Source: Candidatus Thalassospirochaeta sargassi | GTDB lineage: Bacteria; Spirochaetota; Spirochaetia; UBA9216 | Length of the DNA: 64,000 nt | Reading direction: 5' to 3' | Assembly: GCA_028532855.1 (NCBI GenBank) | Contig: JAQQAL010000040.1 | Coordinates: 1-64,000 of the forward strand | In this document: positions 1 to 64,000 of the stretch, in pieces | Layout: each line of letters begins with the position of its first letter | Position numbering within the stretch: position 1 is the stretch's first letter | Notes under the pieces: generated by a model | What the model was told of the DNA's origin: nothing | What the model saw: only the letters and a program-made list of their open reading frames with translations | Databases searched by the model: none | Program-made: the position numbers and the translations under genes

Positions 1-948
1 GATAACTATCAGATAATCTTCCAGCGTGGTTTTGCCTCGAAGATTATGGAAAGTTCTTCAGGATCTTTTTCAATCCCGAATGATATTCTGGCCGTACCCA
101 TCTATGCCGGTATTGCCGCAACCAGCCTTGCTCAATCTGGAAAAATCAGTCCTGATAAAAAGATGCACCTCCAGCTGGCTCTGGCCGAGTTGATTGTAAA
201 CGGTATAGAGCACGGCAACTGTGAGGTTACATACGAAGAGAAAACAGAGTTTATGATGAACGGCGGCAGTGTGGTTGAGCTTGTTGCCGAAAAATGTAGA
301 AACAGAAAGATAGCGAAAAAAATGGTTCACTTCGATTGGGAAACCAGAAATGATCTGACTAAATACGCGATAAGAGACGAGGGTGATGGCTTTGATGTTG
401 AAGCTCTGAACAATGTCTTAAAAAGTCAGGATGAGTTTGCTCTTCACGGGCGCGGAATAAAGATGGCCAGAAATCTTTCAAGAGATCTCTATTACAATAA
501 GAAAGGTAACCAGGTTACCATGATTATTGAGCATGAAGAACAGGATGAACAGCCCTTCCCAATCAGGTTCAGAAAAGAGGAAATTCTGGAAGTGGAGCGC
601 AATGATATAATTTTCCGTGAAGGTGAGGCCAGTGATTATCTGTATTATATCGCAGCCGGTAAGTTTTACGTTTATCACAGACGTAAAAGAGTCGGAGAAC
701 TCAATCAGAACGATATTTTTATGGGAGAAATGTCCTTTCTTCTGAGCAATCAAAGAAATGGAACAATCAAGGCTGCCGACAAAGGTAAGCTGATTAAAAT
801 ATCCAGAAAGGCTTTCGTTACTCTTGTCAGGGATTACCCCTATTACGGGATTTTCCTCTCAAGGCTTCTTGCCAGACGACTTGCCCGTTCGAATGAACAA
901 AATGCAATGTTGACTGATCGTGTGAAGCGTCTGGAAGCAAACGGATGA
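1..948 (+). CDS. Partial: RsbW-like HATPase fused to a cyclic-nucleotide-binding domain
   Basis: The frame is open from base 1, so the gene starts upstream of the window; the first in-frame ATG is at 46. Numbering from that ATG, residues about 25-170 form a serine-kinase type HATPase (GHKL fold) like the anti-sigma factors RsbW/SpoIIAB: N box ELIVNGIEHGN, G1 box DEGDGF, G2 box HGRGIKMA. Residues about 185-285 form a CAP-type cyclic-nucleotide-binding domain (IIFREGEASDYLYYI near its start). There is no DNA-binding domain after it. By family, such HATPases phosphorylate STAS anti-anti-sigma proteins; control by cAMP is inferred from the fusion and from the two cyclase genes nearby. What lies in the missing N-terminus is unknown; a receiver or phosphatase domain would be usual. 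Confidence 0.8.
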   Translation, partial: DNYQIIFQRGFASKIMESSSGSFSIPNDILAVPIYAGIAATSLAQSGKISPDKKMHLQLALAELIVNGIEHGNCEVTYEEKTEFMMNGGSVVELVAEKCRNRKIAKKMVHFDWETRNDLTKYAIRDEGDGFDVEALNNVLKSQDEFALHGRGIKMARNLSRDLYYNKKGNQVTMIIEHEEQDEQPFPIRFRKEEILEVERNDIIFREGEASDYLYYIAAGKFYVYHRRKRVGELNQNDIFMGEMSFLLSNQRNGTIKAADKGKLIKISRKAFVTLVRDYPYYGIFLSRLLARRLARSNEQNAMLTDRVKRLEANG

Positions 949-989
949 ATCCCCTGCGGCATAATGAGGATTTGAAATATTTATAACGA

Positions 990-2729
990 ATGATTAACAA
1001 CTGGGATTTTTACTTAAAGATTTTTGAAAACTCATCTGAAGGGCTGTTCCTGATAAATGAGTCCGGACGTATAAAATTTGTAAATGAAAGATGTACTGAA
1101 TTAACCGGCTGGGATATTAACAAAATACTCGAGAATCAGGAATCTTTTCTTGGTTTTTTCAGGTTTGATAATGGTTCAGCCCTTGAACATACCGTTGAGA
1201 TTCCGGTGGATAGCGGCGGGAGTCTGAAGCTTAAATATTCCTTTGTCAGGCAGGGTGGAGATGAGAAAAGTATCCTCGTGAATATTGAACCTTACGAGAC
1301 CGGGGAAATTACACCCTGGTCAGGTGATATTTCAAAGCATCTTTTTAATAATCTGCCGGATCCGGTTGTATCATTTGATCTTAAAGGTGATGTACTCGGT
1401 TTCAATCCTGCTGTAACGAAGCTCACCGGATGGAACCCCGATAAGCTTAAAAATGCCTCACTCTTATATGCTGACGATAAGGCCTTTCTGTATAGGGTAC
1501 GTGAGCTTATTATATCCAGGAAACAACTCAGGCAAGAGGTGGAGATTGTATGTAGCAATGGAAAAAAGCTGCGTTTTTCTGAAACACTCTGGCCTCATTT
1601 TGATACAAAATTTGAATTATCAGGGTTTACGGCCTATTATCAGGATCTTAGCCGTGAAGAGCTTCTAAAGGCTCAGCTGCGGGCAAGTCAGACCAATTAC
1701 AATAGACTTTTTGAGAATTTTGCATCATCAATTGTGATTGTGGATGAATTAGGAAATGTTGTTAATATGAACTCAGCTGCGGAAGAGCTCTACGGTTGGT
1801 CCAGAGATGAGCTTCTCGGCGTTTCCTATGACGAATACTTTTCTGCAGGCAAGGGGCGTCCGGATATTCAGGAACTGATTAGACTGGCTGTTCAAAACGG
1901 CGGTAAATATATTGAAATCGGTGTTCCGCGAAATAATAAAAGCAGAGAAAAACTTTATACCTATGTAACCTATTATATTATTGACCTGAGCGGTGAGGGA
2001 ATGTTTGCCCTCTTTGTTCTGGAGAAAGATCTTACTACACGAGTAAGGCTTGAAAAACAACTGGAAGATTCGGTCTATCAGGTCAAGGAGACACAGGCCG
2101 CTGCTATAATGGGGTTTGCGAAACTGACGGAATTCCGTGATCACTGCACCGGAGAACATCTGGACAGGATCAAACTGTATACCAGAGCCCTGGCGGCGGC
2201 TCTTAAGAATCGTCCCGAGTATATTAATTACATCAACGATGCATATATTGATGACCTCGCAATGTCATCGATTCTTCATGATATTGGGAAGGTCGGGATT
2301 GAAGATTCCATTCTGCTGAAATCAGGCAAGCTTTCGAAGGAAGAGTTCGATGTTATGAAGAAGCATTCTACGATGGGTGGAGACGCCCTTGCAATAATCG
2401 ATAATAATCTAGGTTATAAATCGTTTCTTACAATCGGGAAAGAGGTCGCATCCTATCACCATGAGAGATGGGACGGTAGTGGTTACCCGGAAGGTCTCCG
2501 CGGTAAGGATATTCCCCTATCAGCAAGAATTGTAGCCCTTGCAGATGTGTACGATGCCCTGATCAGTGAGAGGCCCTATAAAAAGCCATTTTCACATGAA
2601 GAAGCAACTAAGCTTATTGTAGCAGAGAAGGGTACTCATTTTGATCCTGATGTAGTTGATGCTTTCTTGTACTGCAGTGAAGAATTTAAAAAGATCTCTG
2701 AAACCATGATTGAAGCAGACGGATGTTGA
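990..2729 (+). CDS. Triple-PAS HD-GYP phosphodiesterase
   Basis: A 579-aa cytoplasmic sensor without membrane segments. Three PAS domains (about residues 8-95, 115-225 and 235-345) precede an HD-GYP domain (about 365-560). The HD-GYP core is intact: LHDIGKVGI with the metal-binding HD pair, then HHERWDGSGYPEGL with the GYP signature. HD-GYP proteins hydrolyse cyclic di-GMP to pGpG or GMP, so this is probably a signal-responsive c-di-GMP phosphodiesterase acting on motility or surface behaviour; the PAS ligands are unknown. It lies 41 bases after the HATPase/cNMP gene and may be co-transcribed with it. No Shine-Dalgarno sequence is obvious before the ATG at 990. Its stop codon lies inside the -35 box of the next gene. 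Confidence 0.9.
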   Translation: MINNWDFYLKIFENSSEGLFLINESGRIKFVNERCTELTGWDINKILENQESFLGFFRFDNGSALEHTVEIPVDSGGSLKLKYSFVRQGGDEKSILVNIEPYETGEITPWSGDISKHLFNNLPDPVVSFDLKGDVLGFNPAVTKLTGWNPDKLKNASLLYADDKAFLYRVRELIISRKQLRQEVEIVCSNGKKLRFSETLWPHFDTKFELSGFTAYYQDLSREELLKAQLRASQTNYNRLFENFASSIVIVDELGNVVNMNSAAEELYGWSRDELLGVSYDEYFSAGKGRPDIQELIRLAVQNGGKYIEIGVPRNNKSREKLYTYVTYYIIDLSGEGMFALFVLEKDLTTRVRLEKQLEDSVYQVKETQAAAIMGFAKLTEFRDHCTGEHLDRIKLYTRALAAALKNRPEYINYINDAYIDDLAMSSILHDIGKVGIEDSILLKSGKLSKEEFDVMKKHSTMGGDALAIIDNNLGYKSFLTIGKEVASYHHERWDGSGYPEGLRGKDIPLSARIVALADVYDALISERPYKKPFSHEEATKLIVAEKGTHFDPDVVDAFLYCSEEFKKISETMIEADGC

Positions 2730-2754
2730 CATTAAGCAAATGCCTAACTATTGT
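2726..2754 (+). promoter_or_regulatory. Promoter of the EIIA gene, candidate leaderless
   Basis: Perfect -35 TTGACA (2726-2731), 17-base spacer, -10 TATTGT (2749-2754). The ATG at 2762 follows 7 bases after the -10 box, so the predicted +1 is at or one base before the start codon. No Shine-Dalgarno sequence is present. The -35 box overlaps the TGA stop of the HD-GYP gene. Confidence 0.65.
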
Positions 2755-2761
2755 GTAGTTT

Positions 2762-3208
2762 ATGATTCTTAGTGAAATTTTAACCAAAGAGGTTATTACT
2801 GTTGATCTCAAAGGTGATACCAAAGAAGAGATTATTGATTCTCTAATAGATCTGCTTGACTCGGCCGGCAGGATTTCCGACAGGGAAAAGGTAAGGGAAT
2901 GTATTTTGGAAAGGGAATCCAAGATGTCGACAGGTATGGAAGCCGGAGTAGCAATACCTCATGGTAAAACCGATGCGGTGAATGAGCTTGTAGGATGTGT
3001 CGGAATAAAAAAGGATGGTGTGGATTTTAAATCATTTGACGGAGAACCGAGCCGAATCTTCATAATGACGGTTTCACCGCTTCACCGGACGGGACCCCAT
3101 GTTCAGTTTCTTGCTGAAATCAGCAGGCTTCTGCGTGAGCCGGAAGAACGGCAGAAATTACTTGACGCCGGCTGTGCGGAAGAGATTCAAAGTATAATCT
3201 GCGGGTAG
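2762..3208 (+). CDS. PTS fructose/nitrogen-type EIIA protein
   Basis: A 148-aa stand-alone EIIA domain of the PtsN/mannitol-fructose class, about the normal length. The phosphorylated histidine is His67 in GVAIPHGKTDAV. Such proteins accept phosphate from HPr or NPr and either pass it to an EIIB or act as regulators. No EIIB, EIIC or HPr gene is nearby, which favours a regulatory (PtsN-like) role; that is inference. It has its own promoter starting inside the preceding stop codon and appears to be monocistronic, ending convergently with the HEAT-repeat gene. Confidence 0.85.
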   Translation: MILSEILTKEVITVDLKGDTKEEIIDSLIDLLDSAGRISDREKVRECILERESKMSTGMEAGVAIPHGKTDAVNELVGCVGIKKDGVDFKSFDGEPSRIFIMTVSPLHRTGPHVQFLAEISRLLREPEERQKLLDAGCAEEIQSIICG

Positions 3209-3244
3209 CTTAAGAATCCCGGCTGATTATTGAATCTGATCCGC

Positions 3245-3269
3245 AGAGCCGAAGCTCTCAGTTGTTTTT
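3245..3269 (+). terminator. Weak terminator after the EIIA gene
   Basis: A 5-bp stem AGAGC/GCTCT with a CGAA tetraloop (3245-3258) is followed by TTGTTTTT. The stem is short, and the T tract lies inside the 3' end of the convergent gene, so this is only a plausible terminator. Confidence 0.4.
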
Positions 3270-5831
3270 CGCTTCTATTCTTTCCAAAGCCCATAGGGTG
3301 TATTTTCGCACACGTTTATCAGGATCCTCTTTCAATTCATTGAGAATCTGACTGCCTTCTGGCGTATTCAGTTTTTCAAGAGCTCTTAGAACCTCTACCC
3401 TTACTTCTGAATCGGGATCTCTTGCAGCAAGAACCATTCCCTTGAATGCTTCTTTTGTCTGCATCAGGGCAAGAAGGGCTGCAGCCTGTTTTCTTGTCTC
3501 CGGGCTGCGGTGTCGGAGTTTTAGAACTGTAGTCTCGATATATCCGGTGCTCAACAGAACCTCCGAGAGTGTTTCCCTGAGAGATGATATATCTTCTTTG
3601 AGCAGCGCTGTAACCGCAGGCTCGCTGTCTTCTCCCATTAGTTTGAAAACTTCGGATATATATTCGCGTAGCTGTGGCGCGGCATCCTTGAAGAGTTCAA
3701 CAAGAAGTCTGATTTCCTGCTTTGTTATTTTTGAAGCCAGGGCTTCCGAGGCCGGCTGTCTGAGTTCCTGATCATTTAATCCGTCAACCAGTATCTTTGT
3801 TGATTCGGGTCGATCCGATCTGCCGAGGCCGTAGACTGCCGCAGTCTTTACTGGATATACCTCATTTGGATCCTTAAGTAGTTTGCCAAGCTCGTTAAGT
3901 GCTGTCTCAGTCCCATAGCGGGAAATGACGGCCGCTGTTTCCCGTCTGACTCGTTCGACAGGATCCCGGAGCCCGTCGGTCATCTGGCTGATAAGTTTTA
4001 TTTCTCCGTACCCGGCAAGGGCCCAGATGCTCGCAATCCTGACTTCCGGATCAGGGTCTTTTGAAGCTTCTTTTACATCTTTTATGAAAGTTTTCAGGCC
4101 AGTGGACGGTAATGAGCTTAATATCGATGCTTTAACTGCCGAATCACGCGACTGAAGAAGACCTGCAACCCGCTCGGTGAAAGCCTTCTCATCATAGCTT
4201 TTAAGAATTACAGCGAATTCCTTCTGTTCCTCGGCTGTCAGCAGCCTGAGGTTTTCGAGGATCATCTGGAGACAGCAGGGCATTTTGAGCTCGCCCAGAA
4301 TTTTAAACGCTTCTTTTTTCACATTGGCGTTCACGGTATCAGGTGTGCCTCGAAGCAGCCCAACCAGTTCTTCTATGTACATTGAGGGTGGAAAGCGTTC
4401 AATAGTCAGTCTCAGCAGATTGGGGGAGACTGAGCTGCCGGTTTTAAGAAACTCCAGCAGAGTGGGGACGAAGATGGCCTCACCCCTGAGCGGCAGGTTG
4501 GGGAGGATGATGGAGTAAATATCTTCTTCGCTGTGCCTGCTTTTAAGCTCCCTGTTAAGCATTTCCAATGCTGTATCGCTTCCTCTCTTTGATATGCATT
4601 TCAGGGCTTCAGTATATATCTCTGTATAGTGCTCCCTTGCCTGCTCGGCAAAGCTATCCGTGAAAATTCTTTCGGCAAGTTTGTCTATATATTTACTGTT
4701 TCCATTATCTTTGAGCAGTCCGGCAGCAAGATGTATTGATGCGGGGTTATCGGTTTTTTCAAGCTCTCTCAGAAAGTCGGTGCAGTTTACCTCACAGGCC
4801 ATTTTCAGCAGTTTTTCTGTTCGATCATAAGCCGCTTTATCGCCGGGATCAGCAGACAAAAAAAGTTTTGTAAGGAAATCCTGCTTCTGAAGATAGAGAG
4901 CGGCCTGTAGTCTGATTTCGATATCTTCAGAAAGCAGGAATTCGGTAGCTGTGTTAATATCTTCATCGGAATTGTCATGAAGAAGTCCGAGCAGATGAAG
5001 AATCTGCGGTTTGGAAAGGTTTTTTATATTTATCCTGTAAAGTTCAGGAAAGTTTTTGTCTATTCTCAAACGTGCAGCTTTTCTGACACTGTAGACCGGA
5101 TCATTAAGCAGTAATTCCTGTAGAGCTTTGCTGAGCCTTGATTCATCTTCAGACTTGATTTCGGTAGCAGCTGTCTTTCTTATCTGTGCTGCCGAATCAG
5201 TGAAGGCTTCCCAGGCAGCACGTACAGCACGATCTTCGCTGTTGTGTATGAGCAGTTTATATGCAAAGAATCTGACCTGCCATTCAGAATCTCCGGTCAT
5301 CTCAATGATGTCCTGGAAGCGGGCACTTAGCAGTTTAGCGGCATATTCGCCGTCGAAGTCGTTGCCGTCTCCTGCTCCTGCAATCTTTTTTAAAAGGTTT
5401 AGATCGCTGCTCTGTTCAGCAGCTCTGATGAATATTTTTTCAAAAGCAGGCCGGCTTTTACCCCCGAGAATACAGAAGAACAAACCCTTTTCAGGGAAAT
5501 AATTAATGAATTTCTTAAGGTATCTGGTTCGGCGGTATACGAGAAACTGCTTTTCCCATAATTTATCCAAACCAGTTTCGGTAATTATATCAGTACCGTT
5601 TTTTACAGCTGATTTCTCAATAATCCTGGTTTTCTTCAAAAGCTTTTTCCCGTTCCATACGCGAATAAACTCCTTCATGGCCTGCGGATTGTTTGCAGCG
5701 GCATTACACTTTTTTGACAAGCTGTAATTTAGATAAATTTTAATAATGATAAAAATCAGCAGGGCCGCAGCTGCTGTTATTATTGTTATAATACTCCACA
5801 GGGGCATACTGAATCCCGGTATAATTTCCAT
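3258..5831 (-). CDS. Membrane-anchored HEAT-repeat protein
   Basis: An 857-aa protein with one N-terminal membrane segment (about residues 10-33, IITIITAAAALLIFIIIKIY) followed by a long alpha-helical region. Many copies of a HEAT/armadillo-like unit are visible, for example DPDPEVRIASIWALAGYG, DPVERVRRETAAVISRYG and DPDKRVRKYTLWALERI. HEAT solenoids are protein-binding scaffolds; the partner is unknown. It starts at an ATG with a strong GGAGG 7 bases upstream and lies 15 bases after the cyclase gene on the same strand, so the pair forms an operon and the scaffold may work with cAMP signalling (inference). Confidence 0.8.
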   Translation of the reverse strand: MEIIPGFSMPLWSIITIITAAAALLIFIIIKIYLNYSLSKKCNAAANNPQAMKEFIRVWNGKKLLKKTRIIEKSAVKNGTDIITETGLDKLWEKQFLVYRRTRYLKKFINYFPEKGLFFCILGGKSRPAFEKIFIRAAEQSSDLNLLKKIAGAGDGNDFDGEYAAKLLSARFQDIIEMTGDSEWQVRFFAYKLLIHNSEDRAVRAAWEAFTDSAAQIRKTAATEIKSEDESRLSKALQELLLNDPVYSVRKAARLRIDKNFPELYRINIKNLSKPQILHLLGLLHDNSDEDINTATEFLLSEDIEIRLQAALYLQKQDFLTKLFLSADPGDKAAYDRTEKLLKMACEVNCTDFLRELEKTDNPASIHLAAGLLKDNGNSKYIDKLAERIFTDSFAEQAREHYTEIYTEALKCISKRGSDTALEMLNRELKSRHSEEDIYSIILPNLPLRGEAIFVPTLLEFLKTGSSVSPNLLRLTIERFPPSMYIEELVGLLRGTPDTVNANVKKEAFKILGELKMPCCLQMILENLRLLTAEEQKEFAVILKSYDEKAFTERVAGLLQSRDSAVKASILSSLPSTGLKTFIKDVKEASKDPDPEVRIASIWALAGYGEIKLISQMTDGLRDPVERVRRETAAVISRYGTETALNELGKLLKDPNEVYPVKTAAVYGLGRSDRPESTKILVDGLNDQELRQPASEALASKITKQEIRLLVELFKDAAPQLREYISEVFKLMGEDSEPAVTALLKEDISSLRETLSEVLLSTGYIETTVLKLRHRSPETRKQAAALLALMQTKEAFKGMVLAARDPDSEVRVEVLRALEKLNTPEGSQILNELKEDPDKRVRKYTLWALERIEAKNN

Positions 5832-5846
5832 AATTTTCCTCCATTT

Positions 5847-7400
5847 TTAAACGGCAACGTTAAATATCTCGATAGGTTGCTTTTTGCCCTTCACTGTCAC
5901 AGGTTTTCTTTTTTCCAGATTAAAGCTGTCGTCCAGCATGTTTCTTGTGTCCCCTGTAATAATAATCTCATTCGGTCCGGCAACGCCTTCCAGCCTTGCT
6001 GCCAGGTTGACAGTATCGCCTATCATTGAATAATCCATTCTTCTGCTGCTTCCGAGGTTTCCTGCCACCAGTGGCCCCGAGTGCATTCCTATTCCAATTT
6101 TCAGTGATTCAGCCTGTCCCCGGAAGAATTTGCGGGTTTTCGATGCGACAAGCCTCTGTATCTCCACTGCGCATTTTACTGCTTTCTTTGCGTCCTCTTT
6201 TTCGTTGGAAAGCGGAACCCCCCAGGCTGCCATAATACAGTCGCCGATGAATTTGTCTATATAGCCGCCGTGGTTGATGACAATTTCCACCGCCTCGGTA
6301 AAATATTCATTCAGGATATCAATGATTACTTCCGGCTCCTTTGTTTCTGAAAAAGCAGTGTAGCCCCTGATATCCGCAAAAAAGACTGTGGCTGTTTTCT
6401 TTGAACCGCCCGGGCTTACCAGTCCTGGGCTTTCCATAAGATGATTTATAATATCGTTAGAGAGGTATCTTGAAAACATATCCTTGATCATTCTGCGTTC
6501 TTCGATGGCGACCTTCATGCGGTCTTTCATTTCTTTCTCCGCGCTCTGATCCTTGAAAAGCAGGGTCAGCCCTTCATGTGCCCCCCGCTTTCCTTTCAGC
6601 TGGGTTATATTAAGTGAATAATCGATATTCCCGTCCGGAATTTTGAGTATGCCTTCAAGACCCAGTATGGTGTCATCGTTTTTGTCAGCTTCATTTATTA
6701 CTCTCAGAACCTTTGGAGTCAGTTTCTTCTTAAAAAATCCGTCCAGATTTTGTCCCAGGTTTTCTTCTGTCAGCTTCAGTTTTCGTTCTGCGGCTTCATT
6801 GAAATACCTGATTTTGCCGTCAGCCGATGTTGTTATCAGTAAATCAGACATAGAAGTAAAGATGCTTTGCTGGTATCTTTCCATTGCTTCAATCTTTCTC
6901 AGATGATCCTGCAGCTGGGAATAAAGGACCGAGTTATGCAGCAGGCCGCCGGCGAATTTTGATATTGATTCAAGAAAACGGAATCTTCCCCCGCGATAAA
7001 AATCAGCTTTGTCCGAATTGAGTACAAGGTAGCCCAGTCGTTGTGTAGGTACATTTAATGGAAGGATGATGCCGCTGTTCATTTTCTGATCAAGCAGAAC
7101 ACCTGAAAACGGTGAGGCCTTTCTGTTAAGCAGAACTATCGTTTCGCCGCAGTCTTCCGCAAAGTTTATCAGCTCAGAACGTCTGGACAGTTCTGCCGGA
7201 AGGCTGTACCACCCCCGCTTATAAACTAGTTTGGGGTTTCCGTTGCCTTCAGGGTATAAATACAGACCGGCCAGCTCTGACTTGCTGATATCGAGGGCCT
7301 GTTCCACCAGGATTGATATCAGTATGGAGAATTTATTCTCCTGAGACAGGGCTGCACAGAGTCTGACAGTTTCTTCAAGAATATCATTCTCGTTTTTCAT
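5847..7400 (-). CDS. GAF-PAS class III adenylate/guanylate cyclase
   Basis: A 517-aa soluble sensor cyclase: GAF-like domain (about residues 8-160), PAS domain (about 172-290), a short linker helix, then a class III nucleotidyl cyclase domain (about 330-515). Both metal-binding aspartates are present (FFADIRGYTAFSE and KFIGDCIMAAWG). The lysine before GD, the aspartate in SMIGDTVN and the Asn/Arg pair in NLAARLE are all present, so the domain should be active and the residues favour ATP, giving cAMP. No transmembrane segment is seen. It is the first gene of an operon with the HEAT protein. The leader is short: a TATATT lies 9 bases before the ATG, without a clear -35 or Shine-Dalgarno. Confidence 0.9.
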   Translation of the reverse strand: MKNENDILEETVRLCAALSQENKFSILISILVEQALDISKSELAGLYLYPEGNGNPKLVYKRGWYSLPAELSRRSELINFAEDCGETIVLLNRKASPFSGVLLDQKMNSGIILPLNVPTQRLGYLVLNSDKADFYRGGRFRFLESISKFAGGLLHNSVLYSQLQDHLRKIEAMERYQQSIFTSMSDLLITTSADGKIRYFNEAAERKLKLTEENLGQNLDGFFKKKLTPKVLRVINEADKNDDTILGLEGILKIPDGNIDYSLNITQLKGKRGAHEGLTLLFKDQSAEKEMKDRMKVAIEERRMIKDMFSRYLSNDIINHLMESPGLVSPGGSKKTATVFFADIRGYTAFSETKEPEVIIDILNEYFTEAVEIVINHGGYIDKFIGDCIMAAWGVPLSNEKEDAKKAVKCAVEIQRLVASKTRKFFRGQAESLKIGIGMHSGPLVAGNLGSSRRMDYSMIGDTVNLAARLEGVAGPNEIIITGDTRNMLDDSFNLEKRKPVTVKGKKQPIEIFNVAV

Positions 7401-7433
7401 AATTAATTGAATATATCATAAATCAGTAGTTTT

Positions 7434-8291
7434 ATGATAGAATATGTACTGCCCATGGTTAGTAAATTTTATTTTAAACTAGGTCTTTTCCTCGGTATAG
7501 TTGCGTCTATAATCGGTGTTGTAGGTTTCACTATGAGGTTCTATATAGGTAATGACCGTACAATACTGACGATATTGAACTATTCTCTCTGTCTGGCCGG
7601 AGGACTGCTGGTTATTTATGTGACGTTATGCTCACGGAAAAAGGCCAGTTTGAGATACTATTCAAAACAGTATCAGACAATGACTCTTTATCTGACCGGA
7701 ACCCTCGTACTTGTTAACAGTGGAGATATTGCAGGAGTGATACTATTTCTTCTAGGGGTTGTCCTTGCCTACAGGTATTCTTTTCTTGCTCAAAAAATGC
7801 TTATAATTACCGCAGCGGCTAACTGTATAATGCTCATAATCTACGCAGTGCTTCATGATTTGGATTTTAAAGATGTAATTCATGAGCTGCTGTTTATATC
7901 TTTTACATATTCGGTTTTCTTTTTTATATACTCAGATTTCAAATCTTTTCTTAACAGGCGCTTCAATAGAATGAGTGTTGAACTGGATCTTGCCAGGCAG
8001 ATAACCCCCTTCGGTGAAGAGCTCAGAAAGAGGATGAAGTCTTCTGACGTGACGGAAGTGGATTTTACCAGAAAAGAATATGAGGTAATGGTTGCGATGT
8101 GTTTTTATGAGAAGGTTTCGAACGAAGAACTCTCTGAGTTTATGAATATATCAATTGCGACGGTAAAAAGCCATCTGAATAACATCTTTAAAAAAACCGG
8201 CATCCACAGCAGAAGCCGGCTTATCGCAGTTTTTAAAAATTTCTTTGTTGAAAGCCGAACCGAGGTTCGTCAGGGAACACTTCCGTATTAA
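7434..8291 (+). CDS. Multi-pass membrane protein with C-terminal LuxR-type HTH
   Basis: A 285-aa protein. About the first 170 residues contain roughly six hydrophobic segments (for example LGIVASIIGVVGFTMRF). A cytoplasmic linker then leads to a LuxR/FixJ-type helix-turn-helix at about residues 205-265 (FTRKEYEVMVAMCF through NISIATVKSHLNNIFKKTG). It is probably a membrane-sensing one-component transcription regulator; target and signal are unknown. It is divergent from the cyclase gene with a 33-base gap, which suggests linked control. The start is uncertain: ATG 7434 or ATG 7455, neither with a good ribosome binding site. The stop lies only 5 bases from the convergent permease gene. Confidence 0.75.
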   Translation: MIEYVLPMVSKFYFKLGLFLGIVASIIGVVGFTMRFYIGNDRTILTILNYSLCLAGGLLVIYVTLCSRKKASLRYYSKQYQTMTLYLTGTLVLVNSGDIAGVILFLLGVVLAYRYSFLAQKMLIITAAANCIMLIIYAVLHDLDFKDVIHELLFISFTYSVFFFIYSDFKSFLNRRFNRMSVELDLARQITPFGEELRKRMKSSDVTEVDFTRKEYEVMVAMCFYEKVSNEELSEFMNISIATVKSHLNNIFKKTGIHSRSRLIAVFKNFFVESRTEVRQGTLPY

Positions 8292-8296
8292 TTGAG

Positions 8297-9250
8297 CTAT
8301 TTCTCTTCCCGCTGGTAGGGTGTTCCCAGGGCCGCAGGCGTTCCGGTGCCGCGCCGTCTGTTTTCCCATAATGTAATTATTATCAGCACAACTATTGTTA
8401 CAAGGTAAGGCATCATGTTCAGTACCGGTGCAGGAATCTCGGCGCCGGAGGCCTGAAGTCTGAACTGTACCGCATTGATTCCGCCGAACAGAATAGCACC
8501 CCATATTGCGCGTGAAGGGTTCCAGAGTGAAAAAATAACCAGTGCAATTACTATCCATCCACGGCCGCCGGTTATATTTTCCGTCCAGCCCGGAGTGTAG
8601 GCAAGCGAGAGATGAGCTCCGCCTATACCCGCCATAATCCCTCCAAAAATGGTGTAGATATAGCGGGTGCGGGTTACATCGATACCCATTGCGTCAGCCG
8701 TCTGGGGGCTCTCGCCTACGGCTCTCAGGTTAAGTCCGTACTTGGTGCGGAACATGAAATACCAGGCAACCGGAATCAGAAGCAGAACGATGTATGTCAG
8801 AAGATCCTGGTTGAACACTGCGCCGATTACCGGGAGTTTTGACAGTCCAGGAATAGTCAGTGTTTCAAATTTCGCTGCCGTCAGTCCTATCATATAACCG
8901 CTGTTGGATTCAGGGCCCAGAGTCTGTCCAAGAAAGCTTGCCATTCCGGTCCCGAAGAGGGTTATGCTGAGACCGCTTACTACCTGCTGTGCGCGCATTG
9001 TGATTGAAAGAAATGCATGTAGAAGCGACAGAACGGCTCCGGTAGCCATGGCTGTGACTACTGCGGCAAACAGGTTCCCGGTGTAGTAGGAAACCGTGAA
9101 TGAAAGCACGGCGCTCATCAGCATTATTCCTTCAATACCGAGATTCAGCACGCCTGATTTTTCGGTATAAATTTCACCTATTGTAGCGAACACAAGTGAT
9201 GTTCCGGCTCTCAGGGTGATTGCTAAAATTGATGTAAGAAGCAGAATCAT
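8297..9250 (-). CDS. BMP-type ABC transporter permease (NupQ-like)
   Basis: A 317-aa integral membrane protein with about eight to nine hydrophobic segments, matching the second permease of nucleoside/BMP transporters (B. subtilis NupQ/YufQ, Treponema PnrE type). Typical features are an N-terminal TLRAGTSLVFATIGEIYTEK and VLNLGIEGIML, then VGESPQTADAMGIDV in the cytoplasmic loop that contacts the ATPase. It is the last gene of the operon and overlaps the preceding permease gene by 4 bases, which indicates translational coupling. The substrate is probably purine nucleosides, inferred from the family. Confidence 0.88.
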   Translation of the reverse strand: MILLLTSILAITLRAGTSLVFATIGEIYTEKSGVLNLGIEGIMLMSAVLSFTVSYYTGNLFAAVVTAMATGAVLSLLHAFLSITMRAQQVVSGLSITLFGTGMASFLGQTLGPESNSGYMIGLTAAKFETLTIPGLSKLPVIGAVFNQDLLTYIVLLLIPVAWYFMFRTKYGLNLRAVGESPQTADAMGIDVTRTRYIYTIFGGIMAGIGGAHLSLAYTPGWTENITGGRGWIVIALVIFSLWNPSRAIWGAILFGGINAVQFRLQASGAEIPAPVLNMMPYLVTIVVLIIITLWENRRRGTGTPAALGTPYQREEK

Positions 9251-10344
9251 GCGAGACCTCCCTCAGTTGGTGCAGCTGTCGCGGCAGAATCCCTGCTGAG
9301 CCTCAATCGGTATTCTGAAAAAATAGAGCCTGCAAGCATGGGGAACAAAATCATCCCTTGCATAACCTGCCCCATGGCCGACGGCACTCCCATCATTATC
9401 TGAACGCTGTCGCCGCCGACAAGCAGTCCGGCCATGATGATAGATACGGGGATACAGACGGCAGGATTCAGCCGGCTCATCCAGGCTATAATTATTGCCG
9501 TATAGCCGTAACCGAGTGATAAACCCTGTTGCAGCCTGCGTGCAATTCCAGTAACCTCGCAGGCTCCGGCAATCCCCGATATTGCACCCGAAATAAGGAG
9601 GGCGATTATAATATTCCGGCCTATATTCACCCCGAGCACGCGGGCGGCTTTCTTATTGTTGCCAATCATCTGCAGTTCAAAGCCCCATTTTGTTTTGTAA
9701 AAAGCGAACCACAGCACCGCCGCGATAATTAATGCAAAAATAAGTCCTGCATGGGTTCTGCCCGTAAGGCGCGGCAGCCATGCTGCTTCGGGAAACATTG
9801 CCGACCCCGGAAACCCGAACCCGTCAGGATCACGCCAGGGACCGGTATAAATACCGTCGTAGGCTATAATTGCTACGTAGTTGAGCATCAGTGTAGTCAG
9901 TGTTTCGTCTACACCGAGTTTGACCTTCAGCAGGGCGGGAACTCCGGCCCAGACCGAACCTGCCACAGCCCCGACAATGATTGCCGCCGGCAGCAGTATC
10001 GCAGGGGGCAGCCAGGCCGATGCAAATAATGCCACCCAGCTTGCTCCAATGCCCCCCAGGACAAGCTGTCCTTCAGCTCCGATGTTCCAGAATTTCAGTT
10101 TGAAGGCTGTGGCAACACCCAGACTTGTCAGTATCAGTGGAATTGCTTTGACTAGCGTTTCGCTGAAATCACGCCACGTACCGAATGCTCCACGAAACAT
10201 CGCGGCATATACCTCGGCCGGGTTTATCTTTACGGCAGCAAGCATGACGGCTGTAAGTATCAGTGATACCAGAAATGAAATAACGGGCGTCAGTACTGAA
10301 GCCTTAGCGGAATATGTTTTACGTTTTTCAAAGTGTATCCTCAT
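9247..10344 (-). CDS. BMP-type ABC transporter permease (NupP-like)
   Basis: A 365-aa membrane protein of the branched-chain/nucleoside permease family, longer than its partner because of an N-terminal cytoplasmic tail. Recognisable family signatures are INPAEVYAAMFRGAFGTW and NIGAEGQLVLGGIGA, and the coupling loop contains IGNNKKAARVLGVNIGR. It pairs with the downstream 317-aa permease to form the heterodimeric channel. It overlaps both neighbours by 4 bases (ATGA type), so the three genes ATPase-permease-permease are translated as a unit. Confidence 0.88.
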   Translation of the reverse strand: MRIHFEKRKTYSAKASVLTPVISFLVSLILTAVMLAAVKINPAEVYAAMFRGAFGTWRDFSETLVKAIPLILTSLGVATAFKLKFWNIGAEGQLVLGGIGASWVALFASAWLPPAILLPAAIIVGAVAGSVWAGVPALLKVKLGVDETLTTLMLNYVAIIAYDGIYTGPWRDPDGFGFPGSAMFPEAAWLPRLTGRTHAGLIFALIIAAVLWFAFYKTKWGFELQMIGNNKKAARVLGVNIGRNIIIALLISGAISGIAGACEVTGIARRLQQGLSLGYGYTAIIIAWMSRLNPAVCIPVSIIMAGLLVGGDSVQIMMGVPSAMGQVMQGMILFPMLAGSIFSEYRLRLSRDSAATAAPTEGGLA

Positions 10345-11876
10345 TTTATCCCTGCCATCATCAGTCCGATCTTTTCGTGTTCGGTGTTTGAGTCTACTAA
10401 ACCTATTATCTTTCCTTCAAACATTACTGCAATCCGGTCTGATATTGAAACCAGTTCATCGAGATCCTCAGATACCAGAAGAACAGCCCTGCCGGCATCC
10501 CTCTGTTTGACAATCTCTGTTCTTACAGCCTCGGTCGCTCCGACATCAAGGCCGCGTGAGGGGTAGGCTGCGACGAGAAGATCGCCGCATGCGTCAATTT
10601 CGCGGGCGAGAATAGTTTTTTGTATATTGCCGCCCGAGAGGAATTTTACATGTGTATTTGTACTTGGTGTGGAAATCTTGAAAACAGAGATCATCCGTTT
10701 CGCAAGATCAAGAATTCTGGCTCTTCTAAGGATTCCGCCCCTTATTATGGGTTTTTCACGGTAGCCCTTCATTGCCAGATTATTTGCAACGCTCATGTCG
10801 CCGACTATCCCCATGGCAACCCTGTCGGATGGAATATGACTTACGCCGGATTTAATCATCTCGATAGGGCTTTTATTGGTTCGATCACGCTCATTGAGCA
10901 AAATACTTCCGGAATCAATTGTTCTAAGCCCGGTAATTATTTCGGTTAGCTCGACCTGTCCGTTGCCTGCAACTCCGGCAATTCCGAGAATCTCACCGCT
11001 TCGAATTTCAAAATTCAGATTATCAAGCAGTTTTATGCCGTCGGAACCTTTCAGTTCGACATTTTTCAATTGAAGTATTGTGTCCCCAGGTTTAAACTCA
11101 TCCTTTTCTATATTAAAGAGAACCTCACGCCCAACCATCAATCTTGCCAGCTCTGTAGGTGTTGTGTCGGCTGTTCTTTTAACAGCTGCGAGCTTTCCTT
11201 TTTTAAGAACCCTGACCCAATCAGAGAAACGGATTACCTCATCCATCTTGTGGGTGATAAAGATTGCTGATTTTCCCTCTGAAGTCATCTGCCGGATAGT
11301 CTTGTACAGATCCTGAGATTCCTGCGGAGTAAGAACAGCCGTCGGTTCATCGAGGATGAGTATTTCCGCTCCCCTGTAAATCAGCTTCAGTATCTCGACC
11401 CTTTGCCGTTCTCCAACGCTTAACTCACTGATGTAGCAGTCCGGGGCTACATTTAATCCGTAATGATCGGAGATTTCTCTGATTCGTGTTGAGACCTCTT
11501 TCATTTTGGGTGCAAACCTTTGTTCCTGTTCGCCCAGAATTACGTTTTCAGCTACGGTCATGGTGTCGACAAGTTTAAAATTCTGGTGCACCATTCCTAT
11601 GCCCAGTTCCATTGAGTCCTTTGGTGAATGTATGTGAACCTTTTTCCCGTTCACGTAAATGTCGCCTGCGTCAGGCCGGTAAAGACCGACGAGTACATTC
11701 ATCAGAGAGCTCTTGCCTGCTCCGTTTTCACCCAGAAGTGCCAGGACTTCTCCCTTGAAGAGCTCCAGATTCACATTGTCATTTGCCGTAACGCCCGGAA
11801 AAGACTTTGTGATCCCGCGCATTTCCAGAATCATCGGCGGGCTGTTTTTATCTATATGGCTGTCGTCAGCTTTCAT
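10341..11876 (-). CDS. BMP-type ABC transporter ATPase with tandem nucleotide-binding domains (NupO-like)
   Basis: A 511-aa fusion of two ABC ATPase domains, as in RbsA and NupO. The first has Walker A GENGAGKSS, signature LSVGERQR and Walker B ILILDEPTA. The second half is degenerate, as usual in this family: GVAGNGQVE replaces Walker A, signature LSGGNIQK, and VAAYPSRGLD replaces Walker B. So only the first site is expected to bind and hydrolyse ATP conventionally. It lies about 170 bases downstream of the solute-binding lipoprotein gene, beyond a hairpin that probably lowers expression of this half of the operon. Confidence 0.92.
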   Translation of the reverse strand: MKADDSHIDKNSPPMILEMRGITKSFPGVTANDNVNLELFKGEVLALLGENGAGKSSLMNVLVGLYRPDAGDIYVNGKKVHIHSPKDSMELGIGMVHQNFKLVDTMTVAENVILGEQEQRFAPKMKEVSTRIREISDHYGLNVAPDCYISELSVGERQRVEILKLIYRGAEILILDEPTAVLTPQESQDLYKTIRQMTSEGKSAIFITHKMDEVIRFSDWVRVLKKGKLAAVKRTADTTPTELARLMVGREVLFNIEKDEFKPGDTILQLKNVELKGSDGIKLLDNLNFEIRSGEILGIAGVAGNGQVELTEIITGLRTIDSGSILLNERDRTNKSPIEMIKSGVSHIPSDRVAMGIVGDMSVANNLAMKGYREKPIIRGGILRRARILDLAKRMISVFKISTPSTNTHVKFLSGGNIQKTILAREIDACGDLLVAAYPSRGLDVGATEAVRTEIVKQRDAGRAVLLVSEDLDELVSISDRIAVMFEGKIIGLVDSNTEHEKIGLMMAGIK

Positions 11877-11907
11877 TGAAAACCCCTTGAAGCATTGCCT
11901 TGCGGCA

Positions 11908-11959
11908 TAAAAAATGAAAGCCCGGCAGCAGGGGCCGATGCCCCTATACCCCGCCGGGC
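11908..11959 (-). terminator. Attenuator-like hairpin between lipoprotein and ATPase genes
   Basis: On the minus strand a long two-part stem (outer GCCCGGC/GCCGGGC at 11920-11926 and 11953-11959; inner AGGGGC/GCCCCT around a 4-base loop) is followed by TTTCATTTTTTA. It lies inside the operon, after the abundant binding-protein gene, where such partial terminators commonly set a high receptor-to-channel ratio. Confidence 0.65.
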
Positions 11960-12045
11960 CTGATAAGTATGTTTTTCACCCGGACCGAAATTTACTCTGG
12001 AGCCCAGGGTATGTGTTTCAGTAAGAGTGTTCTATACAAATAGCT

Positions 12046-13179
12046 CTACTGGTTTACCGAACCTTCAACACCCTTTACAAACCAGCTCATGTTAGCCAGA
12101 TCCCCGTCTGAGGGAACAGCTCCGTCGGCGATAACGGCCGCACCGGACTGATCATATACAGGTCCGTTGAAAACGTCCCACTCACCTGATTCAATCTTTG
12201 ACTGCTCGGCCATGACAAGATCTTTAATTTCTGCTGGAACAAGGGGGCTGAAATCTGAGAGTTTTACATCTCCGTCCGCAAGTCCACCCCAGTATGACTG
12301 GGTTTTCCATGTTCCGTCCATTGCCGCCTGAATTCTTGTTGTATAGTAGTGTGAGAATTCCCACATTGCGCTTACGAGAACCGAATCGCCTACAAATTTA
12401 GCCATGTCTGAATGGTATCCGATTGACCATACATCGCGTTCTGCTGCGGCTTTCTGCGGTTCTGTTGTATCCTGATGCTGAGCGATTACATCTGCTCCTG
12501 CATCGAGAAGAGCAACTGCAGCTTCGCGTTCAACTACAGGATCGTACCAGGTATTTGTCCAAACAACCTTTACGACTGCATCGGGGTTTGTTTTCTGAAC
12601 GCCAAGGGTGAATGCGTTTATACCGCGTACAACCTCTGGAATCGGGAATGCTCCGACATATCCGATTACACCGGTCTTGGTTGCTGCACCGGCAACAATA
12701 CCACTGAGGTATCTTGACTGGTAAATTCGGCCGAAATAGTTCGCCATATTGTCTGCAGTCTTGTAGCCAGAGCAATGCTCGAAATAGACATCAGGATATT
12801 CAGCTGCAACTTCCAGGGTAGGATCCATGTAGCCGAATGAAGCTGTAAAGATTATTTTATAACCCTGCTGCGCCAGCTGTCTGATAACCCTTGTTGCGTC
12901 TGGTCCCTCAGGAACATTTTCAACGAAGGCTGTTTCAATCTTGTCGCCAAGGGCTTCAACAGCAGCAAGTCTTCCTCGATCGTGCTCATAAGTCCATCCC
13001 AGGTCGCCGGGAATACCAATGTATACAAATGCCGCCTTAAACGGTTCATCTGCCGCTTCGCTCTCAACAGCAGCTTTTTCTTCTACCTTTGCTTCTTCTT
13101 CCTTGCTGCATCCTGTGAATGCAAGCAGGACAACTGCCAGCAGTATAATAAGAACTGCTGCTACCCTGTTCGTTTTCAT
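12046..13179 (-). CDS. BMP/PnrA-family nucleoside-binding lipoprotein
   Basis: A 377-aa substrate-binding protein. The signal peptide ends in a lipobox, LLAFTGCSK, so it is a lipoprotein held on the outer face of the inner membrane. The mature part begins with an acidic linker, then the BMP fold (KAAFVYIGIPGDLGWTYEHDRG, GFQ-like TASFGYMDP region, DVIAQHQDTTEPQ). Members of this family bind purine nucleosides; T. pallidum PnrA is the spirochaete model. The ATG has an AAGGAG ribosome binding site. It is the first gene of the four-gene transporter operon and is separated from the ATPase gene by an attenuator-like hairpin. Confidence 0.88.
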   Translation of the reverse strand: MKTNRVAAVLIILLAVVLLAFTGCSKEEEAKVEEKAAVESEAADEPFKAAFVYIGIPGDLGWTYEHDRGRLAAVEALGDKIETAFVENVPEGPDATRVIRQLAQQGYKIIFTASFGYMDPTLEVAAEYPDVYFEHCSGYKTADNMANYFGRIYQSRYLSGIVAGAATKTGVIGYVGAFPIPEVVRGINAFTLGVQKTNPDAVVKVVWTNTWYDPVVEREAAVALLDAGADVIAQHQDTTEPQKAAAERDVWSIGYHSDMAKFVGDSVLVSAMWEFSHYYTTRIQAAMDGTWKTQSYWGGLADGDVKLSDFSPLVPAEIKDLVMAEQSKIESGEWDVFNGPVYDQSGAAVIADGAVPSDGDLANMSWFVKGVEGSVNQ

Positions 13180-13208
13180 TTAATTCTCCTTGATGTTATT
13201 AAGGCATT

Positions 13209-13237
13209 ATTTTACTTTGTTGGGGTTGATAAATCAA
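13209..13237 (-). promoter_or_regulatory. Promoter of the BMP transporter operon
   Basis: On the minus strand: -35 TTGATT (13232-13237), 17-base spacer, -10 TAAAAT (13209-13214), then a leader of about 25-30 bases with AAGGAG before the ATG. This is a conventional leadered promoter. Confidence 0.55.
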
Positions 13238-13276
13238 GGTAGGTGAAAACTTATGCTCCTAAGATCTTGATAATCG

Positions 13277-14608
13277 TCAAAAATTCTTCACCCATCGGCG
13301 TGTAATTGCAAAAGCGGCAGGCCCGCACAGCAGGAGTGATATTGCAAGGGCTGCGAATATTCCAGTGATTCCGTAAAATCTGGAGCCGGCAATTGAGAGT
13401 GGGACATAGAGTACAAACATCTGAATAAGGCTGATACCTCCGGCGTGAATCGGTTTGTTCGTAACGGAGAGTATTGTGATTGCAAGATCCATAAGGTTTC
13501 TGCAACAGTAAGCGGCGGGAACAATTGACAGATACAGCACGACTGTTTCTATCACTCTCGGGTCATCATTGAAAAAGCCTGCAATAAATCTGCCGGTAAT
13601 AAGCAGAATTACATAGATTGTTAATCCGTAAACTGCTGAAAATATTGCGCTTACTTTCATACCGTCCAAAACCCGATTTTTCTTCCCTGCACCCAGATTT
13701 TGTCCGGTGAATACGGGGACTACGGAAGTAAGTGCCATCAGCGGGATCAAGGCGAACATTTCAAGCCTGTTCGCGACACCATAGCCAGCCACTGCTTCGC
13801 GACCGTATGAAGCAATCATCCGCGTAATAAACGCAGTACCGAGAGGAATTATCAGTTTGGTGAACGTGTTCGGCAGGCCGACAAAGAGCAGCTCTTTCCA
13901 GACTTTGGTGATAGATTCTGAATTGTAAAACGATATCATTTTTTCACGTTTTATCAGTACATACATCGATACACAGAAGGTTGTGAAGCGAGCAGTTACA
14001 GTTGCAAGCGCAGCACCGGCAACACCAAGGGCGGGAAACGGTCCCGGACCAAAAATCAGAAGGGGATCAAGAATGATGTTTATTCCTGCGGCAATGAGCA
14101 TAACAGTTGAGGGTAGTCGGGTGTCGCCAAGGCCCCTTATAGCGGCATTTGCCGTCATGGGGACTACAACAAAGGCTGCGCCTATATACCAGATCCTCAT
14201 GTAGCTTTTTATAGCAGGCATTGTCTGATCGTCGGCACCGAGCACACGGAAGACAGGTTCAATTGTCAGTTCGCCGATAACCACCACCGCTGATACTATA
14301 ATTACAGACAGCATCAGACCCCAGGTGATTATGTTTCTAAGCCTCGCCGCGTCCTTCATGCCGGCAGCCTTTGATACCGCCGCCGTCATACCGATTCCAA
14401 GGCCGTGAGCCGTGCTGCTGACAATCATAACAACGGGGAAGGTGAATGACAGTGCCGCAAGTTCCGTAGTCCCGAGTTTTCCTACAAACCAGGTGTCTAC
14501 CAGGTTGAATACGCTCATTCCGAGTATCCCGAACATCATCGGGGCCGCCAGTCTGAGTAATACCTGCGGTTCTTTTGCTGTTGTTATCATTTCAATTCTG
14601 TTACTCAT
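13277..14608 (-). CDS. MATE-family multidrug efflux transporter
   Basis: A 443-aa protein with about twelve hydrophobic segments in two homologous halves, typical of Na+ or H+ coupled MATE exporters (NorM/DinF superfamily). The N-terminal motif LLRLAAPMMFGILGMSVFNL and the matching GVANRLEMFALIPLMALT segment of the second half are visible. I place the start at the ATG ending at 14608 (MSNRIEM), because it overlaps the marR stop by 8 bases (ATGAGTAA), a normal coupled start; a longer in-frame start at 14635 would sit deep inside marR. It is the second gene of a marR-MATE operon, so its expression is probably induced by a MarR ligand. Confidence 0.9.
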   Translation of the reverse strand: MSNRIEMITTAKEPQVLLRLAAPMMFGILGMSVFNLVDTWFVGKLGTTELAALSFTFPVVMIVSSTAHGLGIGMTAAVSKAAGMKDAARLRNIITWGLMLSVIIVSAVVVIGELTIEPVFRVLGADDQTMPAIKSYMRIWYIGAAFVVVPMTANAAIRGLGDTRLPSTVMLIAAGINIILDPLLIFGPGPFPALGVAGAALATVTARFTTFCVSMYVLIKREKMISFYNSESITKVWKELLFVGLPNTFTKLIIPLGTAFITRMIASYGREAVAGYGVANRLEMFALIPLMALTSVVPVFTGQNLGAGKKNRVLDGMKVSAIFSAVYGLTIYVILLITGRFIAGFFNDDPRVIETVVLYLSIVPAAYCCRNLMDLAITILSVTNKPIHAGGISLIQMFVLYVPLSIAGSRFYGITGIFAALAISLLLCGPAAFAITRRWVKNF

Positions 14609-15053
14609 CTTTGCTCCGTACTCGTGTAGTCTCATCGGTTATGTTTCCAAGCATCACATGCATCAGTTTCAGGGCTGTTTCGCCTTCGCTGTCTGTCATC
14701 CCTCTCTGTAGTATTTCTATTGTCTGTTTAAGAATTTCCCTTACCTCCGGCAGAATTGTTCTTCCTTGCTCAGTCAAATATAGATTATTAAAACGTTTGT
14801 CCGTCTTGCTTTGCCGCTGTTCTATATAGCCTTTTTCCGTCAGCTTATGAACAGCCTTGGCTGTTGTTGCCTTGTCGATTGATAGTCTTCTGCTAAGTTC
14901 TTTTTGAGTTATCCCTTCATGATGTGAAATATGATTAAAGAAAAGATACTGTCCGCTACCGAAGCCGAGCGATGCGAATTCCCTGTTCAGATAGATTTGC
15001 AGGTGTCTGTAGATTGCGGATATATAATGTCCCGGTGATGTGTAAATGTGCAT
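14601..15053 (-). CDS. MarR-family transcriptional regulator
   Basis: A 150-aa winged-helix regulator of normal MarR length. The central part carries the fold: ISHHEGITQKELSRRLSI for the recognition region, DKATTAKAVHKLTEKGYI for the recognition helix and turn, and QSKTDKRFNNLYLTEQG for the wing. It is the first gene of an operon with a MATE exporter, an arrangement typical of an autorepressor that releases DNA when it binds a toxic phenolic or drug-like compound. Two copies of its probable operator flank the -10 box of its own promoter. Confidence 0.9.
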   Translation of the reverse strand: MHIYTSPGHYISAIYRHLQIYLNREFASLGFGSGQYLFFNHISHHEGITQKELSRRLSIDKATTAKAVHKLTEKGYIEQRQSKTDKRFNNLYLTEQGRTILPEVREILKQTIEILQRGMTDSEGETALKLMHVMLGNITDETTRVRSKDE

Positions 15054-15080
15054 AATAATTCCCTGGCAAATAGTGTGCTA

Positions 15081-15129
15081 TTGCAACTAAGTCTGAGGCG
15101 AATATAGCAGGTTGTTGCAACTAAGTCAA
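15081..15129 (-). promoter_or_regulatory. marR promoter with two 13-bp direct-repeat operators
   Basis: Minus-strand promoter: -35 TTGACT (15124-15129), 17-base spacer, -10 TATATT (15101-15106). The 13-mer TTGCAACTAAGTC (plus-strand reading) occurs twice, at 15081-15093 and 15115-15127, 34 bases apart. One copy covers the -35 and spacer and the other covers the expected +1 region. Each contains the palindrome TTGCAA. Their placement suits repression by the adjacent MarR protein. Confidence 0.75.
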
Positions 15130-15177
15130 GATCGACCGGACAAACGAAATATGTAATCTTGAAAAGCCTGTTCGGTA

Positions 15178-17397
15178 TTAATCCTCAATTTTGAATCTTG
15201 ATACCTCACTCATCAGCTTATTAATACTGTCCATATTTTTTCTACTGATATCGTTTACGTGATGCACCGCGTTATTGATCTCCCCGGTGCCTATAGCCAT
15301 TTCTTTCATACTGTTGGTTATCTCGGAGGTAACCCCCGATAGGCGCTTCATTTCATTTATCGCATCTCCGCTCCCGGAGAGCATCTGCTGTGAGCCGTCT
15401 TTGACCTTGACTGTGATTTCATTTATTTCTTTAATCGCTTCAAGGACCTGAATACCGCCTTCGCTTTGTTCATCCATCGCATTGTTAATAACAGCTTCCT
15501 GATCTTTGACCTTTTTACTCATTTCAAATACGCTTGTAAACCGGTCTTTTGCGTTTTCGGTAGATAAAAGAACCTTATCAATAGAACCTTTCAGCTTGCC
15601 GAGGACCTGAGTTATAGCCTTTCCCTGTGATCCGGAGTTTTCAGCCAGCTTACGAATTTCATCAGCAACTACTGCAAAGCCTTTACCGGCGTCACCAGCA
15701 TGGGCTGCCTCAATTGCGGCATTCATTGCCAGCAGGTTTGTCTGGCTGGAAATATTTTGAATGATGTTTCCGGCTTCTATAAGTCCTTCCGATTCATTTG
15801 AGATTTCCGTAATAAGATCAGTAACCTCTTTTATTCTGAGATTTCCCTGTTCGGAAGCTTTCAACAGCTCTTCGACCGATTCAGAGTTCTTCTGAAGTAT
15901 TCCTGATACGGATTTAACGTTCGCAACCATTTCTTCAATTGTGGAGGACGATTCTATAACGCTTGATGCCTGATCTTCAATAAGTGCGTTAAGCTGCCCT
16001 ATGTGTTCTACAACATTTTCAATCGTTGATTGTGCATCGCCGACACTCTGTGACTGATGTTCAGTCTGTCCCTTTATGCCCGTAATGTTGGCTGTAATCT
16101 GGTTGATTGCAGATGCAGTCTCGGTCATGTTTGCGCTCAGATCCTCACCGACATCATTTAGATTGATAGATTCAGTTCTAATCTGTTGGAGCATTTTTGC
16201 CAGTTTTTTGATAGTCAGGTTGAAATTATGAGCAATCAATCCAGTCTCATCCATGGATTTGATATCGAGCCGCTGCGTCAGATCACCTTCGCCTTCTGCG
16301 ATGTTTCCAAGAGCTGCGGCGGTCTTTTTAAGTGGATTGATCATCTTGCTTATAATTAATAATACAATAAGAATGATCACCAATGCACCACCTGTATAAA
16401 ATGCTATCATGATGTTTACAATCCGCTTCGCATCTGTCAGTATCTCATCTGTAGGCACTACCGTACCGAATATCCACGGCGTACTGATTTCTCCAATAAA
16501 AACCGGAACAAAGGTTTTTGTAGTATATGCACCAAGCGATTTTGAATAGTAACTGCCTGTGAACACTTCGCCGCTGTTTACTTTCTCAATCAGCTTTTTA
16601 CCTTCCTCGCCTGAGCCCTCTCCCCAGACGTCGAGCAACCTGCTTTTATCAGGATGGGCTACAACTACTCCGGATGAAGAAACCAGTCTGGCAAAGCCTG
16701 ACTCGTAAAAATTTACATCAGCTAAAATCTCATCTAGGAAATCCAGGGATATATCAATGCCTATAACGCCTATAACATTTTCGTTTTTGTCTTTTACTGG
16801 TACAGCGACGCTTGTGAGTAGGATTGTTTCACCGGCAATCTCATGAGTGTAAGGATCAGTAATGGTTTCTAAGCCGCTATTGCGTGAAAGCAGGTAGTAG
16901 TCTCCGTCGCCGGGAACATCATATGATCTGAGTGCTTCAGATGCCAGCTTTCCTGATTCGGTACGATACCAATATGGGATGAAGCGGCCGGTCTCGTCTT
17001 CAATGATCGAGGTATTCACGTGCTCCGAATCATTGCCATCAAGTTTATTCGGCTCCCAACATGTCCATACCCCCAGAAACGACTCATTTTCTTCAAGAAG
17101 CTTTTTGAGATAATCAGAAAAAACGTCTCTTCTGGCATCCGCGGCGATGCTCTCATATGAGCTGAAAACAGTAGCTAAAGTTCTGGCTGATTCAATAGAA
17201 TGATCAAGTTCTTCTGCAACAATGGGTGCATATTCTTTGGCTATAGCCTCCATATAAAGCACCGAATCATTGCTTTGTTTTTCAAAAATAATGGTAGCGA
17301 GAAAATAACCGGTTACTGCAAACACCAAAAATACTGTGGCAGCTACTGCAGCTACAAGCTTATTTCTTATACTGCGCTTTTTATTATTTTTTTTCAT
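15178..17397 (-). CDS. Methyl-accepting chemotaxis protein with dCache sensor
   Basis: A 739-aa chemoreceptor. A first membrane segment (about residues 12-34) precedes a periplasmic dCache-type double-PAS sensor (about 40-330; [20 protein letters not shown] and [14 protein letters not shown] are typical). A second membrane segment (about 335-360), HAMP (about 360-415) and the cytoplasmic signalling domain follow. The hairpin tip that binds CheW/CheA is intact ([18 protein letters not shown]). By family it senses a small extracellular ligand, often an amino acid or organic acid. It appears monocistronic, downstream of perR and upstream of the marR promoter region. Confidence 0.93.
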
Positions 17398-17427
17398 ATT
17401 TTATTCCTGATCTTTTAATTATTGGAT

Positions 17428-17457
17428 ATTATAGTTGATAAATCTAGTTTTCTGCAA
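17428..17457 (-). promoter_or_regulatory. Promoter of the chemoreceptor gene
   Basis: Minus strand -10 TATAAT (17428-17433) with a weaker -35 TTGCAG (17452-17457), spacer 18. An AGGA lies about 9 bases before the ATG, so this transcript has a normal short leader. The -35 box abuts the perR stop codon. Confidence 0.45.
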
Positions 17458-17853
17458 TCATTTACATTTCGCACATAGCCCCTTGTAGTAAAGATGTCGC
17501 TCATCAACAGTAAAGCCGTAAGGCAGATCGGACTGCAAGTTTCTTAGATCTGCATGAAAGTCATGAATGGCGCCGCATTTGGTGCATTTGAAGTGTCCGT
17601 GATCAGAGGTGTCAGCATCAAAGCGAGTTTCTTTTTCCTCTATAGTTATTGCCTGAATAAGATGTTTTTCAAGGAGAAGTTCCATTGTATTGTATACAGA
17701 GGTTTTGGACAGGGTTGGGATTTCAGAAAGCAGAGATTTGAAAACAGTATCTGCTGTAGGATGATTTTTATTTTCAACAAGGTAATTGTATACCTTCATC
17801 CTTACGACAGTCGGTTTTACATTATTTGATTTTAATAATTCTGCAGTTTCCAT
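17458..17853 (-). CDS. perR: PerR-type Fur-family peroxide regulator
   Basis: A 131-aa Fur-family protein: winged helix (about residues 1-80), then dimerisation domain. The regulatory metal ligands match PerR rather than Fur: the Asp in TRFDAD, the histidines of SDHGH and the Asp (not Glu) in IHDFH. Both structural zinc CxxC pairs are present (CTKC and the C-terminal CAKC). In PerR, metal-catalysed histidine oxidation by H2O2 releases the repressor. I place the start at the ATG ending at 17853, because CAGGAG lies 6 bases before it; an in-frame start 33 bases upstream has no such site. It is second in an operon with a rubrerythrin whose promoter carries a PerR-like box. Confidence 0.85.
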   Translation of the reverse strand: METAELLKSNNVKPTVVRMKVYNYLVENKNHPTADTVFKSLLSEIPTLSKTSVYNTMELLLEKHLIQAITIEEKETRFDADTSDHGHFKCTKCGAIHDFHADLRNLQSDLPYGFTVDERHLYYKGLCAKCK

Positions 17854-17871
17854 CTTGTGCTCCTGAAAGGA

Positions 17872-17900
17872 GGAACCACGCAGCACTGCTGCATGGTTCC
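17872..17900 (-). other. Hairpin between rubrerythrin and perR
   Basis: A perfect inverted repeat GGAACCA...TGGTTCC with an inner GCAGCA/TGCTGC stem occupies the gap between the two genes, just before the perR ribosome binding site. There is no T tract, so it is more likely an mRNA-processing or translation-modulating stem than a terminator. Confidence 0.5.
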
Positions 17901-17919
17901 AAAAGAAATTAAGAGGAGG

Positions 17920-18465
17920 TTAAAAATATCTTTTAAGGAGGCCCTGAAAAGCTGATCCGTGTCTTGCTTCATCTTTGCACATTTCATGAACAGTATCATG
18001 AATAGCATCATAACCGAGTTCTTTGGCTTTCTTTGCGAGATCAAGTTTTCCCTGTGTTGCGCCATGTTCAGCAGCAACTCTGAGTTCGAGGTTTTTCTTT
18101 GTATCCGCATGTACAACCTCACCGAGGAGTTCTGCGAACTTGGAAGCATGTTCTGCTTCCTCAAAGGCTATTCTCTTATATGCCTCGGCAACCTCAGGGA
18201 ATCCTTCTCTGTCTGCCTGACGACTCATAGCGAGGTACATTCCTACTTCAGTACATTCGCCCATAAAGTTTTCTTTCAGTCCGTTTACGACCCATTCATC
18301 CAGACCCTGCGCAATACCGATTCTGTGTTCGTCGGCAAAGGTAAGGCCTTCGTTTTCAACCAATTCGTTGAATTTCGCTTTTGATGCGCCGCACTGTGGA
18401 CATTTTTCCGGAGCGTCATCCCCTTCATAAACATAACCGCAGACTGAACAAACCCATTTCTTCAT
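17920..18465 (-). CDS. Reverse rubrerythrin (peroxide reductase)
   Basis: A 181-aa protein with the rubredoxin domain at the N-terminus ([20 protein letters not shown], four cysteine Fe ligands) and the four-helix diiron ferritin-like domain after it ([27 protein letters not shown] with the ExxH ligand motifs). This order is the reverse rubrerythrin arrangement, which in clostridia acts as an NADH-linked H2O2 and O2 reductase. I choose the ATG at 18465 (MKKWVC), with GGAG about 11 bases upstream; the longer in-frame reading would translate the promoter. It heads an operon with perR, an oxidative-stress module of an anaerobe. Confidence 0.92.
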
Positions 18466-18501
18466 AATTGTTTTTCTCCAAAGGTGTAATTGATATAAAA
18501 A

Positions 18502-18546
18502 TGTAATAATTACAAATAAACTATATGGAGCAAGAGCTTTTGTCAA
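18502..18546 (-). promoter_or_regulatory. Rubrerythrin-perR promoter with a PerR-like box
   Basis: Minus strand TTGACA (18541-18546) is followed 15-17 bases later by a TATAGTTT region. Just downstream is the perfect 13-bp palindrome TGTAATTATTACA (18502-18514), a good match to the AT-rich Per box pattern TTATAATNATTATAA. Its position at the transcription start suits repression by the perR product encoded in the same operon. Confidence 0.65.
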
Positions 18547-18563
18547 TGACAAACAATAATTTT

Positions 18564-19073
18564 TTATTTTCCGTGACTATCGATATCTATTGCATCCCAG
18601 GGATAGCAGATCCACTTGTCTTCTATTTCTTCACCGGCCCAGTAGCGGGTGATTTCCGGTGGGATTGAGCCCCGTTTTTCCTTGTTTTTGTTGTGGAGGA
18701 CTGCAACCGCAATTTCGGAGGGGTCATCACTCAAGAGTTCACGCAGGCAGTATTCAAGAGTTACCCTTGAGTCGTCAACCTCGTCTACAAGAAGAACTTT
18801 TCTGCCTTTGAGTTTTTTTTCCACTTCATCAATCCATTGAATCTTTTCAGGCGCTTTTTTTGGCTGGTTGTTTTCGTCGTAGAGTTTCAGCCCTACCGTT
18901 AAGATGGGTTTATCAAGGTAGGTCTTGATAATTCTCGCAGGAATAAAACCTCCGGTTCCGATGGCTACAATTACGTCCGGATCCCAGCCCTCAGCAATAA
19001 TCTGCTCCGCAACACGCTGAATAGTATTGTGAATATCGTTATATGTAAAAAAAATCTTCTCTTCGGATGACAT
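18564..19073 (-). CDS. Xanthine/hypoxanthine-type phosphoribosyltransferase
   Basis: A 169-aa type I phosphoribosyltransferase. The PRPP-binding loop reads [19 protein letters not shown], a variant seen in yeast Xpt1-like and archaeal purine phosphoribosyltransferases rather than the usual DDVxDTGx[17 protein letters not shown] forms the N-terminal nucleotide loop. It probably salvages xanthine or hypoxanthine/guanine to the nucleotide, which would fit the nucleoside transporter in this window (inference). I prefer the ATG at 19073 (MSSEEK), because GGAG sits 6 bases before it; an ATG 12 bases upstream contains that very GGAG. Confidence 0.8.
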
Positions 19074-19137
19074 AAAAAACTCCATTGTGCCGATAAATAT
19101 AGGAGGTAGGATAATAGACTGATATTATCTTTTCAAG

Positions 19138-19166
19138 TGGAAACTCTTTTACTTCAAGGATATAAT
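19138..19166 (+). promoter_or_regulatory. Promoter of the 1066-aa receptor cyclase gene
   Basis: -35 TGGAAA (19138-19143, 4 of 6), 17-base spacer, consensus -10 TATAAT (19161-19166). The TTG codon at 19172 starts 5 bases after the -10 box and the ATG at 19178 starts 11 bases after it. No good Shine-Dalgarno is seen, so the message has at most a very short leader. Confidence 0.5.
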
Positions 19167-19171
19167 TTAAA

Positions 19172-22100
19172 TTGAGTATGTTTAATGATAAGAACGTGTT
19201 ATTTATAATTTCAATTGTTTTTGTGCTGCTGTTTCTTTCAGCCTTCGGTTATTATTTTATAACCAGCTCCGTCTCGCTTGAATCCTTTCCTGAAAGCTTG
19301 TCTGTCAGCCCTGAATTCGGGACAACAGTCAGGCTTGACAGTAGATGGAGGGTCTATAGCGATCCGGACTTTACCAATGAGGTTGAACTTAAACCTACAG
19401 TATTTGGTGAAGGCGAATATTATTTCAGAATGGTTCTTGATACGACTGATATGCAGGGACAGAATGGGTTTCTGATAAATCCTATACGCACGGCTTATAG
19501 CCTGCAGGTTAATGGAACGGTGATCGATGGATCCGGTATTCCTTCCCCTGTCGATGAAAAACCCGGTATGAATCGGGCCCATTCTGTACTTTATAATCAG
19601 ACGAGTGATAATCTGGAAATAATTCTTCATGTTTCAAATTTCAGTAGTAAATTCGGCGGCAGTCTGCTGAACTGGCTTTCTTACGGTCGACTGAATGATA
19701 TAGTAGAGCAGGATCATTTTGGTAAATTACTTGATGTGCTGGTAGTTTTAGTTCTTGCCGGTTTTGCGGTTCTGAACCTGTTTAACTATTTCTACATGCG
19801 TAAGTACCATTACAGTATGCACTTCTTTCTTTATATGTTTGTCTTTACTCTTTATGCTCTCTTCAGCGGGAGGTTCCTGGCCGGATGGATTCTGCCCGTC
19901 ATGAACGGTTCATTCATTATCAGGATGGAGGAGTTTCTTCTTGTTTTAGTACTGCCTCTACTTCTGAATTATCTCAGTTCCCTGTTTCCGAATGAAATTC
20001 ACCGTCCTTTAATGAGGGTTGCACAGATTCTTGCGCTTGCAGTTTCCGTTCTGATATTTGTGTTACCACTGTATCTGGTGCAGACTATTGTTTCGCTGTT
20101 TTCGTGTCTTGAGGTGATCGCAGCGTTTTATATTATCTGGAGGCTGATAGCGGCAATGAAAAAGAACCGCCGGGGGGCCGGGCTTACACTGCTGTCGTTC
20201 AGTGTTTTTTCTCTCTGTATGATAAATGATTTCCTTTTTACAATAGGCTTGATATCTTCTCTTCGAATGATTCTTGTTGGTGTTATTTTTTTTGCAGTTC
20301 AGCAGACTTACAGGCTTGTGACGGACAGCCTTGCCGATTATCGTCAATTTGAAGACACACATTCGAGGCTGGAAGCATTTATGAATCAGAAGGAAAGCTT
20401 CTTTGCCAGGAATTCTATTGAACTTGCAAAACCCCTCAGAAATATTGTGGAACTGGGTGAGAGCCTTCTTAAGGGTTCTATGGGACCGCTGAATTCTGAA
20501 CAGATTGCCAGCTCATCGCTGATAGTCTCAAACGGGATCAGGCTTTCAAATATGGTTAATGATATTCTTGATTTCACCAGGATAAAGGAACATTCCATTA
20601 TTTTGAAGTACGGGCCTGTTGAGTTTATAAAGCTTGTACGAAAGGTGCTGAACAGCTGTGAATCGATGGTTGCGATAAAGGATGTGGAGCTTGTATCGGA
20701 AGTCTCTCTTGATTTAAAGGTGATTTCTGCAGATGAGCAGAGATTTGAGCAGATCCTTTACAATATAATCAGTAACTCAGTACGGCATACCGAGAAAGGC
20801 AGAATTATTGTCAGCGGTTCTGAAAAGCCGGAGGGGCTTGAGGTTTCAATAACAGTTGAGGGATGTGATCTTGATAAAGATGATATAAACGCACTTTTTA
20901 CCGCTTATGAACTGAGTGAGGTGGAGGATATCGATGATAAAGATGTTTACGACCTGAGTCTTGCGATAGCGAAGAAGTTGATAGAGCTTCATGAAAGCGA
21001 GATATGTATTGAGAGTACAGACGAATCAATTGTTTATAAGTTTATTTTTGATTTCTGGGAGGGGCAGCGTCCGGTTACCGAAGAGGAAGAACTTGAGATG
21101 GATGCTCTCATGAATCTTCAGCCGGTGCTTGATGAGATTACATCTGATCGAAATCTTGAAATTCTAATTGCAGGAAAGGATGTTGAAGAGCTGCAGATTC
21201 TGAAAAGTCAGCTGGCGTCCATGAACTATTCGGTTGTGCCCATGATGAGCGGTGAAGAGCTTCTTTTGAGAATAAGGGATAATGTCCCCCACCTTGTCAT
21301 TATTGATGTAAAACTTCCGGACATGAGCGGATATGAGGTCTGTTCACAGATTCGTAATACCTTCACAAAAGATGAGCTTCCCGTAATTCTTGTAATTAAT
21401 AAAGAAGATGTTTCAGAAATGATGGAAGGGCTCACCTCCGGTGCCAATGATTTCCTGACCCGGCCCTATCTTCAGGAAGAATTTCTGACACGTGTGAATA
21501 CTATTCTTCAGTTATCCAGAATCAGCAATGTATACAGCCGCTTTGTGCCGACTGAATTTCTGAGTTCACTCGGACAGGAGAATATAGTCGATGTTGAGCT
21601 GGGCGATCAGGTTTCAAAAGAGATGACCATACTTTTTGTCGACATCAGGGCTTTTACCAATCTGTCCGAGAATATGACACCTGAGGAAAACTTTAAATTT
21701 ATAAACTCGTATCTCAGCCGGTTCAGCCCGATGATAACGAACAACGGCGGGTTTGTAGATAAATACATCGGAGATGCCATCATGGCTCTATTTCCGCAGA
21801 ATCCTGAAGACGCACTTGCCGCGGCTAAAGAGATGATTGAGCATGTTAACGTTTACAACGGGCACCGGGCAAACTGCGGTTATAAACCGATTAACATCGG
21901 CATAGGTATACACACAGGAAATATGATTCTCGGTATTATAGGTGATGAAAAGCGAATGCAGGGAACAGTTATTTCCGATGCCGTTAACCTTGCTTCCCGT
22001 ATACAGGATGTTACAAAACTGTATAAGGCTAATGTAGTTATCAGTCAGGCAACATGGGTTAAACTGGAGAATACTTCTGATTACAATTTTAGATTCCTGG

Positions 22101-22372
22101 GGCGTGTTAAGGTTAAGGGTAAGGACAACGCTGTTGCTTTATTTGAGATTTTTGATGCCGATACTGAAGAGCGCCGCGAACTGAAGAATAAAACAAAAGA
22201 TGATTTCGAAGCGGCCCTGCTGCGGTTTTCCCGTCGTGATTTCGGAGATGCTCAGGAGCTGCTTGAACGTGTCGCATCGGTTGATCCGGAGGATCTTACC
22301 GCTAAAGTTTTTCTCGAGAGAATCGAAGATCTGCGCAGGGCGGAAAAGAAGGCTTTTCTTACATCATTGTAA
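19172..22372 (+). CDS. 7TMR-DISM receptor with pseudo-histidine-kinase, receiver and class III cyclase
   Basis: A 1066-aa membrane receptor. An N-terminal membrane segment is followed by an extracytoplasmic 7TMR-DISM-type beta domain (about residues 35-175), seven membrane segments (about 185-385), and a short helix. Next is a histidine-kinase-like region (about 400-640) in which Ile416 replaces the phosphoacceptor His (NSIELAKPL instead of SHELRTPL) and both glycine boxes of the ATPase are lost. A receiver domain (about 655-785) keeps Asp712, but the conserved Lys is Arg764. The class III cyclase (about 805-990) has both metal aspartates (Asp824, Asp868), Lys864 and NLASRI, so it should make cAMP. 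The likely role is coupling an external ligand to cAMP without phosphotransfer. Start is TTG 19172 or ATG 19178. Confidence 0.88.
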   Translation: MSMFNDKNVLFIISIVFVLLFLSAFGYYFITSSVSLESFPESLSVSPEFGTTVRLDSRWRVYSDPDFTNEVELKPTVFGEGEYYFRMVLDTTDMQGQNGFLINPIRTAYSLQVNGTVIDGSGIPSPVDEKPGMNRAHSVLYNQTSDNLEIILHVSNFSSKFGGSLLNWLSYGRLNDIVEQDHFGKLLDVLVVLVLAGFAVLNLFNYFYMRKYHYSMHFFLYMFVFTLYALFSGRFLAGWILPVMNGSFIIRMEEFLLVLVLPLLLNYLSSLFPNEIHRPLMRVAQILALAVSVLIFVLPLYLVQTIVSLFSCLEVIAAFYIIWRLIAAMKKNRRGAGLTLLSFSVFSLCMINDFLFTIGLISSLRMILVGVIFFAVQQTYRLVTDSLADYRQFEDTHSRLEAFMNQKESFFARNSIELAKPLRNIVELGESLLKGSMGPLNSEQIASSSLIVSNGIRLSNMVNDILDFTRIKEHSIILKYGPVEFIKLVRKVLNSCESMVAIKDVELVSEVSLDLKVISADEQRFEQILYNIISNSVRHTEKGRIIVSGSEKPEGLEVSITVEGCDLDKDDINALFTAYELSEVEDIDDKDVYDLSLAIAKKLIELHESEICIESTDESIVYKFIFDFWEGQRPVTEEEELEMDALMNLQPVLDEITSDRNLEILIAGKDVEELQILKSQLASMNYSVVPMMSGEELLLRIRDNVPHLVIIDVKLPDMSGYEVCSQIRNTFTKDELPVILVINKEDVSEMMEGLTSGANDFLTRPYLQEEFLTRVNTILQLSRISNVYSRFVPTEFLSSLGQENIVDVELGDQVSKEMTILFVDIRAFTNLSENMTPEENFKFINSYLSRFSPMITNNGGFVDKYIGDAIMALFPQNPEDALAAAKEMIEHVNVYNGHRANCGYKPINIGIGIHTGNMILGIIGDEKRMQGTVISDAVNLASRIQDVTKLYKANVVISQATWVKLENTSDYNFRFLGRVKVKGKDNAVALFEIFDADTEERRELKNKTKDDFEAALLRFSRRDFGDAQELLERVASVDPEDLTAKVFLERIEDLRRAEKKAFLTSL

Positions 22373-22406
22373 ATGACAAAAAACGATAATAAACGCTAAG
22401 ATATGC

Positions 22407-22436
22407 TTGCGAAATAACAGTAACCAGTTGTATAAT
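22407..22436 (+). promoter_or_regulatory. Promoter of the xylulokinase gene
   Basis: -35 TTGCGA (22407-22412), 18-base spacer, -10 TATAAT (22431-22436), followed by a leader of about 20 bases containing AGGAG before the ATG at 22463. A conventional leadered promoter. Confidence 0.6.
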
Positions 22437-22462
22437 ATTCCATCAAACCTCAGGAGTCTTAC

Positions 22463-23974
22463 ATGGCATCAAAGCTTATCGGAATCGATATAGGAACCCA
22501 GGGAACGAAGGCGGCAATCTTCAGTGAAGACGGCAGGACACTGGCTGAATCGTTCAGGAAATCCAATCTATTTCAGCCTGAACCGGGAGTAGTAGAAGAA
22601 GATCCTGAAGAGCAGCTTGATGCTGTATGCAATACAATTAAAGAACTAATTGATAAAACCTCCACAAATCCTGTTGATATTGCATGTATAGCTATTGACG
22701 GTCAGATGGCCGGAGTCATCGGTGTAGGCGATGACGGTATGAACGTGACCCCCTATGACTCCTGGCTTGATACCCGGTGTGCGTCCTATATTAAACAACT
22801 CAAGGCTGAAGCTGCAGAAGATATTCTGAATAAAACAGGATGTGCCCCGAGTTTCAACCATGGTCCCAAAAAGATCTGGTGGAAACATGAGCAGCCGGAC
22901 ATCTATGCGAAGATAAAATCTTTTGTTCAGCCGGGCGGATATGCTGTTATGAGGCTCTGTGGTCTCAGGGGGGATCAGGCATTCATTGATGTAACCTATC
23001 TGCATTTTTCAGGTTTTGCAGATAACAGAAATTCAAAATGGGACGAAGAGCTATGTAAGCGTTTCGATGTGGATATTGAGAAACTCCCCAGGATCGTACG
23101 CCCCGATCAGATAATGGGGCAGATAATTCCTGAAATGGCTGAACGCACCGGACTTAAAGCAGGTACCCCGGTTGCCGCCGGATGCGGTGACACTGCCGCC
23201 AGTTTCCTGTCTTGCGGCGCCGCCTCGGAAGGCGTCTGCGTTGATGTAGCGGGTACGGCAAGTGTATATGCCTCAACAACTGCGAGTTTCGGTGTTGATG
23301 AAAAGCTGATTCTGGGCTGCGGCCAGTCTGCCGTGTCGGGTCTCTGGCATCCCTATGCCTACATCAACGGCGGCGGAATGAACCTCGAATGGTTCAGGCG
23401 TGAAATCGGGGTAATTCTCGGTGCGGAGGGACTCGAATTCTCCAGGCTGAATGAACTTGCCGCCGCGATAGAACCGAGGCTGGATGATCCTGTCTTCGTA
23501 CCTCATCTTGCCGGCCGGAACTCTCCCGCCCAGCCTGATCTGCGCGGTTCCTGGGCTGGTCTTAACTGGAATCATAATGCAGGACATCTGTTTCGCGGCG
23601 TATGCGAAGGGGTCGCGCTGGAATACAGGATATATCAGCAGACCCTTAGTGAAATGTACGACGGCTTCAAACCTGTCGAGATTAGAATAACCGGCGGCGG
23701 AGGGAAGAGTGCCGTATGGAATAAGATAAAGGCGGATGTCCTCCAGATTCCGGTGATCCCGGTTGACCGCCAGGAGGGCGCACCCCTCGGCTCCGCCCTT
23801 ATTGCCGGAAAAGCGGCAGGTCTGTTCAGTGATCTCAAATCAGCCGCAGACAGCTGGATAAAAAAAGATGCGGCAACTATGCCGTCTTCTGATATGGCTG
23901 AACACTACAGCGGCCGCTCTGTGCGCTATGTATCGCTAATGGATGCGCTCAACAGCTGGGCCGAGTCACTATAA
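22463..23974 (+). CDS. xylB: FGGY-family carbohydrate kinase, probable xylulokinase
   Basis: A 503-aa sugar kinase of the FGGY family. The N-terminal phosphate loop is GIDIGTQGTKAAIF; the C-terminal ATP region has ITGGGGKSAVWNKIKADVL; the family signature region includes PHLAGRNSPAQPDLRGSW. Length and the QPEPGVVEEDPEEQ and GQMAGVIGV motifs resemble xylulokinase, which phosphorylates D-xylulose to xylulose 5-phosphate. The convergent neighbour is ribose-5-phosphate isomerase B, which supports a pentose role. FGGY substrates are hard to assign from sequence, so a related ketose is possible. AGGAG lies 8 bases before the ATG. Confidence 0.78.
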   Translation: MASKLIGIDIGTQGTKAAIFSEDGRTLAESFRKSNLFQPEPGVVEEDPEEQLDAVCNTIKELIDKTSTNPVDIACIAIDGQMAGVIGVGDDGMNVTPYDSWLDTRCASYIKQLKAEAAEDILNKTGCAPSFNHGPKKIWWKHEQPDIYAKIKSFVQPGGYAVMRLCGLRGDQAFIDVTYLHFSGFADNRNSKWDEELCKRFDVDIEKLPRIVRPDQIMGQIIPEMAERTGLKAGTPVAAGCGDTAASFLSCGAASEGVCVDVAGTASVYASTTASFGVDEKLILGCGQSAVSGLWHPYAYINGGGMNLEWFRREIGVILGAEGLEFSRLNELAAAIEPRLDDPVFVPHLAGRNSPAQPDLRGSWAGLNWNHNAGHLFRGVCEGVALEYRIYQQTLSEMYDGFKPVEIRITGGGGKSAVWNKIKADVLQIPVIPVDRQEGAPLGSALIAGKAAGLFSDLKSAADSWIKKDAATMPSSDMAEHYSGRSVRYVSLMDALNSWAESL

Positions 23975-23991
23975 GGCTGGAGCCGGAGTTT

Positions 23992-24429
23992 CTACTTTTC
24001 TATAGCCATTATCTTATCAACACGAATCTGATGACGTCCGCCTTCAAATTCAGTGTCGAAGAATGAATCAAGCATGTCTTCAATTTTATCCTTGTATTCA
24101 ATGCGGCCGCCGAAGGCTATGAAGTTAGGGTTATTGTGTGCACGGGTAGCGTGTGAGGCAAAGCTGTCCTGAGGCAGCGCACATCTAATCCCGTCAACCT
24201 TGTTGGCTGAGATGGATATGCCTATACCTGTTCCGCAGCAGAGAATTCCGTAGTCATATCCACCGGCAATATATTTCTCGCAGGCTATTTTTGCAATATC
24301 AGGATAATCGACAGAATCTTCGGTATCAACACCTATGTTTTCGCACTCAAATCCCTTTGTTTCGAGGTGTTTGATTATCTGTTTTTTAAGATTAACAGCG
24401 CCATGATCGTTTCCAATAATGATTTTCAT
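23992..24429 (-). CDS. rpiB: Ribose-5-phosphate isomerase B
   Basis: A 145-aa RpiB/LacAB-family isomerase of normal length, interconverting ribose 5-phosphate and ribulose 5-phosphate in the cytoplasm. The catalytic cysteine lies in LCCGTGIGISISANK, the phosphate-binding N-terminus is IIIGNDHGAVNLK, and the histidine motif ATRAHNNPNFIAFGGR is present. AGGAG is placed 5 bases before the ATG. It converges on the xylulokinase gene with a 17-base gap. Confidence 0.93.
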   Translation of the reverse strand: MKIIIGNDHGAVNLKKQIIKHLETKGFECENIGVDTEDSVDYPDIAKIACEKYIAGGYDYGILCCGTGIGISISANKVDGIRCALPQDSFASHATRAHNNPNFIAFGGRIEYKDKIEDMLDSFFDTEFEGGRHQIRVDKIMAIEK

Positions 24430-24507
24430 CCCTACTCCTTTTTATGGAACTATAACTTACTGGGGATACTTTAATTAAATTCAGGATTATTGTCTATTCT
24501 GAGGCTT

Positions 24508-25011
24508 TTACCATTTCTCGTAATGCACGCGTTCTTTTCTGAAATTACTGTTTGGCGATTTGCTTTCAGCCGGTTTTCCAAGAGCAATAAGCGAATGGGG
24601 GAAAATTTTATCCGGTAGATTGAATAATTTCTTCAGCCCTTCAATTCTAGGCTGGCGTGGATACACACCTATCCAGCAAGCACCTATTTCCTCATCTGCA
24701 GCCGCAAGCAGAATGTTCTGAACAGCCGCCGCACAGTCAATTATGAAGTAATCATCGGTATCGTTCATGTCTCCGAGCACCAGAAGTGCTGTGTCAGCGC
24801 CCTTCAGCATCGAACCGTTTGGACATATTTCAACAATTTTTTTTATTGTGTCTTTATTTTTTAAAACCATAAAATGCCAGGGCTGTGTATTACGGGCTGA
24901 TGGTGCATTCATTCCTGCCTGGATAAGAGTGTTTATCTCCTTCTCCGAGAGAGATTGTTCTGTGAATTTTCTGATTGAACGTCTTTTGGCTATTATTTCT
25001 GTTGCTTTCAT
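24508..25011 (-). CDS. Nitroreductase-family FMN oxidoreductase
   Basis: A 167-aa short nitroreductase. The FMN-binding N-terminus RRSIRKFTEQSLSEKEIN, the APSARNTQPWHF motif and the C-terminal IGVYPRQPRIEGLKKLF helix are clear. Members reduce nitro compounds, quinones or flavins with NAD(P)H; the substrate cannot be told. I choose the ATG ending at 25011 (MKATEI): the next in-frame ATG upstream would place the -35 box inside the gene, and a consensus TATAAT lies exactly 6 bases before this ATG. No Shine-Dalgarno is present at either codon, so it is a leaderless candidate. It is divergent from metY. Confidence 0.85.
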   Translation of the reverse strand: MKATEIIAKRRSIRKFTEQSLSEKEINTLIQAGMNAPSARNTQPWHFMVLKNKDTIKKIVEICPNGSMLKGADTALLVLGDMNDTDDYFIIDCAAAVQNILLAAADEEIGACWIGVYPRQPRIEGLKKLFNLPDKIFPHSLIALGKPAESKSPNSNFRKERVHYEKW

Positions 25012-25017
25012 GGCAAT

Positions 25018-25047
25018 ATTATAACATAAAGTTTCAGGATGAGTCAT
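25018..25047 (-). promoter_or_regulatory. Promoter of the nitroreductase gene, candidate leaderless
   Basis: Minus strand -35 ATGACT (25042-25047, 4 of 6), 18-base spacer, consensus -10 TATAAT (25018-25023), 6 bases, then the ATG. The predicted +1 coincides with the start codon. Confidence 0.6.
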
Positions 25048-25100
25048 GGAAAACTTGCCTATACCTTATTAAAATAGTAAGGTAAAAACAGGAGGAAATA

Positions 25101-26399
25101 ATGTTTGAAGATGGATTTGAGACTATATCTATTCACGGCGGATTCACTGGAGACCCGAGTGAGGCTTCAAGAGCCGTTCCTGTGCATCGGACGTCGGCAT
25201 ACTTGTTCAAAGATACCGAGCATGCAGCTAATCTGTTTGCTCTCCAGGCGCCTGGGAATATCTACACTCGGCTTGGGAACCCCACTCAGGCAGTCCTTGA
25301 AGAAAGAACGGCCGCTCTGGAAGGCGGAGCAGCAGCAGTTGCTCTAGCCTCAGGAACCAATGCAGTTTTTTATGCGATAATAAATATCTGTGCCCAGGGG
25401 GATGAAGTTGCAGCATCAAAGAACCTCTACGGCGGAACTTATACAATGTTCAACGATATCCTGCCTTCCTACGGGATTAAAACCAGGTTTTTTGATCTTA
25501 ACGACGAAGAGAGTCTGAATGCCGCTGTAACGGAAAGAACAAAACTCGTATTTGTAGAGACCATTGGAAACCCGACCCTGGATGTTGCAGACCTGAACAT
25601 ACTTGCAGACAGAGCCCATGATGCCGGCATACCTCTCATTGTTGATAACACCTTTGCTACCCCGTATCTCTGCAGACCGATTGAGCATGGTGCGGATATT
25701 GTTGTTCATTCGCTTACAAAGTGGATAGGGGGGCATGGTACAGGGATAGGCGGTATAGTTGTAGATTCCGGTAAATTCGATTGGAGCAGCGGTAAATTTC
25801 CACTGATGACCGAGCCGGACTCAAGTTATCACGGTTTGCGCTATGCATATGATTTGGGTGAAATGAATGCGGTAGGCTATGCCGTTCGATTGCGGCTTGT
25901 TCCTTTACGGAATCTTGGGGGCTGTATCTCCCCGGATAATTCCTGGATGTTTTTACAGGGGTTTGAAACCCTGGCTCTGAGAATGCAAAGACATAGTGAA
26001 AACGCATTGAAAGCAGCTGAAATCCTTATGAAACATGACCGGGTTGCCTGGGTTCGTTATCCGGGTCTGGAAACTGATCCTTCAAACGAACTGGCGCGTA
26101 AATATCTTAGAAATCCGCAAAACGGGGGTGGCGCAGGAGGAATGGTTGTTTTCGGGATAAACGGCGGCAGGGACGCAGGAAGCCGGTTTATCAATTCGCT
26201 GAAGCTCTTCAGCCATCTTGCGAATGTAGGCGATGCAAAGTCCCTTGCAATCCATCCGGCCTCAACTACCCACTCTCAGCTTGATGCAAAGGCTCTGGAG
26301 GATGCGGGTATTGGTGAGGATATGATTAGGTTATCGATTGGAATTGAATCGATCGATGATATTATTGGCGATCTTAAACAAGCTCTGGCCGAAAGTTAA
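25101..26399 (+). CDS. metY: O-acetylhomoserine sulfhydrylase (MetY)
   Basis: A 432-aa PLP enzyme of the Cys/Met metabolism family, with the length of MetY. The PLP lysine is in [18 protein letters not shown], with PLP-phosphate contacts in [15 protein letters not shown] and the [10 protein letters not shown] helix. It makes homocysteine from O-acetylhomoserine and sulfide. The next gene, 10 bases downstream, is the homoserine acetyltransferase that supplies its substrate, so the pair is a direct-sulfhydrylation methionine operon. A strong AGGAGG lies 6 bases before the ATG. No SAM riboswitch fits in the short upstream region. Confidence 0.93.
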
Positions 26400-26409
26400 G
26401 AGAGAATTT

Positions 26410-27336
26410 ATGCCTATTAGAATACCCGAAAATCTGCCGGCAGCCGCCATACTCCAACGCGAGAGTATTTTTGTCATGAGCGAACACAGGGCGCATTCTC
26501 AGGATATCCGGCCGTTGAATATTGCAATCCTTAATTTAATGCCTACAAAGGTCGAAACAGAAACACAGCTTTTACGGCTGCTGAGTAATTCACCTTTACA
26601 GATTGAGGTAGATTTACTGAAAACGGAAACCTATGCCTCAAAAAACACAGCAGAGGAGCATCTTCTTGAGTTTTACCGCCCGGTCTCACAGGTGATTGGA
26701 AACTGTTATGACGGGTTGATAGTAACAGGTGCTCCGGTGGAGCTTATGGATTATGAAGAAGTAGATTATTGGGAAGAATTGAAAACCGTATTCGACTGGG
26801 CCGATGAGCATATTTACTCAATTCTGAGTATTTGCTGGGGAGCTCAGGCTGCGCTCTACCATTATTATGGTATTCCGAAGTTTAAGCTGGATTCCAAGTT
26901 GTCCGGAGTATATGAGCATCGGGTGCTTGAGAAAAGCAATAAAATCACAAGGGGTTTTGACGACAGGTTTTTTGTCCCGCATTCAAGACATACAAGTATT
27001 CACCGCGAAGAGATTTTAAGGAGGCCTTCTCTGCGTATCCTGGCTGAATCCAATGAGGCCGGGGTGTATCTCACGGCCAGTGAGGATTTAAGAAGAGTTT
27101 TTGTGACAGGTCACAGTGAGTATGATTCAGGCACCCTGCGCTATGAATATGAGAGGGATCAGGCCCGCGGTTTGAATCCGGATATCCCTGCAAACTATTT
27201 TCAGGGTGATGATCCGGCTAATGAACCGATGGTAAAATGGCGAAGCCATGCAAATTTACTGTTTTCCAACTGGCTGAATTATGCTGTTTATCAGGAAACT
27301 CCATTTGACATTGATAGAATCGGCTGTAGGGGCTAA
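26410..27336 (+). CDS. metA: Homoserine O-acetyltransferase (MetA family)
   Basis: A 308-aa MetA-family homoserine acyltransferase. Cys142 ([10 protein letters not shown]), His235 and Glu237 (VTGHSEYDS) match the known catalytic numbering exactly. Residue 111 is Glu ([10 protein letters not shown]); in this family Glu111 selects acetyl-CoA, whereas Gly111 selects succinyl-CoA. So the product should be O-acetylhomoserine, which matches the MetY gene just upstream. The ATG at 26410 has GAGAG upstream; a longer in-frame reading begins inside metY and is not needed. Confidence 0.93.
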
Positions 27337-27362
27337 GTTGCAATAAAAATACAATTGCATTA

Positions 27363-27391
27363 TTTATCAGCTGAATAAACAGACCGATAAT
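27363..27391 (+). promoter_or_regulatory. Promoter of the vWA gene, candidate leaderless
   Basis: -10 GATAAT (27386-27391) lies exactly 6 bases before the ATG at 27398. The -35 position, TTTATC at 27363-27368, is weak. No Shine-Dalgarno is seen. Confidence 0.4.
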
Positions 27392-27397
27392 TATACT

Positions 27398-28510
27398 ATG
27401 AAGCAATTCATTTTTTTTGTCTCGATATTGCTCCTCCTTCCAGTCTTTCAAGTCAGTTCTGACGGGCTTGTAATTGGTCCGGAAGATCTGAGAATTGAAC
27501 AGAGTCTTGAGGGAGGATATAACCTGTGGATCCGGAATAAACCGGGCCTGGAATCGGTTCTGCTGACTGAATCAACCGAAGACCCCGAACGAAAAGCTGC
27601 AACATATGCACTTCGTGCTCCTGAGTATAATCCTCATAACGGGGATGAGAAGCGAATGCTTGACGGAGAATTTCTTGATCCGGAAAAAAAGCTGTTCTCA
27701 TTAATAGATTCCACCCCTGAATCTTATGAGGCGTTCGGGAGCGCCTTCAGAATATTCATTCCCTACATTGTCATCTACGGTTATGAATGGACTCGCAGCG
27801 GCGAGATGCTTGTTGTCGACGGTACCTATCTCAGCGTGCGGGCCTTCGGTGCAAAGTATGCTGATTACGGAAGCGGTTTCAGGGATAATCCTTTCATCCT
27901 GAGGGTGGCGCAGAAACCGTTGGAAGGACCTCCCGAAGGCAATTACATGGACGATACAGTCAAAACCTATACCGAGATTGCAGAAGAAGGCGGAGGACGC
28001 GTTATCTACTGCAGGGGTGAAGACGATTTACTGAATGCTTTGGATGAAGTTCTTGATGAGGTGGACAGCGGAAGCCTTGATCTTGTTCTGGCCCTTGATA
28101 CAACCGCCAGTATGGAGAATGATATCCCATGGCTGAAACGTGAGCTTGTACCGCTGTTGAAAGAGCAGACTGAGGGCTACGGTCACTTCAGGTTCGGAAT
28201 GGTTCTGTATCGTGATTATCATGAAGACTACCTTACACGTGTCAGGCCGTTTCAGAAAACTCTCGATGGAATTCAAGGTGTGATAAACCGTACAACTGTA
28301 TTCGGCGGCCGGGACATCCCTGAGGCCGTCTATGAAGCCCTGTATGAAGGGGTGCATGCCTTTCCATGGATGGCCACTGACCGAAAGCTGCTGCTTATAG
28401 GAGATGCACCGCCCCACGAAAGACCGAGGGGCAGGGTTACAGAAGATATGGTTTATGAAGACGCCGAAGCAATCGGTGTCGAGATAACAACGATTATTCT
28501 CCCTCAGTAG
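27398..28510 (+). CDS. Secreted von Willebrand factor A domain protein
   Basis: A 370-aa exported protein. The signal peptide is about residues 1-21 (FIFFVSILLLLPVFQVSS). The middle is a beta-rich region without a name that I recognise. The C-terminal half (about residues 225-370) is a vWA domain: the MIDAS motif is ALDTTASM (D-T-T-A-S) and GGRDIPEAVYEAL holds the conserved aspartate of the third MIDAS loop. vWA domains bind protein partners through a metal ion; the partner is unknown. It is monocistronic and overlaps the convergent lipoprotein gene by 17 bases at its 3' end. Confidence 0.8.
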   Translation: MKQFIFFVSILLLLPVFQVSSDGLVIGPEDLRIEQSLEGGYNLWIRNKPGLESVLLTESTEDPERKAATYALRAPEYNPHNGDEKRMLDGEFLDPEKKLFSLIDSTPESYEAFGSAFRIFIPYIVIYGYEWTRSGEMLVVDGTYLSVRAFGAKYADYGSGFRDNPFILRVAQKPLEGPPEGNYMDDTVKTYTEIAEEGGGRVIYCRGEDDLLNALDEVLDEVDSGSLDLVLALDTTASMENDIPWLKRELVPLLKEQTEGYGHFRFGMVLYRDYHEDYLTRVRPFQKTLDGIQGVINRTTVFGGRDIPEAVYEALYEGVHAFPWMATDRKLLLIGDAPPHERPRGRVTEDMVYEDAEAIGVEITTIILPQ

Positions 28511-28946
28511 GGGGCTTGGGAGATCCGGCTGGTTTTTCCTCTCCGGCAGGATTTTCTTCCGCTTTTCCTTCAATAATGCCGATAAGCTTTTTTGAAAGTA
28601 CCTCGGGCCATGCAGGGAGCATTGCTGCTTCAGGCTGATTGTATTTATTGATTATGCCGTTAAACAGCCTTAATGCTGTTTCGTTGTCTTCCATCTTGTA
28701 ATAAAGCAGTGCAATTTCATACTCAGCCTCAATTACCAAAAGGGTTTCATTAGGATATCTTTCAATGAAGGTATTATAGTACAGCAGGGCTGTCTCGTAA
28801 TCTTCGTACTCTGCAGATGCAGTCTGGGCTTCCTGGAAGTATTCTCCCGGCTGGAGATTTTCATCAATCACTATATCTTCCGACTGACAGGCAGTGAACA
28901 CAAATATAGAAGATACTGTTAAAAGGAAAATGAGTAATCTTTTCAT
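28494..28946 (-). CDS. Small TPR-like lipoprotein
   Basis: A 150-aa lipoprotein: signal peptide with lipobox FVFTAC, then a tetratricopeptide-like pair of helices (YEDYETALLYYNTFIERYPN and EYEIALLYYKMEDNETALRL), then a low-complexity proline/glutamate-rich tail. It resembles BamD-like or YfgL-neighbour TPR lipoproteins in pattern only; no function is assignable. It lies 15 bases after the 110-aa cysteine protein gene and is probably in its operon. Its 3' end overlaps the convergent vWA gene by 17 bases. Confidence 0.75.
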   Translation of the reverse strand: MKRLLIFLLTVSSIFVFTACQSEDIVIDENLQPGEYFQEAQTASAEYEDYETALLYYNTFIERYPNETLLVIEAEYEIALLYYKMEDNETALRLFNGIINKYNQPEAAMLPAWPEVLSKKLIGIIEGKAEENPAGEEKPAGSPKPPTEGE

Positions 28947-28961
28947 TAGAATATTCTAAGA

Positions 28962-29294
28962 TTAATTAGAACCTGTGTAAACCTCGTCCTTTATGGGGAG
29001 GGTTTTTTTAAGTTCTTTGATGAATTCTCTCGGGTCACCCATAGGTTCATAATGAGGACAGGATGAGGGGCTTCTTCTTGCTACGGTAAAATATTTATAT
29101 ATTTTTTCCTCTCCGAGCTTTTTCTTCCACATGCCCGCATCACATCGCACTCTGAGACAGTATTGCCCACCTGAACCTGTTTTAGATCTGATAAGCTTGC
29201 AATGAACACAGTTAGCACAGTAAATTTTATCGCTGGTGAGTTCGGCAGGGCTGTCGATGTTGCTGAACACTTCGGCTGTCTGAGCGGTACTCAT
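28962..29294 (-). CDS. Unknown cysteine-rich small protein
   Basis: I do not recognise this 110-aa protein. It is soluble and has six cysteines: a CANCVHC cluster, then CLRVRC, then SSCPHYEP. This spacing suggests a zinc or iron-sulfur site. Basic and aromatic residues (GMWKKKLGEEKIYKYF) lie between clusters. GGAGG precedes the ATG, which supports it as real, and it heads a two-gene operon with the TPR-like lipoprotein. Confidence 0.65.
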   Translation of the reverse strand: MSTAQTAEVFSNIDSPAELTSDKIYCANCVHCKLIRSKTGSGGQYCLRVRCDAGMWKKKLGEEKIYKYFTVARRSPSSCPHYEPMGDPREFIKELKKTLPIKDEVYTGSN

Positions 29295-29383
29295 GGAATT
29301 CCTCCGTTGTTTTTATAATTACTATTTTAATAATCGACGAATTCAGCCATATTATTTAGCAATTGATACCTGAAATATCGATA

Positions 29384-29412
29384 TTAACATTATACCACAT
29401 TATTGCTATTAT
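29384..29412 (+). promoter_or_regulatory. Promoter of the DUF554 gene, candidate leaderless
   Basis: -35 TTAACA (29384-29389, 5 of 6), 17-base spacer, -10 TATTAT (29407-29412, 5 of 6), 6 bases, then the ATG at 29419. No Shine-Dalgarno is present, and the predicted +1 coincides with the start codon. Confidence 0.7.
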
Positions 29413-29418
29413 TTACAC

Positions 29419-30135
29419 ATGATCGCAACAATTGTTAACTGTATCACGGTTTTCGTTGGTTCGCTGCTTGGCGTGAAGCTTACCGCCCGAATTAACGAAA
29501 AATTAAAAGAAGTTTTATTCATCTGTATAGGTATGATTTCTCTGGTTATCGGAATCAGGATGGGGCAGGAGTTCACCAAAACTCTTTATGTAGTAATATC
29601 ATTGACCATAGGTGGACTTATCGGGTATCTGCTGGATATTGATGCAGCAATAATGAGGTTCGGCTCCTTTCTTGAGCGTCTCGTAAGCCGTAAGTCTTCC
29701 TCCGGGAATAAAAGCGACAGTAATTTTGCCCATGGTTTTCTAAATGCCTCGGTACTGTTTTGCGTGGGGGCTATGACAATAGTAGGTTCAATCAAGGCCG
29801 GGGTTGAGCATGATTATGAGCTGATACTTACAAAATCAGTTATGGACGGAATTTCCGCGGTGATTTTTGCTGCAGGTATGGGTATAGGCGTGGCTTTTTC
29901 CATCATTTCCATCATGGTAATACAGGGGGGGCTTACGCTCCTTGCCGTCGCGGTAGGTGATTTCATCCCGGCCCTGGTTATTTCTGAGATTTCAGGGCTC
30001 GGCGGTGTGATGATTATCATGATAGGTTTGAATCTTTTAAAGATTAAGGATATTAAAACTGCGAACTTCCTGCCCTCTCTGCTGTTTGTCGCACTGCTTG
30101 CTGCTGTTGATCCCTACCTTCCATTCAGTCTCTGA
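29419..30135 (+). CDS. DUF554 family membrane protein
   Basis: A 238-aa integral membrane protein with about seven hydrophobic segments. The N-terminal GSLLGVKLTARINEKLKEVL and the central NASVLFCVGAMTIVGSI motif are those of the DUF554 (YdfK-like) family, which has no firmly established function; a transport role is often suggested. Monocistronic, with a leaderless-type promoter. Confidence 0.85.
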   Translation: MIATIVNCITVFVGSLLGVKLTARINEKLKEVLFICIGMISLVIGIRMGQEFTKTLYVVISLTIGGLIGYLLDIDAAIMRFGSFLERLVSRKSSSGNKSDSNFAHGFLNASVLFCVGAMTIVGSIKAGVEHDYELILTKSVMDGISAVIFAAGMGIGVAFSIISIMVIQGGLTLLAVAVGDFIPALVISEISGLGGVMIIMIGLNLLKIKDIKTANFLPSLLFVALLAAVDPYLPFSL

Positions 30136-30150
30136 TAAAAAAGATTCGAT

Positions 30151-30179
30151 AAAAAAAGCCCGACGTTACCGGCCGGGCT
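30151..30179 (-). terminator. Rho-independent terminator of hom
   Basis: Minus-strand reading: stem AGCCCG/CGGGCT (30157-30162 with 30174-30179) followed directly by seven T residues. It ends the homoserine dehydrogenase transcript and may also stop the convergent DUF554 transcript. Confidence 0.8.
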
Positions 30180-30207
30180 GAAATCATTTTAGTTAAGGAG
30201 GGCAGTA

Positions 30208-31530
30208 TCAGTCAGCAAACTCTTCGTGTTCATCAACAATACCAATGTAGATTGGTTTCCTGCTGACGCCGTCGAGTTTTTCTATTGCATCAACAGCCTT
30301 CTTTATATTGCCTTCGTTGGTGCTGTAGGTTGTAATAACTATAGATACTGCTGCGTCGTACTCTTCAGTTTCCTTCTGGAGTGCAGAAGCTATACTGATA
30401 TTGTGTTCAGCGAGGATGGCTGAAAGACGGCTGAGCATTCCGGGCTGGTCGGCCACAATAGCACGCATATAGTACTTGCCCTCAAAGTCTTCAACTGGAA
30501 GCTGTACTGCCGGTTCTGTTTTATCGGGCCAGATGTTCAATGTCTCAAACTGAATTTTTGTTATCCCCATAGCCGCCGAAATAACGTCAGCTACAACGGC
30601 TGATGCCGTGGGAGAACCGCCTGCGCCGCGACCATAGTACATTGTGTGGCCTACGCTGCTGCCGTAGACAGATACCGCGTTAAAGGGTCCGCTTACCCAT
30701 GCCAGCGGGTGTTTCTGCTTGATGAAAGCCGGTGCAACCCTCAGACTTATGCCGTTCTCTTTTCTCTGGGCAATGGCAAGCAGTTTAACGATATAACCGA
30801 GTTCGGCGCCGTATTTGACGTCGGCAAGGTCAAGGGTGTCTATGCCCTGAACAAAAAGCTTGTCATAGTCAATGTGCTGGCCGAAGGATAGTGCGGCCAT
30901 TATTGCCAGCTTGTGCGATGAGTCGCCGCCGGTAACGTCGAGAGTAGGATCCGCCTCAGCGAGACCGTCTTTCTGAGCGTCGGAGAGTGCGTCAGCATAG
31001 CTCTGGCCCTTCTGAATCATCTCTGTAAGGATGTAGTTGCATGTTCCGTTAACGATGCCGTAGAAGGCATCTATTCTGTTGGCGGACAGGCCATCACAGA
31101 GCGCTCTTATAATCGGAATGCCTCCGCCGCATGATGCTTCAAAACCTATCGCGGTATTATTTTCGCGGGCGGTCTTCATCAGGTCCGGGCCGTGAATGGC
31201 TAGAAGCGCCTTGTTTGCTGTAACAACTTGTCTGCCCGCTTTCAGGATTTTTTCCGTTATGTCTTTTGCTATTGTAGTGCCGCCGACTGTCTCCACACAG
31301 ATACCGATTTCGGGATCCGATAGCACCTTGTCGAGGTCCGACTGGAAGAGTGAAGAATCCAGTCCAAGATCCTGTGCCCTGCTGAAATTAACATCTACAA
31401 TGTATTTCAGTTCGAGCTCCATTCCTGTTCTGGTCTTCAGCAGTTCCTTATCATTTACTAAAAGTTTGGCCGTTGCTCCGCCGACTATCCCGCAGCCTAT
31501 TACAGCAACTCCGATTTTTTTCATTGACAT
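30208..31530 (-). CDS. hom: Homoserine dehydrogenase with C-terminal ACT domain
   Basis: A 440-aa enzyme reducing aspartate semialdehyde to homoserine, the branch point to threonine and methionine. The Rossmann motif is VIGCGIVGGATAKLL; the substrate region has VTANKALLAIHG and the catalytic lysine segment AEADPTLDVTGGDSSHKLAI. A C-terminal ACT domain (about residues 355-440, MLSRLSAILAEHNISIASA) is expected to give feedback control by threonine. A GGAG lies 6 bases before the ATG. It supplies homoserine for the MetA-MetY route encoded 3 kb away. Confidence 0.93.
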   Translation of the reverse strand: MSMKKIGVAVIGCGIVGGATAKLLVNDKELLKTRTGMELELKYIVDVNFSRAQDLGLDSSLFQSDLDKVLSDPEIGICVETVGGTTIAKDITEKILKAGRQVVTANKALLAIHGPDLMKTARENNTAIGFEASCGGGIPIIRALCDGLSANRIDAFYGIVNGTCNYILTEMIQKGQSYADALSDAQKDGLAEADPTLDVTGGDSSHKLAIMAALSFGQHIDYDKLFVQGIDTLDLADVKYGAELGYIVKLLAIAQRKENGISLRVAPAFIKQKHPLAWVSGPFNAVSVYGSSVGHTMYYGRGAGGSPTASAVVADVISAAMGITKIQFETLNIWPDKTEPAVQLPVEDFEGKYYMRAIVADQPGMLSRLSAILAEHNISIASALQKETEEYDAAVSIVITTYSTNEGNIKKAVDAIEKLDGVSRKPIYIGIVDEHEEFAD

Positions 31531-31658
31531 TGAAATCTCCTGTTAATACCCGCAAAAAGGGGTGGGGTTCTGGAAAGAAGCTAAAAAACATTGTTTTAAA
31601 ACTTCTATATTATGAAAATATGACTTAATTACCCAGGATCCTAGACAGATGAGGGGCT

Positions 31659-33143
31659 TTAGTCAAGAGATAGCGCGCTTAAAAATCCCGATACGAGGTT
31701 GGCGTCCTGTCGCGGCACCACAATTATATCCCCGGCGCTCAGGGTATGAAGTTTTCGTGTGTTAATTGTCCTGGATACCAGGGCTGCAGCTTTTTTTCCT
31801 GCTGTACTACGGCCCGAGGCTGCAGGAATGAGATTATCAACGGTTTTGAGCAGGTTGGATAACCTCGAAAGTCTGAAGGCAGTCAGCAGCTGTTCGGTAC
31901 TCAGGCTGTTAGTCCAGGGATAGGCTGAGCTTCCCGCACAGAGCTGCGGAGGTCTGCTGCTGAGGAAATCGGGTGGAAACCCCGGTAGTCCCGGGACCGG
32001 ATAGAACATGGATATTCCGCTTAGCACAGGCAGTGAATGAAGATAAAGCAGGTTGTCGAGGGTTGATTCTACGCTGTCTCCTTCAAGTCCGCATATGAAG
32101 TAGGCCGTTACAGGTATTCCGGAATCAGCTGCCTTGTGTATGACCGCTTCAAGGCGTCCTGTGTCGGCAGACCGGTTCTCATTCGACAACAGACTGCTGC
32201 TGTGTGAGGCCATTGACAGGTTGAATGCCCTGAACCCCAGACGAATCAATTCACGAACCTTGTTTCCGTCAAGGAAATTGTAATCAAGACCGTTTTCGGC
32301 GGTAAACTGAGCATCTGGAAATCGCTCTTTGATAACTTTTATTACTTCAAGGAAATAATCGAAGTCAAATGTTAGATTGTCATCCTCAAAATTGATTGAA
32401 ACGTTGCGATCCTGCGGAATCAGCCCTATCTCTTTACGTACAGCATCAAGCGGGGCTTTTCTGAACCTTCGCCCGTGAACGAGATGATTTGCGCAGAAGC
32501 GGCATGCTTTAGGGCAGCCGCGGGTCAGCATGGCCGAGAAAAACCTTACATTCTTCTTTGTGGAGATGCCGGTCTCGACTGCTATGAAATCCGGTATTTT
32601 AAGCGCTGGTCCCCCGTCGACCGGCTGTCGACCGGTTCCAAGAAAGGATGGCAGCACTTCTTCGGCTGTTCCGGGCAGAACATAATCAATCGACTTTTGC
32701 GAAGAAAAATAATCCGGGTTCACGGTAACGCCGGCGCCGCCGGCGGCGACGGAAGTTTCCAGTGAAAGGGTTTTAATTGCCGTAGCAAGCTCGATGCATT
32801 GTGCAGCGTATGCCCAGGCGAAACATGAAATAAAGATGATATCCGGTTTTTCAGCAAGAAGCTGCCGTGCGCATTCCGCTGCGTCCGGACCGAAACGTCT
32901 GTATGTGCTGAAACCGGAAATCGGTCCGCCTTCTTTCGGTATGATGAAGGACTGTAAATGACCAAGTTCAGGCGGAACCGGAAGTTTTGCAGCCGGTGCG
33001 GCGAAGGTTGGAAAGTTCAATATTCTGGCATCAATATCGTGGTCCTGAAGCACCCGCTTTACGGCTTCGGCTCCTATGGCTGAAGCCCTCGACGGGGTAA
33101 AATAAAAGTCGCAGACCGATGGGACTGCAACAACGGCTTTCAT
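31659..33143 (-). CDS. B12-binding-type radical SAM protein
   Basis: A 494-aa protein with an N-terminal Rossmann-like cobalamin-binding-type domain (about residues 1-180; DIIFISCFAWAYAAQCIELA) and a radical SAM core (about 190-400) with the cluster motif CPKACRFC (CxxxCxxC). The strict cobalamin DxHxxG motif is not visible, so B12 binding is uncertain. The substrate is unknown. Its ATG begins one base after the stop of a solute-binding lipoprotein gene, so the two are translated together, an unusual partnership. Confidence 0.82.
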   Translation of the reverse strand: MKAVVAVPSVCDFYFTPSRASAIGAEAVKRVLQDHDIDARILNFPTFAAPAAKLPVPPELGHLQSFIIPKEGGPISGFSTYRRFGPDAAECARQLLAEKPDIIFISCFAWAYAAQCIELATAIKTLSLETSVAAGGAGVTVNPDYFSSQKSIDYVLPGTAEEVLPSFLGTGRQPVDGGPALKIPDFIAVETGISTKKNVRFFSAMLTRGCPKACRFCANHLVHGRRFRKAPLDAVRKEIGLIPQDRNVSINFEDDNLTFDFDYFLEVIKVIKERFPDAQFTAENGLDYNFLDGNKVRELIRLGFRAFNLSMASHSSSLLSNENRSADTGRLEAVIHKAADSGIPVTAYFICGLEGDSVESTLDNLLYLHSLPVLSGISMFYPVPGLPGFPPDFLSSRPPQLCAGSSAYPWTNSLSTEQLLTAFRLSRLSNLLKTVDNLIPAASGRSTAGKKAAALVSRTINTRKLHTLSAGDIIVVPRQDANLVSGFLSALSLD

Positions 33144-33144
33144 C

Positions 33145-34383
33145 TTATTTCTTCTGTTCCTGCAGTGTCCAGATTTTTAACATCTCGGTCAGAGATTCCA
33201 TTTCCGGTTCCAGCATATTCTGATCCTGCAGCCATGGAATAACTACATCCGCCCTTGCGGATTTCCAGTATGAGGGGAGGCTTGCCGGGAAGCTCAGGTA
33301 TCCGGCCGGCGGTACGGTTCCAATAAGTATCTTATGATATTCAGGCATAACAAGTTCATTTACATTTTGCAGGGATGAAAGTCCTCCGCATATTCCGAAA
33401 ACCCTGGAGCGCTTGAATTGGGATGATTCAAGCAGATTCTGCTGGGTTTCGCTGTTCATAAACCACATAAGGAATTGTTTTGCAGTCTTTTTTTTATTCG
33501 ATTTTGAGGGAATGCCAGCATAAACTATGTCGTCGCAAACAGGAATTTTATTTTCATCTCCGAGCCATTTAAAGTCAAGATTTGCTCGATCTTCCGCCGG
33601 TATAACGGAAAAGTCTCTGAGCGTCGTATAGTAAAACCCGATACGCTCCGCGTTAAGCAGTTTGTACCCCGGATCATAGCAGTAGGTGAGGGTGAAATCA
33701 TCTTCTTCCTGGAAACCGCCGTTGATGTTTTCGGTCCAGTCACGGCAGAAGTCGATGGAGGTTTGTAGATTTGTTTCATTCCATATCAGGCTGCCGTCGG
33801 CGGTTTCCGTGAAATCACTGCCGCTGATAAAGGCATTGTACAAGAGGAAATCAGGAATCCATGAAGGTGCAAATCCTTTGACCCTGAACTTATCGCTTGA
33901 GCGGCTGTTGAAAATCTCAGCTTCAGTTTTCAGCTTTTCGGGACTTATTATGATATCAGCAAAGGGTTCAGAGAGATTGTCCTGTTTGTACATAATTGCC
34001 GGAATGTTAAAAGATACAGGAAGAACGTAGGGTATCTCTTCTCTACAGCCGAGGCTGTAAAGATCCGGATAAAAGACCGAAGGATCAAAAAGGCCGTCTT
34101 CAATCATCTTGTCCAGGGGATTGAAGGCTTTAATAATGGAATTGGAGGCCAAATCCTCAGAAATAACGATATCGGGTGCTGAATCGGAGGCCAGGGCGTA
34201 ATAGTCAGCCGGATTTTCGGCGTATACAAGTTCGACCCTGTAGTCGGTCTGAGATGCATTGAACAACTCGACATAGGCCGCAACCTCGGGAATATCGGTC
34301 CAGAGAATTGCCGTATTGTTTTCAATAAGAAAGCAGCCCGTAAGAAAAGGAAGTATCGCTGCTGCAATTAATAATTTCTTCAT
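33145..34383 (-). CDS. Orphan family 1 solute-binding lipoprotein
   Basis: A 412-aa extracytoplasmic substrate-binding protein. The signal peptide ends in the lipobox FLTGC. The fold is that of sugar-type (MalE/UgpB) binding proteins: APDIVISEDLASNSII near the N-terminus and SNKKKTAKQFLMWFMNSETQ near the C-terminus. No permease or ATPase gene is adjacent; instead the downstream gene is a radical SAM protein. It may deliver a ligand to a shared transporter or act as a sensor. The promoter is leaderless-type and overlaps that of the divergent radical SAM gene. Confidence 0.82.
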   Translation of the reverse strand: MKKLLIAAAILPFLTGCFLIENNTAILWTDIPEVAAYVELFNASQTDYRVELVYAENPADYYALASDSAPDIVISEDLASNSIIKAFNPLDKMIEDGLFDPSVFYPDLYSLGCREEIPYVLPVSFNIPAIMYKQDNLSEPFADIIISPEKLKTEAEIFNSRSSDKFRVKGFAPSWIPDFLLYNAFISGSDFTETADGSLIWNETNLQTSIDFCRDWTENINGGFQEEDDFTLTYCYDPGYKLLNAERIGFYYTTLRDFSVIPAEDRANLDFKWLGDENKIPVCDDIVYAGIPSKSNKKKTAKQFLMWFMNSETQQNLLESSQFKRSRVFGICGGLSSLQNVNELVMPEYHKILIGTVPPAGYLSFPASLPSYWKSARADVVIPWLQDQNMLEPEMESLTEMLKIWTLQEQKK

Positions 34384-34391
34384 AGAAAACG

Positions 34392-34420
34392 AATTTAAGC
34401 GTATAAGAGCGGGTTGTCAA
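34392..34420 (-). promoter_or_regulatory. Promoter of the lipoprotein-radical SAM operon, candidate leaderless
   Basis: Minus strand -35 TTGACA (34415-34420), 17-base spacer, -10 TAAATT (34392-34397), 8 bases, ATG. Its -35 box occupies the same bases as the -35 box of the divergent plus-strand promoter. Confidence 0.65.
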
Positions 34421-34442
34421 TCCCGATGCTAATACGGATAAT
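34414..34442 (+). promoter_or_regulatory. Promoter of the YhcC-like gene, candidate leaderless
   Basis: -35 TTGTCA (34414-34419), 17-base spacer, -10 GATAAT (34437-34442), 6 bases, then the GTG at 34449. No Shine-Dalgarno is present. The -35 overlaps the opposite-strand -35 almost completely. Confidence 0.65.
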
Positions 34443-34448
34443 ATCTTC

Positions 34449-35414
34449 GTGATTAATGAACCCTTTTACAGTTACGGCAGTTATCTGAAGAAAAAATATG
34501 GCGTTCCGGCATTCAGGGTCGGAATTGACGCGGGATTCTCCTGTCCCAACCGAAAATCCGGACGGGAAAGCAGCGGATGCACCTACTGTGATGCTTTCGG
34601 TGCCCGTGCTATGTACCAGAGAACAGAGGGCGCTTTATCGGATGATGTCGATGTGAATCTGAAAAAGGATATAGTATGTCAGACAGAGAAAGCGGCGGGA
34701 TTCCTGAAGAAACGCTATAAAGCGGAGATATTTCTTCTGTATTTTCAGGCTTTTTCAAGTACCTACGGCAGTACAGAGCATCTAAAGGCTGTCTACGATT
34801 ACGCGCTCTCGCTTCAGGACTACAGTGAGCTGATAGTTTCAACACGACCGGACTGTCTGGACAGGGAAAAGGTTGAACTGCTTGCGGACTATAAAAAACA
34901 GGGGCTTGATGTCTGGGTTGAGCTAGGTCTGCAATCTTCAAATGATGCTACTTTAAAGCGTGTTAATAGAGGACACTCTGTGGCTGACTTTGAGAAGTCA
35001 TATAAGCTGCTCCAGGATTACGGAATCAAGACAGCTGTTCACCTGATATTTGGACTCCCCGGTGAGGGTGAAACTGAAATTATGCAAACCTGCAGGTATA
35101 CCGCCGGACTGAATCCGGAGGGAGTCAAGTTTCATAATCTGCATATTCCTTATAATACGCCTCTGTATCAGGACTTTTTGAAAGGTAAGGCGGATGCCCC
35201 GACGACTGAAGAATATCTGGAGTGGGTTATAAAGGCAATTCAGATGATGCCGGAATCTACAGTTATAATGCGGCTGACCTGCGACAGCAGGGAGGATGAG
35301 CGGGCAGCTCCGAAGGACTTTGTTAAGAAGACTGAGTTTTATAATCTGCTTAGAACTGAAATGCTCAAAAGAGAAGTTTTTCAGGGGCGACTTAAGGATA
35401 ATAATCTGCTATAA
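34449..35414 (+). CDS. YhcC/TIGR01212-family radical SAM protein
   Basis: A 321-aa radical SAM protein of the Elp3/YhcC-like class. The N-terminus FRVGIDAGFSCPNRKSG with the later GCTYC supplies the three cluster cysteines in the wide Cx11CxxC-like spacing of this family, and VHLIFGLPGEGETEIMQT is the conserved SAM-binding segment. The function of the family is not established. The start is a GTG; the only nearby ATG is out of frame. It is followed after 19 bases by a 161-aa gene in the same direction. Confidence 0.88.
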   Translation: MINEPFYSYGSYLKKKYGVPAFRVGIDAGFSCPNRKSGRESSGCTYCDAFGARAMYQRTEGALSDDVDVNLKKDIVCQTEKAAGFLKKRYKAEIFLLYFQAFSSTYGSTEHLKAVYDYALSLQDYSELIVSTRPDCLDREKVELLADYKKQGLDVWVELGLQSSNDATLKRVNRGHSVADFEKSYKLLQDYGIKTAVHLIFGLPGEGETEIMQTCRYTAGLNPEGVKFHNLHIPYNTPLYQDFLKGKADAPTTEEYLEWVIKAIQMMPESTVIMRLTCDSREDERAAPKDFVKKTEFYNLLRTEMLKREVFQGRLKDNNLL

Positions 35415-35433
35415 TCTTTTTTACGGAGCGATT

Positions 35434-35919
35434 ATGTCAATTAAGAACACACAGATTTTCAGCATTATAGACCGGATTAGTGAGCATTATCATCAGAACA
35501 TCGCCAACAGGTATCTCAGAAAAGCATTCTCAGAACTGACGATAGAATCCGATACCTGGGAGAAGATTGGCAAACTAACTGAAACCTCTGAGTACGCAAG
35601 ACTTCAGGGGTATAGTTTTAATGAACTCTATGAAAATATCTATGCGATGGCTATCTTTATCAAAAAGGTGAGAAACGAAATCGGTGGAAATATCAGGTTT
35701 ATGATTGGGGCCGGTCAGGTAAGCGGTAATGAAAAATTACTGATGGATATGGCTGTGATCAATTTTGACGCAAATCTCGGACTCCTTGCCGATATGGTGA
35801 ATGAACTCTATATGAAAACAATCGAACTAGACAGGGCTGAAGCCAGGGGGCGTGCTCCAATTTATACAAAAATTTCTGAGTTAAACAATATCGGAAAGAT
35901 GCTGATAGGCGGTGTATAA
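35434..35919 (+). CDS. Unknown 161-aa helical protein
   Basis: I do not recognise this protein. The ATG at 35434 (MSIKNTQIF) follows CGGAG at 7 bases, which is why I reject the longer in-frame reading that runs into the preceding gene. The protein is predicted mostly helical and soluble, without signal peptide or cysteines. Conserved-looking stretches are LYENIYAMAIFIKKVRNEIG and DANLGLLADMVNELYMKTIE. Its place behind the radical SAM gene suggests one operon. Confidence 0.7.
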   Translation: MSIKNTQIFSIIDRISEHYHQNIANRYLRKAFSELTIESDTWEKIGKLTETSEYARLQGYSFNELYENIYAMAIFIKKVRNEIGGNIRFMIGAGQVSGNEKLLMDMAVINFDANLGLLADMVNELYMKTIELDRAEARGRAPIYTKISELNNIGKMLIGGV

Positions 35920-35955
35920 AAAGCTTTCCAGACACTTTAATAATAGGCAAGAATA

Positions 35956-35994
35956 AAAGGGGCTGACAGAGAAGTATTCTTAGTCAGCCCCTTT
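35956..35994. terminator. Bidirectional terminator between the 161-aa gene and the aminotransferase
   Basis: A perfect 12-bp stem AAAGGGGCTGAC/GTCAGCCCCTTT (35956-35967 with 35983-35994) has T-rich 3' flanks in both directions (CTTTCTGT on the plus strand, CCCTTTTATTCTT on the minus strand). It separates two convergent genes. Confidence 0.8.
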
Positions 35995-36021
35995 CTGTAT
36001 AAAGGCCGCAGGGTTTTAGGT

Positions 36022-37311
36022 TTATAATTCCGATGCAGCCTTGTAGATCTTTGCATAAAGATCTTCAATGTTTTCGAGATCAACTGAAGAGAAGGCAACC
36101 CTGAGGAATTTATCCTGAATTGAGATAGTTCCAATTCCTTCCTCGTCAAGAAGCTTCTTTCTGAGTGCTTCGGAGGAACCTTTTTTCATCTTATAGCTCA
36201 TAAAGTAACCTGAATTGAATCCGAGGGGATCCAGGACGGGATCATCTTCATGTTCTGCAAGAATCTCCTTGATTTTCAGGTAACGTTCCTTTATTTCAAC
36301 CTCATATGCTTCTTTTTCACTATTGTAGTTCGGATCCTGCATTGCTTTCTGAAGCAGACTCTGAGCCGGTCTCGAGCAATTTGAGATAGAGGCCCTGATG
36401 GCTGCAGAGAGTTTTGTTTCAAGCACCTTGTATGCTTCCTCGCTCATGCCCTTTGAGCCGAATGTTACGAAACCTACACGGAATCCCCAGACAAAATGTT
36501 CTTTGGTTGTTCCGTCTACCTTTGCAGCAAGGATATTCTCGTGAGCGTCATAGAGCTCGTTAAACAGAGAGTGTTTGTATGTGTCCTCTTCGAAAAAGAG
36601 TCCAAAGTATGCATCATCGGTTACGACAAGAAGTTTATAGCCTTCATCGGCAACAGCTACAAGGGCTTCTTTCAGTGCTGCAGCTTCTGTTTTTGTCGGT
36701 GAGTAGCCTGTGGGGTTGTTCGGAAAGTTCACGATTACAACGGCTTTCTTGTTTACAGCTGTTTTTTTGATTGTTTCAATAAAACCGTCAACATTAAGAC
36801 CTTTGCTTTCCGTATAGAAAGGAAAGGCGGCTATGGATGCTTTTTGTCTTTCCTCAATCATCAGTCGGTAATTGCCCCAGAACATATCGGGAACTACTAC
36901 AGAGTTTCCTTCGTCTACAAAGAGCTCCATGAGCAGTGATATACCGTGTGTAAGGCCGGATGTAACAATCGGAGTAGATATCTTAGACGGATCCACAGCG
37001 GGATTCTTTTTTACTATATCTTTCTTCCATAGTTTTACCAGGGCAGGATCTCCGCCGGTAGGTGCATAGGTTACCGCCTCAGCAGGTTTCAGTTCAGGAA
37101 TAAGCTTTTTCAGTGAGTTGAGCTCAATGGCCTGTCCTTTACTTATCGCCATACCGACGGTGGCATTATAATTATTGGCCTTTTGTTTGGCTTCGGCCGA
37201 TTGTAATACTATACCCTTCGGGAAGTACATTCGCCTGCCGAAATCCGACAGCAGCTCGAAAGCTGTGCCTCCGGAAATTACATCATTTAATTCTGTGGCT
37301 AACTTGTTCAT
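36022..37311 (-). CDS. Class I/II PLP-dependent aminotransferase
   Basis: A 429-aa fold-type I aminotransferase. The usual elements are present: YAPTGGDPALVKLW, VNFPNNPTGYSPTKTEA (the NPTG substrate motif), VTDDAYFGLFFEE, and the PLP-lysine region DGTTKEHFVWGFRVGF. The extended N-terminal region and the inserted FFEEDTYKHSLF segment set it apart from AspC; it may act on aspartate, aromatic or branched amino acids. Its leaderless-type promoter lies back to back with that of the VanZ gene, and a bidirectional terminator ends it. Confidence 0.85.
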   Translation of the reverse strand: MNKLATELNDVISGGTAFELLSDFGRRMYFPKGIVLQSAEAKQKANNYNATVGMAISKGQAIELNSLKKLIPELKPAEAVTYAPTGGDPALVKLWKKDIVKKNPAVDPSKISTPIVTSGLTHGISLLMELFVDEGNSVVVPDMFWGNYRLMIEERQKASIAAFPFYTESKGLNVDGFIETIKKTAVNKKAVVIVNFPNNPTGYSPTKTEAAALKEALVAVADEGYKLLVVTDDAYFGLFFEEDTYKHSLFNELYDAHENILAAKVDGTTKEHFVWGFRVGFVTFGSKGMSEEAYKVLETKLSAAIRASISNCSRPAQSLLQKAMQDPNYNSEKEAYEVEIKERYLKIKEILAEHEDDPVLDPLGFNSGYFMSYKMKKGSSEALRKKLLDEEGIGTISIQDKFLRVAFSSVDLENIEDLYAKIYKAASEL

Positions 37312-37317
37312 CTGTAG

Positions 37318-37346
37318 AGAATAGCTTTCATGAGTGTATTTGTCAA
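37318..37346 (-). promoter_or_regulatory. Promoter of the aminotransferase gene, candidate leaderless
   Basis: Minus strand consensus -35 TTGACA (37341-37346), 17-base spacer, -10 TATTCT (37318-37323), 6 bases, then the ATG ending at 37311. No Shine-Dalgarno is present. Confidence 0.75.
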
Positions 37347-37362
37347 TAATTTGAATCGGTCA

Positions 37363-37391
37363 TTGACTGGGGTATGACTTTGCTCTATTCT
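37363..37391 (+). promoter_or_regulatory. Promoter of the VanZ gene, candidate leaderless
   Basis: -35 TTGACT (37363-37368), 17-base spacer, -10 TATTCT (37386-37391), 8 bases, then the ATG at 37400. No Shine-Dalgarno is present. The -10 box has the same sequence as that of the divergent aminotransferase promoter. Confidence 0.7.
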
Positions 37392-37399
37392 CCAACAGT

Positions 37400-37750
37400 A
37401 TGATTAAGAGGAAGACGGCTTTAATATTATTTTTAATTCTTCTCCTGGCGATGAGTATTCTGATGCTTGTGCCCTCCCCGCCGAAAATACCCTCAAATTT
37501 TAATATGATTGATAAGGTTGAGCATTTTGCGGCTTTTTTTGTACTGTCATTTCTATTGTCCATCGTTATGATGCGAAAAAACGGGTGTGTACTGCGAAGT
37601 TTTCTGCTGACTGCTGTAATTATGTCGCTTTATGGTCTGCTTATTGAGTATTTTCAGCAGTTTACCGGCAGAACTCCAGAACTTGCTGATCTTTTTGCCG
37701 ATATTGCCGGCTGTATAGCAGGCAGTCTTGTCGCCTTATTTTTTCTGTGA
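37400..37750 (+). CDS. VanZ family membrane protein
   Basis: A 116-aa protein with about four hydrophobic segments. The VanZ signature is clear: MIDKVEHFAAFFVLSFLL and then EYFQQFTGRTPELADLFADI followed by the GCIAGSLVA helix. The founding member gives low-level teicoplanin resistance, but most homologues have no known role. Its stop codon directly abuts the -35 box of the next gene. Confidence 0.88.
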   Translation: MIKRKTALILFLILLLAMSILMLVPSPPKIPSNFNMIDKVEHFAAFFVLSFLLSIVMMRKNGCVLRSFLLTAVIMSLYGLLIEYFQQFTGRTPELADLFADIAGCIAGSLVALFFL

Positions 37751-37779
37751 TTGACATGAGGGTATTTTTAAAATAACAT
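37751..37779 (+). promoter_or_regulatory. Promoter of the DUF5312-like gene
   Basis: Consensus -35 TTGACA (37751-37756) begins at the base after the VanZ stop codon. A 17-base spacer follows, then -10 TAACAT (37774-37779). The leader to the GTG at 37798 is about 12 bases and contains GAGGG, so this message has a Shine-Dalgarno. Confidence 0.6.
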
Positions 37780-37797
37780 TATCCCGAGGGTACTCTA

Positions 37798-39345
37798 GTG
37801 AGCAATTCTGAAGCTAAATCAGGCTTCTTGGACAAAATCTTTTCTATCCTTGGCAGGGCCTCGGATCCTGAGCGGGAAAAAAAACGGCAGCTTAAAGAAC
37901 TAAATAAGCAGCTGAGAAAACACAAATATAAATTCTACCGCCCGAAGCAGGAAGAAGCGCTTTCGGCGCTGGCTAAATTTTTTTATGAAATCTATTCCAT
38001 TGTCGGTCCGGCAAAGCTCCTGCTTGATCACGCAGAAGCATCGGTTGTCCTGAAGACAATTATTATTGAGAATACACTTACAGAAAAGCAGCTTGAAATG
38101 CGGGCTTCCTTTGAAGATTCCGAGATAAGGGCCGCTGTTGAGGAATCCGGTGGAAATGTGAAGTTTGTTACTGATTCGCTCAAGTCTGATCTTGTAAACT
38201 TCTTTTCCATTTTTGATACATCACGAGTACAATCGATTAACACGACATTTAATCTTATGTCGATATTCCTGGATTTCATCACATTCGACTATTATTTCTT
38301 TCTAAGGAAATTCGATTCAAGATTTCCAGAGAACGATTTTATGTATAACCCAAGGTTTGAGGATATAAATGGAGAATATATAGTTGAAGATCTTAAAGAT
38401 TTCCTTGTACTGATTCCATATCTTGAACTTGATTCACCCTGGGATAATCTTCTTGATGTGCTTTCTGCATACAAGGGTACTGACATCATGAACCGGAAAG
38501 ACTGGCAGAAACTGCTTCGTAAGATTCGTGATGTCAGACAGTCCAAGGTTCTTGAGCTGATGGTCAAGGTCCTTGATAAGGATCCCGGCTTTACATACAA
38601 GGTTCAGAGACCATCCAAGCGAATTGTTGAAGACTACCTTAACAAACTGAAGAGTCAGGTGGAGCTTTCTATACATAAGATCCTCAAGGAACAGCGCAAC
38701 GGAAAAATCGACAGCCTGGCAAAGAAGATCTTTGGTACCAATGCCGTCTCAAGAATGAAATATTATACTGAGAAAGCAAACCTCGCATTCGCAAAGAAGA
38801 TGCTCGGTGGATATATCTACATTGCACCGATGAATTATCTGAAAGCATTCCTTGTTGATTTCTGTAAAAAGGATATCAGGGAAATAAGCGATATTCTGCT
38901 GATAAGAGGCAAGTGGACTACAAATATCAGTTCGCAGCAGCTCTCGGAAGCCTTCTATGGCCTTATGGCGACATCGGAAGAGCTTATAACCTTCGATGAG
39001 AATCTCTCTGAAGAGGGTGATCGCGGTGCATTGATAAACAAGCTGGTCAAACGGCGAGATGCTGATAAATCGAATATCACACTTCTACGAAAAGAACTTA
39101 AGGAAGTAAATAACGAGGCTCTGAGGCTGATAAATGTTACAGGTAATCACCTTGTATCAATAGCAAAGAGCTTTAAGCTTGTTTATGAAGATTATCAGAA
39201 AAAACCACATGAACTGATTACCAACTGGAAAGAGATTGAAGGTTTAATAGATGGCGGTGTAGTCCCCAGAATGACTGAGATATACAAGAAATGCTATTAC
39301 TTTGTTCAGCTTCTGCAGTTCTACAATAAACAGTCAAAAAAATAA
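37798..39345 (+). CDS. Large conserved protein, DUF5312-like
   Basis: A 515-aa soluble, strongly helical protein rich in Lys, Glu and Phe, without signal peptide or membrane segment. I recognise the general type as a family found in spirochaetes (annotated as DUF5312 in treponemes), but I cannot confirm this without a search. No catalytic motif is visible. The start is a GTG with GAGGG 8 bases upstream. It is convergent with the fused permease gene, with the stops directly abutting. Confidence 0.6.
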   Translation: MSNSEAKSGFLDKIFSILGRASDPEREKKRQLKELNKQLRKHKYKFYRPKQEEALSALAKFFYEIYSIVGPAKLLLDHAEASVVLKTIIIENTLTEKQLEMRASFEDSEIRAAVEESGGNVKFVTDSLKSDLVNFFSIFDTSRVQSINTTFNLMSIFLDFITFDYYFFLRKFDSRFPENDFMYNPRFEDINGEYIVEDLKDFLVLIPYLELDSPWDNLLDVLSAYKGTDIMNRKDWQKLLRKIRDVRQSKVLELMVKVLDKDPGFTYKVQRPSKRIVEDYLNKLKSQVELSIHKILKEQRNGKIDSLAKKIFGTNAVSRMKYYTEKANLAFAKKMLGGYIYIAPMNYLKAFLVDFCKKDIREISDILLIRGKWTTNISSQQLSEAFYGLMATSEELITFDENLSEEGDRGALINKLVKRRDADKSNITLLRKELKEVNNEALRLINVTGNHLVSIAKSFKLVYEDYQKKPHELITNWKEIEGLIDGGVVPRMTEIYKKCYYFVQLLQFYNKQSKK

Positions 39346-41340
39346 TTATTCAGTAAAATCTGATAAGCGGGTGTGCCCAGCCGGTTTTATGAAACGTGAA
39401 AAAACAGCAGCAATAATAGCGCAATTAACTACTGAAGCCGCGGCAAAGATATTCCATTCGGGCGCCCCGGAAGCGATACTCCCTACAAAAGAATAGAGTT
39501 TGACACTGATTGTATAGAGGCTGTCGTCGTTGAGAAATAACAGCGGCGCCATAAAGCTGTTCCATGCACCGAGGACGGCTGTCATAACGGCCGTTGTCAG
39601 GACCGGCCGCGAGAGCGGGAGGACAATTCTTCCGAGCCATCCCAGCGGAGAGAGTCCTTCTACCAGGGCGATGTCGCGGAAGGATGCCGGCATCTGCTCA
39701 AGCCAGGCTGTGATTGTGAACATCGAGAATGGAATGCTGTGATATATCGATATGATTATAAGCGGAGTATAGGAGTTTACCATTCCTATGCGTTCGAATG
39801 ATGAGTACAGCGGAATCAGTGAATGCATTCCACCCGTGATGCTGAGTATCTGGATGAAGGTTAGCGCAGCGGCGGTTGCAACCCTGCCTTTACTGTTGAG
39901 CCAGGCAGCAGCGGGGAAGCAGACAAGGGGGACCAGTATGCCTGTAAGTCCCGCTACCAGGATGGTATTCCTGAAATATATCAGGATGTTCTCTTCAGTG
40001 AAGATAGCCCTGTAGCTTTGAAGCCCTGCGTAGGGTGGCAGGGGGGCATCAATAAAACAGGCGCTGACGCCCGAAAAACTCATCCAGAAAAGCAGGTACA
40101 CAATGGCCGCTGAAGACAGAACAAGGACTGCAACTGTAAACGTACTGAAACTGCTGTTCAGGCGTTCAATGAAGCCCGCGTTGAGTCCTCCCGTGCTGAT
40201 ATATTCTTTCTTTTCCCTGCAATAATAAAGGGTGAAAAGCGCTGGAAGTATGCCCGGAGAAAGGCCTGCAAGAAAACCCTGTGTTACAATGTTGAATATG
40301 ATTAAGCCGGCGTTTATCGCTATGGACAGCTTGAAGATTCGTCTGCTTTTAAGACCTGCAAGATAGACGGCTGCAGGTATCAGGCCGGCAGTCCATGAGA
40401 AAATGATCTGCAGTGCCGCGGTGATAAAAATCAGCAGCCTGCGTTTTTTCTCCAGGCTGTATTTTCTGTTTCCGGCAACCCGCCAAATCAGCATCAGTAA
40501 AATTACGATTGCAGCCATCATGACCGAGTATGCTGAGCTTATACCGTAATCATCCGTATTGCTGAAAACATCATAGAGAAAGGTGTCGATGGTGGTCGTT
40601 GCCCCTATTACATACCTGTTTGTTATGCCCGAAAGAAGCGGCGGACCGCCTGCCGTCATCAGGAACATCAGCGTAAACTCTTTAAAGGCCTTTATGAAAT
40701 TCAGGACCCCCATAACCGTCAGGGTGCCTTTAATCTGCGGCAGATAGATCTGCGCGGCAATAACACCCTTGTCAGCACCATCCAGAATAGCTGCCTCAAC
40801 TGTGCTTGACGGAATTTTTTTCAGGGCGCCGAGCAGTACGAATGCCGTCAGGGGAACCGTCATCCACAAATTGACTATGAGGCAGCTGATAAAACCCGCT
40901 GCCGGATCCAGCATAAGGTTGACCTGAATCCCGAAGAGGCTGGTCAGAATTGAACTTCCGCCGTTTCCGTGGATTAGCGCTCTCCAGAGCGGTACTGCTA
41001 TGTAGACAGGTATACCCCAGGGGATGAGCAGGGCGGCATACAGAAGCCCGGTCATTTTTTTTCTGCCCGAAAGGGCTACAGCGATTATGAAGCTGAATAA
41101 TAGACTAAGCAAGGTAGAGCTTACCGCCCAAACAGCTGTAATGTTCAGGCTGTAACTGAAGCCGGCGTCATCACCTAGATACCTGAAGTTATCCAGGCCT
41201 GCAAAACTGCGGATTCCGTATATGTCGTGAAAAAAGGATGTTGAAAGGGCTTCGAAAAAAGGAGATATCCCCGCCACAGCTATTACAAGCAGGGCGGGAA
41301 TTATAAAATAAATCTTTACATTAAAATTAGTCCTACTCAA
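39346..41340 (-). CDS. Fused MalF-MalG-type ABC sugar permease
   Basis: A 664-aa polypeptide containing both permease halves of a carbohydrate (CUT1-like) importer. The first half (about residues 1-290) has its ATPase-coupling EAA loop at 182-200 (EAAILDGADKGVIAAQIYL). About 100 residues with several extra membrane segments form a linker (about 300-400). The second half (about 400-664) has its EAA loop at 557-575 (IALVEGLSPLGWLGRIVLP). Normally these are two genes. It overlaps the repeat lipoprotein gene by 8 bases. No ATPase gene is in the operon, so a shared MsmX/UgpC-like ATPase must serve it (inference). Confidence 0.85.
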   Translation of the reverse strand: MSRTNFNVKIYFIIPALLVIAVAGISPFFEALSTSFFHDIYGIRSFAGLDNFRYLGDDAGFSYSLNITAVWAVSSTLLSLLFSFIIAVALSGRKKMTGLLYAALLIPWGIPVYIAVPLWRALIHGNGGSSILTSLFGIQVNLMLDPAAGFISCLIVNLWMTVPLTAFVLLGALKKIPSSTVEAAILDGADKGVIAAQIYLPQIKGTLTVMGVLNFIKAFKEFTLMFLMTAGGPPLLSGITNRYVIGATTTIDTFLYDVFSNTDDYGISSAYSVMMAAIVILLMLIWRVAGNRKYSLEKKRRLLIFITAALQIIFSWTAGLIPAAVYLAGLKSRRIFKLSIAINAGLIIFNIVTQGFLAGLSPGILPALFTLYYCREKKEYISTGGLNAGFIERLNSSFSTFTVAVLVLSSAAIVYLLFWMSFSGVSACFIDAPLPPYAGLQSYRAIFTEENILIYFRNTILVAGLTGILVPLVCFPAAAWLNSKGRVATAAALTFIQILSITGGMHSLIPLYSSFERIGMVNSYTPLIIISIYHSIPFSMFTITAWLEQMPASFRDIALVEGLSPLGWLGRIVLPLSRPVLTTAVMTAVLGAWNSFMAPLLFLNDDSLYTISVKLYSFVGSIASGAPEWNIFAAASVVNCAIIAAVFSRFIKPAGHTRLSDFTE

Positions 41341-42730
41341 GGCTTATCTTGGTAACATTACGGACATTTTTTATGCCGGCGGGAAGAAGTTCGGTGTCTT
41401 TGTCCCAGGCCACAACAAGGGGAAATTCATTTTCTTCAAGTTCCGAACCGTCGCCGTTGAACATTGCGATGATAACATCATCATTACCTTCAAGCTCAAC
41501 TGCATTCAGGCTTATAGAGAAGCCATCTGCGGCTTCGATTGTAACTGTTTCATAATCACTGTAGCGTTCAAGAAGCATATAGATAGGCATTCCCATATAG
41601 GGTTTAAGTTTGGTTTTCTTCTTGTTCCACATTTCAACTATGGTTCTTGAGTTTGTGACGCCGGACATGAGTGTCTGTGCATCCATAACCTCAGTTCCAG
41701 CTGTACTGATAATTTCAAGATCAAAATCCTTGAACTCAGTATCTTTAATAATGATCTTTTTAACCATCCGGGCTGAAACATGACCTGTAAAATTCGGATT
41801 CTCAGGTCCTACTTTTACAAGTCTGATGTAGCCGGGGTCTTCTGGCATATAGGCTCCATCCTCTTTGAAGGCAAGAATCCAGTCTCCGTCCGCATTATCA
41901 AGCAGCTGTTCGCCGCTGTAGTTCATTGCATAGCCGTCCATTGCCTCAATTGTAATCGACATATCCTTTGTCAGTCTTGTGTACTCATTAATGAGGTCTA
42001 CAATCTTTACCCCGGCCCATGTAAATTCAAAGGTATTGTTATAACTGTTTGTATAATTACCCTTATCTTCAATGTAGTAATCCAGTTCTTCAAGTTCACT
42101 AATCTTATATGCACCTGTTTTGGACCCGATTTCAAGCAGCAGTTCAAAATCATTGTTTTCAAGAGAGATTGCTTCGAGCGATGCCGAAATTTCAGCAAGG
42201 TTTTTAACCCAGAGCTGCCCAGAAACTTCACCACAGACCATCGGCATAATCTTTTCGTCATTCATATAATCTGCTATGTATAGTTCATTTATTGGATGAT
42301 CTGCAGTATTGATTGTTGCGGCGTAGCCGTCAGCGGCAGTTAAAGTTAGATCGTATCCGGCATTCCAGAGTTCTTCATCAAATGAATACGGCATTGTTGC
42401 GTCGGCATCATCGACCATTGCTACAAGTTTTACAAGGGGCATTGCTTTCAATGTAACCATCTCACCTTTACGTTCAAACTCATAGTCTCCGTAACCTGAT
42501 TCAGGATCACTCTTCCAGTCTTCAAAATTGCTTTCCCATACTTCGTCGGTTCGAACGCCGCTCACAGCAATCATCCAGCCTTCACCCTTCGGTGTCGCAT
42601 GGCTGGTGTCGTCGGCTGTTTCGGCGATAGGTGCATCGTTTGCACTGTTTGTACCTGTTGCACATCCTGCAAACAGCAGTACAATAGTCGCAAGCAGAAC
42701 GCTCAAAACAATTAGCAGTTTTTTCGTCAT
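41333..42730 (-). CDS. Lipoprotein with three SUOX-like repeats
   Basis: A 465-aa lipoprotein (lipobox LLFAGC). After a short linker it has three related units of about 110-135 residues, marked by TAADGYAATI (residue 131), EAMDGYAMNY (262) and EAADGFSISL (399). Each is preceded by a hydrophobic VKLVxMV/VKIVDLI/MLLERY helix and followed by a charged acidic strand and a WVKN/MVKK/NVTK segment. The pattern resembles the C-terminal half of sulfite-oxidase-type molybdopterin domains (DGY...L.G..L...PLRLV...VKxI.I), but no cofactor cysteine is seen. It sits between the binding protein and fused permease genes, so it probably assists ligand capture. GGAG precedes the ATG. Confidence 0.7.
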   Translation of the reverse strand: MTKKLLIVLSVLLATIVLLFAGCATGTNSANDAPIAETADDTSHATPKGEGWMIAVSGVRTDEVWESNFEDWKSDPESGYGDYEFERKGEMVTLKAMPLVKLVAMVDDADATMPYSFDEELWNAGYDLTLTAADGYAATINTADHPINELYIADYMNDEKIMPMVCGEVSGQLWVKNLAEISASLEAISLENNDFELLLEIGSKTGAYKISELEELDYYIEDKGNYTNSYNNTFEFTWAGVKIVDLINEYTRLTKDMSITIEAMDGYAMNYSGEQLLDNADGDWILAFKEDGAYMPEDPGYIRLVKVGPENPNFTGHVSARMVKKIIIKDTEFKDFDLEIISTAGTEVMDAQTLMSGVTNSRTIVEMWNKKKTKLKPYMGMPIYMLLERYSDYETVTIEAADGFSISLNAVELEGNDDVIIAMFNGDGSELEENEFPLVVAWDKDTELLPAGIKNVRNVTKISLE

Positions 42731-42740
42731 GTTCTCTCCT

Positions 42741-44231
42741 TTAATTTCTGTCTTCTAAATTTTTATTTACAAGTTCCTGCGTCTTTTCCAGGACCTGTTC
42801 AGCCGGCATTTTGCCGGAAATTGCAAACCTCAGCATCTTCCACATAGTGTTTTTGTATATGGAATATGCTTTATCAGTGGGTATTACCGTTCCCGCCTCA
42901 GAACTGATGAGCAATGTTTCATACCACTGATTATCTTCTGAAATTGCCGGCAGGGCGGTTTCAAGCGCGGGCAGTTTGGCTGTTGCAGAAGTGAAACGCT
43001 GCTGCACTCCCTGCCCGCAGAGGTACTCGATAAGCCTTCTTGCCCCGATTGTATTTTTTGATCGTTTGGAAATGGCAAAGGCTTTGAAGTCCAGCAGCGG
43101 AGAAACCCTGATTCCTGTATCCGGATTAATGGGCAGCGGCGCTGTATCGAAGGGAATTCCCAACTCAAGAAAATGCGGGATAGCATAGGATGCACTGATA
43201 ATTGATGCAACCTCACCGGATACAAACAGGGCTGTCATTGCATCACGCTCCATAGGCTGCATTAGGCCTTCCTTCTGGAGCTTTAGAACATACTCGAGTG
43301 CCTGAAGGGTTGGTTCGTCGTTAATGATTATTGAGCCGTCAGGTTCTACCAGGCTTTTCTTGCCGAAGGCAATTTGAAATGGGATTAAAAACGATGCCGA
43401 ATATGAATTCCATGCGGAAGGAATGAGTTTTGACTCTGCTGCTTTTCTGCATGTCTCCTCAAAATCCCGCAGGGACCAATTGACATCAGGTTTGCGGATG
43501 AGTTCAGGGTTGAAGAAGAGCATCTGGGTATCGTAGTAGAACGGAATTGCCCATACCCTGCCGTTGTGGCTGAAGGCCTCTCTCCCCTGCTGAACCATTC
43601 CTCCGGGAAACATGTAATCCAGACTTTGAATCGCTGATGAATTGGCAAGCCTGTCAATATAACTTGATTGTACCATTAAAATATCGGGCACATTGCCGCC
43701 TGCCTGGGTTACAGATACGAGTTTTGAATCAGGTTTTGGAACCTCGGTGACCTTAACCTCAATTCCATGCCTTAGGGACCAGCGGTTAATCTCATTCTTC
43801 AGAAGATCGATGCCCTCCCAGTTAATCCATATTTCAAGCGGGTCATCTTCCAGCTGCTCGCATTCAATATTTATTGATTTTATTCCGGTTATTGTCCGCG
43901 ATTTGTATAGCAGAGCCCATTCGTTGTCAATGTCAATAAGCTTAATTTTAGACAGCTCATCGGCTAGATCAGGATCACTGAAGCGCATTGAGGAGGGTGA
44001 ATCTCCAGTTTCAATCTCAATCCTCCAGGCTTCAAACATGGCTGGAAAAAGTTCATCAAGTGAAACCGTACCTACTGATTTCCCGATGTAAGTCGATTTC
44101 CACGACAATTCTGATAATTCGGAAGACGATAAGGTTTCCCATAATGTATTGTTAACTAAGAATGAGATTGCATGAAGGTTGACCGTTATTAATATCAATA
44201 CGGCTGATAACAGTCCTGTTTTTTTTAACAC
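42741..44231 (-). CDS. Extracellular solute-binding protein with extra N-terminal domain
   Basis: A 496-aa exported binding protein. The signal peptide lacks a lipobox cysteine (LILITVNLHAISF), so it is likely soluble or held by its uncleaved segment. Residues about 25-130 form an added domain whose pattern (VSLDELFPAMFEAWRIEIE ... ITGIKSINIE) looks like a worn copy of the repeat in the next gene. From about residue 130 it is a MalE/UgpB-type fold (PDILMVQSSYIDRLAN, GRVWAIPFYYDTQMLFFNPE). The start is a GTG with GGAAG about 8 bases upstream. It is the first gene of the ABC operon. Confidence 0.8.
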   Translation of the reverse strand: MLKKTGLLSAVLILITVNLHAISFLVNNTLWETLSSSELSELSWKSTYIGKSVGTVSLDELFPAMFEAWRIEIETGDSPSSMRFSDPDLADELSKIKLIDIDNEWALLYKSRTITGIKSINIECEQLEDDPLEIWINWEGIDLLKNEINRWSLRHGIEVKVTEVPKPDSKLVSVTQAGGNVPDILMVQSSYIDRLANSSAIQSLDYMFPGGMVQQGREAFSHNGRVWAIPFYYDTQMLFFNPELIRKPDVNWSLRDFEETCRKAAESKLIPSAWNSYSASFLIPFQIAFGKKSLVEPDGSIIINDEPTLQALEYVLKLQKEGLMQPMERDAMTALFVSGEVASIISASYAIPHFLELGIPFDTAPLPINPDTGIRVSPLLDFKAFAISKRSKNTIGARRLIEYLCGQGVQQRFTSATAKLPALETALPAISEDNQWYETLLISSEAGTVIPTDKAYSIYKNTMWKMLRFAISGKMPAEQVLEKTQELVNKNLEDRN

Positions 44232-44360
44232 GGAGCTTCCTTTCCAAGTACGGGAGGCGCTGCTGTTTCCGGCAGTGCCCGGCGATCTTAAACCATAGAA
44301 CGCAAAAAGAAATTATTGTTCCTGCAGGTGTTAAGATTCGGAAGTTAAAATATTCAGTGA
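44232..44360 (-). promoter_or_regulatory. Long structured leader of the fused-permease ABC operon
   Basis: About 120 untranslated bases lie between the predicted promoter and the GTG start, in a genome segment where most leaders are absent or short. Near its end is a C+G-rich stem region around CCGGGCACTGCCGG (44263-44276). It matches no riboswitch class that I know; it may be a regulatory leader or simply a long 5' UTR. Confidence 0.35.
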
Positions 44361-44389
44361 AGTTTAGATCCGGAATCATAAAAAATCAA
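44361..44389 (-). promoter_or_regulatory. Promoter of the fused-permease ABC operon
   Basis: Minus strand -35 TTGATT (44384-44389), 17-base spacer, -10 TAAACT (44361-44366). Confidence 0.45.
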
Positions 44390-44411
44390 GAGACTAAAAT
44401 CGGCGAGAGTT

Positions 44412-44444
44412 AAAAAAAAAGCGGAAGAAATGATTTTCCTCCGC
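44412..44444 (-). terminator. Rho-independent terminator of the acyl-CoA synthetase gene
   Basis: Minus-strand stem GCGGAGGAA/TTCTTCCGC (44421-44444) is followed by nine T residues (44412-44420), only 21 bases after the stop codon. Confidence 0.9.
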
Positions 44445-44465
44445 CGGTATGATTCGTGGTTTTGT

Positions 44466-46100
44466 TTATTTATAGAGAAACCTCTTAATCTTGGATGTCG
44501 GGGTTTTTTCGAATTCCTCTTCCCGAATTTCAAAGTTAATTATTTTGGAATAGAGCGGCAACTCTCTGTCTACAGCCCGGACAGCCTTTTCAATCTCTTC
44601 TTTAATCCCGTCTGCCGTCAGGTTTGCAGCCTTGGCAAAATCCGGATCGGGATAAAGTATAGCTGTTACCTTGCCGTCACGGTCAATTACAAGCGCATCA
44701 GAAACGATGTCATGGTTATTAAGACGGGCTTCAATTTCTTCCGGATATATATTCTGTCCTCCGGAGCCCAGGAGCATGTTCTTACAGCGGCCCTTGATGG
44801 TTACAACCTGATCTTCATCCAGTGTTACCATATCGCCCGTGTGCAGCCAGCCCTCAGCGTCTATTGTTTCTTTAGTAGCCTCATCATTCTTGTAATATCC
44901 CAGCATTACATTTTCACCCTTAACACAGAGTTCGCCCTGTCCGGTTTCCGGATCGGGGTTATCCAGCTTTGCCTCAAGGTGAAAGATAAGCTTTCCAGCT
45001 GAGCCGCTCTTGTAAACATTCCATGGCATATACGAAATCAACGGACCGCATTCAGTCATACCGTATCCGACAGTAAATCTGAATTTGATCTTTGTCAGGA
45101 AGGCTTCAACCTCGGGATTGAATGCGGCGGCACCGATAACAATCGAAATAAAGTTTCCACCGAATGTTTTATTAAGCTTCCCCGCAATTATTTTTTCAAG
45201 CAGCTGCTTGATTCCCGGTATCTGAGCATAACCCTTGCTGAGGATAGGTTTCAGCTGTTTAAAATAAATCTTTTCAATAAGCAGCGGAACTGAAAGAATC
45301 AGTCTCGGCTTTATATCATCCATGGCCTTCAGTATGAGCTGAGGGGTGAGTCGGGGGAGAAAGGTTATATGGCATCCGGTTGCAAAGGGGAATAGAAAGT
45401 CGAAGGCTGCTCCGAAGCAGTGCGCCAGCGGCAGAAAGTTTACAATGGTATCTTTTGCTTTAACCGGAATGCTCTTCTGGGCATAGTCTACATTGGCCAT
45501 CAATGAGTTATGACTCAGCATTACCCCCTTAGAAAAGCCAGTTGTACCGGAAGTGTAGAGTATCCCCGCAAGCTCGCCGTTGGGAATCTCGTCAAATATG
45601 ACATCTTCCTTTTTCAATCCATCTTTGTATCGTTCAGTAATTACACCTCTCGCTTCTGCAATGACCCCGTCGTTAATAGAGCCCTTTGTCATGAATACGT
45701 GGAAATCATCCAGGTTTCCGCCTACTTCCAGAGCGGGAAGGTCTTTGACATTAAGTTTTTTCCAGATGGCTTCATCAGCGAAGAATATTTTTGATTCTGA
45801 ATGATTAATTATGTTAGTTATATCATCGCCGTGGAAATCGGGAAGAATAGGGACAATTACGGCTCCATATGTAACAGTAGCCAGATAGCATTTTACCCAG
45901 TTAACTGAGTTCTTGCCGCATACTGCAAGCTTGTCACCTTTTTTAATCCCGCATTTTCTGAAAACCTCATGGAAGATAAGCATACTCTCCGCAATGTCGC
46001 GGTAACTGTGTGGATCTGCTTCAAAATCTGAGAAGCAAGGCTGCTCCCAATTGTCTTTCAGACTGTTTTCTATGGTTTTAACAAAATTTCTTTCTAGCAT
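44466..46100 (-). CDS. Long-chain acyl-CoA synthetase (AMP-forming)
   Basis: A 544-aa adenylate-forming ligase. The phosphate loop is YTSGTTGFSKGVMLSHNSL, the A5 motif is VGYGMTECGP, the A7/A8 motifs are GWLHTGDMV and GRCKNMLLGSGGQNIYPEE, and the catalytic lysine is near the end (KTPTSKIKRF). It activates fatty acids to acyl-CoA via acyl-AMP, feeding lipid synthesis in organisms that take up fatty acids. I choose the ATG at 46100 (MLERNF), preceded by GGGAG at about 7 bases; the longer in-frame start at 46151 overlaps a promoter-like GATAAT. Monocistronic with a strong terminator. Confidence 0.9.
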   Translation of the reverse strand: MLERNFVKTIENSLKDNWEQPCFSDFEADPHSYRDIAESMLIFHEVFRKCGIKKGDKLAVCGKNSVNWVKCYLATVTYGAVIVPILPDFHGDDITNIINHSESKIFFADEAIWKKLNVKDLPALEVGGNLDDFHVFMTKGSINDGVIAEARGVITERYKDGLKKEDVIFDEIPNGELAGILYTSGTTGFSKGVMLSHNSLMANVDYAQKSIPVKAKDTIVNFLPLAHCFGAAFDFLFPFATGCHITFLPRLTPQLILKAMDDIKPRLILSVPLLIEKIYFKQLKPILSKGYAQIPGIKQLLEKIIAGKLNKTFGGNFISIVIGAAAFNPEVEAFLTKIKFRFTVGYGMTECGPLISYMPWNVYKSGSAGKLIFHLEAKLDNPDPETGQGELCVKGENVMLGYYKNDEATKETIDAEGWLHTGDMVTLDEDQVVTIKGRCKNMLLGSGGQNIYPEEIEARLNNHDIVSDALVIDRDGKVTAILYPDPDFAKAANLTADGIKEEIEKAVRAVDRELPLYSKIINFEIREEEFEKTPTSKIKRFLYK

Positions 46101-46252
46101 TAATAGCTCTCCCTGTATTAGTCGCCCGTCTACAATAGGGCATTCATCCATTATCCACTATATATAAGTAAAAAACAAGAAAAAACAGGAACTTGGTTGA
46201 ACCTGCGGGTGCAGTCCTCTGCTCACTTATTTTTGAATTACCGCTGTTGACC

Positions 46253-46278
46253 TTCCCTCTGCATCGTTACAGAGGGAA
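46253..46278 (-). other. Strong hairpin 3' of pgi
   Basis: A perfect 9-bp stem TTCCCTCTG/CAGAGGGAA with an 8-base loop lies 11 bases after the pgi stop. No T tract follows on the minus strand, so it is either a 3'-end-stabilising stem or an atypical terminator. Confidence 0.6.
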
Positions 46279-46289
46279 CCGTCTGGATC

Positions 46290-47888
46290 TTATTTATTCA
46301 GCAGCTCAAAGTAGGCTTGCAGAATGGATGTGTCTTCATCTCCGGCATCTCCGAGCAGTTTCTTTGTTAACAGTTTGCCAAGTTGAACTCCTTCCTGATC
46401 AAAGGAGTTGATATTCCAGGCAAAGCCCTGGAACATCACCTTGTTCTCAAAGTGAGCAAGCAGGGCGCCGAGGGCTTCCGGGTTCAGGTCGGAACCGTGG
46501 ATGAGGCTTGACGGGCGCTCGCCGTTAAACTGCTTGTTCGGGTTGCTGTTGTCGCTGCCGAGAGCAAATGCCGTAATCTGCGCAGCAAGGTTGGCATTCA
46601 GTTTTGTCTGGCTGCTTGAGCCATCAATATTAAGGTCGAATCCGCGCTGGGAATTTTCGAAACCGACAAACTGCAGCGGCACTATATCGGTACCCTGGTG
46701 AAGCAGCTGATAAAAGGAGTGCTGTCCGTTTGTGCCGGGTTCGCCGAATATGGTCGGGCCTGTTGCGTAATTCACAGGCTCTCCGTCTCTGTTCACGCTT
46801 TTGCCGTTTGATTCCATATCCAGTTGCTGCAGATGTGCCGGAAAACGCGACAAGCACTGACTGTAGGGCAGTACTGCTGTAGAAGGGAAGCCCAGGACGT
46901 TTCGTTCGTAGAGGCCTATCATGGCATCCATGAGGGCCGCGTTCATCCTTATGTCGGCTTCAAGTGCCCTCATATCGGCGTCGTGGGCGCCCGCAAGCAG
47001 GGCGTCGAATACATCCGGTCCGAACGCGAGACTGAGCACTGCTCCGCCAACGGCGCTGGTGGAAGAGTAGCGGCCGCCGATATAATCGTCTATATAGAAA
47101 CTGTCGAGGAAGTTATCTGATTTTGCAAGGGGGCTTGTCGCGCTTGTAACGGCTATCATGTGTTTCGCCGGCACAAGACCGGCAGGGCCTGTTTTGCCTA
47201 TTATATCAAGTACGAAGGCCTGATTAGTCAGGGTTTCCTGTGTTGTGCCGCTTTTCGATACGAGGATGAAGAGTGTGGTTTCCGGATCTATGGATGCGGC
47301 CACCGCGGTAGCGTCATCAGGATCCACATTCGAGATGAACAGCGCATCCATCATTGACTTGCTGTTTACCTCTGCCCAGCCCTCAAGTGCAATGTAAAGT
47401 GCTCTTGGACCGAGGTCTGAGCCGCCTATACCTATCTGAACGACTGTATCGAACTGTTTTCCAGTAGAACCTTTTATTTCACCCCGGTGAACCTTGTCTG
47501 AAAAGTCGGCGATACGCTGCCTCTGCTCAGCGTAGAAGGCCCCGATGTCAGTACCGTTTTCAGTGACCGGTGCAATGCACTGTCCCCGGGTAAGCTGGTG
47601 GAGAACCTTGCGGTCTTCACCGGTATTCATTCTTTCCCCGGATAGAACTGCCATGTATTTCTGGATAAGCTCCTGCTCGAGAGCAAGTTCCGCAAGGGTA
47701 TCGACTGTCTCCTCTGATACAGCCTTGGCTGAATAATTATATGTCAGTCCGGCGCCTGCTTGGATGCTGCATTCCTTAATGCGGTCAACAGTAAGAAGTT
47801 CCTTTAAAGAAGGTTTTACTGTTTTCTGAAGCTTGCTGAAGGCCTCAGTTTTATCAAGATTGGTATATTTGTATTTGATTTCCGACAT
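46290..47888 (-). CDS. pgi: Glucose-6-phosphate isomerase
   Basis: A 532-aa PGI of the long eubacterial/eukaryotic class, interconverting glucose 6-phosphate and fructose 6-phosphate in glycolysis. Signature segments: VQIGIGGSDLGPRALYIAL, SKSGTTQETLTNQAF, GGRYSSTSAVGGAV (sugar phosphate binding), the catalytic glutamate/histidine region GTNGQHSFYQLLHQG, and the lysine near FDQEGVQLGK. I place the start at the ATG ending at 47888 (MSEIKYK), with GGAGG 5 bases upstream. Confidence 0.95.
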   Translation of the reverse strand: MSEIKYKYTNLDKTEAFSKLQKTVKPSLKELLTVDRIKECSIQAGAGLTYNYSAKAVSEETVDTLAELALEQELIQKYMAVLSGERMNTGEDRKVLHQLTRGQCIAPVTENGTDIGAFYAEQRQRIADFSDKVHRGEIKGSTGKQFDTVVQIGIGGSDLGPRALYIALEGWAEVNSKSMMDALFISNVDPDDATAVAASIDPETTLFILVSKSGTTQETLTNQAFVLDIIGKTGPAGLVPAKHMIAVTSATSPLAKSDNFLDSFYIDDYIGGRYSSTSAVGGAVLSLAFGPDVFDALLAGAHDADMRALEADIRMNAALMDAMIGLYERNVLGFPSTAVLPYSQCLSRFPAHLQQLDMESNGKSVNRDGEPVNYATGPTIFGEPGTNGQHSFYQLLHQGTDIVPLQFVGFENSQRGFDLNIDGSSSQTKLNANLAAQITAFALGSDNSNPNKQFNGERPSSLIHGSDLNPEALGALLAHFENKVMFQGFAWNINSFDQEGVQLGKLLTKKLLGDAGDEDTSILQAYFELLNK

Positions 47889-47909
47889 GCTGTCCTCCAA
47901 ATAATTTAT

Positions 47910-47928
47910 ACCTGCCGGGAGGGCAGGT
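47910..47928 (-). terminator. Hairpin between the YdbC-like gene and pgi
   Basis: A 7-bp stem ACCTGCC/GGCAGGT with a 5-base loop is followed on the minus strand by TATAAATTATTT, just before the pgi ribosome binding site. It could be a weak terminator for the upstream small gene or part of the pgi leader. Confidence 0.45.
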
Positions 47929-47980
47929 TATGGTGGAGTAAAAAATTACAAAAAGTTCAAAAGACTTTAGATGAAATATC

Positions 47981-48199
47981 TTACTCCAGTTTCATTACTA
48001 ATGCTGCAATATTATCAAGTTCTTCGCGGTTTAGGGTGATTCCCTTGCCCATCTTTTCATGATCAGGCGCCCAGTCTCTGATATCGTATTTCGGATCCCG
48101 TCCATTCCATGATATCAGATTAAGCTCTCTGGACCATCCTTTGGGTGATTGTGATATCACCCCCAGCTGTTTCACAATTGTATAACTAAATTCTGCCAT
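47981..48199 (-). CDS. YdbC-like PC4-family single-stranded nucleic acid binding protein
   Basis: A 72-aa protein closely matching the bacterial YdbC/PC4 pattern: GWSRELNLISWNGRDPKYDI, then RDWAPDHEKMGKGITL. Members form dimers that bind single-stranded DNA or RNA and are related to the eukaryotic transcription cofactor PC4. Length is normal for the family. Its promoter is leaderless-type and overlaps that of the divergent MFS gene. It lies upstream of pgi in the same direction, about 90 bases away. Confidence 0.88.
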   Translation of the reverse strand: MAEFSYTIVKQLGVISQSPKGWSRELNLISWNGRDPKYDIRDWAPDHEKMGKGITLNREELDNIAALVMKLE

Positions 48200-48204
48200 G
48201 TTTT

Positions 48205-48233
48205 ATTCTACCAAATGTTCATTGAACTGTATA
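48205..48233 (-). promoter_or_regulatory. Promoter of the YdbC-like gene, candidate leaderless
   Basis: Minus strand -35 TATACA (48228-48233, 4 of 6), 17-base spacer, -10 TAGAAT (48205-48210, 5 of 6), 5 bases, ATG. No Shine-Dalgarno. It shares bases with the -10 box of the opposite MFS promoter. Confidence 0.55.
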
Positions 48234-48237
48234 TAAT
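48209..48237 (+). promoter_or_regulatory. Promoter of the MFS gene, candidate leaderless
   Basis: Consensus -10 TATAAT (48232-48237) lies 7 bases before the ATG at 48245; the -35 position (TACCAA, 48209-48214) is weak. The in-frame ATG at 48215 would lie upstream of this promoter core. Confidence 0.5.
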
Positions 48238-48244
48238 TCAATTT

Positions 48245-49417
48245 ATGATAGATGATGCAATGAGAACAAGAATTGACCGTTGTGCATATGCGACTATGTT
48301 GATCTATGCGGCATCGGTTAATATTCTACCCATAGCCCTTGTAAGGATTTCAGAAGAGCTGTCTATTAACCTTACTCAGGCAGGTGTCTTGGGTTTTATA
48401 ACATCAATCGAGCAGTTTTTTGTTTTAATTCTCAGCATTTTTGCGGCTGCCCGTTTCGGTAAAATCCGAATTCTGCGTGTTGCACTATTAATTATGGCTG
48501 TAGGACTGACAGCCTTCGCATTCAGTCGTTCCTACATAATGGCTCTCTCCCTGATTATTATTGTTGGCTTCGGTAACGCAATGATTGAGGCGGTAATAAC
48601 ACCGCTGGTGAGCGACCTTCACCCGCAGAATGTTGGAGGAAGGATGAATCTGCTGCATTCATTCTGGCCTATCGGAATATGTATTGGCGTACTCGTATTT
48701 GGTGAACTTCTTACAAGGGGTGTGTCCTGGCGTGCCCTGTTTGTCGGTGTTGCTATTATCTCTGTTCTGATTTTTATGACATATCCGGGTGCCCGCAAGG
48801 CCTCGCTGCCGCCTTCACGAGCGGACCTTGGGCATCTCGGTGAGATTCTTAAGCTTCCTCGTTTCTGGATGTTCGGTGTTGCAATGTTTTTTGCCGGTGC
48901 CGCTGAGTTCTCATTTGCATACTGGGCTGCGAGCTATATCCAGATTAACTTTAATACAGCACCCCGCGCAGGGGCATTCGGTGCCGCTGCTTTTGCTCTG
49001 GGTATGGCTGTCGGTCGAATGTCAGTTGCCCGCCTGGCAAAATATTGGGATCTGAAAATGATTATTAACGTTTCAGCAGTCTGCGGCTTTCTGTTCAGTC
49101 TTACTTTTTTTCTGATTAACAGTCCGATGGTGATTTACGGATATCTGTTTGTTGTAGGCCTGTTCATTGCCTGTCTCTGGCCCAGTATTCAGTCATACGC
49201 CGCAAGCGTAATAGCGGTAGACCCGACTGTGCTGATGGTTTTTCTTTCTTGTTTTGGAATCCCCGGTACAAGCGCCGCAGCCCTTGCTATGGGGATAATA
49301 GGAGACGCAGCCGGCCTGCGGACGGCTTATATTGTTGCTCCGGTCTTCCTGTTTCTTGTTGTGATCTTTCTGTCGCTTGAGGGACGATTTGGAGTAAAGA
49401 GGCAAAAGGCTGAATGA
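48245..49417 (+). CDS. Major facilitator superfamily transporter
   Basis: A 390-aa transporter with about twelve hydrophobic segments in two halves. It shows the usual MFS layout: TQAGVLGFITSIEQFFVL, then AARFGKIRILRVALLIMAVG as the loop 2-3 motif, and a second-half repeat with GMAVGRMSVARLAKYWDLK. The pattern resembles sugar or fucose-type MFS carriers, but the substrate is unknown. I choose the ATG at 48245 because the consensus -10 box sits 7 bases before it. Two very small genes follow immediately, the first overlapping by 4 bases. Confidence 0.85.
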   Translation: MIDDAMRTRIDRCAYATMLIYAASVNILPIALVRISEELSINLTQAGVLGFITSIEQFFVLILSIFAAARFGKIRILRVALLIMAVGLTAFAFSRSYIMALSLIIIVGFGNAMIEAVITPLVSDLHPQNVGGRMNLLHSFWPIGICIGVLVFGELLTRGVSWRALFVGVAIISVLIFMTYPGARKASLPPSRADLGHLGEILKLPRFWMFGVAMFFAGAAEFSFAYWAASYIQINFNTAPRAGAFGAAAFALGMAVGRMSVARLAKYWDLKMIINVSAVCGFLFSLTFFLINSPMVIYGYLFVVGLFIACLWPSIQSYAASVIAVDPTVLMVFLSCFGIPGTSAAALAMGIIGDAAGLRTAYIVAPVFLFLVVIFLSLEGRFGVKRQKAE

Positions 49418-49584
49418 AAAAAAATGCTCTTCTAATCTTATTTCTATTCACTGCTGTGTTTGGATTTTCATCGGGAGTGTTTGAATCGGATCTGCCTATC
49501 ATATCGCTGGATCATAAGTTACTGGAGCTTCAGGGACGGAAGCTTGCACCGCATATAGGTTTTGCTGATTTATCCGCAGGATAG
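49414..49584 (+). CDS. Small exported protein (56 aa)
   Basis: Not a known family. The ATG overlaps the MFS stop codon (ATGA, 4 bases), a typical coupled start. The first 20 residues form a signal peptide (basic KKN, then ALLILFLFTAVFGFSSG). The remaining 35 residues are short and neutral. The tight overlap and the signal peptide support it as a real gene, perhaps a small accessory subunit of the transporter (inference). Confidence 0.55.
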   Translation: MKKNALLILFLFTAVFGFSSGVFESDLPIISLDHKLLELQGRKLAPHIGFADLSAG

Positions 49585-49619
49585 ACCATGTATTTCAAGA
49601 GATGATTTTGAGGCGGTAA

Positions 49620-49778
49620 TTGAATAAAATGCCGATCAATTTGTTCAAGACTGTTTTCGGCCTATTCCATTCCGATTTTCTTATTCTGCTCACAGTTATT
49701 ATTACCGTTTCAGTGGGGAATTACACGGGCTTCTGGCGGGTTCTGTTAAAGAGCAGGAAAAAAAGAAAAAAAGAGTAG
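49620..49778 (+). CDS. Small single-pass membrane protein (49-52 aa)
   Basis: Starts at TTG 49620 (preceded by GAGGCGG) or ATG 49629. One hydrophobic segment (DFLILLTVIITVSVG) is followed by a basic tail ending in KSRKKRKKE. It lies 35 bases after the 56-aa gene and its stop overlaps the base of a terminator stem, so it would be the last gene of the MFS operon. No family recognised. Confidence 0.45.
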   Translation: MNKMPINLFKTVFGLFHSDFLILLTVIITVSVGNYTGFWRVLLKSRKKRKKE

Positions 49779-49805
49779 TTCAGAAAATTGAACTGCCTTT
49801 TTTTA
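49757..49805. terminator. Bidirectional terminator between the MFS operon and MATE gene
   Basis: Stem AGTTCA/TGAACT (49777-49782 with 49789-49794). On the plus strand it is followed by GCC and seven T residues; on the minus strand by ACTCTTTTTTTCTTTTTTT. It can end both convergent transcripts. Confidence 0.75.
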
Positions 49806-49854
49806 TTATCAGCCATTCGAGGCTGTCTTGTCCTGTCTTAAGATTGAGCTCAGC

Positions 49855-51240
49855 TCAGACTTTGTGCATCTTCATTTCCCCTGATTCCAGCTTGTTGATT
49901 GCTCGGCGAACAATTATCAGAGCTACAACCATTGATGCGATACTTCCCGAACCGATGCCGAGCCATACTCCCCACATGCCCATGTCGAAAACATATACAA
50001 GCAGGAGGATAACAGGAATCGCGATGAGGAGAAGCCTCAGAAGAGTCAGAAACAACGCCGGAAGCGGGTAGCCTATAGCCTGAAAGAACGAGCGCCCGGT
50101 AATACCGATAAGGGCGGTCATATAAGTGAGTCCCAGAACCCTGTACTGCATAACCGCATACCAGCGTACCTTCTCAACGTCTGTAAAGGGCTTGAATATC
50201 CATGGCGCGAAAGCAACCATGAAAGCCGTCAGGATGCCTACGGCTATCAGGCCCAGAATCCAGGCCTCTTTCACTGTTTCGCGCACCCGGCCGAAGTTTC
50301 CCCTGCCTCCGTTCTGCCCGACGATGGTTACTATAGCGGCCCCAATGGCGAAAGCGGGCATCAGCATAACCTGCTCGAAGCGGCCGCACAGTGCAAATGC
50401 GGTGAGGGCAAGTTCGTCAATTTCAATAACTATCTTGTTGAAAATAACAAAGCTGAACGACATGATTATCATTGCAAACGACTGCGGCAGGCCTATTGCG
50501 ATAATGTCCTTTACCGTTCTTCCGCTTATGTTTGAAATTGACCATTCGATTTTGATAGATGATTTGTTTCGGATGAATATAGTAACAACGTAAACAAGTG
50601 CAACAGCCTGTGCAATTACCGTTGCAATAGCCGCGCCACGTACATCCATTTTCAACAGGAAAATAAATACCGGATCAAGCACAATATTCAGCACCGTTCC
50701 AATCAGCATCGAGTTCATTACATACTTCATAAGGCCTTCGCCCTGAAGGATGCCCAGGAATACGTAAAGGAAAAACATTACCGGTCCTGCGGGAATAATG
50801 TATCTGAGATACTCAAGGCCGTGGATGTAATAGTCGCCTTCAGCGCCCAGGGCTGTCAGTATGCGTGATGCAAAAGGCAGCGCAATAGCCAATGTGAATA
50901 TAGTAAGAATTGTACTTATCAGCAGACCTGATTCGGCTGCTGTTCCCAGGACCTTTCCGTTCTTTTCTCCTATAGCACGCGCAACCAGTGAGCTTACACC
51001 CACTGTAAGTCCGTTGCCGAGGGCCATGAAGAAAAAAATCAGCGGGAATACAATTGCAGTTCCACCCATATATGAGGGGTCGGCGAGATCGATTCTTGCC
51101 ACCCAGAAGGTATCGGTAACGTTGTAGACTACCTGAACAATCATGCCTGCAAACATCGGTATCGACAACTTCATTAAAAGCGGTCGAATCGGACCTTCGA
51201 ACATTCCCGGAATCTCGTTTACTTTAATATCATCGCTCAT
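49855..51240 (-). CDS. MATE-family efflux transporter (second copy)
   Basis: A 461-aa MATE exporter with about twelve membrane segments; MKLSIPMFAGMIVQVVYNVT and FALCGRFEQVMLMPAFAIG are the matching half-repeat motifs. It is not a close copy of the marR-linked pump in this window. I choose the ATG ending at 51240 (MSDDIKV): an in-frame GTG two codons upstream touches the -10 box, while the ATG lies exactly 6 bases after it. It stands alone between two terminators. Confidence 0.88.
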   Translation of the reverse strand: MSDDIKVNEIPGMFEGPIRPLLMKLSIPMFAGMIVQVVYNVTDTFWVARIDLADPSYMGGTAIVFPLIFFFMALGNGLTVGVSSLVARAIGEKNGKVLGTAAESGLLISTILTIFTLAIALPFASRILTALGAEGDYYIHGLEYLRYIIPAGPVMFFLYVFLGILQGEGLMKYVMNSMLIGTVLNIVLDPVFIFLLKMDVRGAAIATVIAQAVALVYVVTIFIRNKSSIKIEWSISNISGRTVKDIIAIGLPQSFAMIIMSFSFVIFNKIVIEIDELALTAFALCGRFEQVMLMPAFAIGAAIVTIVGQNGGRGNFGRVRETVKEAWILGLIAVGILTAFMVAFAPWIFKPFTDVEKVRWYAVMQYRVLGLTYMTALIGITGRSFFQAIGYPLPALFLTLLRLLLIAIPVILLLVYVFDMGMWGVWLGIGSGSIASMVVALIIVRRAINKLESGEMKMHKV

Positions 51241-51246
51241 GATCAC

Positions 51247-51275
51247 AGAATGTCGAGATTAAAAATAAAGATCAA
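51247..51275 (-). promoter_or_regulatory. Promoter of the second MATE gene, candidate leaderless
   Basis: Minus strand -35 TTGATC (51270-51275, 4 of 6), 17-base spacer, -10 CATTCT (51247-51252, 3 of 6), 6 bases, then the ATG. No Shine-Dalgarno. Confidence 0.5.
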
Positions 51276-51335
51276 GGATTCTTATCGGAAAAATTAAAAT
51301 TTTTCAAAAATGGAAGAGCAGTTGATTATGAATAT

Positions 51336-51370
51336 AAAAAAGTGGGCATCCGCTGATAAAGCGGACGCCC
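51336..51370 (-). terminator. Arginine operon terminator 2
   Basis: Minus-strand stem GGGC-TCCGCT/AGCGGA-GCCC (51344-51370, 5-base loop, one mismatch) followed by CACTTTTTT. It is the second of two terminators in series. Confidence 0.8.
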
Positions 51371-51382
51371 GGGTGTTTGCAG

Positions 51383-51407
51383 AAAAAAATTGCTGCTTTA
51401 CAGCAAT
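51383..51407 (-). terminator. Arginine operon terminator 1
   Basis: Minus-strand perfect stem ATTGCTG/CAGCAAT (51389-51407, 5-base loop) followed directly by seven T residues, 8 bases after the last stop codon of the operon. Confidence 0.9.
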
Positions 51408-51414
51408 AATCAGC

Positions 51415-51885
51415 TCAAATGGAAATTACCATAGCTGTTTCATCACAGTTTTCAAGTTTCGGGCACTCAAGGCATTCGCGCCAGAGTTTTCTTGGGAATT
51501 CGTTTTTATCACGAACCTCAAATCCGAGTTTCTTGAAGAATTCTACCTGGTAGGTCAGGGTTATAACCTGTGGCATCCTCAGCCTGCGAGCTTCCTCTAT
51601 CAGCTGCTCAACCAAAGCCCTTCCTACGCCCTTGCCCTGCCAAACCGGATGAACGGCAAGAGCGCAAACCTCGCAGAGGTCGGTCCACAGCGTAGCAAGA
51701 GAGCCTGTGGCTATGACCTTGCCGCTCTCACTGTCAATCACTACAAAGAATGACGACAGTGAGGTTACAATTTTATATTTGCTTCTGGTTAGCATAAGAC
51801 CCTGGGCCGCCATTGAATTAGTAAGATTATAGATGCTGTCTACATCATCAACGATGGCCCGCCTTATTTCATAATTATTTGTCAT
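51415..51885 (-). CDS. GNAT-type N-acetylglutamate synthase
   Basis: A 156-aa GNAT acetyltransferase: IRRAIVDDVDSIYNL at the N-terminus, acetyl-CoA loop VHPVWQGKGVGRALVEQLIE, and FFKKLGFEVRDK near the end. Its length and its place as last gene of the arginine operon identify it as the short, stand-alone N-acetylglutamate synthase, which makes the first intermediate of arginine synthesis and replaces ArgA/ArgJ. I choose the ATG ending at 51885 (MTNNYE), which overlaps the argG stop by 11 bases; the longer in-frame reading would lie within argG. Confidence 0.85.
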   Translation of the reverse strand: MTNNYEIRRAIVDDVDSIYNLTNSMAAQGLMLTRSKYKIVTSLSSFFVVIDSESGKVIATGSLATLWTDLCEVCALAVHPVWQGKGVGRALVEQLIEEARRLRMPQVITLTYQVEFFKKLGFEVRDKNEFPRKLWRECLECPKLENCDETAMVISI

Positions 51886-53149
51886 GGAAAGTTGCCGCCG
51901 TTGCTTTAATTTCGTCGGCTTGTCCTCCGTGAGTATTAAGTCCCTTATGAACCATTGCAGTAACTCCGGTTGAAAGTCCGTAAAGGTTGATAAAGCCGGT
52001 AGCATCATGATGGTCGTATGCACTCTCGCCGAAGGAGGCAAGATCCTCAAGGTAAATCGAGTACGGAGACTTTCTTCCTACAACTATTGAATTTCCTTTA
52101 TACAGAACAATTCTTACAGAGCCTGTTGTGAACTCCGAAGCTTTTTCCATGTATGCATCGATTGATTCACGCACGGGGGTGTACCACTTTCCACAATAAA
52201 CGAGGTCTGCGTATTTCTGACTCAGGCTGTCTTTCATGCTGAGCGTGTCGTAGTCCATCGTCATCATTTCAAGTTCACGTACAGCCTTGTAGAGAATTTC
52301 GCCTGCGGGAGTTTCATAAACACCGCGGCTCTTCATTCCTACAACACGGGTTTCAACGAGGTCTGATCGGCCGATTCCGTTTGCAGCGCCGAGTTCGTTA
52401 AGTTTTGCAATAATCTCAATGCCGTTCATCTTCTTGCCGTTTAGCGCAACAGGGAATGATTTTTCAAAATCGATTGTAATTTCAGTTTCGGCGTCGGGTG
52501 CGTCCTTCGGTGATTTTGTAAGCTGAAACATTTCCTCTTTAGGCCTATTCCAGGGATCTTCCAGATCTCCGCCTTCATGGCTCATGTGCCAGATATTCCA
52601 GTCGCGCGAGTAGATGTTCTTCTTTGTAATATTCCCAAGCGGAACATTATGTGCCTTTGCGTAATCAATTGCCTCCTCGCGGCTGCTGATGTCCCAAATT
52701 CTCCACGGCGCAATGATTTCCAGATTAGGAGCAAGGGCCTTGAAGGTAAGTTCGAACCTTACCTGGTCGTTGCCCTTTCCCGTACAGCCGTGACAGATCG
52801 CATCGGCGCCTTCGGCAAGCGCAACTTCGGCAATGTGTTTGGCCTGAAGGGGACGGGCAATTGATGTGCCCAGCAGATACTTACCTTCGTAAACCGCGCC
52901 TGCGCGGATGATCTTGAACAGGAAGTCCTCTGCAAACTCATCCTTGATGTCCTTAATGTAGAGTTTGCTTGCGCCTGATTTAAGCGCTTTTTCTTCCATG
53001 CCGTCCCAGTCTTCGTCCTGACCGACATTTGTACAGACGCCGATTATTTCCGCGTTATTATAATTCTCTTTCAGCCAGGGTATGATGATGGAGGTGTCTA
53101 GGCCTCCCGAATAAGCCAGTATAATTTTCTTGATTTCTTTATCAGCCAT
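51875..53149 (-). CDS. argG: Argininosuccinate synthase
   Basis: A 424-aa type I argininosuccinate synthase joining citrulline and aspartate with ATP. The ATP PP-loop is ILAYSGGLDTSIIIPWL; further family segments are ADAICHGCTGKGNDQVRFEL and NGIGRSDLVETRVVGMKSRG. It overlaps the argD stop by one base and the acetyltransferase by 11 bases. Argininosuccinate lyase and ornithine carbamoyltransferase are not in this operon and must be elsewhere. Confidence 0.95.
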   Translation of the reverse strand: MADKEIKKIILAYSGGLDTSIIIPWLKENYNNAEIIGVCTNVGQDEDWDGMEEKALKSGASKLYIKDIKDEFAEDFLFKIIRAGAVYEGKYLLGTSIARPLQAKHIAEVALAEGADAICHGCTGKGNDQVRFELTFKALAPNLEIIAPWRIWDISSREEAIDYAKAHNVPLGNITKKNIYSRDWNIWHMSHEGGDLEDPWNRPKEEMFQLTKSPKDAPDAETEITIDFEKSFPVALNGKKMNGIEIIAKLNELGAANGIGRSDLVETRVVGMKSRGVYETPAGEILYKAVRELEMMTMDYDTLSMKDSLSQKYADLVYCGKWYTPVRESIDAYMEKASEFTTGSVRIVLYKGNSIVVGRKSPYSIYLEDLASFGESAYDHHDATGFINLYGLSTGVTAMVHKGLNTHGGQADEIKATAATFHDK

Positions 53150-54375
53150 TATTTTATCTCCTCTAATATGCTTTCAATTATTTTAAGACCCTCGTCCATT
53201 TCCTTTTCGGTAATGACAAGAGGCGGTGCAATTCGCAGTATGTTTTTTCCCGAGCGCAGAAGCAGCAGGCCCCTCTCTTTTGCCTTGGCAATTATCTCGT
53301 CGCAGAGCGCCATCCCCGCATCGTCGGGACTGCCGATTTCAAGACCTCGAAGCATTCCAAGGCCCTTCACCCTTCCGGCGGTACTGTATCTGCCTGAAAG
53401 AGCTTCAAGCCCCCTGCCGAGGTATGCACCCTTGCTCTGAACCTCCGCAAGAAAGGGAGGGGTAAAAATCAGGTCCAGAACCCTGTTTGCAACGGCGCAG
53501 GTAACAGGTCCTCCGCCGAATGTTGTTCCATGTTCGCCGACCTTAACAAGTTTATTAATCTTCTTCGGAATCAGCGTGGCTGAAAGCGGGAGCCCACCGG
53601 CAAGCGGTTTTGACAGGGTAATAATATCCGGTTCAAGACCGACAAGCGCTGATGCGTAGGGAAAACCCGTACGTGCAATACCTGTCTGAACCTCATCCGC
53701 AATCAGAATAATATCCAAATCGCGGCAGAGGCTGTTAAGCTTTGAAGCAAAGGCCTCAGTCATCACCTCAAGGCCGCCTTCGCCCTGTACCGGTTCAACA
53801 ATTACCGCTGCAAACTCATCGCTCAGTATCGATTCTACAGCAGCCTCATCGTTAAAATCACAGAATTCCACACCCGGAATCAGCGGCCCGAAGGGTTTCT
53901 GATATTTTTCGGTTGGTGTGCAGCTAAGCGCTCCCATGGTTCTGCCGTGAAAGGCGTTGTTGAATGCCAGTATCTTGTGTTTGCCCTCACCCTTTTTTCT
54001 GAAAGAGTAGAGCCTTGCGTATTTGATTGCCGCTTCGTTCGCTTCCGAACCGCTGTTGCCGAAGTGGACGGCATCGAAGTTGCCGCTTGATGTCAGCTTG
54101 AATCCCAATTCGAGGGTCGCTTCGGTTGTATAGAGATTGGATACGTGAATCAGTTTCTTCATCTGATCCGACGCAACAGCCGCCAGATCCTCCCGGCCGT
54201 GACCGAGTGCATTAACCGCTATTCCGCTTCCAAAGTCAAGAAACTGTTTTCCAGCCTTGTCCCAGACATAACATCCCTTTCCGTATTCGAAGATATGAAA
54301 AGGAATCCCGTAATTTTGGGGATACGGAACGTCGTAGGTTTCCGTCGTTATTTTATATTCAGTTTTATGTTCCAT
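53149..54375 (-). CDS. argD: Acetylornithine aminotransferase
   Basis: A 408-aa class III PLP aminotransferase. FGNSGSEANEAAIKYAR, the aspartate motif ILIADEVQTGIARTG and the PLP lysine in ITLSKPLAGGLPLSA are intact. It converts N-acetylglutamate semialdehyde to N-acetylornithine. It overlaps argB by 11 bases. Class III enzymes can act on several omega-amino acids, but the operon fixes the role. Confidence 0.95.
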   Translation of the reverse strand: MEHKTEYKITTETYDVPYPQNYGIPFHIFEYGKGCYVWDKAGKQFLDFGSGIAVNALGHGREDLAAVASDQMKKLIHVSNLYTTEATLELGFKLTSSGNFDAVHFGNSGSEANEAAIKYARLYSFRKKGEGKHKILAFNNAFHGRTMGALSCTPTEKYQKPFGPLIPGVEFCDFNDEAAVESILSDEFAAVIVEPVQGEGGLEVMTEAFASKLNSLCRDLDIILIADEVQTGIARTGFPYASALVGLEPDIITLSKPLAGGLPLSATLIPKKINKLVKVGEHGTTFGGGPVTCAVANRVLDLIFTPPFLAEVQSKGAYLGRGLEALSGRYSTAGRVKGLGMLRGLEIGSPDDAGMALCDEIIAKAKERGLLLLRSGKNILRIAPPLVITEKEMDEGLKIIESILEEIK

Positions 54376-55132
54376 TATAAATCCTTGTTCCAGTTGTTCC
54401 GTCCAGCAGTTTTGCCAGATCGCCTTTCGCGGTATAGCCGCCGATAATCACCGATTCAACGCCATCTCTTAAGGCTTTGACGGATGATTCAACCTTCGGA
54501 ATCATTCCGCCTGAGATGACCCCGGCATCTATTTCCTGCTGGATACCTGCAGGGCTAAGTTCAGCAATAACCCGATCATTTTTAAGAATACCGGGGATGT
54601 CAGAGATGAAAATCAAATCATCCACCGGCACAGCCGAGGCCACCGCCAGAGCTGCTTCGTCTGCGTTAATGTTAAGAGCCAAACCCTCGGCGTCCATTGA
54701 AACAGAAGAAATTACAGGCAGATAACCGGCATCGCCGAGCAGGCTCATAACCGAGGGGTCAGCAGCAGTTACATGTCCTGTGCGCGAACCCTCAGCCACA
54801 GCCCTGCCTGTAAACAGACTTCCGTCTGCACCGCTTATGCCTACAGCCTTCAGCCCCTTTGATGCAAAAAGCCTGACAATGTACTTATTCATCCTGCCGC
54901 CGAGAACCATGTCCACAACATCCATTTCTGCGGGCGTTGTCTTGCGCACGCCGTTCTCAAAAACAGCCTCAAGCCCGAAGAGTGCCGAAACCTTCGTTAC
55001 CTCCGCGCCGCCTCCGTGCACAAAGAAAAAGCTGTGCTCATTCTGCAGCGCAGCCATTTCGGAGGCTAAAGCCGCAAGGGACGTCTCGTCCGAAGCTGCG
55101 CGCCCGCCTATCTTAATCAGAACCTTTTTCAT
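54365..55132 (-). CDS. argB: Acetylglutamate kinase
   Basis: A 255-aa amino acid kinase, the short form. IKIGGRAASDE is the N-terminal phosphate loop, FFVHGGGAEVTK the glycine loop, LALNINADEAALAVA the nucleotide region and GGMIPKVESSVKAL the catalytic lysine segment. It lacks the extra N-terminal helix usually linked to arginine inhibition, so feedback control may act elsewhere (inference). Start and stop overlap argC by one base (TAATG). Confidence 0.95.
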   Translation of the reverse strand: MKKVLIKIGGRAASDETSLAALASEMAALQNEHSFFFVHGGGAEVTKVSALFGLEAVFENGVRKTTPAEMDVVDMVLGGRMNKYIVRLFASKGLKAVGISGADGSLFTGRAVAEGSRTGHVTAADPSVMSLLGDAGYLPVISSVSMDAEGLALNINADEAALAVASAVPVDDLIFISDIPGILKNDRVIAELSPAGIQQEIDAGVISGGMIPKVESSVKALRDGVESVIIGGYTAKGDLAKLLDGTTGTRIYNGT

Positions 55133-56208
55133 TAAAGTTCTCCGTAAATCCTGAGCCCCGCGGTTTCATCAAACCCGAAGCGGATGTTCATATTCTGTAC
55201 AGCCTGGCCAGAAGCCCCTTTTACGAGGTTGTCGATAGTTGAGAACAGCATCAGGCTGCGGCCTTCGATTCTCCAGCCTATGCGGCATGAGTTCGCAGCC
55301 CATACATCGCGGCTCTGAGGAAAACGGTTGGCGTCCCAGGCGACAAAGGGAGAGTTGCCGTAGTATTCAGTGTACAGCGCGTCAATTGCCTCGTCGGTAA
55401 GTCCAGCTGCCATATCCTCGGGTACGTCGAGTATAGTTGTAATTTCCATACCGCGCTTCAGCGGGACAAGGTGGGGGGTAAAAAAAAGATTTGCCCCTTC
55501 AGCCCCTAAATCCTTACCGGCTGCGGAAGCTGCAGCGTCTAGTTCTTTCTTTATTTCAGGCTGGTGCCTGTGACTCTTTCCCGGAGCATACGCCCCGCAG
55601 TTTTCAGTCCGCTCAACAAAGAGATTGTTGAATACAGCCTTTTTCCCTGCTCCTGAGATACCCGACATAGCGTTTGCGACTATCTTGCCGCAGGCGCCGA
55701 ATTTTTGAATAACAGGAATCAGCGGCAGAAGAGTAGCCGTTGGATAGCAACCCGGATTTGATATCAGGTTCGCCTTCTTTATGTCACTTCGGTAAATCTC
55801 ACAGAGCCCGTAAACAGCAGCATCAAGCAGATCCTGACGCTCAGGTTTCTGACCGTAAGCCTTCTCGAAAATAACAGGATCCTTAATCCTGAAATCCGCC
55901 GACAAGTCAATAACAACAGAAGTTTCAAAAAAAGGACCGCAGATTTTAGCCGATTCAAGATGCGGAAGCGCTGCGAATGTCACTTCCGGGTTCATTGCTG
56001 CAGCCTCATCAACACTGACAAGTTTTACATCAGTAGACTGCATTTTCTTCTCAACCGCAGTATAAACACCGGGATCAATCTCTTTGATGCTCTTACCCGC
56101 CCGGGTAGATGAAACCGCTATAATCTCATCAATCTCCGGATGATCAGATAACAGCCTTAAGAGAATCATTCCCGTATATCCAGTTGCTCCAAGTATTGCC
56201 GCTTTCAT
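55132..56208 (-). CDS. argC: N-acetyl-gamma-glutamyl-phosphate reductase
   Basis: A 358-aa NADPH-dependent reductase. The N-terminal Rossmann loop is AILGATGYTGMILLRLL and the catalytic cysteine is in ISNPGCYPTATLL; GKSHRHQPEIKKEL holds the conserved histidine. It overlaps argR by 4 bases and argB by one base. Confidence 0.95.
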   Translation of the reverse strand: MKAAILGATGYTGMILLRLLSDHPEIDEIIAVSSTRAGKSIKEIDPGVYTAVEKKMQSTDVKLVSVDEAAAMNPEVTFAALPHLESAKICGPFFETSVVIDLSADFRIKDPVIFEKAYGQKPERQDLLDAAVYGLCEIYRSDIKKANLISNPGCYPTATLLPLIPVIQKFGACGKIVANAMSGISGAGKKAVFNNLFVERTENCGAYAPGKSHRHQPEIKKELDAAASAAGKDLGAEGANLFFTPHLVPLKRGMEITTILDVPEDMAAGLTDEAIDALYTEYYGNSPFVAWDANRFPQSRDVWAANSCRIGWRIEGRSLMLFSTIDNLVKGASGQAVQNMNIRFGFDETAGLRIYGEL

Positions 56209-56666
56209 TTAATTCCCCTGAAAAAATTTTCTATCTCGTTTCGCTTTGCACCCTCATTCAGGAGTACAAAAATTGTATCGTCACCGGCAACCGTTCCGAG
56301 TACCCCCGGAATAGTCAGGTTATCTATAGCCGCAGCAACAGAATTCGCATGGCCGACAATTGTTCTAATCATGCCCATATTGCCCGAAAAGGAAATTGAA
56401 ATGAAGCCCCTCTTAAGATCGTCAATATAAATTGAAGATACCCGGGATTCCGTTCTCGGAGCACTGTACCCCGGTACCGAATACATATAACCGTCATGGC
56501 CGTCCGAAATCTTCGCAACCTTAAGCTGTTTCAAATCCCTTGAAAGGGTAGCCTGAGTTACGTCGAACCCATCTTTCATCAATTCCGACAATAGCTGTTC
56601 CTGGCTGCTGATTTTATTCTCACGGATAATCCGCTTAACGGCTTCCATCCGTTCTGCTCTCTGCAT
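56205..56666 (-). CDS. argR: Arginine repressor
   Basis: A 153-aa ArgR/AhrC-type regulator: winged helix-turn-helix N-terminus (SSQEQLLSELMKDGFDVTQA then TLSRDLKQLKVAKI) and a C-terminal arginine-binding hexamerisation domain (VGHANSVAAAIDNL, TVAGDDTIFVL). It heads the arginine operon and its promoter carries two ARG boxes, so it should repress its own operon when arginine is high. GAGG lies 6 bases before the ATG. Confidence 0.93.
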   Translation of the reverse strand: MQRAERMEAVKRIIRENKISSQEQLLSELMKDGFDVTQATLSRDLKQLKVAKISDGHDGYMYSVPGYSAPRTESRVSSIYIDDLKRGFISISFSGNMGMIRTIVGHANSVAAAIDNLTIPGVLGTVAGDDTIFVLLNEGAKRNEIENFFRGIK

Positions 56667-56691
56667 GTATTTCCTCTATAAGCGTTTGCGT

Positions 56692-56748
56692 CTGTATAAA
56701 TATACTAAATGACTGCATAAATATACAGATATTATGCAAGAGTGGCAA
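56692..56748 (-). promoter_or_regulatory. argR operon promoter with tandem ARG boxes
   Basis: Minus-strand -35 TTGCCA (56743-56748), 17-base spacer, -10 TATATT (56720-56725). Two near-identical imperfect palindromes, CTGTATAAATATACTA (56692-56707) and CTGCATAAATATACAG (56713-56728), are 21 bases apart start to start, exactly two helical turns, the arrangement known for paired ARG boxes. One box covers the -10 element. Confidence 0.8.
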
Positions 56749-56871
56749 TAGAAAAACGATTAAAAAATAGAAATTTCGGGGCGGGTTTGAGCTCTGCTCA
56801 AAACGGACTTTCCGTTGCAACAGCTGTTACCTGCCGCCTGTTTCGGCTCTGTAGCCGCGACCGTCTCGACA

Positions 56872-56900
56872 TTGATTGTGACTGTATTAATCATTATTAT
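56872..56900 (+). promoter_or_regulatory. Promoter of the YkgJ-like gene, candidate leaderless
   Basis: -35 TTGATT (56872-56877), 17-base spacer, -10 TATTAT (56895-56900, 5 of 6), 6 bases, then the ATG at 56907. No Shine-Dalgarno. The predicted +1 coincides with the start codon. Confidence 0.65.
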
Positions 56901-56906
56901 ACCCAC

Positions 56907-57170
56907 ATGAAGTGCAGACCAGGTTGCGGCGCATGCTGTATAGAGCCATCAATTGCCGAAGCAATTCCGGGAATGCCGGACGGTAAGCCCGGAGGTGTGA
57001 GGTGTGTGAACCTCGATGAAAATAATCAATGCAGAATATGGGAGCGGCCCGGATACCCTCAGGCATGCCGCAATTTTACCCCTACGCCGGAGTTCTGCGG
57101 TGAAACAAATGAAGAAGCCATGCGCCTTATTGCAGCATTCGAAAAGGCAACTATACCCGATAAGGTATAG
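56907..57170 (+). CDS. YkgJ-family cysteine cluster protein
   Basis: An 87-aa protein with the family cysteines CRPGCGACC, then RCVNLDENNQCRIW, then YPQACRNF and EFCG, which probably hold an iron-sulfur cluster or zinc. It is the short form of the family, of unknown function. I choose the ATG at 56907 (MKCRPGC), because the promoter places +1 there and the longer in-frame reading lacks family similarity. Confidence 0.8.
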   Translation: MKCRPGCGACCIEPSIAEAIPGMPDGKPGGVRCVNLDENNQCRIWERPGYPQACRNFTPTPEFCGETNEEAMRLIAAFEKATIPDKV

Positions 57171-57171
57171 T

Positions 57172-57300
57172 ATGAAGATGGCAGATAATTGGAGAGTTTC
57201 ACTTAAGCAGATTGAGAATGTGTTTAATCGTTTCGGAGGACGGTATACTAAAATAATAGATACAGTGGCCGACTCATTTTTAAGTAGGGAGCTCAGGTAA
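57172..57300 (+). CDS. Possible 42-aa small protein
   Basis: Begins one base after the YkgJ-like stop. It reads MKMADNWRVSLKQIENVF at the start and ends FLSRELR, an amphipathic helical peptide without known relatives. AAGG lies 8 bases upstream. It could be a real second gene of the unit or chance. Confidence 0.3.
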   Translation: MKMADNWRVSLKQIENVFNRFGGRYTKIIDTVADSFLSRELR

Positions 57301-57347
57301 AAATATACAGATATCGTAAATACAAGAATGAAATTGTTAGAGTTGCA

Positions 57348-57656
57348 CTAAATTATTGTCTTTACCGCATAGTAGGCCGGCTCCTCATAGGGATGGGCCT
57401 CTTTTAGTGCTGATATCGAAGCATCAAGGCAGTCATCGGTACAGAGCATTTCAACCCTGTTTTCAGTAACCTTTTCAAGTTTTCCCTTCTCTCCGATAAA
57501 AGCATCGCTGTTTTCAAGTGGCCGGAACTGTCCTGTTCCCGAGGTCTGCCAGCAGCAGCTGTCGTAGTCGTTGTATTTACCGGCCCCGGCTTCAAAGACT
57601 GCCTTTTTAACCTCTTCGGTATGAGTTTCAGGTACAAAAAAAATAAGCTGGTACAT
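57348..57656 (-). CDS. Small NIF3-like (YqfO-N) protein
   Basis: A 102-aa protein of the stand-alone NIF3 N-terminal type: MYQLIFFVPETHTEEVKKAV, the CCWQTSGTGQFRP motif and the C-terminal AHPYEEPAYYAV. It resembles the CutA-like insert of NIF3 proteins. No function is firmly known. It is preceded after 8 bases by the SIMPL-domain gene in the same direction, so the genes 59256 to 57348 form one operon. Confidence 0.82.
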   Translation of the reverse strand: MYQLIFFVPETHTEEVKKAVFEAGAGKYNDYDSCCWQTSGTGQFRPLENSDAFIGEKGKLEKVTENRVEMLCTDDCLDASISALKEAHPYEEPAYYAVKTII

Positions 57657-57664
57657 AATTCCTC

Positions 57665-58378
57665 CTAGTCCGACAGATAATATTCTACGGTAGAGACAAC
57701 CCTGACCTTTTTTATATGCGGATTGTTTTTATCTCTTGAATAGATACTGAACTGACCCTGCGAGGCAGTCTTAATCTTGCCTAGTTTGCTGTTTGAGTCT
57801 TCGGCAAATTTTACAGCCGACATTCTGGCGTTTGCCGTTGCTTCTTCTATCATTTCAGGCTTCACCATGTTCAGGCGATTAAAGATATACTCCGTCTGGT
57901 AGCTGCTGCCGGTAAATACAATTCCTCTGCGACCGAGTTCTGAGAGTGAGTTCATAGCCTCTCTTGCCACCTCGATCTTGTCTGAATATACTGTAACAGT
58001 CTGTGTTGATGTGTATCGAAACAAGGCAGTGGAGGTGTCTCCATATTCACGGGCAGATTTATCAACAATAGAAGGCGGTGATATACTGATTTCATCAGCT
58101 GAAAGCCCCTTATCGATAAGGAAGCTTTTTATCATCCGGGATTTTTCTTCTATAGAAACGTAAAGTTGTGCAGCATCGTTTCCTGCTTCAGAGAACTGAA
58201 CAGGCCATATTACTATGTCTGCGGGGTATTCCCGCTCTGACAGGCCCTTTACCGTTACAGTCCGCTCAAAGGATTTATATTTAAGTGCGGCATTTCCGGA
58301 AATAAGGCCCAACGCGGAAAGCCCTATTATTATTGATGCGCCGATAATTGCGGCACTTGTTCTGCTATGCTCTTTCAT
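57665..58378 (-). CDS. SIMPL domain protein
   Basis: A 237-aa protein with an N-terminal membrane anchor (AIIGASIIIGLSALGLIS) and a periplasmic SIMPL/DUF541 domain (about residues 38-237; VTVKGLSEREYPADIVIW, and KFAEDSNSKLGKIKTASQ near the end). Such proteins are surface or periplasmic, and a few are linked to oxidative stress or membrane homeostasis; the role here is unknown. It starts 2 bases after the stop of the 291-aa gene. Confidence 0.85.
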   Translation of the reverse strand: MKEHSRTSAAIIGASIIIGLSALGLISGNAALKYKSFERTVTVKGLSEREYPADIVIWPVQFSEAGNDAAQLYVSIEEKSRMIKSFLIDKGLSADEISISPPSIVDKSAREYGDTSTALFRYTSTQTVTVYSDKIEVAREAMNSLSELGRRGIVFTGSSYQTEYIFNRLNMVKPEMIEEATANARMSAVKFAEDSNSKLGKIKTASQGQFSIYSRDKNNPHIKKVRVVSTVEYYLSD

Positions 58379-58380
58379 TT

Positions 58381-59256
58381 CTATTCTACCCCCCAGAATC
58401 CTTCAAGAAAATAACGGTCAAAATCTTCTTCAGGAAAGATCATTTTGCCCATCTTTACCGCAGAATCATGTTTATATAGGATTTCAGTGAATGCCTCTAC
58501 CGAATCAATATTCCTCTCAGCATCGGAAGATGATGGTTCTCCGGCCTGTGTATTTAATGCGTTGAAATAGGCTTCCATATAAAGATTGAAGCATTTCCGG
58601 GCTGTTTCAAAGTATTCCAGCCGTTCGGTTTCCGTTGCGTTTTCCGGTTCAAGTATCTCAAATCGGTACGGACTTTTATAATCATCGAGGTGAACAGTGA
58701 GTTCCCCGAATCCCTCATGTTTCCAGTAGGGTTTTGCAAGGTTTCGGGCTTCTTCAATGAGACTGATATTTTCTCCGAAAAAAACCTCATAGGACATGCT
58801 GTGTGCGAAGGCATAGAAGTCCATATACAGGGCTCCATCAACTCCGGGAAGGGCTTTGAGGGCATCGCCGTGAAAGAAGGGCAGGCTGTAATTCTCGTCC
58901 GGACGAATCATGAATGTAAAGTCGAAAAATACGCCGGTATCGCCTATCTCAAACTGGCTGATACTTCCCGTATCTATGAGTTCGGATTCGTAGCTTGTAA
59001 GGTGGAGTTTAAGCTCTGAATCTCTGAACATGAAACTGAATAAGGGGTTGAGTTTTAATCTGTAGTCTTCAAAGAACCTGTTAACTTTGCGTTCTTCCGC
59101 TTCCGTCTGCAGGACTGTTGTCAGGTCGTTTCGCATCCCGATAAAGGTATCGAAATCGTCAGGAAAAGAAGAGTTGTTCCATAATAGCAATGCCGCTGTA
59201 ATACCTGTAATGATCACAGCTGCGATAATTAAAATGACTCCGGTTTTTCTTTTCAT
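58381..59256 (-). CDS. Membrane-anchored protein, possibly of the bilin-reductase fold
   Basis: A 291-aa protein with an N-terminal membrane anchor (about residues 6-26) and a large extracytoplasmic domain. Residues about 121-146 (YSLPFFHGDALKALPG then GALYMD, with Asp131) resemble the YxLPxFxxDxxxxPGG core of ferredoxin-dependent bilin reductases and red chlorophyll catabolite reductase, and residues 262-290 resemble the C-terminal KNDxTxxVL...FG...YxxxVLFD segment of that superfamily. This is a visual impression at low identity, and the His partner of the catalytic Asp is not evident, so the call is tentative. It heads an operon with the SIMPL and NIF3-like genes. Confidence 0.45.
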   Translation of the reverse strand: MKRKTGVILIIAAVIITGITAALLLWNNSSFPDDFDTFIGMRNDLTTVLQTEAEERKVNRFFEDYRLKLNPLFSFMFRDSELKLHLTSYESELIDTGSISQFEIGDTGVFFDFTFMIRPDENYSLPFFHGDALKALPGVDGALYMDFYAFAHSMSYEVFFGENISLIEEARNLAKPYWKHEGFGELTVHLDDYKSPYRFEILEPENATETERLEYFETARKCFNLYMEAYFNALNTQAGEPSSSDAERNIDSVEAFTEILYKHDSAVKMGKMIFPEEDFDRYFLEGFWGVE

Positions 59257-59263
59257 ATATAAT

Positions 59264-59269
59264 ATTTTA
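59264..59269 (-). promoter_or_regulatory. -10 box of the 291-aa gene, candidate leaderless
   Basis: TAAAAT on the minus strand ends 7 bases before the ATG. No convincing -35 or Shine-Dalgarno is seen. Confidence 0.35.
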
Positions 59270-59399
59270 ACAGAATTTTATTGGATTCTGAAAGCCTTTC
59301 CTATGTATAGATGAAATGAAAAAGGCTGAAACGATAATTTGTTAGATAAATCTGCAATATTGAGTTACTATTAAACCAGAAAGTGAAGAGGAGAATTAA

Positions 59400-60038
59400 A
59401 TGAAAAAAGCTGTTATAGTTATTTTATGCTTGTCGGTGATATTCACGCTCGCATCATGCTCGGATTACGCCCGATTATCAGAAGAAGAAGCTCAGGAAGT
59501 TATTGAGGTTCTTTCAGATGTATCTTCAGATACTTTCTATTCGGATCCAAGCCGAGCTATTACCGCCAGCTTTTCCGGGAATGATGGAGCCGACGGAACT
59601 GTGATTATGACTTACACAGCTGATGCAGTTCAAGGTGCAGAAGGTATCACCGGGGCCGAGGGTGGTTTTAATGCTGAGTTTACTGATTTTGTGTACACTT
59701 ACTATGATGAAGACGAAAATGAAACAGACTGTACACTCAATGGCACAGTCTATATTCAGTATACTGTAGGTGAAGAAACACCGGACACCGGTTATCTTTA
59801 TGCATATGGTTACGAGTTTTTAATCTTCACAGATACGGATGATACTCTCAGTATTTCAGGCGGTACAATTGATACTCCGCTTTCTATAAATGTTATAAAT
59901 TCTGTTACTTATCAGATTGGAATAGACGGTGGATTGAGCTATCGTATGGATTACAGTTATACCGGCGAGGTTAACGGGCGAACCTTCACGGATGAAGAAG
60001 GTTATTTGGAATATACGTTGAGTGTTCTTCCGGACTAA
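59400..60038 (+). CDS. Hypothetical lipoprotein
   Basis: A 212-aa lipoprotein (lipobox FTLASC). The mature part is very acidic and rich in Thr, Tyr, Gly and Asp, with beta-strand alternation; it has an internal repetitive look (DGADGTVIMTYTADA, DTGYLYAYGYEFLIF) but I recognise no domain. GGAG precedes the ATG, so it has a normal ribosome binding site. Surface-exposed or periplasmic, function unknown. It ends in a strong terminator. Confidence 0.75.
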   Translation: MKKAVIVILCLSVIFTLASCSDYARLSEEEAQEVIEVLSDVSSDTFYSDPSRAITASFSGNDGADGTVIMTYTADAVQGAEGITGAEGGFNAEFTDFVYTYYDEDENETDCTLNGTVYIQYTVGEETPDTGYLYAYGYEFLIFTDTDDTLSISGGTIDTPLSINVINSVTYQIGIDGGLSYRMDYSYTGEVNGRTFTDEEGYLEYTLSVLPD

Positions 60039-60057
60039 TCGGATTTTTCTTATCTAA

Positions 60058-60095
60058 GGGGGCTGACCAAAAAGTAAATTGGTTAGTCCCTTTTT
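60058..60095 (+). terminator. Terminator of the hypothetical lipoprotein gene
   Basis: Stem GGGGGCTGACCAA/TTGGTTAGTCCC (two G-U or mismatched positions) with a loop of about 8 bases and five T residues. It shares the GGGGCTGAC core with the terminator at 35956. The convergent gntR stop codon lies in its T tract. Confidence 0.85.
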
Positions 60096-60798
60096 ATTTA
60101 TATGCGGAGTAGGAATCGAGTTCCCTTATCTTCTGTAGCGCGGCTGTTTGATCCCCATCTCTAAGGGCTGATATCAGTTCACGGTGAAAGTTTACAGCTA
60201 TATCCCTTATATCCTGAGTTTCATAAAACCTTGTAAGATATTTTGTGTGTGCGGGTTTAAGGGTGTTGGAAAGCAGGGGATAAATGGAGTTTCCGCCTGC
60301 AATGGCCAGCTGTAGATGAAACTGGAAATCAAGTTCGGCCAGTCGGGAGGCCTCCTCTGCAGCTGCCATCTCATCATTAATCCTTTCAAGCTGATCTATA
60401 TCCATCGACGCATTGCTGCCTCTGGAACAGATAAGCCTGATGATATCTTTCTCCATGTGAATCCTGAAATGCTCAAGCTCTGTATGAAGTTCCGGGCCAG
60501 GTTCATGTCCGCTGCCGCGCAAGAGCGACAACAGCACCTCAAGGGTTGCTTCGCGCCGGTAGTCGTTTATTATAATACCATGTCTGGGCCTCAGGGTTAA
60601 GAGGCCCCGGTTCTCAAGGATGAGGATGCAGTCGTGTATGCTTGGTCTTGATACTCCATAGTGCTCGGCGAGTTCACGTTCAGCCGGCAGTCTGTCTCCC
60701 GGTTGAAGCAAATCTGTAAGAATCATTTCTTCAAGCAAAAGTACAAAATCCTCTTTGAAAGCCTGGTTTTCTATGGGTTTAAATAACGAAAGATCCAT
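60094..60798 (-). CDS. GntR/FadR-family regulator of the glycerol-3-phosphate operon
   Basis: A 234-aa regulator: GntR winged helix (about residues 10-75; LLQPGDRLPAERELAEHYGV and SRPSIHDCILILENRGLL) and an FCD all-helical ligand-binding domain (about 95-230; LDFQFHLQLAIAGGN and NFHRELISALRDGD supply the metal-binding Asp/His pattern). FCD regulators bind small organic acids or phosphates. It is divergent from the dehydrogenase operon, whose promoter holds a perfect palindrome of the FadR-subfamily type, so it probably represses that operon. I choose the ATG ending at 60798; an in-frame TTG one codon upstream is also possible. Confidence 0.85.
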   Translation of the reverse strand: MDLSLFKPIENQAFKEDFVLLLEEMILTDLLQPGDRLPAERELAEHYGVSRPSIHDCILILENRGLLTLRPRHGIIINDYRREATLEVLLSLLRGSGHEPGPELHTELEHFRIHMEKDIIRLICSRGSNASMDIDQLERINDEMAAAEEASRLAELDFQFHLQLAIAGGNSIYPLLSNTLKPAHTKYLTRFYETQDIRDIAVNFHRELISALRDGDQTAALQKIRELDSYSAYK

Positions 60799-60805
60799 CA
60801 AAATG

Positions 60806-60834
60806 ATTGTATGGAAAGACAGCGACTATGTCAA
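60806..60834 (-). promoter_or_regulatory. Promoter of the gntR gene, candidate leaderless
   Basis: Minus strand consensus -35 TTGACA (60829-60834), 17-base spacer, -10 TACAAT (60806-60811, 5 of 6), 7 bases, then the ATG. No Shine-Dalgarno. Confidence 0.7.
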
Positions 60835-60848
60835 ATATGAAAAAAAGC

Positions 60849-60877
60849 GTGACAACAGGTATTTCCGGGTGTATCAT
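60849..60877 (+). promoter_or_regulatory. Promoter of the glycerol-3-phosphate dehydrogenase operon
   Basis: -35 GTGACA (60849-60854, 5 of 6), 17-base spacer, -10 TATCAT (60872-60877, 5 of 6). The predicted +1 falls at the left edge of the palindromic operator. An AGGA ribosome binding site follows, so this message has a leader of about 27 bases. Confidence 0.65.
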
Positions 60878-60881
60878 TGAG

Positions 60882-60900
60882 CTGGTGGTAAAACCACCAG
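60882..60900 (+). promoter_or_regulatory. Perfect palindromic operator (GntR/FadR type)
   Basis: CTGGTGGT-AAA-ACCACCAG, a 19-base perfect inverted repeat with a 3-base centre. The core fits the FadR-subfamily pattern TnGTnnnACnA. It sits at +1 of the dehydrogenase operon, next to the gntR gene. Confidence 0.75.
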
Positions 60901-60910
60901 AGAGGAAGAA

Positions 60911-62692
60911 ATGCCTGAGAATACAGATCGCGTATTAAATAAAGTTCGCAGAAGGATAAAAAAAGCTGGATTAGCCGATGTGCAGGTTGCTGAGCTTCAG
61001 GGCTCAATTCAGCTCACAGGACGTGTTGCATCCTGGAGCGACAAGGTTGAAGCCGGTTACATGGCTGCCGGGAACGGTTTTCGAGGGGTATTAAACGATA
61101 TAGCTGTTGACGGAGTCGCTGATTCCGAAATGAGTATTCCCGCAGCCGCTGATGACAGTCTTGAAGGCAGGAGCTTTGACGCAGTCATTGTCGGGGGAGG
61201 AGTAGTTGGCTGTGCAATTGCACGTGAGCTTGCCAGATATAATATTTCTATTGCCGTGCTTGAGAAGGAGTCCGATCTCGCAATGCAGGCTTCGGGTCGG
61301 AATGACGGTATGATACATCCCGGGTTTGCAGCCTCACCCGGCACGAAGAAAGCGGCCTATAATGTCCGCGGCAACAGGCTGTATACAAGGCTCGCAGAAG
61401 AGCTCGATTTCCAGCTTGAGCGTCCCGGCTCAATTCTGCTTTACAGATCAGCATGGATGAAGCTGATTGTCCCTGTTTTTCGTAATCGATGCCGCCGGAA
61501 CGGGGTTGACGGTAACTGGCGAAGCCTGTCCAAGTCCGAAGTAAGGCGTATGGAGCCGAATGTAACAAAACGACAGCAGGGAGGATTTTTTCTGCCCTCA
61601 GCGGGTATTGTTTCCCCATTCCGGGTTACAATTGCATTTGCTGAAAATGCTGCTGCGAACGGGGCGGAGTTTTTCCTGAATACAGCCGTTACAGGTGTAG
61701 ATTCTCTTCCTGCAAAACATAATCAGGAAAGCTACATTACAAAGGTCCTGACGAACAGGGGGAGGATCAGCTGCGGACTTCTAATTAATGCAGCAGGAGT
61801 CTGGTCCGACAAGGTAGCTGAAATGGCCGGCGACCGGTTCTTTTCAATTCACGGCCGCAAGGGCACTGATGCAATTCTGGACAGCAGCTGCCGGCCTTAC
61901 CAGAACCACATCACAGGCATGCCCTCGCTCCTGAACACCAAAAATAAGCATTCCAAGGGCGGCGGACTTGTCCCCTGTGTTGAAGGAAACATTCTGCTTG
62001 GTCCCACAGCCGAAGAGGTGCCGGGCCGCGAGGATTATTCCACCGATGCCCGGAGCTTTGATTCGCTGCTTGAGCAGCTTGCGTTGAATACTCAATTTGA
62101 TAAATCACAGATAATTAATTACTACTCCGGGGTCCGGGCGGCAAACTGGGAGGAGGATTTTATAATCGAGCCTTCCCGGCATGTTTCCAACCTGATTCAC
62201 GCCGCCGCAATTCAATCTCCCGGGCTTGCCTCAGCCCCGGCAATAGCCGAAGACGTTGCCGCGATGGCGGTAAATGCGCTTGAAAACGGCGGCATGAGCG
62301 TCGGTTTGCGGAAGTCCTTTAACCCCCGCCGGCAGGGCATACCCTGTGTAAAAGAAATGAGTGATGAAGAACGAAGCGAGCTTATAAGCAGAGACCCTTC
62401 ATACGGAGAGATTATGTGCCGCTGCGAGATGGTTTCAAAGGGCGAAATACGCGATGCCCTGCATTCGCCGGTGCCGGCGACGACGGTAGACGGTGTTAAA
62501 CGGAGGGTTCGCGCCGGTGCGGGACGCTGTCACGGCGGTTTCTGTCTGCCGCGGGTGATTAAGCTTATGGCTGAAGAGACAGGTCTTGAGCTGACTAATA
62601 TTACGAAAAAGGGTGGAGTGTCAGGAATACTATGCTGCGAAACGAAGGCTGAGTCGTATGATGCAGATGAGGAGAACGGCAGTGAAGACTGA
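60911..62692 (+). CDS. BON-domain FAD glycerol-3-phosphate dehydrogenase (GlpA/GlpD-like)
   Basis: A 593-aa fusion. Residues about 5-70 are a BON domain (VLNKVRRRIKKAGLADVQVA, GSIQLTGRVASWSDK). A DAO-type FAD domain follows (about 88-440; FAD loop VIVGGGVVGCAIARELARYN). The C-terminus (about 500-550) is a BFD-like [2Fe-2S] domain with Cys503, Cys505, Cys540 and Cys545 (CRC ... CHGGFC). The FAD part matches anaerobic-type glycerol-3-phosphate dehydrogenases such as Thermotoga TM1432, oxidising G3P to dihydroxyacetone phosphate. The BON domain, usually a membrane- or lipid-binding module, is not normal in GlpA. AGGA precedes the ATG; the second gene overlaps by 11 bases. Confidence 0.85.
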   Translation: MPENTDRVLNKVRRRIKKAGLADVQVAELQGSIQLTGRVASWSDKVEAGYMAAGNGFRGVLNDIAVDGVADSEMSIPAAADDSLEGRSFDAVIVGGGVVGCAIARELARYNISIAVLEKESDLAMQASGRNDGMIHPGFAASPGTKKAAYNVRGNRLYTRLAEELDFQLERPGSILLYRSAWMKLIVPVFRNRCRRNGVDGNWRSLSKSEVRRMEPNVTKRQQGGFFLPSAGIVSPFRVTIAFAENAAANGAEFFLNTAVTGVDSLPAKHNQESYITKVLTNRGRISCGLLINAAGVWSDKVAEMAGDRFFSIHGRKGTDAILDSSCRPYQNHITGMPSLLNTKNKHSKGGGLVPCVEGNILLGPTAEEVPGREDYSTDARSFDSLLEQLALNTQFDKSQIINYYSGVRAANWEEDFIIEPSRHVSNLIHAAAIQSPGLASAPAIAEDVAAMAVNALENGGMSVGLRKSFNPRRQGIPCVKEMSDEERSELISRDPSYGEIMCRCEMVSKGEIRDALHSPVPATTVDGVKRRVRAGAGRCHGGFCLPRVIKLMAEETGLELTNITKKGGVSGILCCETKAESYDADEENGSED

Positions 62693-64000
62693 ATATGACG
62701 TTATAGTAATCGGCTCAGGCCCCGCGGGAATGGCGGCGGCCGTATCGGCATCCGATGCCGGTGCTTCGGTATGCCTTGTCGAGCGTGAAGAAAAGATGGG
62801 CGGAATTCTGAAGCAGTGTATTCATGACGGTTTCGGACTTATCCGTTTTGAAGAAAAACTAAGCGGACCCGAGTATGCTTGGAGATATGAACAAATGGTT
62901 GACAGTCGGGATATCGACTTTTTAAACCTTACGTTTTTAACCGGGCTTGAACCTCCCTCCCCTCCGGGATCTATGGAGGGTTCTGCGATACCGGAGAAGG
63001 GCAGATGGTTTCGCCTGAACTTTATTTCATCCGTCAGAGGAGTCTTCAGCCTGAAGGCGGCATCAATCGTAACCGCCATGGGCTGTCGCGAACGGACTGA
63101 CCGGCAGATATTTCTACACGGCAGCCGTCCGGCCGGAATATTCACAGCCGGGCAGGCGCAGGACTTTATCAACCTGAAGGGCCTCATGCCCGGACGAAGG
63201 CCGGTCATTCTCGGAAGCGGCGATATCGGCCTCATCATGGCCCGCAGGTTCACCCTTGAGGGAGCAAAGGTGTCGGGTGTGTATGAAATAGGACCGCGTC
63301 CCTCGGGGCTTACACGCAATGTTGTGCAATGCCTTGAAGACTTTGATATTCCTCTTTATCTGAACTCTACGGTGACTGAGGTTCATGGTAAAGATCGCAT
63401 AGAAGCTGTCACTGTTTGCCGTCTTGGCGGGCTTGGACAGCCTGACCCTGAGACTGCCGAACTTGTTGAGTGTGACAGCCTGATACTAAGCGTGGGTCTG
63501 ATTCCGGAAAACGATATCCTGACACCGCTTGAAATTGAGATGGATCCTGTTACACGGGGGCCTGCAGTTGATCAGAATATGCAGACCTCAATCTCTGGGA
63601 TTTATTCCTGCGGAAATGCTCTGCATGTCAGTGACCTGGTTGATTATGTATCAGAAAGCGGATATAAGGCAGGGTTTGCCGCGGCATGTTCAGTACATAC
63701 AAAATATCAGATGGAAACAGAGCTTATTCCGATCGAATCCCGCGGCAACCTGCAGTATATAATGCCTCAGCGGCTGAGCCTGCGATCATCAGAGGTTCTT
63801 TCTGAGAAAGCTGTACCTGTTTTTTTCAGGCCGCTTATTCCCGCTGATGAGGCCCTGCTGGTAATAAGCTCCGGTGAACAGGAGATTTACAGGCGGAAGC
63901 TGAGATATCTTAAGCCGTCTGAAATGCAGCGGGTTGAGGTCGATTTTTTTAATTCAGATCGAATAAATGAACCAGTCATCGTTGAACTCAAAACACCCGC
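62682..64000 (+). CDS. Partial: FAD/NAD(P) oxidoreductase partner of the glycerol-3-phosphate dehydrogenase
   Basis: Open to the window end, so the C-terminus is missing. The FAD loop VIVIGSGPAGMAAAVSASDA is followed by GGILKQCIHDGFGL, whose cysteine lies in a CIHDGFG motif, and an NAD-binding loop VILGSGDIGLIMARRFTLEG. The pattern fits the oxidoreductase next to GlpA-like genes (Thermotoga TM1433 type), which passes electrons from the dehydrogenase; a DUF1667 gene commonly follows and would be expected just past the window. The GTG at 62682 has AGGAG 7 bases upstream; it overlaps the preceding gene by 11 bases. Confidence 0.82.
   Translation, partial: MKTEYDVIVIGSGPAGMAAAVSASDAGASVCLVEREEKMGGILKQCIHDGFGLIRFEEKLSGPEYAWRYEQMVDSRDIDFLNLTFLTGLEPPSPPGSMEGSAIPEKGRWFRLNFISSVRGVFSLKAASIVTAMGCRERTDRQIFLHGSRPAGIFTAGQAQDFINLKGLMPGRRPVILGSGDIGLIMARRFTLEGAKVSGVYEIGPRPSGLTRNVVQCLEDFDIPLYLNSTVTEVHGKDRIEAVTVCRLGGLGQPDPETAELVECDSLILSVGLIPENDILTPLEIEMDPVTRGPAVDQNMQTSISGIYSCGNALHVSDLVDYVSESGYKAGFAAACSVHTKYQMETELIPIESRGNLQYIMPQRLSLRSSEVLSEKAVPVFFRPLIPADEALLVISSGEQEIYRRKLRYLKPSEMQRVEVDFFNSDRINEPVIVELKTP

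Follow-up and report, generated by a model that had tools for sequence, protein, structure and literature searches.

The window analysed here is a stretch of 64,000 nucleotides from Candidatus Thalassospirochaeta sargassi, in which two divergently transcribed genes face away from each other across an intergenic gap of 65 bp (34384-34448). On the plus strand lies mnmL (ytqA), which encodes a tRNA-modification radical SAM protein. Its assignment to the MnmL/YtqA family is supported by a TIGR01212 score of 258.8 bits against a curated cut-off of 180, and its GTG start codon is found in all five species of the genus. The minus strand carries a gene for a solute-binding lipoprotein followed, after a single base between the reading frames, by a gene for a B12-binding radical SAM protein. 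The lipoprotein possesses a signal peptide with a lipobox-like end, TGC, and belongs to PF01547 (solute-binding protein family 1; 29.5 bits against a gathering cut-off of 26); it has no match in NCBIfam. The genes and the features of the gap are as follows.

34449-35414, plus strand: mnmL/ytqA, tRNA-modification radical SAM protein; GTG start, predicted to be leaderless
33145-34383, minus strand: solute-binding lipoprotein gene; ATG start at 34383, predicted to be leaderless or to have a leader of 1-3 nt
31659-33143, minus strand: B12-binding radical SAM protein (PF04055 and PF02310), second gene of the minus-strand operon
34414-34420, both strands: candidate shared -35 box, TTGTCAA on the plus and TTGACAA on the minus strand (consensus scan and conservation)
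34414-34419, plus strand: mnmL -35 hexamer TTGTCA (consensus scan)
34420-34415, minus strand: lipoprotein -35 hexamer TTGACA (consensus scan)
34437-34442, plus strand: mnmL -10 box GATAAT, spacer 17 (scan; invariant in the genus)
34392-34397, minus strand: lipoprotein operon -10 box TAAATT, spacer 17 (scan; A2 and T6 kept in the class)
34412-34425, plus strand: invariant 14-mer GGTTGTCAATCCCG around the box (14 of 14 columns in five species)

An earlier note, made from the sequence of this stretch, had proposed that two radical SAM genes are linked here by competing promoters, one of them driving a lipoprotein-radical SAM operon. Both genes of that operon are present on the minus strand, with the PF01547 lipoprotein first and the radical SAM gene second; the two radical SAM genes of the note are thus the first gene on the plus side and the second on the minus side. 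The 66 bases given in the note are correct as the distance from first base to first base of the two start codons (34383 and 34449), but not as the length of the gap itself. Elsewhere in the window, positions 39346-41340 encode a protein of 664 residues in which a MalF-like and a MalG-like sugar-ABC permease domain seem to be joined in a single chain. FlaA (PF04620), a protein typical of spirochaetes, was also found to be present.

A consensus scan of the gap identified one sigma-70 type promoter on each strand, each with 10 of 12 consensus matches and a spacer of 17 bp (the rule being a TTGACA-like and a TATAAT-like hexamer 16-18 bp apart). The two -35 hexamers overlap within the same seven base pairs, the first base of the 7-mer being part of the mnmL hexamer alone and its last base part of the lipoprotein hexamer alone. 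From the end of the -10 box to the start codon there are 6 nt for the mnmL GTG (34449) and 8 nt for the lipoprotein ATG (34383). The scan therefore recovered on both strands the arrangement that had been proposed, with TTGTCAA as the -35 of both genes, a 17-base spacer on each side and -10 boxes 6-8 bases from the start codons. Promoter-like sites are common in this DNA (50 in the 19 kb scanned, against 30.4 with a standard deviation of 5.8 in shuffles), so that a single match alone would mean little, and it is conservation that makes the case.

The corresponding region was compared in five genomes of the genus, one per species, comprising the source genome and four others. The mnmL-lipoprotein pair is divergent in all five, and the shared box and both 17-bp spacers are kept in each of them, as the shared-box proposal had anticipated for related genomes. 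All six columns of the mnmL -10 box and four of the six columns of the lipoprotein -10 box are invariant among the five species, compared with 10 of the 39 other gap columns, and the distance from -10 to start codon stays at 6-7 nt for mnmL and 7-9 nt for the lipoprotein. The 14-mer GGTTGTCAATCCCG occurs once per genome in the five genomes of the genus, always at the mnmL-lipoprotein gap, and is absent from the three outside genomes among the eight searched. In G006 (L011), the other genus of the family with an mnmL match, the divergent orientation is retained, the gap is wider and no shared box is present.

The short distances between -10 boxes and start codons point to messages that begin at, or nearly at, the start codon. 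The sequence proxy for a leaderless mRNA (a -10 box at 6-9 nt) applies to both genes in all five species, and its meaning was assessed with genes called in 463 kb of the source genome, whose starts were set by coding statistics and the type of start codon alone. In 24 of the 199 genes with an upstream gap of at least 40 bp, the end of a TANNNT pattern is separated from the start by exactly 6 nt, compared with 3-14 genes at each of the other offsets from 0 to 30; where the gap is shorter than 20, the figure is 1 of 168 genes. A TTG-type -35 together with a -10 at 6 nt was found 12 times in 204 upstream regions, dinucleotide shuffles giving 0.25; the counts at 7 and 8 nt were 3 and 5, against about 0.4. 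A Shine-Dalgarno peak was seen for most other genes of the 463 kb. Judged by these counts, leaderless starts are a real minority class in the source genome, into which both genes of the pair fit, and to this extent the comparison supports the earlier prediction of leaderless promoters on both sides, in the form of transcripts that would be leaderless or nearly so. A precedent is provided by another spirochaete, Leptospira interrogans, in which about 440 messages have a 5' end that coincides with the start codon or lies no more than 10 nt away (PMC5243855). The starts were measured in that lineage and are predicted in the present one, and the sigma-70 type motif that is clear here is unreported in the available text of that study.

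The reading that we consider likely is that the gap contains two sigma-70 type promoters placed back to back on one near-palindromic -35 element, TTGWCAA, both messages being leaderless or nearly so and the two initiations alternating. On each side of TTGWCAA, a 17-bp spacer would lead to a -10 box placed so that the start codon becomes the first base of the mRNA, or nearly the first. RNA polymerase on the box would face only one way at any moment, and initiations of mnmL and of the lipoprotein-radical SAM operon would therefore have to alternate.

The bases around the box allow another interpretation, in which the 14-mer and its CGGG...CCCG arms serve as an operator, both genes are controlled by a transcription factor bound over the shared -35, and the sharing is a by-product. 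We regard this as unlikely, with evidence on both sides. Conservation in the genus extends beyond the hexamers, since the flanks GG before the box and TCCCG after it are invariant, and an inverted repeat CGGG-N8-CCCG surrounds the box (34410-34425). The TCCCG element recurs in other families; with rows weighted by family, the base directly after the box is T in 82%, and the next four columns are C (0.57, 0.46, 0.43) and G (0.56). Moreover, a flank of the CGGG...CCCG type is absent from the 79 other promoters listed from the source genome. Against an operator, the left arm of the repeat is broken in L005, the exact 14-mer is single-copy in each genome, no regulator gene adjoins the divergent pair and no regulon is visible. 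A regulon of the 14-mer was sought among its 54 near-matches with up to 2 mismatches and was rejected, 25 of the 29 examined lying inside genes.

The reading of two promoters on one -35 was then set against a wider sample. In 148 genomes of the class, a search for mnmL at an E-value of 1e-30 or better found the gene in 91, and the upstream DNA of all 91 was read. The lipoprotein is the divergent neighbour of mnmL at 51 of these 91 loci; five of the other 40 had less than 500 bp of upstream sequence, too short to show it. At 49 of the 51 divergent loci, from 20 families, the lipoprotein gene has a leaderless-type promoter with a perfect TTGACA in every case, a spacer of 17 (35 loci), 18 (13 loci) or 16 (one locus), and a start codon 6-10 nt past the -10 box. 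Positions 2 (A) and 6 (T) of that -10 box are kept in 49 of the 51. As a control, 180 permutations of the hexamer reached a median of 1 of 51 loci, the high scorers being shifted readings of the same box. The lipoprotein promoter is unusually constant, the identity of the proteins being as low as about 24%.

The mnmL strand of the 49 loci was examined for -10-like hexamers, defined by at least 4 of 6 matches including A2 and T6. Their distribution peaks at a spacer of 17 (17 of 49 loci), and spacers of 16-18 account for 21 loci; in the range from 6 to 44, the 36 spacers outside 16-18 gave 0-6 loci each, with a mean of 1.75. Where such a -10 in register is combined with the first T on the box, the box was scored as shared, which applies to 20 of the 49 loci and 9 of the 20 families. 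The other 29 have no shared mnmL promoter (a -10 of at least 4 of 6 at spacer 16-18). Within the 20 shared loci, 14 combine spacers of 17 and 17, the mnmL start lies 4-9 nt after the -10 in 16, and 16 look leaderless on both sides; of the remaining four, three are leadered on the mnmL side (distances 18, 26 and 18) and one is without a start found on that side. As a separate observation, the mnmL reading frames of L128 and L130 (G141 and G134, family f12) each contain one in-frame TGA.

The distribution of the shared state is uneven. A lipoprotein tree built by a quick method, in which three rows sit on long branches, requires a minimum of 11 changes of state, five of which are forced by well-supported branches; the tree cannot separate gains from losses. 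The first base of the mnmL hexamer is not T in 14 of the 49 loci, whereas the six lipoprotein bases never change. An mnmL -10 is present in 20 of the 35 loci with the first T and in 1 of the 14 without it (Fisher p 0.0014), an association for which the lipoprotein tree provides too few independent pairs to be supportive. Since TTGACA and the leaderless promoter are found at 49 of 51 loci and mnmL sharing at 20 of 49, the box, on the comparative evidence, is primarily the -35 of the lipoprotein gene, and its use by mnmL is patchy and confined to a subset of the class.

The same asymmetry could be taken further, to the view that the box serves the lipoprotein promoter only, that mnmL transcription begins at another site or at a -10 promoter independent of a -35, and that the GATAAT in register is partly luck. 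The universality of the lipoprotein promoter against an mnmL use of 20 of 49 at most agrees with this, as does the loss in several lineages of the base specific to mnmL, beside six constant lipoprotein bases. It does not explain why the genus keeps GATAAT and its 17-bp spacer unchanged in a gap that varies elsewhere, nor the spacer-17 peak on the mnmL strand (17 loci against a mean of 1.75), which would be unexpected if the box were idle in that direction; we find it doubtful. The view that promoter-like words merely fell together in AT-rich DNA, to which the scan of 19 kb might lend some colour (50 sites, shuffles giving 30), is scarcely credible in view of the conservation in five species and the register kept across 9 families, and is refuted as far as sequence conservation can refute it.

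We retain two promoters on one -35, with unequal roles, as the likely reading. The lipoprotein gene, always with the consensus TTGACA, would hold the box in place across the class; mnmL would use these base pairs in the form of a weaker hexamer, TTGTCA, some lineages keeping a -10 box in register. The -35 element is contacted by sigma region 4, and exclusion would occur at that contact. We infer mutual exclusion from promoter anatomy, and the start sites are likewise predicted from it; competition between the two promoters is a fair reading of that anatomy, and the importance of exclusion would depend on promoter strength. The idea that the site links two radical SAM genes fares less well: in the class as a whole the box belongs to the lipoprotein gene, mnmL shares it in a patchy fashion (20 of 49 loci), and G006 has no shared box.

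Shared boxes were also sought outside the mnmL locus. A loose pattern, ANNNT-N17-TTGWCAA-N17-ANNNT, has 20 sites in the source genome (G000), 13 of them intergenic and 8 in divergent gaps, and 79 in the five genomes of the genus. The half-shifted control, counted in both orientations, gave 25 and 114, respectively, and the off-register pattern with spacers one base longer gave 3 sites. Because the control in the source genome yielded 25 against 20, most two-sided sites are expected to be one-sided promoters plus chance, and a genus- or genome-wide class of shared -35 promoters was rejected for want of any excess of the loose pattern over this control. With a strict pattern, the 148 class genomes contain 44 in-register sites in 34 genomes, compared with 3 sites in 3 genomes when both sides were shifted and 27 in 22 when one side was shifted (both orientations). 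With about 24 expected without sharing, this suggests a modest excess of about 20, which includes orthologous copies, and we do not claim a widespread class.

Several individual sites deserve mention. At L114 (1795-1845; G000:C35:26194-26244), a second shared box of doubly leaderless type, TTGACAA, is flanked by TATACT and TATATT at 17 bp, each 6 nt from its start codon; the genes on the two sides encode a thioredoxin/DsbH-like protein of lipoprotein type and a methyltransferase. The box is kept in G001 (L121, C178), though the proteins are 52% identical, and is the one further convincing case in the source genome. A recurrent two-sided box, TTTCCTTGACAAAG, was seen at L089 (G008:C13:19140-19190) and in G023, G046, G062, G076 and G114, from several families; these sites have the look of one orthologous bidirectional promoter, and no RNA family beside L089 was matched in Rfam. 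Around position 1501 of L072 (G000:C9:99436), the sequence TTGGCAATCCCG has -10-like boxes TATACT and TAATAT at 17 bp on the two sides, separates the genes of an acyltransferase and an M29-like peptidase, and carries the same TCCCG flank as the mnmL box. Another two-sided box, at L118 (1685-1735; G000:C44:139584), lies between a TPR gene and a LysM-domain gene, and its motif is also present in G001 and G004.

Divergent promoters placed back to back point outward from a short gap and usually have separate -35 boxes. The pair described here resembles them in its short gap and two outward promoters and differs in having one -35 common to both. It also resembles the bidirectional promoters of Warman, Grainger and colleagues (PMC12825309, PMC10268837), in which a symmetric element is read in two orientations, one at a time, giving divergent mRNAs. 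As described in the available text of these papers, those promoters share the -10 element, their divergent starts lie 7-25 bp apart and most often 18, and separate divergent promoters are placed outside the bidirectional class; at the mnmL locus, the -35 is shared, the predicted starts are about 66 bp apart, and the -10 boxes lie 39 bp from each other (34397 to 34437), which sets the locus apart from the -10-sharing promoters as defined in that text (PMC10268837). For Escherichia coli -10-sharing promoters, it is reported that no competition occurred at basal activity, which was too low, and that it arose only when one direction was strongly activated (PMC12825309). The Pc and Pr promoters of plasmid pLS20, as described in PMC4207663, are similarly divergent, of unequal strength and not occupied together; in that pair, each promoter has its -10 on the -35 of its partner, and a regulator and DNA looping take part, whereas the mnmL and lipoprotein promoters point away from each other from a common -35. 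We found no shared -35 box described in the literature, which is weak evidence of absence since "-35" is a poorly searchable term. As far as the available texts extend, the bidirectional promoters described in the literature share the -10 element, and the -35-sharing geometry appears to be new.

At its boldest, the locus would represent a distinct kind of bidirectional promoter, -35-sharing and doubly leaderless, acting as a conserved two-way switch in which one site sets the ratio of MnmL to the lipoprotein operon, the central base of TTGWCAA is fixed for the lipoprotein consensus, and a factor on the CGGG...CCCG arms could turn both genes off; this remains speculative, and we offer it with little confidence. 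A conserved case of -35 sharing would be a second geometry of the bidirectional promoter, with a rule of its own, and its starts, about 66 bp apart, would fall outside the 7-25 bp window used on start-site maps. Because the first and last bases of the 7-mer each belong to one hexamer, the locus would make a clean test. If competition were nil, it would be merely a very compact intergenic region. The locus also suggests that leaderless messages form a regular class in this lineage of spirochaetes.

Follow-up and report, generated by a model that had tools for sequence, protein, structure and literature searches.

An operon of three genes, located on the minus strand of the 64,000-nucleotide stretch of Candidatus Thalassospirochaeta sargassi DNA analysed here (the window), encodes in tight succession a binding protein, a lipoprotein built of sulfite-oxidase-like (SUOX-like) units and a fused permease. 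We propose, with a probability of roughly 0.55, that it is an ABC importer scavenging a pterin-based tungsten or molybdenum cofactor, or a close molybdopterin species. The more specific version, a dedicated importer of the intact cofactor, with receptors derived from enzyme domains that once bound it, by which some spirochaetes run tungstoenzymes without cofactor synthesis, is held at a little less than even odds. To our knowledge no bacterial importer of the Mo/W cofactor is known, and none for Moco or Tuco was found described in the open-access literature and databases searched. According to the prevailing view, Moco is synthesised de novo in every cell that needs it, and it crosses membranes by an unknown mechanism (C. 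elegans dietary Moco study, PMC9793310). If true, the proposal supplies a concrete three-gene candidate for cofactor import and explains how aldehyde ferredoxin oxidoreductases (AFOR) could be run in genomes without detected MPT synthesis; an enzyme fold may here have been recruited as the receptor that transports the cofactor it formerly held.

The features of the operon are collected in Table 1. A gap of 10 bp separates the binding-protein and lipoprotein genes, and the lipoprotein and permease genes overlap by 8 bp. This make-up, put forward in an earlier note on the same DNA, is borne out by gene calls and Pfam, with the permease gene lying outside the span of 41333-44231 to which that note referred. 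The MalE-like part of the binding protein begins at about residue 133, following an N-terminal domain of residues 20-130, and its PDB matches, which are maltose-binding proteins, fall over the portion after this domain. The permease has a MalF-like N-terminal half and a MalG/GlcU-like C-terminal half, with the EAA segments EAAILDGA and DIALVEGL. Among 27 homologues of the lipoprotein, including partial ones, 21 have Cys in the column of Cys23, and the signal peptides are of Sec/lipoprotein type in appearance, not Tat. No ATPase gene is present within the operon. Upstream, a hairpin resembling an intrinsic terminator, by pattern match only, separates the operon from an AMP-ligase gene.

Table 1. 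The operon and its control elements in the window, with the units of the lipoprotein in residue numbers.
Feature	Position	Strand	Remarks
Fused MalF-MalG-type permease, two EAA loops	39346..41340	-	TTG start; PF00528 (BPD_transp_1), two stretches
Lipoprotein, lipobox Cys23, three SUOX-like units	41333..42730	-	PF00174 on unit 2; HMM-HMM repeats
Unit 1 of lipoprotein	residues ~48-188
Unit 2 of lipoprotein	residues 193-333
Unit 3 of lipoprotein	residues 334-465
Solute-binding protein, MalE-like (SBP_bac_8/SBP_bac_1)	42741..44231	-	GTG start; Pfam 3.5e-19
Moco/tungsten-cofactor riboswitch (RF01055), P3-less	44221..44355	-	Rfam 63.9 bits, E=4.8e-13
Intrinsic-terminator-like hairpin	44420..44445	-	11-pair stem and T run; pattern match only

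The riboswitch, which the earlier note had not seen, scores 63.9 bits against a gathering score of 36 and overlaps the first start codon of the operon. Its 3' end contains GGAAAGGAAG, after which comes the GTG start at 44231, and the 3' GGAAAGGA is likely the ribosome-binding site of the binding-protein gene. Two recurrent peptide strings opening the reading frames of binding-protein homologues are translations of this RNA element. In a genome-wide search, each of the 23 operons whose 5' end is assembled had RF01055 there, a count that leaves out the operons of G329 and G434, cut by contig ends. Membership of the operon in the Moco-riboswitch regulon is established about as firmly as sequence evidence allows, and a Moco/tungsten-cofactor riboswitch in this place points to the ligand. 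The P3 stem of the window's riboswitch is deleted in the Rfam alignment, and the other operon riboswitches are likewise without P3, as judged by a script, which misplaced some stems, and by eye. This P3-less form is correlated with tungsten-cofactor metabolism (Regulski et al., 2008, PMC2408646). Known targets of Moco riboswitches are molybdate transporters and, frequently, enzymes; a P3-less riboswitch directly before a transporter operon is a likeness to the Moco/Tuco regulon (RF01055), whose described transporter targets are, unlike the present operon, molybdate or tungstate systems (PMC2408646). In Syntrophomonas wolfei, two P3-less RNAs beside putative sulphite oxidase genes were listed as possible exceptions (Regulski et al., 2008, PMC2408646); these genes may be of the same kind as that of the SUOX-like lipoprotein, and if the present proposal is true this exception of 2008 deserves re-examination.

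The lipoprotein was found in five genomes belonging to the window's family, in three of the phylum sample and in more of the class sample, most of the genomes compared being drafts or MAGs. In all, 25 spirochaete genomes of 18 genera and 13 families have the operon (24 in the class sample, and G378), its gene order being that of the window wherever contigs reach, with differing flanks in L011, L023 and L025. The earlier note had made its proposal of a transporter with tandem SUOX-like domains lacking the molybdopterin cysteine depend on the co-occurrence of the three genes in other genomes; they stay together in 18 genera, which supports it. No relatives were found among viral contigs and plasmids and one in a search of genome contigs, the reach beyond Spirochaetota being that of one scan for close relatives.

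Lipoproteins of this family contain two to three units depending on lineage. The window's protein has its ADGY-type motifs where they had first been noticed (131, 262 and 399), namely AADGY at 132-136, EAMDGY at 262-267 and EAADGF at 399-404. The Pfam model Oxidored_molyb, the SUOX domain (PF00174), passes its curated cut-off on residues 233-335, within unit 2 (E=3.8e-8), and was matched in eight of eight homologues tested (best 1.3e-13). HMM-HMM comparison of the units, each represented by 22-25 homologues, confirmed that all three are mutually homologous, giving 2e-7 for units 1 and 2, 1.6e-17 for units 1 and 3 and 5e-11 for units 2 and 3. For comparison, no unrelated pair did better than 0.01, and the truly related halves of the permease reached 2e-6. 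Against a SUOX alignment of MsrP and eight others, unit 1 reached 2e-5 and unit 2 3e-6, while unit 3 alone was weak at 0.013. The SUOX resemblance claimed for the units is thus direct for the first two and, for the third, goes through them.

The SUOX-type Mo-ligating Cys is missing from the lipoprotein units, with no Cys at the position of MsrP C146, as the earlier note had stated. Its description of the units as cofactor-free may nonetheless mislead on the main point, since in unit 2 an invariant Arg and a basic residue are kept at presumed molybdopterin-binding positions. Conservation within the lipoprotein is highest in unit 2, where D265, G282, W284, G300, R303, G308, P312, G316 and S319 do not vary among the 25 to 26 sequences that span these positions. 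R303 (25/25) and R/K321 (26/26) align with MsrP R238 and K251, which are molybdopterin contacts by the MsrP annotation; fewer of these presumed contacts remain in the window's units 1 and 3. In view of the basic residues retained in unit 2, the cofactor may be a cargo that the SUOX-like units bind. In sulfite oxidase, the change of a hydrogen-bonding Lys to Arg corresponds to disease (PMC10673323). The operon shares a homologous domain with the sulfite oxidase/MsrP family and differs from it in the missing Cys, the two or three units, the lipoprotein anchor and the coupling to an ABC permease.

A fourth, worn copy had also been suspected at the N-terminus of the binding protein. Residues 20-130 align collinearly with unit 2 along 81 columns (6.5e-5) and reach only 0.006 against SUOX directly; a diverged fourth SUOX-like copy is moderately supported. 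AlphaFold models, for which the alignment input comprised only two sequences (the window's and L004), had a mean pLDDT of 36 for the lipoprotein, too poor to test the fold, and 40 over most of the binding protein, usable only in its N-terminal domain, where pLDDT was about 55-85 and the beta-rich order is akin to that of the units. Foldseek with this domain returned nothing at E<=0.001 and weak beta-grasp matches. A PDB search gave no match with the lipoprotein sequence alone and, with its profile, SorA in register at E=1.3.

With regards to the ligand, a MalE-like binding protein is of a type suited to organic ligands and points to one, although the resemblance of this domain to sugar-binding proteins counts against a cofactor. 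Its match to SBP_bac_11 reached only 8e-4, in two of seven members, too little to class it among oxyanion-type binding proteins. The window's genome (G000) holds five further Moco riboswitches, located before a Tup-type ABC operon (PBP_like_2, permease, ATPase), an SBP_bac_11 gene that has a FecCD-type ABC operon after it, a ferredoxin-like gene with an AFOR gene, a TiaS-like gene (L137, contig C6; a small protein with a DDTDN motif) and purB. This genome also keeps Moa/MoeA, and with both transporters under riboswitch control an oxyanion role of the operon would be redundant there. In other genomes the riboswitch targets are moeA-moaA-moaC, XDH-type enzymes and aldehyde dehydrogenases, and orthologous operons are adjoined by FdhD, MobA and a molybdopterin oxidoreductase (L042) or, at other loci, by AFOR genes (L009, L050).

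MoaC was searched for in 395 genomes of the class, and MoaA and MoeA in 41 chosen genomes. MoaC is present in 14 of the 24 operon-bearing genomes of the class sample and undetected in ten, where incompleteness would account for 2.6 losses (P(>=10) about 4e-5 if the genomes are independent). Of the 25 operon genomes, 11 gave no detectable MoaA or MoeA, namely G001 (97% complete), G378 (95%), G409 (93%), G413 (97%), G423 (90%), G427 (89%), G434 (81%), G446 (87%), G473 (90%), G518 (73%) and G519 (88%); G378 lies outside the MoaC sample, and MoaC is undetected in the other ten. The short MoaA of several lineages scores near the limit, so MoaA alone is weak and MoaC together with MoeA carry the argument. 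G449 has MoaC, with MoaA and MoeA undetected. Where MoeA is undetected, metallated cofactor would be needed from outside, if the tungstoenzymes of those genomes work. The other riboswitches recovered in the genomes without detected MoaA and MoeA lie before oxidoreductases (G001, G423, G518) or before a second SUOX-like lipoprotein gene (G427; L055, on the short contig C4), with no tungstate-type transporter behind them. A strict rule, by which the operon would be present if and only if MPT synthesis is absent, was rejected, as 14 operon-bearing genomes keep MoaC; cofactor import would be supplementary in these.

These genomes also bear on the possibility that tungstate, molybdate or an organic chelate is imported instead of the pterin cofactor, the SUOX-like units binding the chelate. 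Moco riboswitches are indeed known before molybdate transporters (PMC2408646), another one in G005 precedes a TonB-type receptor gene, and unit 3 may hold a metal site, with an aligned Cys in ten lipoproteins and two aligned His in twelve. We nevertheless regard metal import as unlikely, given that the Cys and His residues are lost in the window's clade, Tup-type and FecCD-type systems are already part of the G000 regulon, and a pterin cofactor could hardly be made from bare metal in genomes without detected MoaA and MoeA (or MoaC, where searched).

AFOR_C, the tungsten-type aldehyde oxidoreductase domain, was detected in nine of the ten operon genomes with MoaC undetected, the exception being G519. 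Across the class sample, strong AFOR_C occurs in 23 of the 24 operon genomes versus 87 of 371 others (Fisher 5e-13, uncorrected for phylogeny). For AFOR genomes without MoaC, the operon is not the sole answer to that situation: 23 sampled genomes have strong AFOR_C with MoaC undetected and the operon absent, and among the 14 of these that were searched MoaA was found in none and MoeA in one (G442). AFOR_C without the operon or detected MoaC, MoaA or MoeA is seen in G401, G419, G420, G429, G463, G488, G499, G502, G503, G523, G537, G565 and G586. Neither a Moco riboswitch nor a diverged operon was present at 11 loci from seven AFOR_C-positive genomes without the operon or detected MoaC.

The association with AFOR_C, together with the MalE-like binding protein and MalFG permease, would also suit an importer of the substrate of tungsten-dependent aldehyde oxidoreductases (e.g. 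a sugar or aromatic acid), co-regulated since these enzymes need the cofactor. This we consider quite improbable: it leaves the SUOX-like build of the receptors unexplained, no riboswitch other than that of the operon was recovered in G378, G409, G413, G446, G473 and G519, and G519 has the operon with AFOR_C undetected. That the lipoprotein is itself a working SUOX-family molybdo- or tungstoenzyme, served by the transporter, appears very improbable despite its SUOX homology and the frequency of enzymes among Moco-riboswitch targets (PMC2408646), as the conserved Mo-ligating Cys is missing, the signal peptides look Sec/lipoprotein type and not Tat, and the SUOX-like units are repeated.

Capture and import of a W/Mo-pterin is therefore proposed from the riboswitch, the MalE-like protein, the genomes without detected MoeA and the molybdopterin-holding fold combined. 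In the mechanism that we infer, periplasmic cofactor would be captured by the single diverged SUOX-like domain of the binding protein and by the two or three units of the lipoprotein, through the molybdopterin-binding face of the SUOX fold and without covalent attachment between Cys and metal. The fused MalFG permease would then receive the cofactor, with energy from a MalK-type ATPase presumably encoded elsewhere, and the P3-less riboswitch, spanning the ribosome-binding site, would turn translation off when cofactor is plentiful. A candidate for this ATPase in G432 is a solitary ABC ATPase with TOBE_2, located directly behind its own Moco riboswitch (L124, contig C416).

CUT1-type importers (MalEFGK) have in common with the operon a binding protein, a two-domain permease and EAA loops, whereas here MalF and MalG are fused, the operon has no ATPase, and SUOX-like receptors and a cofactor riboswitch are added. 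The likeness to ModABC, TupABC, WtpABC and MolBCA lies in transport within Mo/W metabolism, with Tup-type and FecCD-type systems sharing the riboswitch regulon here. However, the binding proteins of such systems found here are PBP_like_2/SBP_bac_11 or Peripla_BP_2, and that of the operon is MalE-like.

Several further features were observed in the lipoproteins and the regulon. The aligned Cys of unit 3 is found in lipoproteins including L024 and L025, which also carry CxxCH; a heme protein, suggested by this motif and by similarity to diheme_GEGP, was rejected as a general explanation, being confined to these two lineages. In G005 (L096, contig C26), a Moco riboswitch apparently with P3 lies before two genes, one unassigned and lipoprotein-like, the other for a protein with the plug domain of TonB-dependent receptors. 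Ordinary aldehyde dehydrogenase genes (PF00171) follow Moco riboswitches in G399 (L120) and G329 (L133), and a TiaS-like protein similar to that of G000 is encoded downstream of a FecCD-type ABC operon in G458 (L123). The purB gene stands behind a Moco riboswitch in G000 (L099), G003 (L103) and G005 (L109), and the genes after it in the latter two resemble guaB, purA and guaA on reading of the sequence, purB alone having been checked with Pfam; a link to cofactor synthesis through GTP is possible.
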